NCBI GenBank assembly: GCA_029261965.1
Contig: JAJDAH010000025.1
Coordinates: 1-37,629, forward strand
From: Polyangiaceae bacterium
GTDB taxonomy: Bacteria > Myxococcota_A > Polyangia > Polyangiales > Polyangiaceae
Length of the DNA: 37,629 nt
Direction of reading: 5' to 3'
Shown here: positions 1 to 37,629 of the stretch, piece by piece
Layout: each line of letters opens with the position of its first letter
How positions within the stretch are numbered: the stretch's first letter is position 1
Program-made: the position numbers and the translations under genes
Notes under the pieces: model-generated
Told to the model about the DNA's origin: nothing
What the model saw: the letters and a program-made list of their open reading frames with translations, nothing else
Database searches by the model: none

Positions 1-1426
1 CAGCAGCGCCGGGTCGGACGTAGACACGACCGAACCCCTGGTTGCACGTGTTCGTGTTCGCGGTCGTGACCGTGCCGAGCGGCTTGTAAATGCGGCCCGG
101 CGCACGGCGGCCGCAGTGCTCGTAAACGCCCCACCCGTGCCAGCCCCAAGCCAACACCGAATCCGCCTCGGGGATGCGTGCCCCCCAACGCTGGCACATG
201 TCGAAAACGGCGCGATCGGTACGCTGGAGGTGACTCTGCAGCATGTCGATGCCCCCGTGCGCCACTCCCATCTGCCACGCGCCAACGAGAAGCGGTGTCA
301 CCGCTCCGACCCAGAGCTTTTGCCGAAGCCATTCGAACAGGGCGCCCGCGAGTCCGCCGGGGCGGATCGCCAAGAGCGTGAGCGCCGGCAACATCTGCAC
401 GTTGTCGTGTTTGTAGAAACGCAGAGTGATGCTCACTCCGACGACGGTGACGACGAAGAAGATCCACGAAACCCAAGGCGCGCTCGGGCTGCCCGCGCGC
501 GCCGCGAAGCGCCACGCGGGGATGCACCCCAGCAGCGCGACAATGCACGCGTAGCGAAGGTGCCTGTGGATGCATTGGGCGCCGATGGCCCAGGCGCGAG
601 CGAGCCCGCCGGATCCGTCGATGACTTGACCGATGTATTCGCTTCCGAAAGTACGCGAATCGCGCATGAGGTCGATGACGTTGAGCGCATCGCCAGCAAA
701 AGGAGCGAGCGCCAACACGACGACAAGAAACGCGCCGCCCACTCCTGCACCAACCAAGGTGATCGCTCGACGAAAGCTCCTTCGACGGAGCTCCAGCAAA
801 AAGAACACCGCAAACAGCCCCAAAAGCGGAACCGCGGCTGGCTTGGTCATCGCTGCGAATGACGCACAAGCCCCGGCGCCCGCCCAGTAAACGAGGTGCC
901 AACGTCGTCTCGACTCGAGCCACCCGAGACAAGCCAGCGCCGCGGCACTCACGAAGGGCAACGTCAACCAGAACGAGTAGTTGATGTCTCCGAAGCTCGC
1001 GAACCCCGCGCCGCCAGCGTGCAACAACGCCGCAGGCGGCCCGTAGCGTTTTCCGAAACACGCTGCGGCGAGCACCCCGGTCATCAAGCTCGTCGCCGCG
1101 CCCCAAAACACGCTCATGATCCACACGCCACGAAGTCCGTCGAGCGCGAGCGCGGGCGTGAACAACAGAAAGGCCGCCGGGAGCTTGACCTCGAGCGACT
1201 CGATGTACGGCAGGTCGCCTTCGAGAAAGAGCCTGGCGTTGTAGACTATGCCGGCGACGTCCTTGTTCTGAAATACCGGATCGACGATGCCGTGCCACTG
1301 CCAGAGCAGGTGGCAGGACAGCGCCGCCAACGCCGCGAACGCCCAGCCCAGCCGCGGTCGTCCCTCGGATTCGGTCCCCGAGTCCACCCGATGCATCCAC
1401 CAAGGCCAGGCTGCCGAGGTCGTCAC
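1..1426 (-). CDS. GT-C fold integral-membrane glycosyltransferase (C-terminus cut by window edge)
   Basis: The frame is open from a GTG at 1424-1426 to the left edge (475 codons, no stop), so the C-terminus is missing. The protein is strongly hydrophobic, with about nine or ten membrane segments. The first periplasmic loop carries an Asp (about residue 56, context NKDVAGIVYNA) followed by LEGDLPYIE and KLPAAFLLF, the layout of the ArnT/PMT and RgtA-D-like families, where such an Asp binds the metal or acceptor. A later stretch, YKHDNVQMLPAL, resembles the conserved helix of the same group. The expected role is moving a sugar from a polyprenyl carrier to an acceptor at the outer face of the inner membrane. 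It lies 6 nt after the upstream lipoprotein and is the last visible gene of the operon. An in-frame ATG at 1394-1396 is an alternative start. Donor and acceptor are unknown. Confidence 0.8.
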   Translation of the reverse strand, partial: MTTSAAWPWWMHRVDSGTESEGRPRLGWAFAALAALSCHLLWQWHGIVDPVFQNKDVAGIVYNARLFLEGDLPYIESLEVKLPAAFLLFTPALALDGLRGVWIMSVFWGAATSLMTGVLAAACFGKRYGPPAALLHAGGAGFASFGDINYSFWLTLPFVSAAALACLGWLESRRRWHLVYWAGAGACASFAAMTKPAAVPLLGLFAVFFLLELRRRSFRRAITLVGAGVGGAFLVVVLALAPFAGDALNVIDLMRDSRTFGSEYIGQVIDGSGGLARAWAIGAQCIHRHLRYACIVALLGCIPAWRFAARAGSPSAPWVSWIFFVVTVVGVSITLRFYKHDNVQMLPALTLLAIRPGGLAGALFEWLRQKLWVGAVTPLLVGAWQMGVAHGGIDMLQSHLQRTDRAVFDMCQRWGARIPEADSVLAWGWHGWGVYEHCGRRAPGRIYKPLGTVTTANTNTCNQGFGRVYVRPGAA

Positions 1427-1432
1427 GGTGCG

Positions 1433-2023
1433 CTATTCCGACGGGGCGCCCAAGTCGACGCGTGGACCGTGGGACCGGAGTTCGGCCCGCACGCTACCGT
1501 ACTCGTTGCCGGACATGCCTTCGACGACCAAGAGCACCAACCCCACGTCGGGGCAGTAGGTGCTCACGACCTTCTTCCCGGTGCTTTCTTCGAGCGTCTC
1601 GATGCAGTTGGCGAACTTGCCCGCCTTGACTTGAATCCCCTCGCCCACCTTCGTGACACGAACGCGGCTCATGCCGTTTTTCCAGGACGCGCCGATCTCG
1701 AGCGGTGCGCGAAGCAAGTAGCCCCCCGCGACATGACGAATTCCATCGGGAACGAGCTCGAGGCGTTGAATCTTTTCGCCGAGCTTGAGATCTGCCCGGC
1801 CGTCGCGCGGGCGGGTGATCTGCATCACCAAGAGGCCCGTCTGCCCCATGTCGTCCGACGTGTCGTAGGCAAACACCGTGTCGTCGACGAGCGGCATGTA
1901 TCGGTCCACCTCCGTAGGGAGCGGCGGCTTGCGCGAGCCGGCGGCTCCTGGACCAGCAGCGTTGCCCGCGCATCCGAGCAGGAACGCCACACCAACGACG
2001 CAGCCGTAGATTCGCCCGGGCAT
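1433..2023 (-). CDS. Lipoprotein of unknown function
   Basis: This is a 196-residue protein whose ATG overlaps the stop of the upstream gene by one base (TGATG at 2021-2025), which indicates translational coupling and fixes the start. It begins with a lipoprotein signal peptide (lipobox LLGC, Cys18). The mature part has a motif common in small lipoproteins of this kind, G.FANCIETLEE.. then STYCPDVGLVLLVVEG, a beta-rich fold with two spaced Cys. There are no catalytic motifs. Its position between a membrane acyltransferase and a GT-C glycosyltransferase suggests a periplasmic or envelope accessory for glycan assembly; this is inference from context only. Confidence 0.75.
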   Translation of the reverse strand: MPGRIYGCVVGVAFLLGCAGNAAGPGAAGSRKPPLPTEVDRYMPLVDDTVFAYDTSDDMGQTGLLVMQITRPRDGRADLKLGEKIQRLELVPDGIRHVAGGYLLRAPLEIGASWKNGMSRVRVTKVGEGIQVKAGKFANCIETLEESTGKKVVSTYCPDVGLVLLVVEGMSGNEYGSVRAELRSHGPRVDLGAPSE

Positions 2024-2451
2024 CAGTGCTCGTGTCCCAGATAGGTCCAGAGGACGAGAAACGTCAGAAGCGCCATCGACGCCCAAAGCAAATACTTCGC
2101 GAGTGGGTCGGGGTCGATCCGACGACGGAGCTCGAGCGCGGCGTCGCGCACACTCGCGTCCTCACTCTTTTCCGCCAAGGCGGGCGCGTCGGAGCGCACG
2201 GTGTTGTAGTCGCCGCGCTCGAACGCTGCCACGAGCCGATCGAGCTCGTCGTTCTTCGGAAACTTCAGAAGAAACGCCGGCCGTTCGTTGCCGCTCTCGT
2301 CGAGTGCCGCCGCCGTCCGCTCGATGGGCGTCTTCGCCTTCTTGCGCTTCGTTGGCGTCTTCGGCGTCGTCGCCTTCTTCCTCTTCTTCCGGCGTGCGGG
2401 CTTCTCCGATTCCTCCGGCTCGTCCCCCGTGGAGGTGGTCTCGGCGCTCAT
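2023..2451 (-). CDS. Small C-terminally membrane-anchored protein with basic linker
   Basis: This 142-residue protein starts at the ATG that overlaps the acyltransferase stop by one base (TGATG at 2449-2453). Residues 1-45 are low-complexity, Lys/Arg/Thr/Pro-rich and probably disordered. Residues 55-112 are helical with a repeat-like stretch (LVAAFERGDYN..RSDAPALAEK) ending in ELRRRIDPDPL. One transmembrane helix follows at about 120-136, leaving a short tail. The layout (cytoplasmic N-domain, tail anchor) suggests a scaffold or regulatory partner of a membrane complex. The RRIDPDPL-then-TM ending is one I associate with uncharacterised myxobacterial proteins, from memory only. No enzymatic motif is visible. 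Confidence 0.7.
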   Translation of the reverse strand: MSAETTSTGDEPEESEKPARRKKRKKATTPKTPTKRKKAKTPIERTAAALDESGNERPAFLLKFPKNDELDRLVAAFERGDYNTVRSDAPALAEKSEDASVRDAALELRRRIDPDPLAKYLLWASMALLTFLVLWTYLGHEH

Positions 2452-4214
2452 CAGAACTGAAAGTACACGAAGGGTACCGCATCCGCACTGGCCATCTCGC
2501 GCAAGGCGAGGCCCGCGGCGAACAGCGCGAGGCCCTGAGCTGGAGCAGGCATGCGAATGAACGACTCGCGCACGCCGGTCTGCCAGCTCGTCGGCGCCCA
2601 ATGCGTCACCAGACCCGCAGCCAACACCGCGAGCACGCTCCAATGAAGATTCGGGTGAAACGTGGAAAGACTGCCGAGCTGAGCAAAAATCGCCCAGGCC
2701 TTCTGAAAAGAGTCCGCGCGAAAGAATATCCACGACGCACAGACGAGATGAAAAGTCGCGCCGACGGCGAGCGCCTTCCACACGGGCGAGCCGGCAGTGC
2801 TCTCGGTACGGCTCTTTCCTCGGCTTTCGTGATACGCGCGAGTGACCGCCAGTGCGACCCCGTGCAAACCGCCCCACACCACGAACGTCCAGTTCGCGCC
2901 ATGCCACAGCCCCCCGAGCAACATCGTCAGCATCAGGTTGATGTAGGTGCGAACGGTCCCATTTTTGTTTCCGCCGAGCGGGATGTACAAATAATCGCGA
3001 AGCCAAGTCGACAGAGAAATGTGCCACCTGCGCCAGAAATCTTGGATGTTCTGCGCCTTGTAGGGGCTGTTGAAGTTGAGCGGAAAACGAACCCCGAGCA
3101 GCAACGCCGATCCGATCGCGATGTCCGTGTAGCCGGAGAAGTCGCAGTAGATCTGCACCGCATAGGAAACGACAGCGGTGTAGCACTCGAGCGCCGAGTA
3201 CTGCATCGGCGCGTCGAAGACCCGATCGATGAGATTGAGCGCGAGGTAGTCGCCGATGGCCATCTTCTTGAGCAGCCCCCAAGCGATGAGAAACAGCCCT
3301 TCGCTCGCCTCCGCGCTACTCCACCGCGGGGGTCCCCCGAGCTGCGGGAGCAGGTCCCGAGGCCGCACGATCGGGCCGGCCACGAGATGCGGAAAGAACG
3401 CCACGAAGCTCAGGTACTCGACGTAGCTCTCGTGGGGCTCGATGTCCTTGCGATAGACGTCGATGACGTAGCTCATCGACTCGAAGGTGAAAAAACTAAT
3501 CCCGATGGGCAACGCGATCTGGAGCGCGATCTTCGGCGGCGCGAAGCCCAGCTCCGTCATCAGCGCCGCCGCCGTGTCCACGCCGAAGTTGAAGTATTTG
3601 AAGACACCCAGCACGCCGAGGTTGACGATGACCGTCGCGACCAACCAGACCTTACGGCGCCGCGGATCTTCCGCCCGTGCGATGGCGTTGCCCAGCAACC
3701 AGTCGACGGTCGAAGAGCCGAAAATCAGCGGCAGGAACCGCCAATCCCAGTACGCGTAGAACACGTAACTCGCGCCGAGAATGAAAACGAGCCGGACCTT
3801 CTTCGCCCGCACGACGGCGAAGCAAAGGACGCCACCGACGAGCACGGCCGGGACGGACGTCAGCGGACCGCGCCCCACGGGAACCAAAAACGCCTCGAGG
3901 ACGAGGGTGAACGGATCGACCCCATGGCTCCCGTAGGTCAGAAACGAGAGCGCGACGAGATTGATGACGACCGACGCCGCGGCGATTCGTGCCGGCGGCG
4001 CGTCCTCGTCCTGGTTGGCGCGGCAGAGCCAGAGCGAAAACGCCAACGCCAGAACGGCAATTCCCGCCCCGATGACCGTCGGTTTCGAGAAACCGACGAA
4101 CCCCGCCACGGCCACCCAGGGCAAAAGCGGCGCCCAGCGGCGGCGCACGAGCACCCACGCCACGACGAAGACGATCGCCAGGAACTTCGCGTAGGCTAGG
4201 GTGTTGAAGAGCAC
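2451..4214 (-). CDS. MBOAT-family O-acyltransferase (AlgI/DltB-like)
   Basis: This polytopic membrane protein has the full AlgI/DltB signature: YVFYAYWDWRF, LPIGISFFTFESMSYVIDVY, FFPHLVAGPIVR, IYCDFSGYTDIAIG, FWRRWHISLSTWLRDYLYIPLGG and LGGLWHGANWTF. The His of WHGANW (about residue 438) is the family's catalytic His, and WRRWHIS supplies the second conserved His. These enzymes pass acyl groups across the inner membrane onto exported polysaccharides or teichoic acids. The chosen start is a GTG giving the usual family opening MLFNTLAYAKF, with AAAAGGG about 10 nt upstream; a GTG at 4233-4235 would add seven residues. About 100 extra residues with roughly three membrane helices lie between the first helix and the core, which is unusual. 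No AlgJ/AlgX/DltD-like partner is in the window. It is probably the first gene of the operon. Confidence 0.9.
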   Translation of the reverse strand: MLFNTLAYAKFLAIVFVVAWVLVRRRWAPLLPWVAVAGFVGFSKPTVIGAGIAVLALAFSLWLCRANQDEDAPPARIAAASVVINLVALSFLTYGSHGVDPFTLVLEAFLVPVGRGPLTSVPAVLVGGVLCFAVVRAKKVRLVFILGASYVFYAYWDWRFLPLIFGSSTVDWLLGNAIARAEDPRRRKVWLVATVIVNLGVLGVFKYFNFGVDTAAALMTELGFAPPKIALQIALPIGISFFTFESMSYVIDVYRKDIEPHESYVEYLSFVAFFPHLVAGPIVRPRDLLPQLGGPPRWSSAEASEGLFLIAWGLLKKMAIGDYLALNLIDRVFDAPMQYSALECYTAVVSYAVQIYCDFSGYTDIAIGSALLLGVRFPLNFNSPYKAQNIQDFWRRWHISLSTWLRDYLYIPLGGNKNGTVRTYINLMLTMLLGGLWHGANWTFVVWGGLHGVALAVTRAYHESRGKSRTESTAGSPVWKALAVGATFHLVCASWIFFRADSFQKAWAIFAQLGSLSTFHPNLHWSVLAVLAAGLVTHWAPTSWQTGVRESFIRMPAPAQGLALFAAGLALREMASADAVPFVYFQF

Positions 4215-4291
4215 GAACGGGGGCCCTTTTACCACCCGTGAGCAGACGGGTTGACGATCGCCTCCCGGTCTTCAAGGCTTCCGAGATTCCG

Positions 4292-4810
4292 ATGACGAAG
4301 AGGCTCATTTCCGGCCTGATCAAGGGCCTGCTGGTCGGCGCACTCGTCGCCGCAGCTCTCGTGTCGATTGGCGCGCCGACCGTCGGACCGCTGCTCGCCT
4401 ACACCGCTGCGGTGGTCACCGGCGTGTTGACCGGGTTGATCGCCGGACGGCCGCTCTGGAAACCCGGCGCACGAATCGAAGCGGGCCTCAAGGCCGGAGC
4501 CGGAGCCATCATCGCAGTGATCGCGATGTTCGGGATGCGAAAGTGGCTCGGGGTACACGTCGACCTGAGCGCCCTCGGCGCCGGCGCCGGAAGACTCGGA
4601 GACCTACCGGCGGCGAGTCTTCCGATAATCGCCACGGTGTTGGCGGTAATCTTCGACCTCGACAACAACGGAGAAGAGCCCGAGAGCGAAAACGCAGGAG
4701 CCGAGCAGCGTGTCGCCGCCGGGAGCAAGCACAGAGTCGAGGGACTCGACGACGAGGTCCTCGTCGAAGACGAAGTCGCCGAGACCGGGACTCGGCGCCG
4801 CGAAGTGTAG
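4292..4810 (+). CDS. Small integral membrane protein, acidic C-tail
   Basis: This 172-residue protein diverges from the acyltransferase operon (77 nt between starts). The ATG at 4292 is preferred to an in-frame ATG at 4238 because it opens directly with a basic patch and a hydrophobic helix (MTKRLISGLIKGLLVG). About four membrane segments alternate with Gly/Ala-rich turns (residues 5-25, 30-45, 65-82, 108-120). The C-terminal 50 residues are acidic and hydrophilic. The pattern resembles small membrane or holin-like proteins, but I do not recognise a family. It sits 14 nt upstream of the deacetylase, so the two are probably co-transcribed. Confidence 0.65.
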   Translation: MTKRLISGLIKGLLVGALVAAALVSIGAPTVGPLLAYTAAVVTGVLTGLIAGRPLWKPGARIEAGLKAGAGAIIAVIAMFGMRKWLGVHVDLSALGAGAGRLGDLPAASLPIIATVLAVIFDLDNNGEEPESENAGAEQRVAAGSKHRVEGLDDEVLVEDEVAETGTRRREV

Positions 4811-4824
4811 CCGCGTGTAGGATC

Positions 4825-5604
4825 GTGCCTCCCGGCCGGATCGCCCTCTGGGTCGCGACCATCGCCGCGCTGGCGGTGCTCGCTCGCTCGATCCTCTTCG
4901 AGCCGTTGCCGCTGTGGGTATCGGTCTCGGCGATGTTGGCCTACTTCGCGCTCGCCACGGTCGGCGTGCTGGTCCCGCAACTCGAAATGTTCGGCGACGT
5001 GCTCTGGCGCGGTCCCTCGGACAAGAACTGGGTCGCGCTGACCTTCGACGACGGTCCCAACCCGACGACTACTCGCCGGGTGCTCGCGATTCTGGATCGC
5101 TTCGAGACGAAAGCGACGTTCTTCCTGGTCGGCCGCAAGGTTCGGCTCCACCCCGAGGTGGTCAAAGAAATCCACGACGCCGGTCACGCGCTCGGTCTGC
5201 ACGGGTACCAACACGATCGATTGTTCTCCCTCAAGCGGCCGAGCTACGTGGCCGAAGACATCGAGCGCACTCAGCGTGCGATAGAAGAGGCCTGCGGAGC
5301 GCGTCCAGTCGTGTTTCGACCGCCCATTGGTCATGTCAGCGCGCGCACGGCTTCCGGGGCGAAACGCGCGGGCGTGGAGCTCATCGCGTGGTCGGTGCGG
5401 TCGCTCGACGGGCTGGGTGGGGATCCCGACCGCGTCGCCGCCCGCATCGAGAAGGGCCTTCGACCCGGGGCGATCATCGCGATGCACGACGCGGCCGAAA
5501 ACGACGACGCCGCGCCGGCATCCATCGAGGCCCTGCCCCGCGTGCTCCAGGAGATCCGAGACCGTGAGCTCGAAGCGGTGACCATCGACCGAATGCTCGA
5601 GTGA
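4825..5604 (+). CDS. Polysaccharide deacetylase (NodB domain), membrane-anchored
   Basis: This 259-residue protein begins with two hydrophobic helices (residues 5-24 and 31-50) and continues as a NodB/CE4 deacetylase. The metal-site and catalytic motifs are present: TFDDGP (Asp75, Asp76), HGYQH (His126, His130), RPPIG (Arg165-Gly169) and IAMHD (His221, Asp222). The fourth motif is atypical (AWSVRSLDG). CE4 enzymes remove N- or O-acetyl groups from peptidoglycan, chitin-like oligomers or exopolysaccharide. The GTG start follows TAGGAT and lies 14 nt after the membrane-protein stop. It is next to the divergent O-acyltransferase operon, so acylation and deacylation genes adjoin. The natural substrate cannot be read from the sequence. 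Confidence 0.85.
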   Translation: MPPGRIALWVATIAALAVLARSILFEPLPLWVSVSAMLAYFALATVGVLVPQLEMFGDVLWRGPSDKNWVALTFDDGPNPTTTRRVLAILDRFETKATFFLVGRKVRLHPEVVKEIHDAGHALGLHGYQHDRLFSLKRPSYVAEDIERTQRAIEEACGARPVVFRPPIGHVSARTASGAKRAGVELIAWSVRSLDGLGGDPDRVAARIEKGLRPGAIIAMHDAAENDDAAPASIEALPRVLQEIRDRELEAVTIDRMLE

Positions 5605-5664
5605 GCTAGTCCCCTGCATCTGTGATTGCTTACAAGATTCGGCGGCGTAATCGCGGCCGCGGCC

Positions 5665-5680
5665 CCCCCTTCTCAGGGGG
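5665..5680 (+). terminator. Short GC hairpin after deacetylase gene
   Basis: CCCCCT pairs with AGGGGG around a TCTC loop, 60 nt after the deacetylase stop. There is no T-run, so termination is only a guess. Confidence 0.3.
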
Positions 5681-5715
5681 TATCGGATCCCCCGACGGGC
5701 CGCGAGACTCGCACC

Positions 5716-6136
5716 ATGCGAAGAGTCGTCTTGCTTGCCACAGCGGCGATCCCGCGGCTGAACCAGTTTCGGCCATCGCGGTATGCCCAGCCAACGGAAC
5801 CTACACCGCCGTCCTGACGTTGGCTGGTCAACCCTCGCCCACCGACGGTTTCGTCTACATCTGCGAGTCTCGAACCCGTCGGACGACAACTGGCAGATCA
5901 AGCTCCACAGCGACGGGACTTGCGAGGCGACCTTCGTCATGAGAACGCCACTCAGCGCCACCAGGTTCGATCCGACTATGAACGGCCATTCTTGCGAGTT
6001 CGATGCGATGGGCAACCCGTCGTTCGGTCTGAGCTCGAGTGAGTTCCCTGGAGCCGCGACCGCGACTCTCGCGCTCTGCTCGGTCGAAGACGATGCAGGG
6101 CGTGTTCGCCAGCTACCGCAGATGGCCTGCTTGTAG
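5716..6136 (+). pseudogene. Frameshifted gene for a small secreted protein
   Basis: Coding-like sequence continues through three frames in order. An ATG at 5716 opens a signal-peptide-like MRRVVLLATAA. Near 5745-5765 the coding signal moves to the next frame (AVCPANGTYTAVLTLAG, ending PTDGFVYIC). Near 5855-5875 it moves again (SNPSDDNWQIKLHSDGTC, ending with a stop at 6134-6136). Each shift equals the loss of one base. The assembled product would be about 135 residues with several Cys, secreted, with no family I recognise. The reading could reflect gene decay or two sequencing errors. Alternatively only the last 118-codon frame (from 5783) is real. Confidence 0.45.
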
Positions 6137-6197
6137 GTTCGAGGGCACCCGACAGGTCTGCGAGGCTGACGCCCGCACGCAGCTCACAGCACCCAGC

Positions 6198-6884
6198 TCA
6201 GTCGGCTCGGGAGACGAGCGTGTCGTGCAGTGCACCGGAGCGCTCGTCCGCGTCCGCGGCCGCGGCGCTACAGGTCTCGAGGGCGAGCTCGAAGTCGACG
6301 AGCTCTTCCACGGCGGCGAGTGTTTCAGCCGAAACGCCCATGATGTCGGCCGCACGCCGCACCGCGGCGCGCTCTTCGTCGGCGTAGCTGCCGTCGGCGC
6401 GCGCCATCTTGATCGAATCGTAGACGGCCATGACCGCGGCGTTGCGCTTTTTGTAGCCGACGGCGTGCTCGTTTCGGAGAAACTCCCGCGCGAGATTGGC
6501 GACAGTCGGTCCGCCCGCGGGGTCCCGCCGGGCGCCGGTAGGGGCGCTCGCGCTGGAGAACCTCTGCCGAAACTGGTCGGCGAAGGCCATGCCTTCCTCG
6601 ATCATCCCGTCCGGCAACCGGTAGAGCTTGGCTTTGTCGATGAAGAACTTCACCTCGGCGTCGGCGAGCTCGCCATCGGCAGCGGAGATGGCGAGGATCA
6701 GCTTCGCGTAGTCCATGAAGGTGCGCCTCGCGACCTTCTCGACCCCACACTCCGCGGTCAGCTCCGGTGTGGCGTCGACGTACTCCACCCCCACCTTTTC
6801 GGTGTCCGGAACACACTCCTCTACCTCGAACAGCGCTAGGCGCACCTCCCGCAGCCTGGTCTCGAGGTCCTTGCCCGTCGTCAT
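6198..6884 (-). CDS. TerB-like domain protein
   Basis: This 228-residue soluble protein has a good start (ATG with GGGAGA upstream). Two stretches match the TerB/DUF533-type helical fold with its acidic pairs: ISAADGELADAEVKFF at about 66-81 and ARADGSYADEERAAVRRA at about 161-178, followed by ADIMGVSAETL. Between them is a region of about 45 residues with a Gly/Pro-rich linker. TerB-like domains occur in tellurite-resistance operons and in stress or chaperone-associated proteins; their biochemical role is poorly defined. No ter genes lie nearby, so tellurite resistance should not be assumed. It is a single-gene unit on the minus strand. Confidence 0.7.
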   Translation of the reverse strand: MTTGKDLETRLREVRLALFEVEECVPDTEKVGVEYVDATPELTAECGVEKVARRTFMDYAKLILAISAADGELADAEVKFFIDKAKLYRLPDGMIEEGMAFADQFRQRFSSASAPTGARRDPAGGPTVANLAREFLRNEHAVGYKKRNAAVMAVYDSIKMARADGSYADEERAAVRRAADIMGVSAETLAAVEELVDFELALETCSAAAADADERSGALHDTLVSRAD

Positions 6885-7012
6885 GCGCAGTCTCCCACCG
6901 GGCGTCGTGCCCCAATTGCGTGTCCGTCGTGGCTTAATCGGCGCTAGCCATCGGTTCGATCACGAAAAAAGAGCGCATCTGAATGCTGCTCGCTTTCGGC
7001 GCGAGGGAGCGC

Positions 7013-8317
7013 TCACAGGCGCGCCAGCGCGTCCAGGCGTCGCCAATATCGACCGTAGAAGCCTCGGCGGGCGCGGCCACCGAGAGCCCGCTGGGCCGAG
7101 GCGTCGAGAGCTTCGGATTGGGAAAACGCCCTGCGGGTCACGTCGGCGCGCGCGGCTTCGGTGTCGTGCGCGTTTGCAAGCGCCTCGTCGACGACGGCGT
7201 GCTCGCGTTGGTCCCGCTCGGCGGCCGTCTCGGCGAGGAACGCGCTCAAGTCGCCGAGCGCTGCGCGATGAACCCGCTCGTGCCGCCACCACGCCGACTC
7301 GTCGGCCACGTTGCCCGGGGTGGGGCCGAGCGGTGGCAGGCCACTGTCGAGCCACACCGGCTTGAAGATCGTCGTACACGGAGCGGCGCTCGCGGTCACG
7401 AAATGCGTGGGAGCCTCGGCAACGTGGCTCACCCACGACGCGGTCGTCTGTCCCGCGCGGCGGTGTGGCCACCACGAGGCGTGGGCACAAACGGTTTGAC
7501 GGCCCGCACTCGCCACGCGGCGCGGACGGTCGTCCCGTCCGTGCTGACGCAACGCACGCATCAACGTCCGCGGTGTGATAGAGCCAGCAACTCGTTCGAG
7601 GGCGCGCTCGGTGCAATCGCGCCGACCGACCGCATTCGCCGCGAAAGTGATGGCGCGATCGGAGAACGTCTCGGCGAAGTCCACCTGCCGCGTCTTCGGT
7701 CGAAGCCCCGCGTCGCGGGCAAACGCGTGCAGGTGCGTCATCGCCAGATCGTAATCGTCACCGACGGTGAGCCCATTCGAGATCGCGCGCACTCCGCGGA
7801 CCCGCTTGGCGACCCAGGCTCGGTCCGCCGTCTCCACGACCCAAGCGTCCTCCGGATCGGCAAGCAAGAAGCTGTTGTGATAGCGGAAGCTCTTGTCGAG
7901 GTGCCCGGCAGCCCCCCCTTGACCGTACTCCTCCAAGAGCCCGGTCAGCACCGTCACTCCCGCCCGAGCACTCTCGGCTCGCTCGAGCGTGAGTCGAAGG
8001 AGATCCATCCCGAGAAGACCGGTGCTCGCCATCGGCGCTTTCGTGAACACCGCCTCGTTGCCGATGACCAGGCCACGATCGTTCGCCCCGGCTTCCGCGC
8101 CGAACATCCAGTGGGGCCTCGAAATCAGGACCGCGTGCGTACGGCGCACCTGAGGGCGCGACACGTACGTGCAGCGCACCAGCGCGTCCGCGGCATGCTC
8201 TTGGCTCGAATGGATCTCGGTAGCTTGGGCCTCGGACGGTTCGCGGTCACTGTTCTTGGCGAAAAGGACGGCGCCATCGGCGCTGGCTTCACCCGTAACG
8301 ACGACGGTGTCGCACAC
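7013..8317 (-). CDS. Secernin-type peptidase, C69 family
   Basis: This Ntn-hydrolase-family protein (about 434 residues) opens with Met-Cys-Asp-Thr, followed by ADGAVLFAKNSDREPSEAQ, the hallmark of secernins and bacterial C69 dipeptidases. The Cys right after the initiator is the expected nucleophile. Further family features are GNEAVFTK, the GLLGMDLLRLTLERA segment and the FRYHNSFLLADP block. I chose the GTG at 8315-8317 because it places Cys at position 2, and a TACGTT hexamer lies 7 nt upstream. A longer frame reaches a GTG at 8360-8362. The product has no signal peptide and is probably cytoplasmic. It is predicted to hydrolyse an amide or peptide bond; the substrate is unknown. The C-terminal half is Arg/Ala-rich and less typical. 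Confidence 0.8.
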   Translation of the reverse strand: MCDTVVVTGEASADGAVLFAKNSDREPSEAQATEIHSSQEHAADALVRCTYVSRPQVRRTHAVLISRPHWMFGAEAGANDRGLVIGNEAVFTKAPMASTGLLGMDLLRLTLERAESARAGVTVLTGLLEEYGQGGAAGHLDKSFRYHNSFLLADPEDAWVVETADRAWVAKRVRGVRAISNGLTVGDDYDLAMTHLHAFARDAGLRPKTRQVDFAETFSDRAITFAANAVGRRDCTERALERVAGSITPRTLMRALRQHGRDDRPRRVASAGRQTVCAHASWWPHRRAGQTTASWVSHVAEAPTHFVTASAAPCTTIFKPVWLDSGLPPLGPTPGNVADESAWWRHERVHRAALGDLSAFLAETAAERDQREHAVVDEALANAHDTEAARADVTRRAFSQSEALDASAQRALGGRARRGFYGRYWRRLDALARL

Positions 8318-8324
8318 GGGCACC

Positions 8325-8330
8325 AACGTA
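8325..8330 (-). promoter_or_regulatory. Possible -10 hexamer (TACGTT) for secernin gene
   Basis: TACGTT lies 7 nt before the GTG at 8317, compatible with a leaderless transcript. No clear -35 is visible. Confidence 0.25.
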
Positions 8331-8553
8331 CACGGGTGCCGCACTGGGGAGTAGAGCCACACGCGCTTCGCATCGGATCAGAGCAAGCGGGCAAGCGCCC
8401 ACATTGCGTGGCTAATCCAAACCACAGCAACGAGCAGTCCGCAGCATTTCCGGATCTCAGGACCTCGACGAGCTCGAGCTGCTCTTCGACACGGGATCGG
8501 GGACGGCCGGGGTCGTCGAGGCCATCGCACCGTCGCGTGCCCCGAATAGCTAG

Positions 8554-9378
8554 CTAGGGGATCTGCATCACGACGATGGAGTCGATGCCCGAGTCGTCCC
8601 CGGGAGTCGGGTGATCGAGGATCAAGTTTCCCTTGTTGCTCATCGTGCAGACGGACTCGTGCTCCTTGGCTTTCTTCTTCTGGTTGCACGTGCCAGCGCC
8701 GCTCCACTTGATTTCGAAGTCGCGCTCCTCGGGGAGAGTGACGGTCAGGCGATAGGTCCCGGGATCCAAGAGGTAGCTCACCCGTTGGCCTTTGTTGAGG
8801 CTGAGCCCGTTGGTGATCTTCTTGGTGATCTGCACCTTGACGGTCGCCTTGGCGCTTCCCGCTTTCGCCACGAGCTCGGTCTCTCCCACCGCCTGCGGCG
8901 TCAGGGTGAGGCCTTGAATCTTCGCCGGCCCCTTGTTCTTCGCGCTGACGTCGAAGGAAACGTCGTCGAGCACGGCTCCGGCTTCGTTCTTCACGCTCAC
9001 TACGAGCTGAACCGGACCGTCATCGAGCGGGATGGGGCCCGGGTCTTCGATCGTGATCGCGCTGATGATTCGACATCGAACGTCCGCCGATGCGCCGACG
9101 CCGCGAACGTCGACGCTGAGCTTCGCGTCGCCGGACTTCTTGCACGACAGCTGCCCCGCTTCGCTGACGCTCGCCACCGAGTCGGGCTCGATGGTGTAAT
9201 TCTGAGGCTCTCGGGTGACTTCAGAGCCGCCGTGCTCGCCGGACAATCGCACGGTGATCGGCACCGGCTCCTTCGACGTGAGCTTGTCGGGCAACTGGAT
9301 CTCCACCTTGGCAGGGGGGGATTTCTGGCACGCGGTGAACGCCAGGAGCGTCATCCCAACGATGGAAGGTCGGTTCAT
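8554..9378 (-). CDS. Lipoprotein with bacterial Ig-like domains
   Basis: This 274-residue lipoprotein starts at the ATG at 9376-9378, which directly opens a signal peptide with lipobox FTAC (Cys17). The mature part reads as two beta-sandwich, Big_2-like modules: one around residues 20-110 (PITVRLSGEHGG, DSVASVSEAGQLSCKKSG) and one around 115-185 (VQLVVSVKNEAGAVLDDVSF, PQAVGETELVAKAGSAKATV). The C-terminal 85 residues (YLLDPGTYRLTVTLPEERDF, AGTCNQKKK) contain a Cys pair that may form a disulfide. It is probably anchored in the envelope as a structural or binding protein. It is divergent from the small lipoprotein at 9508. No enzymatic motif is seen. Confidence 0.75.
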   Translation of the reverse strand: MNRPSIVGMTLLAFTACQKSPPAKVEIQLPDKLTSKEPVPITVRLSGEHGGSEVTREPQNYTIEPDSVASVSEAGQLSCKKSGDAKLSVDVRGVGASADVRCRIISAITIEDPGPIPLDDGPVQLVVSVKNEAGAVLDDVSFDVSAKNKGPAKIQGLTLTPQAVGETELVAKAGSAKATVKVQITKKITNGLSLNKGQRVSYLLDPGTYRLTVTLPEERDFEIKWSGAGTCNQKKKAKEHESVCTMSNKGNLILDHPTPGDDSGIDSIVVMQIP

Positions 9379-9388
9379 GCTGCGCGGG

Positions 9389-9394
9389 ATACTA
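9389..9394 (-). promoter_or_regulatory. Possible -10 hexamer (TAGTAT) for Ig-like lipoprotein
   Basis: TAGTAT lies 10 nt before the ATG at 9378, implying a leader of only a few bases. No convincing -35 is visible. Confidence 0.3.
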
Positions 9395-9507
9395 TCAAAC
9401 AGGCGGCGACCGGGCGCCCGGAACCCCAAGCAGGCTCGACCGCCCCGGCGCGTCGCCGACAACACGTCGCTTGCATCCAGCATCGCCGAGATGTAACCCT
9501 GCTCGCG

Positions 9508-9816
9508 ATGCGGACGCCTTGGCTATTGCTCGTCGTGACACTCGTCGTGGGGTGCAAAAAACAGCCGGAGTACCTGGCGCGCGAAGAGAGCGTCGACGAG
9601 CTGTGCCCGGAGGGCCGCAAGGGCTACGCGTACGCGATCAACCAGCCGGACTCCGGCGCCGACAAGCTGGATGTCCCCGCGTCGGCCGTCAAGTGGGGTT
9701 GCACGGCGCCGGCCGCAGCGTGGACCGACTACCGCGATGAAAAGGCCGGCGGCGATCGCGCCAAAGTCCACGCGATGCGTGCCGAAGGCCGCACGATTCT
9801 CTGCTGTGACAAGTAG
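9508..9816 (+). CDS. Small Cys-containing lipoprotein
   Basis: This 102-residue protein starts at an ATG that opens a signal peptide with lipobox VVGC (Cys16: RTPWLLLVVTLVVGCKK). The mature part has Cys at about 33, 65, 98 and 99 (DELCPEG, KWGCTAP, LCCDK), a short disulfide-capable domain. I do not recognise a family. It is divergent from the Ig-like lipoprotein (129 nt between starts), so the two may share a control region. Confidence 0.7.
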   Translation: MRTPWLLLVVTLVVGCKKQPEYLAREESVDELCPEGRKGYAYAINQPDSGADKLDVPASAVKWGCTAPAAAWTDYRDEKAGGDRAKVHAMRAEGRTILCCDK

Positions 9817-9855
9817 TCGTCGGCCTGCGCCGGTCAGAGCGCTGCTAGCAGCCGC

Positions 9856-10662
9856 TCAGGGCGAGCGGCAGACGGTGAACTCTTGGAGGATCCCGCTCGG
9901 CAAGCACTCGTCGTTGGGCTCACACACGTCACGCCCATCCGAGTGGCAAAACGGAACGTCGTTGCCCTCGCAAGTGGGAGCGCATTCGACGATGCGATAG
10001 TTCGACGACGGCGGGAACGTCGTGGTCTGCAGATCTCCACAGCAGACGCCGCCGGGACAATCTTCGGGGCCGTCACAAAGTACGGGGGTGCCGCCGCCGC
10101 ACGGCTCGCCGATCTTTCGGCATTCCGATGGCTGCTGCAGCGGACCGAGGTTCGGCTCGGAGCAGCAGAACTCACCCATGGCGGGGTTGCAGATGTCGGA
10201 GCCACACTGCACACCGTTCGGCGACGAGGGTCCGCCGCCGGTGCCCGGCATGCCTCCGGTACCGGGTGCGCCGCCCGGTGAGCCGGCGCCGCCCCCTGTA
10301 CCCGGTGCACCTGCCATCCCTCCCGTGCCTGGGGCGCCGCCCGTTGCCGTGCCGCCCATTCCGCCTGTAGAGGGGCCGCCGCCTGTAGAGGGGCCGCCGC
10401 CGGTCGACGGGCCACCGCCCGTGGAAGGACCGCCGCCCGTAGATGTCGCGCCGCCGCTAGACGGACCTCCATCGGTGGAGGGACCGCCACCAGTCGAGGG
10501 ACCACCTCCGGACCCTGTGCCTGCCGCCGCGCCGCCTTGACCCGATGACGTGCCCGCGCCCCCACCAAAAAGCCCGTCACCGGAGGTGCCACCGCACGCC
10601 GCGGACAGCACTGCGCCAGAGGCGAGCAGAGCGACGAGATGAGCGCGATGAAACGAGATCAT
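9856..10662 (-). CDS. Gly-rich-linker lipoprotein with Cys-rich C-domain
   Basis: This 268-residue protein starts at the ATG at 10660-10662 and has a lipobox LSAAC (Cys23). Residues 24-148 are a low-complexity Gly/Pro/Ser/Thr linker with eight GGGPST-type hexapeptides at residues 52-99. The C-terminal domain (residues 150-268) contains about 14 Cys, many in CC or CxxxC spacing (CGSDICNP, EFCCSEP, GGVCCGD, VECAPTCEG). The architecture of anchor, flexible spacer and disulfide-rich head recurs in this region and is common in myxobacteria. The head is likely displayed at the cell surface or in the periplasm. Its function is unknown. Homology of the linker to other proteins means little because of its composition. 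Confidence 0.75.
   Translation of the reverse strand: MISFHRAHLVALLASGAVLSAACGGTSGDGLFGGGAGTSSGQGGAAAGTGSGGGPSTGGGPSTDGGPSSGGATSTGGGPSTGGGPSTGGGPSTGGGPSTGGMGGTATGGAPGTGGMAGAPGTGGGAGSPGGAPGTGGMPGTGGGPSSPNGVQCGSDICNPAMGEFCCSEPNLGPLQQPSECRKIGEPCGGGTPVLCDGPEDCPGGVCCGDLQTTTFPPSSNYRIVECAPTCEGNDVPFCHSDGRDVCEPNDECLPSGILQEFTVCRSP
10366..10509. repeat. 18-bp tandem repeats (8 copies) in linker
   Basis: Eight 18-bp units encode GGGPST hexapeptides (two variant copies, DGGPSS and GGATST). Copies differ mainly at third positions, so the array is kept at protein level. It is an in-gene minisatellite, not a CRISPR. Confidence 0.8.
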
Positions 10663-10797
10663 GTCGACGTCAAGATACCACCACGAGTGCCGAATGTGGG
10701 CTTGCAACCGCGCACGGCGATTTTCTGACAGCGCAAACGGAAATTTTTGCACTCACTACGAGGCTGCCGCTAACGGTGCCGCGCGCGCTTTCGCTGA

Positions 10798-11310
10798 TCA
10801 GACGCCGGCGTCGCTTCCAGCCAAGTCGAGCGGGACGTTCTTCGTGACGATGTCGTCACAGGCCGTATCGATCTCGGCTTCGAGTCGCGTTTCGATCGTC
10901 TGGTACCCACTGGCTTCGACAATGACGGTGGCCGCGCCGCTGGTCCAGAGCTCGCAAGCGAGCGCCTCTATCGTCGACGGAGGTACCGGCGTAGCGCCGG
11001 CATCCGCGCCAGCATCCGAGCCCGACGACGTGTTTTGCGGCGCGCTTCCCCCGTCCGCCGTCGCGGGCGCGCAAAAAACGACCCGCGGGGTGCTATCGGG
11101 ATCGGACAACGAATATTCTTCGCTCCCGCCACCGTATCGGACTCGGAGCTCGAGATCCCCTGGCAGCGGTGCTCCTCCTGCAGTGAGAATCAACCGAAAA
11201 GCCGGACGGTTTTTCCCGTCGCAGGGCCCCGCCGCCGGAGCGGCGTCCGGACCACATCCGAGCAGCCCGGCGGCAAGCACCACGCTTGCGAATTGCAGCA
11301 GCGACCTCAA
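10798..11310 (-). CDS. Lipoprotein of unknown function
   Basis: The TTG at 11308-11310 opens a compact lipoprotein signal (RSLLQFASVVLAAGLLGC), giving about 170 residues. The frame extends to an ATG at 11406, which would put 32 extra residues before the signal peptide, so the short form is preferred but not proven. The mature region has a beta-rich stretch (LILTAGGAPLPGDLELRVRYG), an Asp/Gly/Ala-rich spacer (SGSDAGADAG) and a C-terminal part with TVIVEASGYQTIETRLEAEID, a carboxypeptidase-regulatory or PEGA-like flavour (inference). It is divergent from the RCC1 lipoprotein. Confidence 0.6.
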   Translation of the reverse strand: MRSLLQFASVVLAAGLLGCGPDAAPAAGPCDGKNRPAFRLILTAGGAPLPGDLELRVRYGGGSEEYSLSDPDSTPRVVFCAPATADGGSAPQNTSSGSDAGADAGATPVPPSTIEALACELWTSGAATVIVEASGYQTIETRLEAEIDTACDDIVTKNVPLDLAGSDAGV

Positions 11311-11415
11311 GGGGAAGGTGTCTAGCGCCTTCCGTGACAGCGGCCACCCCTCCACGCAAAGAAATCCAGACGATGAGGCGATTTTGGGCGGCCACGAACA
11401 GAGCACTCGCTCTGC

Positions 11416-11421
11416 TAGGGT
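11416..11421 (+). promoter_or_regulatory. Possible -10 hexamer (TAGGGT) for RCC1 lipoprotein
   Basis: TAGGGT lies 5 nt before the ATG at 11427, a spacing that would give a leaderless message. It matches the consensus at only three positions. Confidence 0.25.
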
Positions 11422-11426
11422 GAGCG

Positions 11427-13007
11427 ATGCGCGCGATTTCGTGGATGCTCATGCTGGGTCTCGCCGCCGGCGTCGGGTGCTCGGGCGGAAAAGGAAAGAA
11501 CGACACCGGTCCCGACGCTTCGTCGGGTGGGAGCGGCGGCTCGGGCGGCACCAGCGGCTCGGGCGGCTCGGGCGGCTCCGGCGGCTCCGGCGGCTCGGGC
11601 GGCTCGGGTGGCACGAGCGGCTCGGGCGGCACCAGCGGCTCCGGAGGGGTTGCTGGAATGGACGCCGGCACCAGCGGCTCCGGCGGCACCAGCGGCTCCG
11701 GAGGGGCTGCGGGAATGGACGCCGGAGCGGCAGGGTCATCCGGAGCGGCAGGGTCATCCGGAGCTGGAGCTGGTGGCACCGCGGGAGCGGCGGGCAACGC
11801 GGGCGCTTCCGGCGCTGGAGGCGCCATGGCGTGCGGCCTCGGACAAACGTGCTGCGCCGGCAGCACCTGCACCGGGGGTTTCGAATGCCTCGGACAAACG
11901 TGCAGCTGCATTCGCGCCATCCACGGCGACCTGGCACTGCGCACCGACAGAACCGTCTACGACTACGCGCCGGCCGCGGCGGTCGTCGAAGTCGGCGCGA
12001 CTGGTGTGCCGCTCGACGACGTCACGGAGATCTTCGACGGATTCCACCACGGCTGCGCCCTCAAGAGCGACGGCACCGTGTGGTGCTGGCCGAAAGACTC
12101 GCTCGGAAACAACTCGGGTCAACTCGGCAACGGCACTTTCGACACCCCACCGCCGGCACGCCAGGCGTCGCAAGTCATGCTGCCTCCGTCGACCGACGGT
12201 GGCGCCGGCCAGCCGCTCACGAACATCACCCACATCAACAACGGCTCCTCGCGCTGCTATCTCGCGACGGCGACCTGCGCGGTGCGGAACGACGGCGCGC
12301 TCCTTTGCTGGGGAAGCCACGACAGCAGCGGTGGCGGCGGCGGCAGCCTGTTCAACGACGGACCGGTCGGCGCGCGCGCTTACGCCACGCCAATCATGGC
12401 TGACGCCACCAACCCCGTCACCCTGGTCGAACAGGTCAGTCTTGGAACCCGCCACGCTTGCCTGCTGAGAAACGGCGGCGAGGTTTGGTGTTGGGGCTCG
12501 GGCATCGGGGGCGCCCTTGGCCAAGGCAGCTCGAGTATGAGCGTCTATCCAGCTCGAGTCACCTTGCCCGGAGCAGCGACAAAAGTCGGCGCCGGCGCCG
12601 ACGCCACCTGCGCGCACATCGCCGACACCGTCTACTGCTGGGGCAGCAACAACAGCGGTCAGGTAGGAATCGGTGACCCCTCGATGAACACCGGCATGTG
12701 CCCGAACTTCTGCAAGCTGACGCCCGGCCAAGTCATCGACGGCAACGCCAGTCCACTCACCGGCGTCATCGAGTTCAACATGGCGTACCTGGGCGCTTGC
12801 GCCACGCTCGCTGACAATTCACTCCACTGCTGGGGCGCCGGGCTGACCGACGTCGCAACACCGATGATGATCAGTGGCAGCCCGGTGACCAACGTCGCGC
12901 AACACACCTCGTGCTCGAGTGCAGGCCTCACCTCGGCGCTGCGATTCCTGACCCGCGACGACATGCTCGAAGATCCCGTCAACACCAGAACCCAGGTCTG
13001 CCCCTGA
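11427..13007 (+). CDS. RCC1-repeat lipoprotein with Gly/Ser linker
   Basis: This 526-residue protein has a lipobox AGVGC (Cys18), a Gly/Ser/Thr/Ala linker to about residue 130, a short Cys-rich stretch (CGLGQTCC, CLGQTCSC) and then RCC1-type blades. Blade motifs are FHHGCALKSDGTVWCW, TCAVRNDGALLCWGS, RHACLLRNGGEVWCWGS, ATCAHIADTVYCWGSNNSGQ and GACATLADNSLHCWGAG. Each blade has a paired Cys pattern C..L...G.v.CWG, which suggests intra-blade disulfides in an exported propeller. RCC1-like repeats form seven-bladed propellers used for binding; about five are obvious here. A partner or ligand cannot be inferred. The linker contains nearly exact DNA repeats. Confidence 0.8.
   Translation: MRAISWMLMLGLAAGVGCSGGKGKNDTGPDASSGGSGGSGGTSGSGGSGGSGGSGGSGGSGGTSGSGGTSGSGGVAGMDAGTSGSGGTSGSGGAAGMDAGAAGSSGAAGSSGAGAGGTAGAAGNAGASGAGGAMACGLGQTCCAGSTCTGGFECLGQTCSCIRAIHGDLALRTDRTVYDYAPAAAVVEVGATGVPLDDVTEIFDGFHHGCALKSDGTVWCWPKDSLGNNSGQLGNGTFDTPPPARQASQVMLPPSTDGGAGQPLTNITHINNGSSRCYLATATCAVRNDGALLCWGSHDSSGGGGGSLFNDGPVGARAYATPIMADATNPVTLVEQVSLGTRHACLLRNGGEVWCWGSGIGGALGQGSSSMSVYPARVTLPGAATKVGAGADATCAHIADTVYCWGSNNSGQVGIGDPSMNTGMCPNFCKLTPGQVIDGNASPLTGVIEFNMAYLGACATLADNSLHCWGAGLTDVATPMMISGSPVTNVAQHTSCSSAGLTSALRFLTRDDMLEDPVNTRTQVCP
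11627..11725. repeat. 42-bp direct repeat, two copies
   Basis: 11627-11668 and 11684-11725 are near-identical (two differences), each starting cggcaccagcggctccgg and ending aatggacgccgg. They encode GTSGSGG(V/A)AGMDAG, and the low divergence points to recent duplication or homogenisation. Confidence 0.8.
11726..11761. repeat. 18-bp perfect tandem repeat, two copies
   Basis: The unit agcggcagggtcatccgg occurs twice in tandem (11726-11743, 11744-11761), directly after the 42-bp repeats and still in the linker of the RCC1 lipoprotein. Confidence 0.85.
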
Positions 13008-13057
13008 ATCACGGCTCGGGTAGATTCACCAACCGGTTCCGGCGGAGTCGCGCGCGG

Positions 13058-14077
13058 TCAACGAGCTCGCGCCGTCTTCGCCACCCAGTCCGCGTTGCTT
13101 TCGAGCGCAAACGGCTTGTTCGACGTGGGGTCGGCCCAGTTCGGCTCGAGGTGAACCATCGTCGCCGCGCACTCCCGCTTGTCGAACCAGCAGTGACCCG
13201 CCATCGAAAGCTCCGGCAACGCGAGGTCCTGCCGCTGCACGATGATCCAGCCGCTCCCATCCTCACGAAGGCACTGCTTCGCGGTGGGCTCACACTCGCC
13301 GTCGCCGAACCCCGCGATGAGGTCGAGCACCTCCGGCATCCCGTTGTTGAAGTCGGTCTCTCCATTGACGACGCGTAACCGGTTCTTCGCGAGCGTCGGA
13401 CGCGCGTCGCCGCCGTACCCCGTCGCCCATGCCGCACGAACGCGGTCGTCGAAGCTCGACGCCATCACCCCGACGAACGCCCCCTGGCTGTGCCCCCAAA
13501 GCGCGATGCCCAAATCGCAATCCACCTGAGGCAAAGCGCACGCTCGGGCCAGAACGCTCTCGGGTTGAGCAGCGCCGAACAAGCAGTCCAACTGATTGAT
13601 GTGGTCACTGAGCCAGGCAATCGCTCCGTTGTCGTAGTCGACCGACAGCGCGACAAATCCTCGCCGAGCCATCGCCTCCGTCACCACCATCGGCGCTTCT
13701 CCATCGAAACGCGCACTCGCATCGCCATCGACGAACCGCGTCCCCACGAAGTAGAGGAACAGCGGATACATGGCGCCGTCGTCCCCCGACGGCTCGAACC
13801 CCGCCGTCGGATACCGCGTCTCACATCCCGGCCCATTGTCGACCCCGCCGAGGTAGTCCGGCGGCGACGAGAGCCTCACCGAAGGCCAAGTCGTCCGAGC
13901 GTCTGCCCCAGCCGACCCAGAATCCGAGCTCCCCGCATCCGCGCCGCTTCCCCCGAGCTCCGCCGAGCCACTCGAACACGCCGCCACCGAAAGCGCGATC
14001 GCCGCCAACCCCACGAGGTCGGCGCAGCAACGAGAGTTCGCTAGTGCGGTCGCCCGACTCGACACACGAATCATCAT
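13058..14077 (-). CDS. Alpha/beta-hydrolase lipoprotein
   Basis: This 339-residue protein has a lipobox VAAC (Cys34) after a basic N-region; an ATG pair at 14072-14077 sets the start. A short Gly/Ser/Asp spacer precedes the catalytic domain. The nucleophile elbow GHSQG is clear (Ser197 in LWGHSQGAFVGVM). Candidate triad partners are Asp242 (NGETDFNN) and His295 (MAGHCWF). The family match is to esterase/PET-hydrolase-like or dienelactone-hydrolase-like enzymes (FVALSVDYDNGAIAW). Several Cys suggest disulfides in an exported enzyme. It is probably a surface or periplasmic esterase; the substrate is unknown. It is convergent with the RCC1 gene. Confidence 0.78.
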   Translation of the reverse strand: MMIRVSSRATALANSRCCADLVGLAAIALSVAACSSGSAELGGSGADAGSSDSGSAGADARTTWPSVRLSSPPDYLGGVDNGPGCETRYPTAGFEPSGDDGAMYPLFLYFVGTRFVDGDASARFDGEAPMVVTEAMARRGFVALSVDYDNGAIAWLSDHINQLDCLFGAAQPESVLARACALPQVDCDLGIALWGHSQGAFVGVMASSFDDRVRAAWATGYGGDARPTLAKNRLRVVNGETDFNNGMPEVLDLIAGFGDGECEPTAKQCLREDGSGWIIVQRQDLALPELSMAGHCWFDKRECAATMVHLEPNWADPTSNKPFALESNADWVAKTARAR

Positions 14078-14373
14078 GACACAACAACCGCCCTCGAATC
14101 CGGTCGAGCCCCGCTCGGCGCGCGCGGCGTCGTCCCACGACACCACCGTCTTGCGAAAGCGAACACGTGAAGCTCGAAATCGACCTCGGCGAGCGATCGG
14201 GCACCGCCAAACAGGTCCCCAAACAAGTCCGCCACCACAAAGCCCGCTGGCTCCCCGAAAAAACCACCAGCGAAGCCCCCAACAGACGCGACTGAAACGA
14301 GAGCGTCACCAGCAGCTGAAAAGCGGGCCTCGCGTGCCATTTCGGCCAATTTTGGCGAAAACGGGGCTGAATG

Positions 14374-14387
14374 CTCCCCTAGGGGAG
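14374..14387. promoter_or_regulatory. 14-bp perfect palindrome (possible operator)
   Basis: CTCCCCTAGGGGAG is a perfect palindrome 68 nt upstream of the pectate lyase start, well placed for a dimeric regulator. It is GC-rich, so chance is possible. Confidence 0.35.
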
Positions 14388-14402
14388 GGCCTCCAGGCTG
14401 AG

Positions 14403-14420
14403 GTTTCAGGACGTTTCAGG
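14403..14420. repeat. Direct repeat GTTTCAGG x2, one helical turn apart
   Basis: GTTTCAGG at 14403-14410 and 14413-14420, starts 10 bp apart, lies 35 nt upstream of the pectate lyase ATG. The geometry resembles tandem activator sites. Confidence 0.35.
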
Positions 14421-14454
14421 TGGCCTCGGGCGCACTTCAGCGGACAATTCTCGC

Positions 14455-15738
14455 ATGCTGGCTACAACTCACCGGGCCTCCTTGCTTCTCCTCGTGCTCG
14501 CCGCTGGATGCAGCGATGCCGGCAATGGTCGGGGGCAAATGGCGTGGGACGGCACCATGGGCGGGGCGAACGCGGCACCGCTGGGATCGCCGGGGTGCTC
14601 TCAACCTGGAGACTGCAACGCCTGCTCCACGTGCTTCGACGCTTGCGCCTGCGCCACCGGCGATTCGTTGACGTGCCTTTCGGCGTGTGAGGATCCCCAG
14701 GGCGGCACCGCCGGCACCACGGGCACAGGAGGCAATCCGGCTTCGACCGGCGGAAGCGCTGGCACCGGCGTCGGCGGTGGACCCGTCGGTACCGGCGGCG
14801 TGGCCGGCACGGGCGGTGCGCCGGCCGGCACCGGCGGCACTGGGGGCGATCCGAACGGTGTCGGCGGCACCGGCGGAGGGCCAATTGGCGCCGGGGGTTC
14901 CGGTGGCGGCGTTGGCGGCGCGGGCGGAGGCGGCATCGGTCCCGCGGCGGGCGCGACGTGCGAGGGGCCAGGCAGGAAAGACGCTCTGCCGCCACCCACC
15001 TTCGCCGACACCAAGTCCGTCTCGAGCACCATCGTGATCGACGAGCCTGGCGTGTACGACTACGGCAACGTGCTCCACGAGTGGACCGGCTCCGGCAGCT
15101 GCAACCAAACGGAGAACCAGCCCTACATTCTGCGCATCGCGAGCTCCGACGTGACCCTGCGAAACTTCGCCTACAAGAACGCGCCCGATGGCATTCACAT
15201 CGGAACCGCCAACGACGGCCAGGGGCATTCTTCTGGCCGATCGATCGGCAACATCGTCCTCGAAAACGTCACGGGCTGGGCCTGCGAGGACGCGATGACC
15301 ATCCAGTACGGCGTCCAAGACGTGACCATCCGCGACTCACGCTTCATCGGGAACCCGAATCAGAGCTACGCGGACAAGTTGCTCCAGCTCAACTTCGGAG
15401 ACATCACCATCGAGCGCACGATCTTCGAGTCGAGCTTGACCTGCGTCATGTTCAAAGGCGGGCAGAACATCCGCATTCTCGACAGTGTCTTCGTCGACTG
15501 CGATCGCGCCGTCAACGGCAGCGACCACGACGGCATCGTCGGCAACATCAGCAGCGACCCCAGCACGCTCTGGACCGAGCGAAATGCCGGCTACTTCGCG
15601 AGTCGCGCCCCGGTGTTCTGGGACCCATGGGGCATGCTCACCGCCTACGGCAGCATCACCGTCGACTCGACGGCCGATCTGCTGTGCGACGCCGGCCGGC
15701 ACGACATGCGAGACGGCGCCGTCCTGAACTTGCGCTGA
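14455..15738 (+). CDS. Pectate lyase-like (PL3-type) parallel beta-helix lipoprotein
   Basis: This 427-residue protein has a lipobox LAAGC (Cys19), a short Cys-rich piece (CSQPGDCNACSTCFDACAC), a Gly/Thr-rich spacer (about 80-160) and a right-handed beta-helix domain. The helix has PL3-like landmarks: VIDEPGVYDYGNVLHEW, LRNFAYKNAPDGIHIG, LENVTGWACEDAMTIQ, YADKLLQLNFGDITIERT and VMFKGGQNIRILDSVF. The acidic CEDA and ADK positions correspond to the calcium-binding and catalytic region of family 3, though I cannot align them residue by residue. PL3 enzymes cleave polygalacturonate by beta-elimination. A cell-anchored form would suit surface degradation of plant material. The substrate is uncertain: it may act on another acidic glycan. 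Confidence 0.72.
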   Translation: MLATTHRASLLLLVLAAGCSDAGNGRGQMAWDGTMGGANAAPLGSPGCSQPGDCNACSTCFDACACATGDSLTCLSACEDPQGGTAGTTGTGGNPASTGGSAGTGVGGGPVGTGGVAGTGGAPAGTGGTGGDPNGVGGTGGGPIGAGGSGGGVGGAGGGGIGPAAGATCEGPGRKDALPPPTFADTKSVSSTIVIDEPGVYDYGNVLHEWTGSGSCNQTENQPYILRIASSDVTLRNFAYKNAPDGIHIGTANDGQGHSSGRSIGNIVLENVTGWACEDAMTIQYGVQDVTIRDSRFIGNPNQSYADKLLQLNFGDITIERTIFESSLTCVMFKGGQNIRILDSVFVDCDRAVNGSDHDGIVGNISSDPSTLWTERNAGYFASRAPVFWDPWGMLTAYGSITVDSTADLLCDAGRHDMRDGAVLNLR

Positions 15739-15786
15739 CCACGAGCACGACCACGGCCCGGCACGCGCGTTGCTACGCGCACTGGC

Positions 15787-16080
15787 ATGCGGGGGATTGC
15801 AGCCGGCGTTGCGGTGTTGTTCCACCGCCTTCGCTCAGACCGATGAACGCTCTGACCATGATCTGGAGATCACACTAGACCTTCGCCCGCCGCCGAAACT
15901 CGCCGCCGCGCCGCTGAACGTCTTCGCCTCGACTCAGCGACCCCGCATATCCGGCGAGGAAGCGTGGGCGACGCCAGAATACGACGGAGATCCTGTCACC
16001 ACCGAACCGTACCGCTCACGCTGGTACGGCCAGGTTCTGAGCAACGGCGAATCGACGAATGGCATCTCGACCCGTCGTAG
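15787..16080 (+). pseudogene. Frameshifted remnant of an outer-membrane/secreted protein
   Basis: An ATG at 15787 opens a signal peptide (MRGIAAGVAVLF) but then meets a stop. The frame shifted by one reads STAFAQTDERSDHDLEITLDL, that is, a signal-peptidase site (AFA|QT) and a mature N-terminus. It continues with PPPKLAAAP and TTEPYRSRWYGQVL. The RxRWYG segment resembles the start of myxobacterial membrane proteins, where it is followed by a long helical or barrel region (from memory). Here the similarity ends after about 85 codons. Base composition at third positions stays coding-like across the shift. I read it as a truncated, frameshifted gene. The end coordinate is approximate. Confidence 0.45.
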
Positions 16081-16173
16081 CCGATGCATCGCTGGAAGAG
16101 CGTGCGAACGGCGAGAGCGGGCACGTCGGCGTCGATGGGCTATTGTATCCGAGTGAGGGGGCCGGCGTTACGG

Positions 16174-17880
16174 ATGCACCGTGCGGTTTTTGCGTACGTC
16201 ATGGGGGCGCCGAGACGAGCAGTCCGGCGGGTCGCGTGGAGAAGCGGCGTGTCCTTCGCAATGGCGCTCGTCATCGTCATTCTCACGACACCGAGCTGCG
16301 GCGCGAGCTTCGAGGGGCTCGTTTGTGACGCCCCCCTACTGATCTGTGAGGACATTTGCGTCGACCCGACCGCCGACCCCGGCAATTGTGGTGGCTGCGG
16401 CACGACCTGCGGTCCGCTCGAGCGGTGCGCGGACAGCGGGTGCAGCGCGTTTTGCGGACCTGGCTCCACCTTGTGCGACAACACGTGCGTCGAAACCGAT
16501 TTCAACCCCGTCAACTGCGGCGGTTGCGGCATCTCGTGTAGTGACGGGGAAGTATGCTCGCTCGGAACGTGTGCCGAGCGATGCGGAGGCGGAACCTCGC
16601 TGTGTTTCGACCGGTGCGCAGACGTCTTGAACGATCGAAACGCTTGCGGACAATGCGACCGACGATGCGCTAGCGGCGAGCTGTGCTTCGAGGGGGAGTG
16701 CCTGACGCAATGCCCCTCGGACCTCGCTCAGTGTGACGGCCACTGCGTGGACGCTCGCTGGGATCCTTCGCATTGCGGCGGATGCAACGCCGCGTGCGCG
16801 CCTGAAGAGTTCTGCACGGACGGCACATGTGCCGACACTTGCACTGGCGGCGCGTCCAACTGCGACGGCAGGTGCGTCGCTCTCGCTAGCGACAAACTCC
16901 ACTGCGGCGCGTGCCTCAACTCCTGCGCCCCGTCCGAAGTATGCACCGAAGGCCAGTGCTCCGTCGATTGCTCGGCCGGCCTGACCGACTGCTCGAGCGA
17001 CTGCGTCGACACCGCATTCGACAGGTCGCACTGCGGCCAGTGCGATACTCCTTGCGCCGGCGCTCAGGAGTGTTGGCGCTCGCGTTGTCTCACCCCCAGG
17101 TTCGACGGAACCGTTGCCGACGCGTTCGAGCAACTCCCGATGAGAGATCTGGCCGATCTACCGAGCATTTCCGAGTTCACGCCCGCTGGGCGCGTCGGTC
17201 TCTACATCGGCCGGGGATTGACGTTTCTCTACTACGACGCCACCGGCGCTCAGTGGATCGACCTGCTGAACTCGGGATTCGAATCACCCCGACTCGCTAG
17301 CTTTGCCTGGTCAAGCGACGACTTGTTCCTTGCCGGCGACGGGCAGCTCCACGAGTTCAACCCAATAGCCGGGATGAGCGCCTCCTCGCCCGCGTTCAGA
17401 TCGGCGCCGGGCACTCAAATCGCGCACGACGACGACGGCAACCTCTTCTACATGAGCCATCTCGGTGGAGTGGTTCGCGTAGACGGGGCCAGCAGGCTGA
17501 ACAGCGTCGACACCAGCCAGAGACTGGCGGTTACCATGCCTCGGGTTGCGTTCGATTCGCTCACCCAACGGGTCTATCTAGTCCCGCGGTTCGACACGAA
17601 CCTCATCTTCGAATACGACCCGCTGACATCCACGTTCATCGCCATCCCGCGCCCTCCGGTGACGACCATCGAGGGCGCGTTCTGTACCGATCGCAGCGGG
17701 CACCTCTACATTCGGGGCGCCCTTGGCCAGGTCTGGCAGTTCACCGCGTGGACGCAAGAGTGGAAACAAGTTGCAGACACCCCGTTCAGTCTTCATCCCG
17801 GCGCCGTGTGCACCGCCACCGCCGACGGCTGGCTGTACTTCTATCGGTCGCCGTGGCTCGCGCGACTGAGGCTCTTCTGA
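16174..17880 (+). CDS. Cys-rich six-repeat protein with propeller-like C-domain
   Basis: This protein of about 568 residues has an N-terminal hydrophobic segment (FAMALVIVILTTPSCGA) that is a signal peptide or a non-ideal lipobox (PSC). Residues 50-310 hold six repeats of about 40 residues, each with a CvD...d..NCGGCg..C pattern (NCGGCGTTC, NCGGCGISC, ACGQCDRRC, HCGGCNAAC, HCGACLNSC, HCGQCDTPC), like Stig1/Cys-rich repeats found in myxobacterial surface proteins. The C-terminal 250 residues have repeated beta motifs (VGLYIGRGLTFLYYD, RVYLVPRFDTNLIFEYDP, GHLYIRGALGQVWQF), suggesting a propeller. It is likely an exported adhesion or binding protein. Start alternatives are ATGs at 16135 and 16201; 16174 has GAGGGGG upstream. 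Confidence 0.7.
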   Translation: MHRAVFAYVMGAPRRAVRRVAWRSGVSFAMALVIVILTTPSCGASFEGLVCDAPLLICEDICVDPTADPGNCGGCGTTCGPLERCADSGCSAFCGPGSTLCDNTCVETDFNPVNCGGCGISCSDGEVCSLGTCAERCGGGTSLCFDRCADVLNDRNACGQCDRRCASGELCFEGECLTQCPSDLAQCDGHCVDARWDPSHCGGCNAACAPEEFCTDGTCADTCTGGASNCDGRCVALASDKLHCGACLNSCAPSEVCTEGQCSVDCSAGLTDCSSDCVDTAFDRSHCGQCDTPCAGAQECWRSRCLTPRFDGTVADAFEQLPMRDLADLPSISEFTPAGRVGLYIGRGLTFLYYDATGAQWIDLLNSGFESPRLASFAWSSDDLFLAGDGQLHEFNPIAGMSASSPAFRSAPGTQIAHDDDGNLFYMSHLGGVVRVDGASRLNSVDTSQRLAVTMPRVAFDSLTQRVYLVPRFDTNLIFEYDPLTSTFIAIPRPPVTTIEGAFCTDRSGHLYIRGALGQVWQFTAWTQEWKQVADTPFSLHPGAVCTATADGWLYFYRSPWLARLRLF

Positions 17881-17907
17881 GACCACCCCCCACCCGTTGC
17901 CCCCTCG

Positions 17908-18267
17908 CTACCTGAGCTTGATGATGTCATCGCGGTCGATTCGCTGGCGTCTAAGCTCGCGTCGTTTGCGGCGCCAAACTTCGGGCGTCTCGACGAGACA
18001 GTCCTCGTAGGTTTTCTTTTCGAAGCGGGACTTCTGGTAGCGACCGCCGGGATGATACGACGCCCGGTAGCAATCGCCGTGGTGCGCTTCGATACGCTCA
18101 TTGCAAAGCGTTTCGTCTCCGAGGCGTTCGACGCAAGCGGGCATGACGCCGGCCCGTGCACGCGCCTCGGCGCGGTAGCGGGTCCACCAGACGTACATCA
18201 TGACCGCACAGCCGAGAGCCGCGATCACTGCCACCGGCATGAGGACCCTCTTGACGTCGTCGGCCAC
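17908..18267 (-). CDS. Small single-pass membrane protein with Cys-rich domain
   Basis: This 119-residue protein has one membrane helix (residues 9-28, MPVAVIAALGCAVMMYVWW) followed by a basic exported domain. That domain has four Cys (ACVERLG, TLCNERIE, GDCYRAS, EDCLVET) in a spacing that could form two disulfides. The C-terminus is strongly Arg/Lys-rich (VWRRKRRELRRQR). It is divergent from the sterol desaturase gene with only 33 nt between starts, so promoters must overlap. I do not recognise a family. Confidence 0.6.
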   Translation of the reverse strand: MADDVKRVLMPVAVIAALGCAVMMYVWWTRYRAEARARAGVMPACVERLGDETLCNERIEAHHGDCYRASYHPGGRYQKSRFEKKTYEDCLVETPEVWRRKRRELRRQRIDRDDIIKLR

Positions 18268-18282
18268 TTCGATCTCGGAGGG

Positions 18283-18288
18283 TATACT
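18283..18288 (+). promoter_or_regulatory. -10 hexamer TATACT for sterol desaturase gene
   Basis: TATACT matches the -10 consensus at 5 of 6 positions and lies 12 nt before the ATG at 18301, implying a leader of about 6 nt. No -35 at 16-18 nt. Confidence 0.4.
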
Positions 18289-18300
18289 GCCGCGGAGCCG

Positions 18301-19527
18301 ATGCCGGAGAACTACATCGCCTACGGGGTGCCGCTCTTCATCGTGGCGCTCCCCATCGAAGCGCTACTCGGACGCAAACGCGGCGCGTACCGACTGCCGA
18401 CGAGTCTGTCGGACTTGGGCGTCGGCGTCATGTCGGTAGTCACCGATTCCTTTCTCCGACTCGTCGGACTCGGTGCCTACATCTACGTCTTCGAGAATTT
18501 CCGGCTCGTCACTTGGGAACCGGGCAGCGTTTGGCCCTGGCTCATCGGCATGATCGGCGTCGACGTCATCTACTACGCGTGGCACCGCCTGAGCCACGTC
18601 GTGAACGTTCTTTGGGCGGTGCACGTCGTTCACCACCAGAGCGAAGACTTCAACTATGCCGTTGCGCTGCGTCAGCCTGCCCTCGAAGCCACGAGCGTGC
18701 TCGTCTTCTTCTTGCCCCTCGCCATGCTCGGCGTGGACGGTGTGATTTACGCCGCAGCGTGGGCGGTGAACCTCTTCTACCAGTTCTGGGTTCACACCGA
18801 GCTCGTCGGCAAGCTCGGCCCACTCGAATGGGTCCTCAACACGCCGAGCCACCACCGGGTGCACCACGGCATCAACCCGAAGTACCTCGACCGCAATTAC
18901 GGCGGCATCTTGATCATCTGGGACCGCTTGTTCGGCTCGTTCCAAGAGGAAGAAGAGACGCCAGTCTACGGTGTGACCAAACCGCTTCGGAGCTACAACC
19001 CCGTTTGGGCCAACGTCGAGTACTGGGTGGAGATGTGGCGTCGCGGCGGCGAGGCCAAGCGATTCCGCGACAAGCTCTGGGTTCCGTTTGCGCATCCCGC
19101 TTGGAGACCGGGCGCGCCAATGGACGAGCCGGGTGAGGTCTCCCGCGAAACGTTCGAAAAGTACGACCCGCGCGCGCCAGTACGTCTGAAGCCCTACGTG
19201 GCGTTTCACTTCGTCGCGGTTTTTGCCGTCGTGGGTGTCTTCTTTTTCTTCGAGCTCACCCTCGCGCCGATGCAGCTCGTGCCGCTAGGGGCGCTCATCA
19301 TCGTCGGCGTGGCGTCGGTCAACGCGTTCCTCGAGCGGCGGCCCTGGGCCATCGTCCTCGATTGGGTGCGCCAAGCGGGTTTCCTCGGCGTGCTCGGTTA
19401 CTACCTCAGTCTGCGCGTCGACCTCACGACGGTGTGGCTCGTTCTCGGCGTCGTCGCGACCGTTTTCGCCGCCCTGCTCGTGAAGTTCCGGCCCGCCGCC
19501 GCGCTTCGCGCCGCGTCAGTCGGATGA
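18301..19527 (+). CDS. Sterol desaturase / fatty acid hydroxylase family protein
   Basis: This 408-residue integral membrane protein carries the di-iron His boxes of the superfamily: HRLSH (His95, His99), HVVHH (His108, His111, His112), a mid-helix His165 (FWVHTE) and HHRVHH (His184-His189), with the trailing NYGGILIIWDRLFG. The spacing and the NYGG..WDRLFGSF ending resemble alkylglycerol monooxygenase and bacterial C-5 sterol-desaturase-like proteins. These use O2 to hydroxylate or desaturate lipids in the membrane. Residues from about 300 onward form extra hydrophobic helices (VAFHFVAVFAVVGVFFFFE and more), a C-terminal extension beyond the catalytic core. No sterol biosynthesis gene is in the window, so the substrate (sterol, ether lipid or fatty acid) is open. 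Confidence 0.85.
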   Translation: MPENYIAYGVPLFIVALPIEALLGRKRGAYRLPTSLSDLGVGVMSVVTDSFLRLVGLGAYIYVFENFRLVTWEPGSVWPWLIGMIGVDVIYYAWHRLSHVVNVLWAVHVVHHQSEDFNYAVALRQPALEATSVLVFFLPLAMLGVDGVIYAAAWAVNLFYQFWVHTELVGKLGPLEWVLNTPSHHRVHHGINPKYLDRNYGGILIIWDRLFGSFQEEEETPVYGVTKPLRSYNPVWANVEYWVEMWRRGGEAKRFRDKLWVPFAHPAWRPGAPMDEPGEVSRETFEKYDPRAPVRLKPYVAFHFVAVFAVVGVFFFFELTLAPMQLVPLGALIIVGVASVNAFLERRPWAIVLDWVRQAGFLGVLGYYLSLRVDLTTVWLVLGVVATVFAALLVKFRPAAALRAASVG

Positions 19528-19622
19528 GCTGCCGCTTCCTGCGTGGGCGGATTCGACTTGCTGCGTTTATTAGACTCGCTGCGCGGGGGTGGTAACGTCG
19601 CCGTCGCCTGGGAGGCGCACCG

Positions 19623-20399
19623 ATGAAGCTCTTGCTCGGACTGACGACAGTATTCGCGATTGGCTCGGCAGCGACCGGCGCATTGGCTCAGCCAGCGGGG
19701 CAACCGCCGCCGCCGCCCCCGCCCTCCGGAAGCACCGAGCCGCCTGCATCCGGCTACACTGAACCACCGCCACCGCCACCTGCCGGCGGATCGCCAGGCT
19801 ACACTCAGCCCACCTATTACGAGCCACCCCCCGCGTTCGGCAAGCCCCGCGGTGCAAACACTCACGACGGGTTCTATCTGCGAATGGCGATTGGCGGAGG
19901 CTACTTCAACGATTCGGTCAGCACGAACGCCACCTTCATCGGCTCGGGCGACATCACCATCAGCGGGTTCACGACCGCAGGCGAGTTTCTCGTTGGCGGC
20001 ACCGTCGCCAACGGGTTCGTGATTGGCGGCGGGCTCTTGACCGGCGTCGTCATCGAACCCGACGTCGATCTCGGGGGGATCTCCGCCCAATCCAGCGGCA
20101 ACTTGTTCTTCGGGATGCTGGGTCCGTTCATGGACTACTACTTCGATCCCAACAAGGGCCTTCATCTGCAGGTCATGGTCGGACTCGGCTTTCTCACCGG
20201 CGAGAGCTCGGACTCCGAAACAGCCGTCGGCGGCGGCCTCGCCGTCGGGCTCGGGCACGACTGGTGGGTCAGCGACGAGTGGTCGCTGGGTATTCTCGGT
20301 CGGCTCGCGTTTGCGGCCGTGAAGGTCGACGACAGCTTCATCAACGAAGAGCACAAGGCCGTTCAGGCCGCGGCGCTCTTCACCGCAACGTATCACTGA
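19623..20399 (+). CDS. Outer-membrane beta-barrel protein with Pro-rich linker
   Basis: This 258-residue protein starts at an ATG with GGGAGG 8 nt upstream. It has a Sec signal peptide of about 22 residues (ends GALA|QP), a Pro-rich spacer (about 25-76, PPPPPPP and EPPPPPPAGG) and a C-terminal beta-barrel domain. Alternating amphipathic strands are evident (FYLRMAIGGGYFND, GEFLVGGTVANGFVIGGG, LHLQVMVGLGFLTGE, WSLGILGRLAFAAVKV), with a C-terminal strand ending in TATYH. About eight strands are likely, as in OmpA/OmpW-like small barrels. It is expected in the outer membrane. A specific function cannot be assigned. It is convergent with the next gene (9 nt between stops). Confidence 0.78.
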   Translation: MKLLLGLTTVFAIGSAATGALAQPAGQPPPPPPPSGSTEPPASGYTEPPPPPPAGGSPGYTQPTYYEPPPAFGKPRGANTHDGFYLRMAIGGGYFNDSVSTNATFIGSGDITISGFTTAGEFLVGGTVANGFVIGGGLLTGVVIEPDVDLGGISAQSSGNLFFGMLGPFMDYYFDPNKGLHLQVMVGLGFLTGESSDSETAVGGGLAVGLGHDWWVSDEWSLGILGRLAFAAVKVDDSFINEEHKAVQAAALFTATYH

Positions 20400-20408
20400 C
20401 ATCGTCGC

Positions 20409-21764
20409 TCAGCGGGCGGACAGCGCGTCGAGAAACGCGTTCCACGACGGCTTCGGTTTCCCGTCGCTGTAGCGGACCATGCCGAGCGTGACGAACGACT
20501 CCTCGATGGCGGCGATTGTATCCGGCGGGAAACCGAGCCCACCGAGCGCGTCTTCGTAGAGGGCCCAGATCTCTGGAGCCATGTCGAGCATCTGAAACTG
20601 CGCAGCCCCTCTCACTTCGGGGCGCCCTTCCAAGTCGGCGAGAACGGCGACGAACCAGTCGTGCTGGGCTGCTTCCGAAGCCCCCAACGAGCTCGTCGTG
20701 CCGTCCCCGAAACCCGATGGGCAGCCTAGCTCCTGAAAGAACACCTTCCGCGGCCCCGCGACCTCGACGATGCTGTCGAGCTCGGCAATCGATTCTTCGA
20801 TCGGATTGACGGACGAATCCTCGAAGCTCGAACAGTACCAGTTCACCGCCAAAATGTCGGAAACCTCGAGCAGACCCACTGCCAGCGGATTGTCCATGCT
20901 CAGTCCGCCGAAGGTCACCGTCGACGCGACGGGCAGACGAGCATCGAGCTCGCGTACGTGGTCTCGAGCACTCTCGGAAAGCCGCACGAGCGCATCGTGC
21001 TGATCGAAAGAGTCTTCGAGAATGGCGTCGGGCTCGTTGTTGATCGACAACGCGAACGCATCCTTCTCAATCAGCAGCGGGACCACTTGGTCGAGCAGTC
21101 GCTCGAAGCGGGCGACGATCTCCGGGTCGTCGTACGCGAGCCCCTCCGCCAACAGCCCCTCGTCGGTCGGATGCTTCAGGTCGTCCGGCACGACGGCGTC
21201 GAGCGAATCGACAATGGGGATCGTGACGAAAGTCTTCAGACCTTCCGACTGGAACTCGTCGAGCGCCGCTTCGAGACCCGACAGATCGTAGACCCCCTCG
21301 ATGGGCTCGAGCTCCGCCCAGTCGTGCATCGTACGGGCGATGCGCATGCCGCGATCCATGGCTGTCTGCCAGTTCTGGTCGGCCACCGTTCGCAGGTTCG
21401 GCGGCAGATCGGCGAACGTCGGCTGATAGGTGAGGAACTGACCCTCGCCCAAGAGCGGTGCATCCCCCGGACTACAGCCCGAGTCGAAACACAGGCCTGA
21501 CGCACAATCCGACGCCGACGAGCAATCGGCGCCCGAGGCGCACGCGCCGCACGCACCCCCGCAATCGACGTCGCTTTCGTCGCCGTTCTTTCGCCCGTCG
21601 GTGCACGAATCGCCGGCCGGCGCGTTGCCTGTAGCACCCGTGCCCCCGCTTCCCGACGAGCCGGCGGCGCCTCCTGTTTCCTGAAAACTGCTTCCCCCGC
21701 ACGCCGTCAGAACGACGAACGCGAAGCCCGCAACGAGCGTCGACTGGCTACCCGGGCACTTCAT
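20409..21764 (-). CDS. TIM-barrel glycoside hydrolase-like lipoprotein
   Basis: This 451-residue protein has a lipobox LTAC (Cys22), a Gly/Ser spacer, a Cys-rich module (residues 54-97: CTDGRKNGDESDVDCGG then CGACASGADC) of the NGxESDVDCGG type seen in myxobacterial exported proteins, then a (beta/alpha)8 domain. Strand-end acids fit clan GH-A: Glu244 in SINNEPD (acid/base) and Glu345 in VFFQELG (nucleophile), about 100 residues apart. The N-terminal barrel motif RIARTMHDWAELEPIEGVYD matches the GH10/GH5/GH42-type 'W..lEP..G.yd'. It is probably a retaining glycosidase on the cell surface; the substrate cannot be read. Catalytic residues are inferred by position. Confidence 0.72.
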   Translation of the reverse strand: MKCPGSQSTLVAGFAFVVLTACGGSSFQETGGAAGSSGSGGTGATGNAPAGDSCTDGRKNGDESDVDCGGACGACASGADCSSASDCASGLCFDSGCSPGDAPLLGEGQFLTYQPTFADLPPNLRTVADQNWQTAMDRGMRIARTMHDWAELEPIEGVYDLSGLEAALDEFQSEGLKTFVTIPIVDSLDAVVPDDLKHPTDEGLLAEGLAYDDPEIVARFERLLDQVVPLLIEKDAFALSINNEPDAILEDSFDQHDALVRLSESARDHVRELDARLPVASTVTFGGLSMDNPLAVGLLEVSDILAVNWYCSSFEDSSVNPIEESIAELDSIVEVAGPRKVFFQELGCPSGFGDGTTSSLGASEAAQHDWFVAVLADLEGRPEVRGAAQFQMLDMAPEIWALYEDALGGLGFPPDTIAAIEESFVTLGMVRYSDGKPKPSWNAFLDALSAR

Positions 21765-21948
21765 GGGATCCGAACCGAAGAGCAAGGTCCGTGCCCGCGC
21801 CGACGGACAAAAATCTCGCGGCCATCAGCACCCTCATGAACGACGGGACACACTCACTCCGTGAAGCTGGACGCTCTACGGTAATGTCGGCCCGGCGGAG
21901 CGAGCTCTTCGCCGGGCACGTTGCATGGCCCACGCCAGGAAATATGGT

Positions 21949-22713
21949 TCACGGCACGATCTCCACTTGGTACGGGTGGTACAAGATCAAATAGAGTCGG
22001 ACCACGTCGGCGTAGTCCGCGTCGCCCGGTTTCGCTTTGCGGGTGACTAGCTTCGCGCCGTTCCCCTTCCGGTCGACATAATTCACCTTGGCCTCCGGGC
22101 GCTTTTCGATGCGCTCCCAGTGGCTCTTCAGAAAGCGGCCGTCCACATCCTTCGTCGAAATGTGGAGCTTGGGTTTCGCTCCCGCAAAAGCCAAGTGCCC
22201 GAGCTTTTCGCCGCTCCGACTGACTCGCAACTCGGTGATGGTTTTCGACGGATTGTCGTTTTCCAGGACGGGTACCGCGCGCACCTCGAACTCCGCCTCT
22301 TCGATCTCGGACTCTACGGCCATCGCATAACCAGGCTGCCCCGGCGGAAATATCTGCGTTCCGTGCCCGAGTCCGCCGCCGTGCTCATCCGGCACGCTCA
22401 CGTCGAGCGCGATGCCCGCTTTCTTGGCGATCGCCGTCTTCCAGACGGTGTCCAACTCGCGCGTCTGATCGTTGTCTGCCTGAAGGATGAGCTTCGTCGG
22501 CATCTCCCGCCGAAGCTCGACGATCGCAATTTCGTCGACACCGTAACTCACCGAGAGCCACTTGTCCTCCGCGGGTTTGTCGGGTGTCGGAGCCGTCTTT
22601 TTTTTGCTCACCACGGGCCCGGCGTCAGGTCCGGCCGGGGAGCTTTTGCCCTGGCAACCGAACATCAACGCAGTCGAGCAAACGGCCACGGCCAGAACGC
22701 GGAAGTCACTCAC
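21949..22713 (-). CDS. Lipoprotein of unknown function
   Basis: This 254-residue protein has a GTG start (22711-22713) opening a lipobox MFGC (Cys20). A Pro/Asp/Lys spacer is followed by a beta-rich domain (WLSVSYGVDEIAIVELRRE, EEAEFEVRAVPVLEND, TELRVSRSGEKLGHLAFAG). The C-terminus ends in a hydrophobic beta hairpin (VVRLYLILYHPYQVEIVP). There are no Cys in the mature part and no catalytic motif, and I do not recognise a family. It lies downstream of groEL on the same strand but is separated by a terminator, so it should be a separate unit. Confidence 0.65.
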   Translation of the reverse strand: MSDFRVLAVAVCSTALMFGCQGKSSPAGPDAGPVVSKKKTAPTPDKPAEDKWLSVSYGVDEIAIVELRREMPTKLILQADNDQTRELDTVWKTAIAKKAGIALDVSVPDEHGGGLGHGTQIFPPGQPGYAMAVESEIEEAEFEVRAVPVLENDNPSKTITELRVSRSGEKLGHLAFAGAKPKLHISTKDVDGRFLKSHWERIEKRPEAKVNYVDRKGNGAKLVTRKAKPGDADYADVVRLYLILYHPYQVEIVP

Positions 22714-22797
22714 CTCGCCAGACTACCGGGCGCGGCACAGTCGCGCTAGGCGGCCCCGTCGGGTCGTGTCGCCGCAGCCCCGGTTGGAGCGACGCAC

Positions 22798-22837
22798 AAA
22801 AAGACTCGAGGCCGACTCCGTTTCCGAAGTCGGCCTC
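22798..22837 (-). terminator. Intrinsic terminator of groESL
   Basis: A perfect 10-bp stem (22808-22817 with 22828-22837: GAGGCCGACT/AGTCGGCCTC) with a 10-nt loop is followed, in the direction of groEL transcription, by GAGTCTTTTTG. It lies 50 nt after the groEL stop. Confidence 0.8.
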
Positions 22838-22887
22838 TTGCCTTTGCCCCCATCCGGTACAGCGGGGGCGCTGCAACATACCTCTGG

Positions 22888-24513
<1,626 letters not shown>

Positions 24514-24526
24514 CTAATTCCTCCGA

Positions 24527-24817
24527 CTACTTTTCGATGACGCCGAGGACGTCGTCCTCGCGCAGGATGAGGTGTTCTTCGCCTTCGAGCTTGACCTCGG
24601 TGCCGGCGTACTTGCCGAAGAGCACTCGGTCGCCCTTCTTGATGTCGAGAGCGCGGACTTTTCCGTCCTCGAGAACCTTGCCATTGCCGACGGCGATGAC
24701 TTCGCCCTCGATTGGCTTCTCTTTCGCGGTGTCCGGAATGATGATCCCACCCTTGGTGGTCTCTTCTTCCTTGACGCGCTTCACGATGATGCGGTCCTGG
24801 AGCGGTCGAATTTTCAT
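24527..24817 (-). CDS. groES: Co-chaperonin GroES
   Basis: This 96-residue Hsp10 has the full family pattern: [15 protein letters not shown], the mobile loop [46 protein letters not shown] and [14 protein letters not shown]. It caps the GroEL ring. The ATG at 24815-24817 starts exactly at the family N-terminus; in-frame codons upstream are leader sequence. The gene is preceded by a leader of about 165 nt with a CIRCE operator, and followed by groEL. Confidence 0.97.
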
Positions 24818-24953
24818 GGTGAACAGTCCTTCTGGTTTCTGATTGCCGGCGTCCGGCGACAGGTTGCTAACGACGTTGGGTTTGGCCTCTGGTCCCCGAG
24901 AGGTCTCGGGGGGCATCAGCTCAATCCCCGTGAATCGAGGTTTCAGCCCGCTC

Positions 24954-24980
24954 TTGGCACTCGGCAAACGCGACTGCTAA
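24954..24980 (-). promoter_or_regulatory. CIRCE operator (HrcA site) of groESL
   Basis: TTGGCACTC and GACTGCTAA separated by exactly 9 nt match the CIRCE consensus (TTAGCACTC-N9-GAGTGCTAA) with one mismatch per arm. It lies just downstream of the predicted start site, the usual place for HrcA repression relieved by heat. Confidence 0.85.
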
Positions 24981-24994
24981 CAGCGAGTTCGCGG

Positions 24995-25022
24995 AACTTA
25001 GTCATGGGTCGTTAGCTGTCAA
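24995..25022 (-). promoter_or_regulatory. Sigma-70-type promoter of groESL
   Basis: On the minus strand a perfect -35 TTGACA (25022-25017) is followed after 16 nt by TAAGTT (25000-24995). The start site would fall near 24988, directly before the CIRCE element. Confidence 0.7.
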
Positions 25023-25190
25023 GCGGGCCAAATGGCACTTTCTTCAGACCTTCATTTCTCCATATTTTCGAGCGTTTACGTCGTGTGACCTCGGGCTCGG
25101 CCTCAGGGGCCTGTTCTGGCAGCCTCCCGGGGCGACTGCTAGGAAAGCGCCTTTGCCGCGCTCTTTTCGACCCCAAAAACCTAGGAAAAG

Positions 25191-25222
25191 CTCCAACTGA
25201 CCGTAAAATTTAGGGGTTGGAG
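25191..25222 (+). promoter_or_regulatory. Palindrome flanking a -10 hexamer
   Basis: CTCCAAC (25191-25197) and GTTGGAG (25216-25222) form a perfect 7-bp inverted repeat with an 18-nt spacer. The spacer contains TAAAAT (25204-25209), a 5/6 match to the -10 consensus. The geometry suits an operator over the promoter; a -35 is not obvious. Confidence 0.45.
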
Positions 25223-25231
25223 AGACAACGA

Positions 25232-25280
25232 GACACCGAGGCCCGAAGCCCCGCAACAAGGCGAGGGGAAGGCCGGTGTC
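25232..25280 (+). ncRNA. Structured leader hairpin upstream of unknown gene pair
   Basis: GACACC (25232-25237) pairs with GGTGTC (25275-25280), GGCC (25240-25243) with GGCC (25271-25274), and CCCC (25249-25252) with GGGG (25265-25268), extended by GC/GC around an AACAAG loop. Purine-rich bulges (GA, CGAAG/AA, GA) separate the stems. The element ends 16 nt before the Shine-Dalgarno sequence. It could be a cis-regulatory RNA or merely a stable leader; it does not match a riboswitch class I can name. Confidence 0.4.
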
Positions 25281-25308
25281 GCCCAGGAACCGAGACGGAG
25301 GGTCGCCG

Positions 25309-25926
25309 ATGAGTGAGACCTCAGCCGAGCCGAGCATCGATCTTGCGGCCGACCTCGACACGTTTTTCGAACAGGCGGTCAACGCTGCCGTCGAGCAATG
25401 TGGCTGCGAGACCACCGAAGCGTCGCGCTACTACCTAGTCGCGCTCCTGGCGGACTACGCCAAGCCGAACCCGCTCACCGGAGAAAATTTGAGCCGGCCA
25501 CTCACCCTCGCGCTCCATGAGGCGATGCACAAGGTCGGGCTCGAGCGCTTCGAGCATCTGCGCTCGCTCGGTGACGCGGTTCTATACACCCGGAGCTTTT
25601 TCGCCGACCACCTGACGAACCGAGGCGTCGAGCTCGACTACGTGTCGTCGCTCGGGGCGCGCGCCTACGACCAAGCCTCCGCGATGCTGCGGCGCGGATC
25701 GCTGGACGTGTCGTCCGACGTGTTCGGCGAGCTCGCCGACAACTTCTCCGCGTGTGTGCTGATCGTGAGCCACGTCGCCGACCAGCTCTACGCGCGGTCG
25801 GCGACCAGCGACCGCGCCATGCTCAAAGTCTACGAGCGATGGCTCCGGACAGGATCGAGCGCTCTGGCCGACGGTCTCGTTCAGAAGGGCATGATGCCGG
25901 TCGCCAACGACGGAACGGTGCATTGA
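25309..25926 (+). CDS. Uncharacterised protein, first of an overlapping pair
   Basis: This 205-residue protein has its start fixed by a strong GGAGGG 6-7 nt upstream of the ATG (an in-frame GTG at 25276 lies inside the leader hairpin). It is predicted soluble and mostly helical with no signal peptide. Notable stretches are DTFFEQAVNAAVEQCGCET, YYLVALLADYAKP, LTLALHEAMHKVG and RFEHLRSLGDAVLYTRSFFADH. No Walker, HTH, protease or nuclease motif is present. HEAMH resembles a metallopeptidase HExxH but sits in a helix without other support. Its stop overlaps the next gene. It lies directly beyond the groESL control region, transcribed away from it. I do not recognise a named family. Confidence 0.8.
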   Translation: MSETSAEPSIDLAADLDTFFEQAVNAAVEQCGCETTEASRYYLVALLADYAKPNPLTGENLSRPLTLALHEAMHKVGLERFEHLRSLGDAVLYTRSFFADHLTNRGVELDYVSSLGARAYDQASAMLRRGSLDVSSDVFGELADNFSACVLIVSHVADQLYARSATSDRAMLKVYERWLRTGSSALADGLVQKGMMPVANDGTVH

Positions 25927-26510
25927 CGAGCGATCTCGTCGGCGCGGACAGGACCGAGAGCCTGCTCCTATTTCAGCGACGGCTCGAACGATTCTACGGG
26001 CTCGAGTCGGCACCGGACGTCGTCGACTTCGTGAGAACGGGCACCAGCGACGACCGCGAGACGCTCTACGTGAAGCAGGAAGGCGACTCGCTCGAAGTGG
26101 CGTTGGTTCTGCCGGCGGAGTGCGACGCTTCGGGCGACGTGGAGCTCCAGCTCATCGAGGGCGTCAGTCACTTCGTGTATTTGGCAGAACGGGCGCGCAC
26201 CGAGTTGCCAACCACACGCCTCGAGCTCGAAATTCAAGCCGAGGTCGACAAGTTCGTCATGCTTTGGCTCAGCCGGGATCGCGTCGAGCCGGGATGGAGA
26301 CGGGCCGTGCGCGAGATGCTCTACGGCAACGTGCGTTTTCTTCATCCACCCCAGAGCGAGCCGGGAGCGCGCTACCGACTCGCCAATCGGCTCGCGGCCA
26401 AGCTGGTGACTGCCTTGGAGCGGCGGAGCGACCAGTCGGCGCAGAGCTCGCTCGTGCGCTTCTACCGTGCCGGCCAGGCCGAAAAGATTCGAATGGCGCG
26501 CGCCGCCTGA
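25923..26510 (+). CDS. Uncharacterised protein, second of an overlapping pair
   Basis: This 195-residue soluble protein starts at a TTG (25923-25925) that overlaps the stop of the previous gene (TTGA), so translation is probably coupled. It opens with LLLFQRRLERFYGLE, then a beta-strand-rich part (ETLYVKQEGDSLEVALVLPAEC), then helical segments (EGVSHFVYLAERART, LELEIQAEVDKFVMLWLSRD, YRLANRLAAKLVTALERR). There is no signal peptide or catalytic motif. Tight overlap with its partner argues that the two act together, possibly as a complex. The gene ends in a 13-bp palindrome shared with the convergent neighbour. Confidence 0.78.
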   Translation: MTSDLVGADRTESLLLFQRRLERFYGLESAPDVVDFVRTGTSDDRETLYVKQEGDSLEVALVLPAECDASGDVELQLIEGVSHFVYLAERARTELPTTRLELEIQAEVDKFVMLWLSRDRVEPGWRRAVREMLYGNVRFLHPPQSEPGARYRLANRLAAKLVTALERRSDQSAQSSLVRFYRAGQAEKIRMARAA

Positions 26511-26517
26511 GCCGGGC

Positions 26518-26805
26518 TCACTTCCGCGCGCCGTCCTCGCACGCGACCGTGATCACCCAGTTTCTCTGCGGGGGATACGAAAGACCATCTTGCTCCATGC
26601 CCTCGTTGAGCGTTTCGTAGTGGTCGCCGCACTTCTCGCGAATGGCGGTCCAGCATGGCGTGCGGTCATTGCGACAGAACGCCCGCCAAATCTGGCGCTT
26701 TTCCTTCGCGAAGTGTGAGTTGACGTTCTCGATCGTCACCTTCTGGGCCGTGCACGCGAACGTCACGACAAGAAGACCCAGACACAGCCCCAGAAGCTTC
26801 GACAC
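26518..26805 (-). CDS. Small Cys-containing lipoprotein
   Basis: This 95-residue protein uses a GTG start (26803-26805) and has a lipobox TFAC (Cys18). The mature part has four Cys (RAFCRND, TPCWTAIREKCG, TVACEDG) in a short, probably disulfide-bonded domain. I do not recognise a family. A perfect TATAAT lies 5 nt before the start codon, suggesting a leaderless transcript. It is convergent with the unknown pair and divergent from the DUF885 gene. Confidence 0.65.
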   Translation of the reverse strand: MSKLLGLCLGLLVVTFACTAQKVTIENVNSHFAKEKRQIWRAFCRNDRTPCWTAIREKCGDHYETLNEGMEQDGLSYPPQRNWVITVACEDGARK

Positions 26806-26810
26806 GGCTC

Positions 26811-26816
26811 ATTATA
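26811..26816 (-). promoter_or_regulatory. -10 hexamer TATAAT for small lipoprotein
   Basis: The consensus TATAAT on the minus strand ends 5 nt before the GTG at 26805, so the transcript would begin at or next to the start codon. No recognisable -35. Confidence 0.5.
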
Positions 26817-26866
26817 GGCACGGCATGCGGTCTCGAGCGACTTCCTCAGGTTGTCGTAGTGGCTGA

Positions 26867-26872
26867 TAGACT
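26867..26872 (+). promoter_or_regulatory. Possible -10 hexamer (TAGACT) for DUF885 gene
   Basis: TAGACT lies 7 nt before the GTG at 26880; a leaderless message from here supports that start over the GTG at 26859. Confidence 0.35.
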
Positions 26873-26879
26873 GGGCCCC

Positions 26880-28580
26880 GTGACCGAGTACGGCGACCTG
26901 TCCAGCGACTACCACGCGCACTTCACCCGCAATCCCAACGATTGCGTCCTCAAGGGAGTCGAGCGGCGTCTCGGGGATTTGCCTGACCCGAGTCGAGAGA
27001 CCGCCGACGACGAGGTCCGCGAAGCCGGGCAGTTGTTGGCCCGCGCCATGACGCTCGCCCACGGTAAAGAGCTCGACTTCGACGAGCGCCTCGACATCGA
27101 CCTCGCGGTTCTTTCTCTCGAAGCGGAGATCCATCGAAAAACCTACACCCTCAACGGCAAGCCTCACGCCACCCAGCTCCCGCGGGCGAGCGACGACATC
27201 GGCGACGGCATCTTCTTCATGTTCGTCAACGACCCACGGCCCGAAGCGGATCGGCTCGCCGACATCACCCGGCGAATCGAGCAAGTGCCGGACTACCTGG
27301 AAAGTGCCCTCGAACGACTCGACACGCCGGTCGACCGCTGGGTCGGTATCGACGTCGAAAAAGTGTCGGGACTGCCATCGCTCTTCGAAACGATGGAAGG
27401 TTGGGCAAACGACGTCGAGTGGCCCGACCGACGTCGCTTGAGCACCGCCCGCGCCGCAGCGGAGACCGCGCTCGCGTCCTACGCGGCACGGCTAGAAAAG
27501 ATGCCGACCACACGACAACTTCACGTCGGCACCGAGACGGCCCGCCGCATCGTGGAGCTGCGCGGTATCGACAAACCTCTGGAAGATCTCCACGGGTTGG
27601 CGCGGGAGTTTCTGGCAGAGACGAGCGACTCGATCGAACGACTGCGAGCCGGGCTGGCCCGCAAATACGAGCTCGGCGCAGACGCCAGCACGCAATCCGT
27701 TCACGACTTTCTCAACGACAGATATCGTGTCCGCGCCGGCGATGACTACTCCGTCGTGCTCGACCGGTACCGTGCGGAGCTCGATCGAGTCGTTCAGTTC
27801 GTGCGTGAGCGTGACTTGTTTCCGATATTCCCCGACCAAGAACTCACGATCCTGCAAACGCCGCCATTCATGGCGCCGAGCATCCCAGCCGGGGCGATGA
27901 CCTCCCCGCCGCCCTTTCGCGACGGCGTACGAAAGAGCCTCGTCTATCTGACCCTCAGCCCCGAGTTGCTCGACGAGCACACCGAGCTCGGCATCCCGGT
28001 GATGATCATCCACGAAGGAATTCCTGGCCATCACTTGCAATTGGCCACGGCGTCGAAACACCCGTCGATCATCCGTCGTCACTTCGACGCGATGGAACAG
28101 GCGGAAGGTTGGACGACGATGCTGGAGGACTACATGCTCGACATCGGATACCGACCCGAGCTGACCGACGAAATCCGGTTCTGCGCCAAGCGCGACATCA
28201 GCCGCATCGGCGCACGAGTCGCGATCGACCTCTTTTTCATGACGGGCGACAGATCGTTCCTCGACGTCGGTGTCGACGCCGACGTGTCGCCGACGGATCC
28301 CTTCGAAGCCGCTGGCAATCTGCTGGTTTCCGTCACGGGCTTCACGCCGGGGCGCGTGCAAGCCGAGCTCAACTGGTACTCGCAGGAGCGCGGCTACCCA
28401 CTCAGCTACCTGACGGGAAACCGACTGGTTTGGGATCTCAAACGGGACACGAAAAAGGCGCAATCCGATCGGTCCAGTGCCGACGTCGATCGCGCCTTTC
28501 ACCGCACGTTCCTGGAGGCGGGCAACATGCCGGTGACGTTTCTTCGCCGCGTGTTTCGCCACCGAGGCCTGGTGGATTGA
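26880..28580 (+). CDS. DUF885 family putative metallopeptidase
   Basis: This 566-residue protein matches the DUF885 family over its whole length. The signature HEGIPGHH (residues 378-385 from the GTG at 26880) is the putative zinc-binding, HExxxHH-like motif, flanked by the typical IPVMIIHEGIPGHHLQ. Other landmarks are an internal N-terminal (S..YHAHF) start, a helical central part (residues 150-330), a C-terminal Glu-rich region with EGWTTMLEDYMLD and the final LSYLTGNRLVWDLK. There is no signal peptide, so a cytoplasmic location is likely. Family members are thought to be peptidases or related hydrolases; the substrate is unknown. The gene is followed 55 nt later by an SDR gene on the same strand, possibly one operon. 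A GTG at 26859 would add 7 residues. Confidence 0.82.
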   Translation: MTEYGDLSSDYHAHFTRNPNDCVLKGVERRLGDLPDPSRETADDEVREAGQLLARAMTLAHGKELDFDERLDIDLAVLSLEAEIHRKTYTLNGKPHATQLPRASDDIGDGIFFMFVNDPRPEADRLADITRRIEQVPDYLESALERLDTPVDRWVGIDVEKVSGLPSLFETMEGWANDVEWPDRRRLSTARAAAETALASYAARLEKMPTTRQLHVGTETARRIVELRGIDKPLEDLHGLAREFLAETSDSIERLRAGLARKYELGADASTQSVHDFLNDRYRVRAGDDYSVVLDRYRAELDRVVQFVRERDLFPIFPDQELTILQTPPFMAPSIPAGAMTSPPPFRDGVRKSLVYLTLSPELLDEHTELGIPVMIIHEGIPGHHLQLATASKHPSIIRRHFDAMEQAEGWTTMLEDYMLDIGYRPELTDEIRFCAKRDISRIGARVAIDLFFMTGDRSFLDVGVDADVSPTDPFEAAGNLLVSVTGFTPGRVQAELNWYSQERGYPLSYLTGNRLVWDLKRDTKKAQSDRSSADVDRAFHRTFLEAGNMPVTFLRRVFRHRGLVD

Positions 28581-28635
28581 AGCCGACACGGGCGCAGGGC
28601 TGACGCCGACGCCGGCGAGTGGTAACGCCAGGCGC

Positions 28636-29442
28636 ATGAGCGAAGGAAGTCTCCGAGGCAAGACGGTATGGATCACCGGGGCCAGCGCCGGCATCGGTCG
28701 GGCGCTCGCGCTCGAGCTCGGGTCGCGAGGCGCGAATGTCGCAGTCAGCGCGCGCCGCGCGGACCGACTCGCCGCCCTCGTGCAGGACATCGAGAAAGGG
28801 GGCAGCCGCGCTCTCGCCGTCGAATGTGACGTGACGAAAGAAGAAGCCGTGCAAGCCGCGGTCGGCGCCGTCGTGGCTCATTTCGGCCAGCTCGACATCG
28901 CGGTGGCCAACGCGGGGTTCAGCATCGTCGGCAAGATCGCCAACCTCACAGCCGACGAGTGGCGCCGACAACTCGACACGAACGTGGTCGGCCTCGCGGT
29001 GAGTGCCCGCCACGCGATCCCGGAGCTCTTGAAGACCGAGGGCCGCATCGTGCTCGTCGGCAGCGTCGCCTCGATGTTGGTGGCGCCGAACAGCGGCGCC
29101 TACGCCGCGTCGAAATACGCCGTGCGAGCCATCGGACAGACCCTCTCGGTCGAGCTCCACGGAAGCGGCGTAACCTGCACGACGATCCACCCCGGTTTCG
29201 TCGAAAGCGAGATCGCTCAGGTGGACAACGAGGGTCAGTTCGACGCCGAGCGACCGGACAAACGCCCCAAACGCTTCATGTGGCCGACCGACCGTGCCGC
29301 GAAGGTCATGGCAAACGCCATCGAGGCCCGCAAACGCGAGTACGTCTTCACCGGCCACGGCAAAATCGGCGCCTGGGTCGGCCGCCACTGGCCAGGGTTG
29401 ATCCACGTCGCCATGACTCGGCGCGGTGGGTGGCGCGAATGA
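28636..29442 (+). CDS. Short-chain dehydrogenase/reductase
   Basis: This 268-residue classical SDR has the NAD(P)-binding TGASAGIG (residues 14-21), the NAG motif (92-94), Asn116 and the catalytic set Ser143, Tyr156 and Lys160 (YAASKY). ARRADR after the second strand (R40, R41) suggests NADP(H) preference. The C-terminal part (FMWPTDRAAKVMANAI and the EYVFTGHGKIGAWVGRH block) is typical of the YqjQ/DltE-like, lipid-related SDR group. The reaction is oxidation or reduction of an alcohol/ketone; the substrate is unknown. The ATG is the first good start after the DUF885 stop. It is convergent with the VWA gene. Confidence 0.9.
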   Translation: MSEGSLRGKTVWITGASAGIGRALALELGSRGANVAVSARRADRLAALVQDIEKGGSRALAVECDVTKEEAVQAAVGAVVAHFGQLDIAVANAGFSIVGKIANLTADEWRRQLDTNVVGLAVSARHAIPELLKTEGRIVLVGSVASMLVAPNSGAYAASKYAVRAIGQTLSVELHGSGVTCTTIHPGFVESEIAQVDNEGQFDAERPDKRPKRFMWPTDRAAKVMANAIEARKREYVFTGHGKIGAWVGRHWPGLIHVAMTRRGGWRE

Positions 29443-29480
29443 AGCGTGCGCGGTCGCGGCGCGAGAGAAGCAGCTACGGC

Positions 29481-30596
29481 TCAGCGAACGACGACCGTCG
29501 GACACCCGACCCGCACGTTGACACTGCCACCTTGATTGAAGAGATCGCAGGTCTGCGGGCAGACGAGGATGCGCGTCGGATTGACGGGATCGTCGTAGAA
29601 CCAGCCTTGCTGCACGTTCGGGCAATTCGCCTCATCGGTCTGCGGCACCGTCGCCGGCTGGTTGCCCGGCGGCGTGTACTCGACGTTGACGAGCGAAAGA
29701 TCGGAGAAAGCCTCGGGCGGAACCTCGTAGTCACAAGGCAGCGCAGCAGCGCGGATCTGGTTCAGCGCAGCGGAGACAGCCCCAGGATTGGCCGGATCGG
29801 CCAGGATCGCCTGCCCAGTGCCGCCGGCCTGAGCGATTTGGTTCAGGTTGCCCAAACTGAAGCCGAGGCCCACGACGAACGTTTGAATCGACGGAGTGCC
29901 GTTCAGGCCGCCGGCCGCTGCGGCCGCGACGCCCGCCACGGTCGAGTTGCATTCGGCCGGCTCACCGTCGGTGACCAGCAGCACGACCGTCTTGATGCCC
30001 TGCTGCATCGCGAACTGCTGCGCGTGCTGAACCGCTCCCTGCATGGCCGGCTCGGTCGGAGTTTGATTGAGCGGCAGACCTGGAAACGCTGCTTGGATGG
30101 GACCCGCGTTGCCGGGAAGAGGCGCCAACGGCACGAGCGGCGTCGCATAGCGAGCGACATCGCAACCCTGGGGCGCCTCAGGACCGAAAAATTGAATGCC
30201 CGCCCAGATCCCGACGGACGCGGGGTCGTTCAAGAACGCGACCGTCGCCTGGGTGACCGGACCCCACCACGGAATCATGGAGCCTGAATCGTCGAACATG
30301 ATGTAGACGCCGAGCGGTACTCGCATCGCATCCACCACCATTCCGCCGCAGTTGCCCGTCGACCCGCCGGTACCCGGAGCTGCCCCCGCGCCTCCGCTGC
30401 CCGGCGCGTTACCGATGCCGATACCTCCGCCACCGGAAATTCCACCGGCGGCGGCACCTCCCGCGGTGCCTGCCGTACCCCCGACGCCACCGAACGGGCC
30501 TTGGTTGCCCGCAGGATCGCTACCGCCGCAACCGCTCGCCGCGCTCGCTATGGCGAAGGCCAACGGAATCGAACACCGAAAAAATCGTGTCTTCAC
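29481..30596 (-). CDS. VWA-domain lipoprotein with Gly-rich linker
   Basis: This 371-residue protein starts at a GTG (30594-30596) with a GGGGGG stretch upstream and has a lipobox ASGC (Cys23). A Gly/Ala/Thr linker (residues 24-85) leads to a von Willebrand A domain. The MIDAS is intact: DDSGS (Asp102, Ser104, Ser106), a Thr in NQTPTEPAMQGA and Asp in LVTDGEP. The metal-dependent site suggests protein or surface ligand binding. The C-terminal 80 residues contain Cys (PCDYEVP, ANCPNVQ, CPQTCDLF) for disulfides. It is related to the large group of myxobacterial VWA lipoproteins; the ligand is unknown. It may mediate adhesion. Confidence 0.8.
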   Translation of the reverse strand: MKTRFFRCSIPLAFAIASAASGCGGSDPAGNQGPFGGVGGTAGTAGGAAAGGISGGGGIGIGNAPGSGGAGAAPGTGGSTGNCGGMVVDAMRVPLGVYIMFDDSGSMIPWWGPVTQATVAFLNDPASVGIWAGIQFFGPEAPQGCDVARYATPLVPLAPLPGNAGPIQAAFPGLPLNQTPTEPAMQGAVQHAQQFAMQQGIKTVVLLVTDGEPAECNSTVAGVAAAAAGGLNGTPSIQTFVVGLGFSLGNLNQIAQAGGTGQAILADPANPGAVSAALNQIRAAALPCDYEVPPEAFSDLSLVNVEYTPPGNQPATVPQTDEANCPNVQQGWFYDDPVNPTRILVCPQTCDLFNQGGSVNVRVGCPTVVVR

Positions 30597-30652
30597 GAGT
30601 TCAGCCCCCCGGAAAATCCGTCCACCTCTCCCAGAGTGACCCGATTGACCGG

Positions 30653-31051
30653 TCACGGGCGAATGACACCCTGTTCGGCGAGCTTCCTCGTGAGCTCCGC
30701 GATGGCGCCACTGTGCTGCTCGATAGACTCTTCGAACTCGACCCCAGCCTCGTAAGGCCAGAGCTCCGATGTTTTGGAATCGCGCTTGGCGATTCTGGCT
30801 ACTCGCCCGCGAACCTTCTTCGGCTCGTCTCCCGCTTTGCCGATGTAGAGGCTCAGCTCGACGTCGTCGTCGACCGCGAACTTCGCGCGGGTGAAGAGAC
30901 GCGCACCGTTCAGGCTCACGTCATGAATGACGGCGATGTGCCGACCCTTTTCGTCGGTGTTGACGTAGGCGGGGATGCAGGAAATCTGACGCGGCGCTCC
31001 GCGCTGACGACGGGCGCGGGTGGACTCCGGGGGCGGTTCGCTGAGGGCCAC
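30653..31051 (-). CDS. PilZ-domain protein
   Basis: The product is a PilZ-like domain of about 132 residues. The Arg-rich N-terminal motif ARRQRGAPR and the following DVSLNGARLFT (DxSxxG) match the c-di-GMP-binding loop and strand of PilZ proteins. A later KKVRGRVARIAKRD and the acidic VEFEESIEQHS complete the barrel. The start is uncertain: GTG at 31049-31051 is preferred because longer versions run into the divergent MFS gene and have no conserved residues. It may be a c-di-GMP receptor adaptor. No diguanylate cyclase is in the window. The N-terminus is poorly supported. Confidence 0.7.
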   Translation of the reverse strand: MALSEPPPESTRARRQRGAPRQISCIPAYVNTDEKGRHIAVIHDVSLNGARLFTRAKFAVDDDVELSLYIGKAGDEPKKVRGRVARIAKRDSKTSELWPYEAGVEFEESIEQHSGAIAELTRKLAEQGVIRP

Positions 31052-31143
31052 GAGGGGAGGGATCTTACCTCGAATCGAGCGCTCGGTCTTTGGGTCTTTT
31101 GCCAACGGATTGGCACAACGCGGGGCTGGAGCGGAGCGCGAGC

Positions 31144-31149
31144 TAACAT
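31144..31149 (+). promoter_or_regulatory. Possible -10 hexamer (TAACAT) for MFS gene
   Basis: TAACAT lies 10 nt before the ATG at 31160, implying a short leader. Match 4 of 6, no -35 evident. Confidence 0.3.
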
Positions 31150-31159
31150 CACCTAGGCG

Positions 31160-32404
31160 ATGCTCGGCCTCCTCCGCACCAACACCAGCCTGCGCCGATT
31201 GTGGTTGGGCGAGGTGATCTCGTTGATGGGCGACTGGCTCACCTATGTCGCGATTAGCCTCTTGGCCCTCGAGAGCGGCCAGGGGCTGATGGCCGTGGCC
31301 TTCGTGCTCATCGCGCACACGCTACCGAACGCGTTGCTGTCCCCCGTGGCCGGGTATTTCGTCGACCGATTCGACCGACGGACGGTGCTCGTCGCCGCAA
31401 GCGTCGTCCGAGGAGTCGTCACCTTGGCCATGGCCGCGGCCGCCGCTTGGGGCAGTCTCTGGCTCGCCCAGGGGTTCTTGCTTCTGCGAACGGCGGTGAG
31501 CGCCTTTCACGAGCCGGCACTTCAAGCCGTGCTGCCGCGAGTCGTCTCGAAAAAGGACCTGCTGCCGGCAAACGCCCTCTTGGCTGCCACGTGGAGCGTG
31601 ATGTTCGGTGTCGGAGTCGCTCTCGGCGGAGTTTTGGCTGCGGGGCTGGGAGCCGCAGCCGCTATCGCAGTGGACGCCGTCACATTTTTCGCCGCCGGAG
31701 CGGTGTTGATGAGCCTCCCGAGTATTCTCCCCGAAGGCTCCAACGACGGTTCGCGGCCACGATCACGCTTCATCGCGGATCTGGTGGAGGCCTGGTCGTA
31801 CATGTTGCGGCGGGGCGAGCTCTTTCGCATCGTGCTCGGCAAGACGCCCGTGGGATTCGCCACCGGTGGCGCGTGGGTACTGTTGAACCACGTCGCCGAG
31901 GTCCGCCCCTGGCTCTTCACCACCGCCGCGACGATCGGAACCATGCACGCGCTTCGCGCGGCGGGAACGGGAATCGGACCGGTGTTGTGGATGCGCTCGC
32001 TCGAACGGCGCTGGCCCAACCTACCGCTCGAGGTGACCACCCTCGTCACCCTCGCCGGCATCGCGCTCTTCATCGTCGCACCGCACCCCGCCGTGCTCGT
32101 GCTGGCCACCGTCACCTGGGGAATGGGTTCGGGCGCCAACTGGGTGGTTACCGCCACGCGACTTCAAACTGCCGCGCCCGACGGATTGCGCGGGCGACTC
32201 TCGGCAACGGATCTCCTCGGAATGGCGCTCGGCCTGTGCGTCGGCGCGTGGACGAGCGCGGCGATCGGCGAATTTTTGCGGCCCGAAGTCGGCGCCTGGT
32301 CGACGTCCGCCATCGCGCTCGGGTTAGCCACGACCACCTACATCGTGGCCAAGTTGCAACCAGGACTGCCGCTGGCCAACGAAACCCCGACCAGCAGCGG
32401 CTAG
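31160..32404 (+). CDS. MFS transporter
   Basis: This 414-residue protein has about 12 membrane helices. It begins MLGLLRTNTSLRRLWLGEV, and GYFVDRFDRRTV is MFS motif A between helices 2 and 3. The two-bundle layout with a central loop (ILPEGSNDGSRPRSRF) and the conserved opening 'LGEVISLMGDWLTYVA' resemble the MFS_3/EntS-like exporters, as do LLRTAVSAFHEPALQAVLP and LLPANALLAATWSVM. It is expected to be a proton-driven exporter of small molecules in the inner membrane. The substrate cannot be determined from the sequence. It is divergent from the PilZ gene. The gene ends in a near-palindrome that overlaps its stop. Confidence 0.88.
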   Translation: MLGLLRTNTSLRRLWLGEVISLMGDWLTYVAISLLALESGQGLMAVAFVLIAHTLPNALLSPVAGYFVDRFDRRTVLVAASVVRGVVTLAMAAAAAWGSLWLAQGFLLLRTAVSAFHEPALQAVLPRVVSKKDLLPANALLAATWSVMFGVGVALGGVLAAGLGAAAAIAVDAVTFFAAGAVLMSLPSILPEGSNDGSRPRSRFIADLVEAWSYMLRRGELFRIVLGKTPVGFATGGAWVLLNHVAEVRPWLFTTAATIGTMHALRAAGTGIGPVLWMRSLERRWPNLPLEVTTLVTLAGIALFIVAPHPAVLVLATVTWGMGSGANWVVTATRLQTAAPDGLRGRLSATDLLGMALGLCVGAWTSAAIGEFLRPEVGAWSTSAIALGLATTTYIVAKLQPGLPLANETPTSSG

Positions 32405-32421
32405 CAAGGCTAGCCTGCTAG
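32401..32421 (+). terminator. Near-palindrome overlapping MFS stop, possible terminator
   Basis: CTAGCA (32401-32406) and TGCTAG (32416-32421) pair, with GGC/GCC inside and one bulged A, then TTGGTT. The stem includes the stop codon. Weak T-run, so function is uncertain. Confidence 0.35.
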
Positions 32422-32537
32422 TTGGTTACGCGGGCGCCGCGCTGGTGGTTAGTTGCAGATGAAGTAGCCGTCGGGCAGCAGGCCGGACCGCAGCGGATAC
32501 GGCAAAAAGAGCCGCTGACCTCGGTCTCGTCGGAAGT

Positions 32538-33707
32538 CTACAGCCCCATCAACTTCGCGAGGTAGTAGCGCATCGTTTCGGTCGTACCCCCGCCTATCCG
32601 CAAGAGCCGCGAATCCCGATAGGCCCGCGCGATCGGATACTCCTCGACGTAGCCCCAGCCGCCGTGAAACTGCAGGCACGTGTCCATCACCTCGCTGACG
32701 AGATCGCCGGCGACGATCTTCGCCATGCTGATGAGCTTCACCGTGTCCATCGTGAGCGCGACGCCCTGAACGTACCGCTCGTCGTTGTATTGATTCACCA
32801 CCTGATAGACGAAGGCCTTGGCCATTTCGACCTTCGTGTACATGTCGACGAACTTGTGCTGCCAGTACTCGCGCTTGATGATCGGCTTGCCGAACGCCCG
32901 CCGGTTTTCGCCGTACTCCCGCGAGCCGGCGATGACGTGCTCGCAGCTCGCGACCGCACCGGTAGCCGCGATGAGCCGCTCGGTCTGAAAGTTTTGCATG
33001 AGGTACATGAACCCCATGTTTTCTTCACCCAACCGATAGCGGGCGGGGATCCGACAGTCTTCGAAGAACAGCTCGGCCGTGTCCGAGGCATGGTTGCCCA
33101 TTTTCTCGAGCTTGCCGGCGACCTTGAACCCTTTCGTCTTGGTCGGAAAGAGAAAGAAGCTGCAGCCGTGTGAACCCGTCGTCGGATCGGTCTTCGCCAA
33201 CAGCGTGATGAAGTCGGCGCGAGTCCCGTTCGTGATGAACGTCTTTTGCCCATTCACGATGTAATCGTCGCCGTCACGCTTCGCGTTGGTGGTGATGCCG
33301 GCGACGTCGCTCCCGGCGCCCGGCTCCGAAACACCGATCGCCGCGATTTTTTCGCCGGTGAGGGCCGGGCGAAGGAACTCGTCGATCTGCTCTGGCGTAC
33401 CAATGTCTGAAATGACCGGCGTCGCCATGTCGCTCTGAACCAAAAGGGCCATCGAGACGCCGGCGCAGCGACCGCGAGTGAGCTCTTCGCTCTTGGCCAC
33501 GCTGTACCAGTAGTCACCGCCGGCGCCGCCGTGCTCTTCCTTGTAGTGCGCCCCGAGAATGCCGAGATCCCCGGCCTTCTTGAAAATTTCGTTGGGGAAA
33601 TCGCGGTTCTTCTCCCACTCGTCGGAGTTCGGCTCGATCTCCTTGGCGGTGAACTGCTTCACCGTCTGCCGAAACTGCTCGTGCTGCTCGTTGTATGGGT
33701 TCCACAT
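32538..33707 (-). CDS. Acyl-CoA dehydrogenase
   Basis: This 389-residue FAD enzyme has the family motifs GVSEPGAGSDVAGITTNAKR (residues 126-144), DYIVNGQKTFITN, SDTAELFFEDCRIP and the C-terminal FHGGWGYVEEYPIARAYRD. It catalyses alpha,beta-dehydrogenation of acyl-CoA in fatty or branched-chain acid breakdown, passing electrons to ETF. The catalytic base appears to be Glu243 (NFQTERLIAATG), the position used by isovaleryl-CoA and long-chain enzymes, because the usual C-terminal Glu position reads Gly (IGGGTTET). The start is the ATG at 33705-33707, giving the standard N-terminus. An extended open frame upstream is non-coding. It is convergent with the MFS gene. Confidence 0.93.
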   Translation of the reverse strand: MWNPYNEQHEQFRQTVKQFTAKEIEPNSDEWEKNRDFPNEIFKKAGDLGILGAHYKEEHGGAGGDYWYSVAKSEELTRGRCAGVSMALLVQSDMATPVISDIGTPEQIDEFLRPALTGEKIAAIGVSEPGAGSDVAGITTNAKRDGDDYIVNGQKTFITNGTRADFITLLAKTDPTTGSHGCSFFLFPTKTKGFKVAGKLEKMGNHASDTAELFFEDCRIPARYRLGEENMGFMYLMQNFQTERLIAATGAVASCEHVIAGSREYGENRRAFGKPIIKREYWQHKFVDMYTKVEMAKAFVYQVVNQYNDERYVQGVALTMDTVKLISMAKIVAGDLVSEVMDTCLQFHGGWGYVEEYPIARAYRDSRLLRIGGGTTETMRYYLAKLMGL

Positions 33708-33760
33708 AGGCAAACGGTTCGTACACGAAACTCGGGTCGGCGACCCACCAGTGGCTCTGC

Positions 33761-33766
33761 TATGCT
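33761..33766 (+). promoter_or_regulatory. Possible -10 hexamer (TATGCT) for four-Cys lipoprotein
   Basis: TATGCT lies 5 nt before the GTG at 33772; a start from here would be leaderless. No clear -35. Confidence 0.35.
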
Positions 33767-33771
33767 CGCGC

Positions 33772-34185
33772 GTGGTGCGGATCTCCCTGAGATCATTGTG
33801 TTTGCCCGCGGCGCTCGTCGCGCTCAGCGGCTGCCCAGGCCCGCGCGAAGCCGCAAATCCTCGCGACTTGCTCGGCGAGGACGCCACGCATGGCGGGGTG
33901 AGCGGCGTGGAAGGCACGGGAATACGCGACGGGGCAGAGAAGGAGCCCGATCCTCTCGACGCTCCAGCCACCCGAGCCGACTGCAAGAAGGCGCACGAGC
34001 ATCTTGCACGAATCGGTCAGCAAGAGAGCGGCGACCCGGCAGATCTGCTGAAGAGCCCCGAAGCAGAGCGCATCCTCGAAGAAGGGATCGAGGAGTGCCT
34101 CGACGCCGAAACGTCGAAGCGGATGATTCGCTGTGTGCTCGGGGTGAAGAAGTCGTCCGAAATCGATGCGTGCATCCGCCGCTGA
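33772..34185 (+). CDS. Small four-Cys helical lipoprotein
   Basis: This 137-residue protein has a GTG start opening a lipobox LSGC (Cys21). After an acidic spacer, the mature domain has four Cys in a helical pattern (RADCKKAHEHL, EECLDAET, MIRCVLGV, IDACIRR), which fits a small disulfide-bonded helical bundle seen in many myxobacterial lipoproteins (from memory). The function is unknown. Its last 20 nt overlap the next gene in another frame, implying coupled translation. It diverges from the acyl-CoA dehydrogenase gene. Confidence 0.7.
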   Translation: MVRISLRSLCLPAALVALSGCPGPREAANPRDLLGEDATHGGVSGVEGTGIRDGAEKEPDPLDAPATRADCKKAHEHLARIGQQESGDPADLLKSPEAERILEEGIEECLDAETSKRMIRCVLGVKKSSEIDACIRR

Positions 34186-35287
34186 CGTTTTTCGACGTCT
34201 CGCCTGCGCCGGCGCGTGCGGCGTCGCGATTGCCGGCGCGTGCGCCTCGCCAACCCCGAAGCCGCCGACTCCTTCTACCGTGGAAATCGCCACCGCGCCT
34301 CACGCCGAGGCGGAGGAGCGCAGCAAAGTCGCGCTACCGGTCGCCGAGTACGACCCCGTGCGCCCCGGACCGACGTACCTGCACGACGATTTCGAGAAAC
34401 GGTTTCCGCACCGGGCGATGCTCGATCGCGTAAACAACGTCTACTGGGAAGAGACCGCGCTCGCCGACGCGGGAGTCGCCGGAGAGTGGGAAACGATCAC
34501 CGAAGACGAAGGCTCGGTGCTCGTGGTCGGCGAACGAAGACCCAAACACCTCCGGGTCATCAGCGAGGACTACGGAATTCGAGCGGTGGCCTACGTCAAG
34601 CGCGAAGACTTCGAGCTCGTGACGGCTCGCGACTCCGTCGTGCAACTCCGGCACGAAAAAAAGCTGCCGCCGGGAATCGGAGTTCACGTGGCGCCGGGCA
34701 CGAAGCTCGAGTGGACCGATCAGAGTCGGGCCCACCGAGCGGTCCGGGTGTCCGACGACGGGCTCGACTTCGCCGGTTGGATCTCGAACGACGACCTGGG
34801 ACTGGTGTTCGTGCCGCCCACACCCGAGCCGGGCAAACCCGACGCTTACGTGGCGGACGGGACGGCCGTCTTCGCCGCGCCCGGCGGCGACGTCATCGCC
34901 CGCCTCTCCGGCTCGGACAACTTCGAAGTGCAAACCGTGGGCGGGCAGAGCAACGGTCATCAGCGCGTCGTCATCCGGCGGCCTCCGTATCGCGTCGAAG
35001 GATTCGTCGCCGAGAAACAGCTGCACCGCACGGAGATCGACAACGAGGATCTCGGCGCGGGCGGGCTCGGCCTGAGCGGTTGGGGAGGCAGCGGCCGCAA
35101 GTTCACGCTCGACGCGGGCGATCCCATCTACAGCTCGGCCACCGGCGAGCAAATCGCGGTCGTCATCAAAGCCGGCACACGCGTCAGCGACGGGGGCCAG
35201 AGCGAATCCGAGCGGAGGTTCATCTCGTTTCCGATGTCCCCCTGGTCCTTCGTCGACGCCTGGATCGACGAGCCACCAACGCCGTAG
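34166..35287 (+). CDS. Lipoprotein with SH3-like beta segments
   Basis: This 373-residue protein has a lipobox AGAC (Cys26) and a Pro-rich spacer. The body has repeated beta segments with SH3b-like spacing (GSVLVVGERRPKHLRVIS, HRAVRVSDDGLDFAGWISNDDLG, YVADGTAVFAAPGGDVIARL, EGFVAEKQLHRTEID), inferred by pattern only. The start ATG lies inside the previous gene (20-nt overlap), a tight pairing suggesting joint expression. The C-terminal part (DPIYSSATGEQIAVVIKAG, ending WSFVDAWIDE) is again SH3-like. SH3b domains in bacteria commonly bind cell-wall peptides. It ends 1 nt from the stop of the convergent gene. Confidence 0.72.
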   Translation: MRASAADVFRRLACAGACGVAIAGACASPTPKPPTPSTVEIATAPHAEAEERSKVALPVAEYDPVRPGPTYLHDDFEKRFPHRAMLDRVNNVYWEETALADAGVAGEWETITEDEGSVLVVGERRPKHLRVISEDYGIRAVAYVKREDFELVTARDSVVQLRHEKKLPPGIGVHVAPGTKLEWTDQSRAHRAVRVSDDGLDFAGWISNDDLGLVFVPPTPEPGKPDAYVADGTAVFAAPGGDVIARLSGSDNFEVQTVGGQSNGHQRVVIRRPPYRVEGFVAEKQLHRTEIDNEDLGAGGLGLSGWGGSGRKFTLDAGDPIYSSATGEQIAVVIKAGTRVSDGGQSESERRFISFPMSPWSFVDAWIDEPPTP

Positions 35288-35288
35288 A

Positions 35289-37457
35289 TCATCGACTCGG
35301 TGGATTCGACGCGCCGACGGGGGCCGCCGTCGCCACCCCGGCGACGCGCCGCAGATCTGCTTCGCCGGCGATGTACAGGTCCTCTCCCACGAAGGCGATC
35401 CGCCCGGGCCGACGGACGACGCCCAGCACCTCGATGCGCGCGTCGTCTGGAGCGATCGCGACGAGGCGGTTGTCGAGGAACGTCCACACCCTGCCATCCG
35501 GACCGACGACGAAGTCGAACTCGAGTTGTCGGGGATGCAACCGGATGGCGGACGGCAGTTGGACCTGCCAAGCGAGTTTTCTCACCACCGCGTCGATCCC
35601 ATAGAGCACGGCGGCCCGTCGTGGAGCTTTCGGATCGCGAGTGATCCCCATCAGCTTCTCGTTTCCCAGCGCGACGATCGGGCCGGTTCGCTTCGCGCCC
35701 GAGACTGGCGTGACACTCGCCACGATTTCTTTCTTCTCGACATCGAAAAACAGCACCGACGCTTCGGCGGGCTTTTTCGAACGACGGGTGACGTCCACCG
35801 TGTTCGACGTCGACAACACGAGCAGGTTCGGCCGTTCGAGAGCGGCCATGTGCTCGATCCGCCGGTTGACGAACGGCTTCCACACTCCCCCGGCCGCGCC
35901 TTGCCCGAGATCCCACCACCCGAGCGCACCGCCGTTGCCGTGTCGCACCCACATGCCGCCGAAATAGATACGGGCTCCGAGCTTCACACCGCAGAACATC
36001 TTGTGGGCGCCGGTGTGCTCCTTGAGATACGAGAGCCTTCGGGGGTTCGCGCCGGGCAGGTCGGGGCTCCCGCCGCGCACTGCTCCTCGTGTCACGGTCC
36101 ACGGTTGGCTCGGATCGAAAGCCAACACCGCGGCGTTGGGATATCCACTCAGGTAGGCCGTGTCGCCGTGAACCACCGTCGAATAGTGGCTGAGCGGCAT
36201 CGTGCCGAGGCGCTCGACCCGGCTCGAACGCGGATCCCACAAGAAGGCGCCCTGGTAATTCTCGACGGTGCCGAACAAGCGCCCGTCCGAGAGCGCGGCT
36301 ATCCGAAGGATCCGCGCCGGCGCCGTGGGCACGGAGAACTTCAGCACGCTCCACGGTGCGTCTTCTTTCGCGCCCCGCGGGAGATAGGAGATCTCGGCGG
36401 CCCCGCCAGAGTGCGCATCCGCGCGATCCACCCGCACCCGGGGTCGCGTGGTGTTCTGAGCCGGAACGGCGCTTGCCTCTGTCGAAACGGGTTTGCCCGC
36501 CTCGAGCCGGTACACCTCGTCGGGCGCGCCCGCGCGGGATTCTCCAGAGAGGGTCCCTGGCCGCACCCGCGCAAAGCACGTTGCCCCACGACGGAGCACA
36601 CGCGCGTGACTACCGACACGCGCGGTCTTCAAGAGCACGGTTTGCTTGCCCGTCGATTTTTGCCAACGCACCACGAACCAAGGAACGCGACCGCTGGCGA
36701 CGTAGACGTCGTCTCCGCAGGCGGCAATCGAGCCTCCGTGACCTTGATAAGGGAGATGGCTCGGCCCGACGACCCCGAGCACCTTCACCGCCCCCGTCTT
36801 CGGGTGAAGCCGAAAGAGCTTGGGTTTACCGAGGTCCTTGGCGGTGCCCGTGCCGTAGATCATGCCGTCGGTTCCGAGCGCAAAGCTCACCCGGCCGACG
36901 TTGAGATCGGGCACGATCGCGCCGCGGTTTTCGAGTTGATTCGAAGACGGGTCGTAGACGAAGAGCTCGATGCCGCGCTGGCTCGTCGTGCCGATGTACA
37001 AACGCCCTTTCGGACCGACGACCGTCGCCGCGCTCAACCCCGGCGACCGAAGAAATCTCTCGTGGGGAATGTCGACGCGACGATGTTCGCCCGATCCAAG
37101 GTCCGCGATGACTACCGAGCTCTCGTTGCCCTGGGTGTACCACTGCAGAATGTCGTGAGAGCCATCGGCGTTCGGGACCCACATCAGTTCGGCGCGCCGC
37201 GTCGCGTTGATGGCAGTGCCCAGGTTCTCGACTTCGAGGTCCCGGGCCGCCTCGAGCCGAGCCGAGAGGTCCGCTTGTTCGACCACCACCCAAGGCGGGC
37301 GCGGCGCAACCGGCCGTGGCACGCTGACAGCAGGCGGCGCGGGACCAACACGCTCCGGCGGGCGACTCGGCGGAGCACGATGGCACTGAGGCGCCGCTAA
37401 AAAGACGATGACCGCGGCGGCTAGCCGCTTCAGAGCCGATGCTCGGCTTTCAGTCAT
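35289..37457 (-). CDS. Large beta-propeller-like (possible) lipoprotein
   Basis: This 722-residue protein uses the ATG at 37455-37457. Its N-terminus is a signal sequence ending AAPQC (Cys25), a weak lipobox. A Pro-rich spacer precedes a repetitive beta-sheet region with propeller-like units (GPKGRLYIGTTSQRGIELFV, ALGTDGMIYGTGTAKD, ACGDDVYVASGRVPWFVVRW, ALSDGRLFGTVENYQGAFLW, VHGDTAYLSGYPNAAVLAFD, GPDGRVWTFLDNRLVAI). At least six such units suggest one or two propellers, likely for protein or glycan binding. It is probably an envelope-anchored scaffold. No catalytic motif is seen. An upstream in-frame ATG would add 12 residues. Confidence 0.75.
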   Translation of the reverse strand: MTESRASALKRLAAAVIVFLAAPQCHRAPPSRPPERVGPAPPAVSVPRPVAPRPPWVVVEQADLSARLEAARDLEVENLGTAINATRRAELMWVPNADGSHDILQWYTQGNESSVVIADLGSGEHRRVDIPHERFLRSPGLSAATVVGPKGRLYIGTTSQRGIELFVYDPSSNQLENRGAIVPDLNVGRVSFALGTDGMIYGTGTAKDLGKPKLFRLHPKTGAVKVLGVVGPSHLPYQGHGGSIAACGDDVYVASGRVPWFVVRWQKSTGKQTVLLKTARVGSHARVLRRGATCFARVRPGTLSGESRAGAPDEVYRLEAGKPVSTEASAVPAQNTTRPRVRVDRADAHSGGAAEISYLPRGAKEDAPWSVLKFSVPTAPARILRIAALSDGRLFGTVENYQGAFLWDPRSSRVERLGTMPLSHYSTVVHGDTAYLSGYPNAAVLAFDPSQPWTVTRGAVRGGSPDLPGANPRRLSYLKEHTGAHKMFCGVKLGARIYFGGMWVRHGNGGALGWWDLGQGAAGGVWKPFVNRRIEHMAALERPNLLVLSTSNTVDVTRRSKKPAEASVLFFDVEKKEIVASVTPVSGAKRTGPIVALGNEKLMGITRDPKAPRRAAVLYGIDAVVRKLAWQVQLPSAIRLHPRQLEFDFVVGPDGRVWTFLDNRLVAIAPDDARIEVLGVVRRPGRIAFVGEDLYIAGEADLRRVAGVATAAPVGASNPPSR

Positions 37458-37491
37458 TGGGTGAGGGCACGCCCACGTTCGGAGTGGGAAC

Positions 37492-37520
37492 ATCGTTTTG
37501 GCGGCGACTTCGAGAGTCAA
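37492..37520 (-). promoter_or_regulatory. Candidate promoter for the propeller lipoprotein
   Basis: On the minus strand TTGACT (37520-37515, overlapping the upstream stop codon) and AACGAT (37497-37492) are separated by 17 nt. The -35 is good, the -10 weak. Confidence 0.35.
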
Positions 37521-37629
37521 CCTCGCTCTTCGTCGACCGCAGCGATGAACGCTTCGAGCTCGTCGTCCGTATTGTAGAAGTGCGGGCTCGCGCGGATGCC
37601 GCACTTGGGACGGTAGTCGTGCAGCATGC
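37517..37629 (-). CDS. Aminotransferase class V, C-terminal end (partial)
   Basis: The final 36 residues and stop of a gene that begins beyond the right edge. The peptide KCGIRASPHFYNTDDELEAF is typical of the C-terminus of PLP-dependent class V aminotransferases and cysteine-desulfurase-like proteins ('R.S.HfYNt.eEid.l'). Nothing else of the enzyme is in the window, so the exact type is undetermined. It lies 59 nt upstream of the start of the propeller lipoprotein gene on the same strand. Confidence 0.7.
   Translation of the reverse strand, partial: MLHDYRPKCGIRASPHFYNTDDELEAFIAAVDEERG

Follow-up and report, generated by a model that had tools for sequence, protein, structure and literature searches.

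A conserved gene pair adjoining groESL in a Polyangiaceae bacterium and its relatives encodes a predicted all-helical protein and a protein of gluzincin-like predicted fold

Introduction

GroESL is among the best-studied machines in biology, and the regulon of HrcA, the repressor that acts at CIRCE operators, is thought to be small. In Bacillus subtilis, misfolding stress titrates GroE and thereby inactivates HrcA. The described regulon comprises groESL and hrcA-grpE-dnaKJ. In a study of delta-proteobacteria, groESL is given as its sole constant member (PMC545781). The Myxococcus xanthus orphan response regulator MXAN_4468, encoded beside groEL2, is reported to act on the control of groEL2 and to strengthen HrcA binding; the second CIRCE of groESL1 is left unbound by the HrcA of this species (PMC9040617). 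Among described proteins, the group to be compared here is the gluzincin metallopeptidases (M1, M2/ACE, M3, DPP III and DUF885), which carry the motif HExxH.

We analysed one entire contig of 37,629 bases, referred to as the window, from the 9.6 Mb genome (480 contigs) of a Polyangiaceae bacterium; the nearest relatives with a name carry the labels Polyangiaceae, Polyangia or Myxococcales. Divergently from groESL, the window carries two small genes, here called A and B. Like the HrcA/CIRCE regulon, this locus sits at groESL in a genome that encodes hrcA (PF01628 match, 3.7e-49), and the same type of operator lies upstream of A in many relatives; unlike the known members of that regulon, A and B are not described as such in the literature covered, and the A-proximal site of the window is degenerate. 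As with MXAN_4468 at groEL2, unrelated genes lie next to a chaperonin gene, but MXAN_4468 is a response regulator (PMC9040617), and A and B have no match to such a domain.

Results

Gene layout and leader of A

A sequence-only reading of this DNA had presented A and B as two genes of no recognisable domain that overlap by TTGA at a TTG start, stand behind a Shine-Dalgarno sequence and point away from a CIRCE-controlled groESL operon. Coordinates and sequence agree with each of these points (Table 1), the overlap in the window being 4 nt, and neither window protein has a significant match in Pfam, NCBIfam, PHROGs or PADLOC. For groES, the list of open reading frames began at an earlier TTG start than the call given here. 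That reading took groESL and its CIRCE for a landmark; they are in fact the main clue to the pair.

Table 1. Features of the groESL/A-B region, in window coordinates
Feature	Position	Strand	Remarks
groEL	22888..24510	-	540 aa; divergent neighbour of A; Pfam Cpn60_TCP1 1.3e-82
groES	24527..24817	-	96 aa; divergent neighbour of A; Pfam Cpn10 1.5e-36
CIRCE element (HrcA operator) of groESL	24954..24980		16/18 arm bases
Second, degenerate CIRCE-like inverted repeat	25116..25142		12/18 arm bases; 166 nt before A start
7-bp inverted repeat framing TAAAAT (25204-25209)	25191..25222		not conserved
49-nt leader hairpin	25232..25280	+	not conserved
Shine-Dalgarno GGAGG	25297..25301	+	7 nt before ATG 25309
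Gene A	25309..25926	+	ATG start, 205 aa; all-helical (predicted), undescribed family
Gene B	25923..26510	+	TTG start, 195 aa; gluzincin-like predicted fold

The control elements proposed in the same reading fared differently. A perfect 7-bp palindrome on the -10 is indeed present, its arms (25191-25197 and 25216-25222) flanking TAAAAT, and so is the hairpin of the structured leader, but as conserved regulatory devices both were rejected, recurring in none of 13 relatives: the palindrome recurs in 0/13, and the leaders of these relatives have z scores from -2.43 to +1.52 with no common fold by eye. In the 281-nt region two perfect 7-bp inverted repeats are seen, and shuffled sequence gives 1.99 on average. 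Repeats that enclose a TAnnnT of any kind are less common (one seen, 0.023 expected), but this pattern was picked after the fact. The hairpin taken alone reaches -24.8 kcal/mol (z -3.4); folded over its full 106 nt, the leader does not stand out (z -1.37 and -1.44). A promoter scan returned no sigma-70-type promoter, and an Rfam search of the window at the gathering cut-off gave no match. A role of the palindrome-framed -10 or of the hairpin particular to this species could still exist.

Beyond B, a small ORF of 95 aa on the minus strand (26518-26805) has no Pfam match and begins, by eye, like a signal peptide. The second ORF after B (26859-28580, plus strand) encodes a DUF885 protein (Pfam 1.6e-57) that contains HEGIPGHH and belongs to the same gluzincin-like fold group that B resembles; its nearness to B is probably a coincidence, because a tblastn search of the 119 other loci yielded no relative. 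No tRNA was found in the window.

Families, distribution and pairing of A and B

The question of whether A or B belongs to a known housekeeping family was also put to their relatives, none of which has a significant match in Pfam or NCBIfam, the two libraries used for them. Scattered matches of single relatives in these libraries (E 0.001 to 1) are dismissed as chance, no family appearing in more than two members. Searches of the open-access literature on CIRCE/HrcA and groESL neighbourhoods found no description of the A-B pair, subscription literature lying mostly outside their reach; novelty is accordingly a statement about family libraries and open-access literature, and a prior mention elsewhere is possible.

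With the window A as sole query and its own genome counted, A is present in 22 of 30 relatives, at class level in 125 of 192 genomes and at phylum level in 124 of 282, at one place per genome in each case. A profile search of 143 phylum genomes found A in 66, B in 34 and both in 32, again at one place per genome wherever either was found. In all 32 genomes with both genes the listed coordinates show A and B adjoining, which bears out the proposed pairing; the expectation that homologues should not occur apart holds only in part, A standing without B in 34 of the 66 A-bearing genomes.

A start codon in the frame of B that overlaps the stop of A by 4 nt (NTGA) is available in 50 of 97 A-B rows (25 GTGA, 18 TTGA and 7 ATGA), or in 45 of 86 distinct A-B loci; one locus (L177) was excluded from this count, its B frame having been extended upstream. 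Such a start/stop overlap suggests coupled translation of A and B. Before alignment near-identical sequences were dropped, 72 of 79 A and 63 of 68 B sequences being kept; 60 of these 63 B sequences were given (L165, L166 and L177 omitted).

We conclude that A-B is a real, undescribed and conserved module, on grounds other than those of the sequence-only reading: what stood of its proposal of an undescribed regulated pair was the novelty, conservation and overlap, and what fell was control by palindrome and hairpin. Two small overlapping genes of no known family might also recall a toxin-antitoxin or phage-defence pair; such an identity is extremely unlikely, for the genes occur at one place per genome in wide conserved synteny with groESL, nothing in PADLOC, PHROGs or Pfam scores above cut-off for the window proteins, and A and B each also occur alone.

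Linkage to groESL

Linkage was scored in 120 rows, made up of the window, the 80 loci closest to it (the best 80 of 104 relatives, hence a biased sample) and 39 of 40 other stretches; the latter, with the window, form 40 rows chosen across the phylum from genomes with a match, many for their long contigs. The stretch omitted from this table (L109) is one where tblastn with the window A missed A; the profile finds both A and B there (G243). In 96 of the 120 rows (66 of the 80 nearest loci and 30 of the 40 phylum-wide rows) a divergent groES lies upstream of A at no more than 1.5 kb, which corresponds to 87 of 109 distinct A loci; the gap between the groES and A protein matches is 118-815 bp. 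Sorangium cellulosum So ce26 (L147) and Polyangium fumosum (L140) are examples of the full arrangement. At one locus (L094) A, B, groES and groEL all run in one direction, and at another (L119) groEL is split over three matches (388-537, 202-361 and 1-202), because the sequence is misassembled or the gene is broken.

Either gene can stand next to groESL in the absence of its partner. Eleven of the 87 distinct loci have A and groESL but lack B, and two of these end at a contig edge after A (L138 after 546 nt, L187 after 114 nt); conversely, in both genomes with B and no detectable A (L224 and L225), B is directly divergent from groESL with a CIRCE between them. Thus A and B are each tied to groESL independently.

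The gene for the omega subunit of RNA polymerase, rpoZ, lies near A in 13 of the 120 rows, that is, in 12 distinct loci (the rows in question being L090, L095, L097/L175, L094, L084-L087, L099-L101 and L174), suggesting an older gene order groESL - A(B) - rpoZ. Because A adjoins rpoZ in these loci, part of the groESL-A linkage may be old synteny. Carried to its end, this argument would reduce A-B to an ordinary conserved neighbourhood of groESL and rpoZ, held in place by a common promoter region and devoid of any functional link; in keeping with it, A is found elsewhere than at groESL in family f38 (L090, L095 and L096) and in four records titled Nitrospinota (L178), Nitrospira (L181), Oligoflexia (L183) and Acidobacteria (L185), the first two carrying both genes and the last two A only. 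However, A and B each stand beside groESL without the other, and CIRCE-like sites accompany A in five loci that lack groES within 1.5 kb, and we regard mere gene order as an unlikely explanation. In the Acidobacteria-titled record, A lies between genes whose translations, read directly rather than by family search, resemble relA/spoT and lon, a second stress/proteostasis neighbourhood for A.

CIRCE-like operators on the A side

A CIRCE of at least 14/18 arm bases lies in the intergenic region of 78 of the 87 distinct groES-linked loci, the other 9 being without one. A second site of at least 12/18 is present in 43 of the 87; in 40 of the 87 it stands between A and a CIRCE of at least 14/18, and 31 of these 40 reach at least 13/18. 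The chance expectation for a second site is about 0.1 per 96 rows from shuffles and about 2.2 per 87 loci from real flanking DNA. The second site of the window, CTGGCAGCC-N9-GACTGCTAG, is weak taken alone, real flanking DNA reaching its 12/18 with a probability of 0.035 per 600 nt. By analogy with M. xanthus, degenerate second sites may be inert, since HrcA of that species passes over the second CIRCE of groESL1 (PMC9040617).

Loci in which A has no groES within 1.5 kb upstream are informative here: of 21 that could be tested, six (L136, L149, L161, L163, L082 and L105) have a site of at least 13/18 within 600 nt of A, the background chance being 0.0035 per locus. One of them, L149, is cut by the contig end, and a groESL beyond that end may be what the site serves; the five others keep a CIRCE-like site, although at L136 groES is 2.1 kb away and has a CIRCE of its own. 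At L082, L161 and L163, A shares its direction with the closest credible gene upstream, so that A is the only evident target of the site (L161 also shows two short opposite-strand ORFs, apparently spurious). Within 600 nt of A, no site of at least 13/18 was found in the remaining 15 of the 21, which include the three f38 loci and the four records titled as other phyla or classes (L178, L181, L183 and L185).

Gene A encodes a predicted all-helical protein

The AlphaFold model of A is all-helical (pLDDT 90.8, pTM 0.85). Its invariant residues are chiefly aromatic, Gly and Leu, together with D89, a pattern that fits a role as a helical scaffold or binding protein. Fold searches gave no clear match, the best Foldseek hit having E 1.4 and the best VIA-align hit Z 8.2 over 87 residues; no fold was assigned, which is not evidence of a new one. 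Short phmmer matches to phycobilisome linkers (residues ~80-126, best E 4e-5) are treated as chance because the profile search gave E 0.33 or worse. The top profile match, sc-apCC-6-DPH-NR (E 2.1e-4), is summed over weak repeats and looks like a designed helical protein.

Gene B encodes a protein of gluzincin-like predicted fold

B is modelled with pLDDT 93.6 and pTM 0.90. Foldseek ranks the M3-type peptidase 3sks first (E 0.082, probability 0.99), with no match at E 0.001 or better; among the further hits are ACE/ACE2 and anthrax lethal factor, likewise zincins, as well as unrelated proteins. VIA-align places 3aho (Pz peptidase A) first, over 181 of 195 residues with an rmsd of 3.9 and a Z of 9.7, in a range (below about 13) where matches of mostly helical models may be due to chance; it is followed by M1, ACE/ACE2, DUF885 and DPP III, and the 50 rows listed are, judged by their titles, gluzincin peptidases or homologues (M1, M2/ACE, M3, DPP III and DUF885), matching the predicted fold over ~160-190 residues. 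With M3, the sole family compared by profile, hhalign gave a probability of 0.07 percent. The consistent identity of the matches and their near-full coverage of the model speak for a real gluzincin likeness; the M3 profile comparison does not, and would count against it.

Nineteen positions of B are invariant in all 61 aligned sequences, including E79, S82, H83, F84, E101, E103, Q105, A106, E107, D109, K110, R150 and Y151. The HExxH motif of gluzincins is absent from all 61, which have ExxSH instead. In the model, E79 and H83 lie four residues apart in a helix that follows a beta hairpin, the same spacing as that of the two His in HExxH; from H83 to E107 there are 24 residues, and 25 in M3 sequences (hand count). 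The corresponding zinc-ligand spacing in ACE is 24. From this register, E79 would replace the first His of HExxH and position 80 would be the site of the general-base Glu, and a putative metal site would probably be formed by E79, H83 and one Glu (E107 or E103) in the following helix.

The two divergent copies found without A (L224 and L225) also have ExxSH and keep E79, S82, H83, E103, Q105, E107, D109, R150 and Y151. Six of the 19 invariant positions are altered in at least one of them (Q18, F84, E101, A106, K110 and K188), F84 and K110 in both, and E101 and A106 in L224.

Given this constellation, B could be a zinc peptidase that is active despite its atypical site, with A as adaptor, the pair degrading unfolded proteins. 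The gluzincin-like predicted fold over nearly the whole chain and the conserved E/H/E set fit such an activity, as does the catalytic-Glu position being Glu in L178 and in both B-only copies (EExSH). Heat-shock proteases commonly work beside chaperonins. Against this stand the loss of HExxH throughout the alignment and the Gly that occupies the catalytic-Glu position in 60 of the 61 aligned sequences, and we consider an active peptidase very unlikely. We do not assign B to the gluzincin metallopeptidases, because HExxH is absent and neither Pfam nor the profile comparison with M3 shows a sequence relation: B is only 195 aa long, reads ExxSH where gluzincins read HExxH, and has no detectable sequence similarity to M3.

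Discussion

We give about even credence to the reading of A-B as an HrcA-linked proteostasis pair tied to GroES-GroEL and made up of a helical A and a gluzincin-like B. Under this proposal, heat or misfolding stress would titrate GroE, and HrcA would be inactivated. Through the CIRCE elements between the two units, HrcA probably holds down transcription both ways; its inactivation would lift this repression, and GroESL and A-B would be made together. Probably translated together by way of their overlap, A and B would be produced in similar amounts. A would act as the helical binding or scaffold protein of the pair, and B as a small gluzincin-like protein, probably metal-binding, in which HExxH has turned into ExxSH; the two would probably form a complex acting on GroEL clients, on GroEL partners or on GroEL itself.

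The placement of the pair could also be read in another way. Genes placed divergently from their target are typical of local regulators, and A-B would fit this description as modulators of groESL expression, for example as HrcA cofactors. A precedent exists at groEL2 of M. xanthus, whose neighbouring response regulator is reported to strengthen HrcA binding (PMC9040617). But neither protein has a significant DNA-binding match, TetR-family and PlcR rows appearing only at Foldseek E of at least 2 or at Z 4.9; B is conserved like an enzyme; and A is retained, alone or together with B, at loci that have no groESL in the surrounding 1.5 kb. A modulator role therefore seems quite unlikely to us.

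A more far-reaching form of the proteostasis-pair reading, which we hold to be unlikely, would add A-B to the chaperonin system as a new branch under HrcA control. In it, the metal site of B would be rebuilt (Glu-x-x-Ser-His plus Glu) and serve a chemistry other than classical peptide hydrolysis, and A would deliver B to GroEL or its clients.

A widespread and unannotated gene pair at groESL, often with an overlap and a CIRCE-like site, makes the idea of a hidden partner of the chaperonin directly testable, and the B family would stand out for its uncommon conserved site among proteins of a fold known for zinc peptidases.
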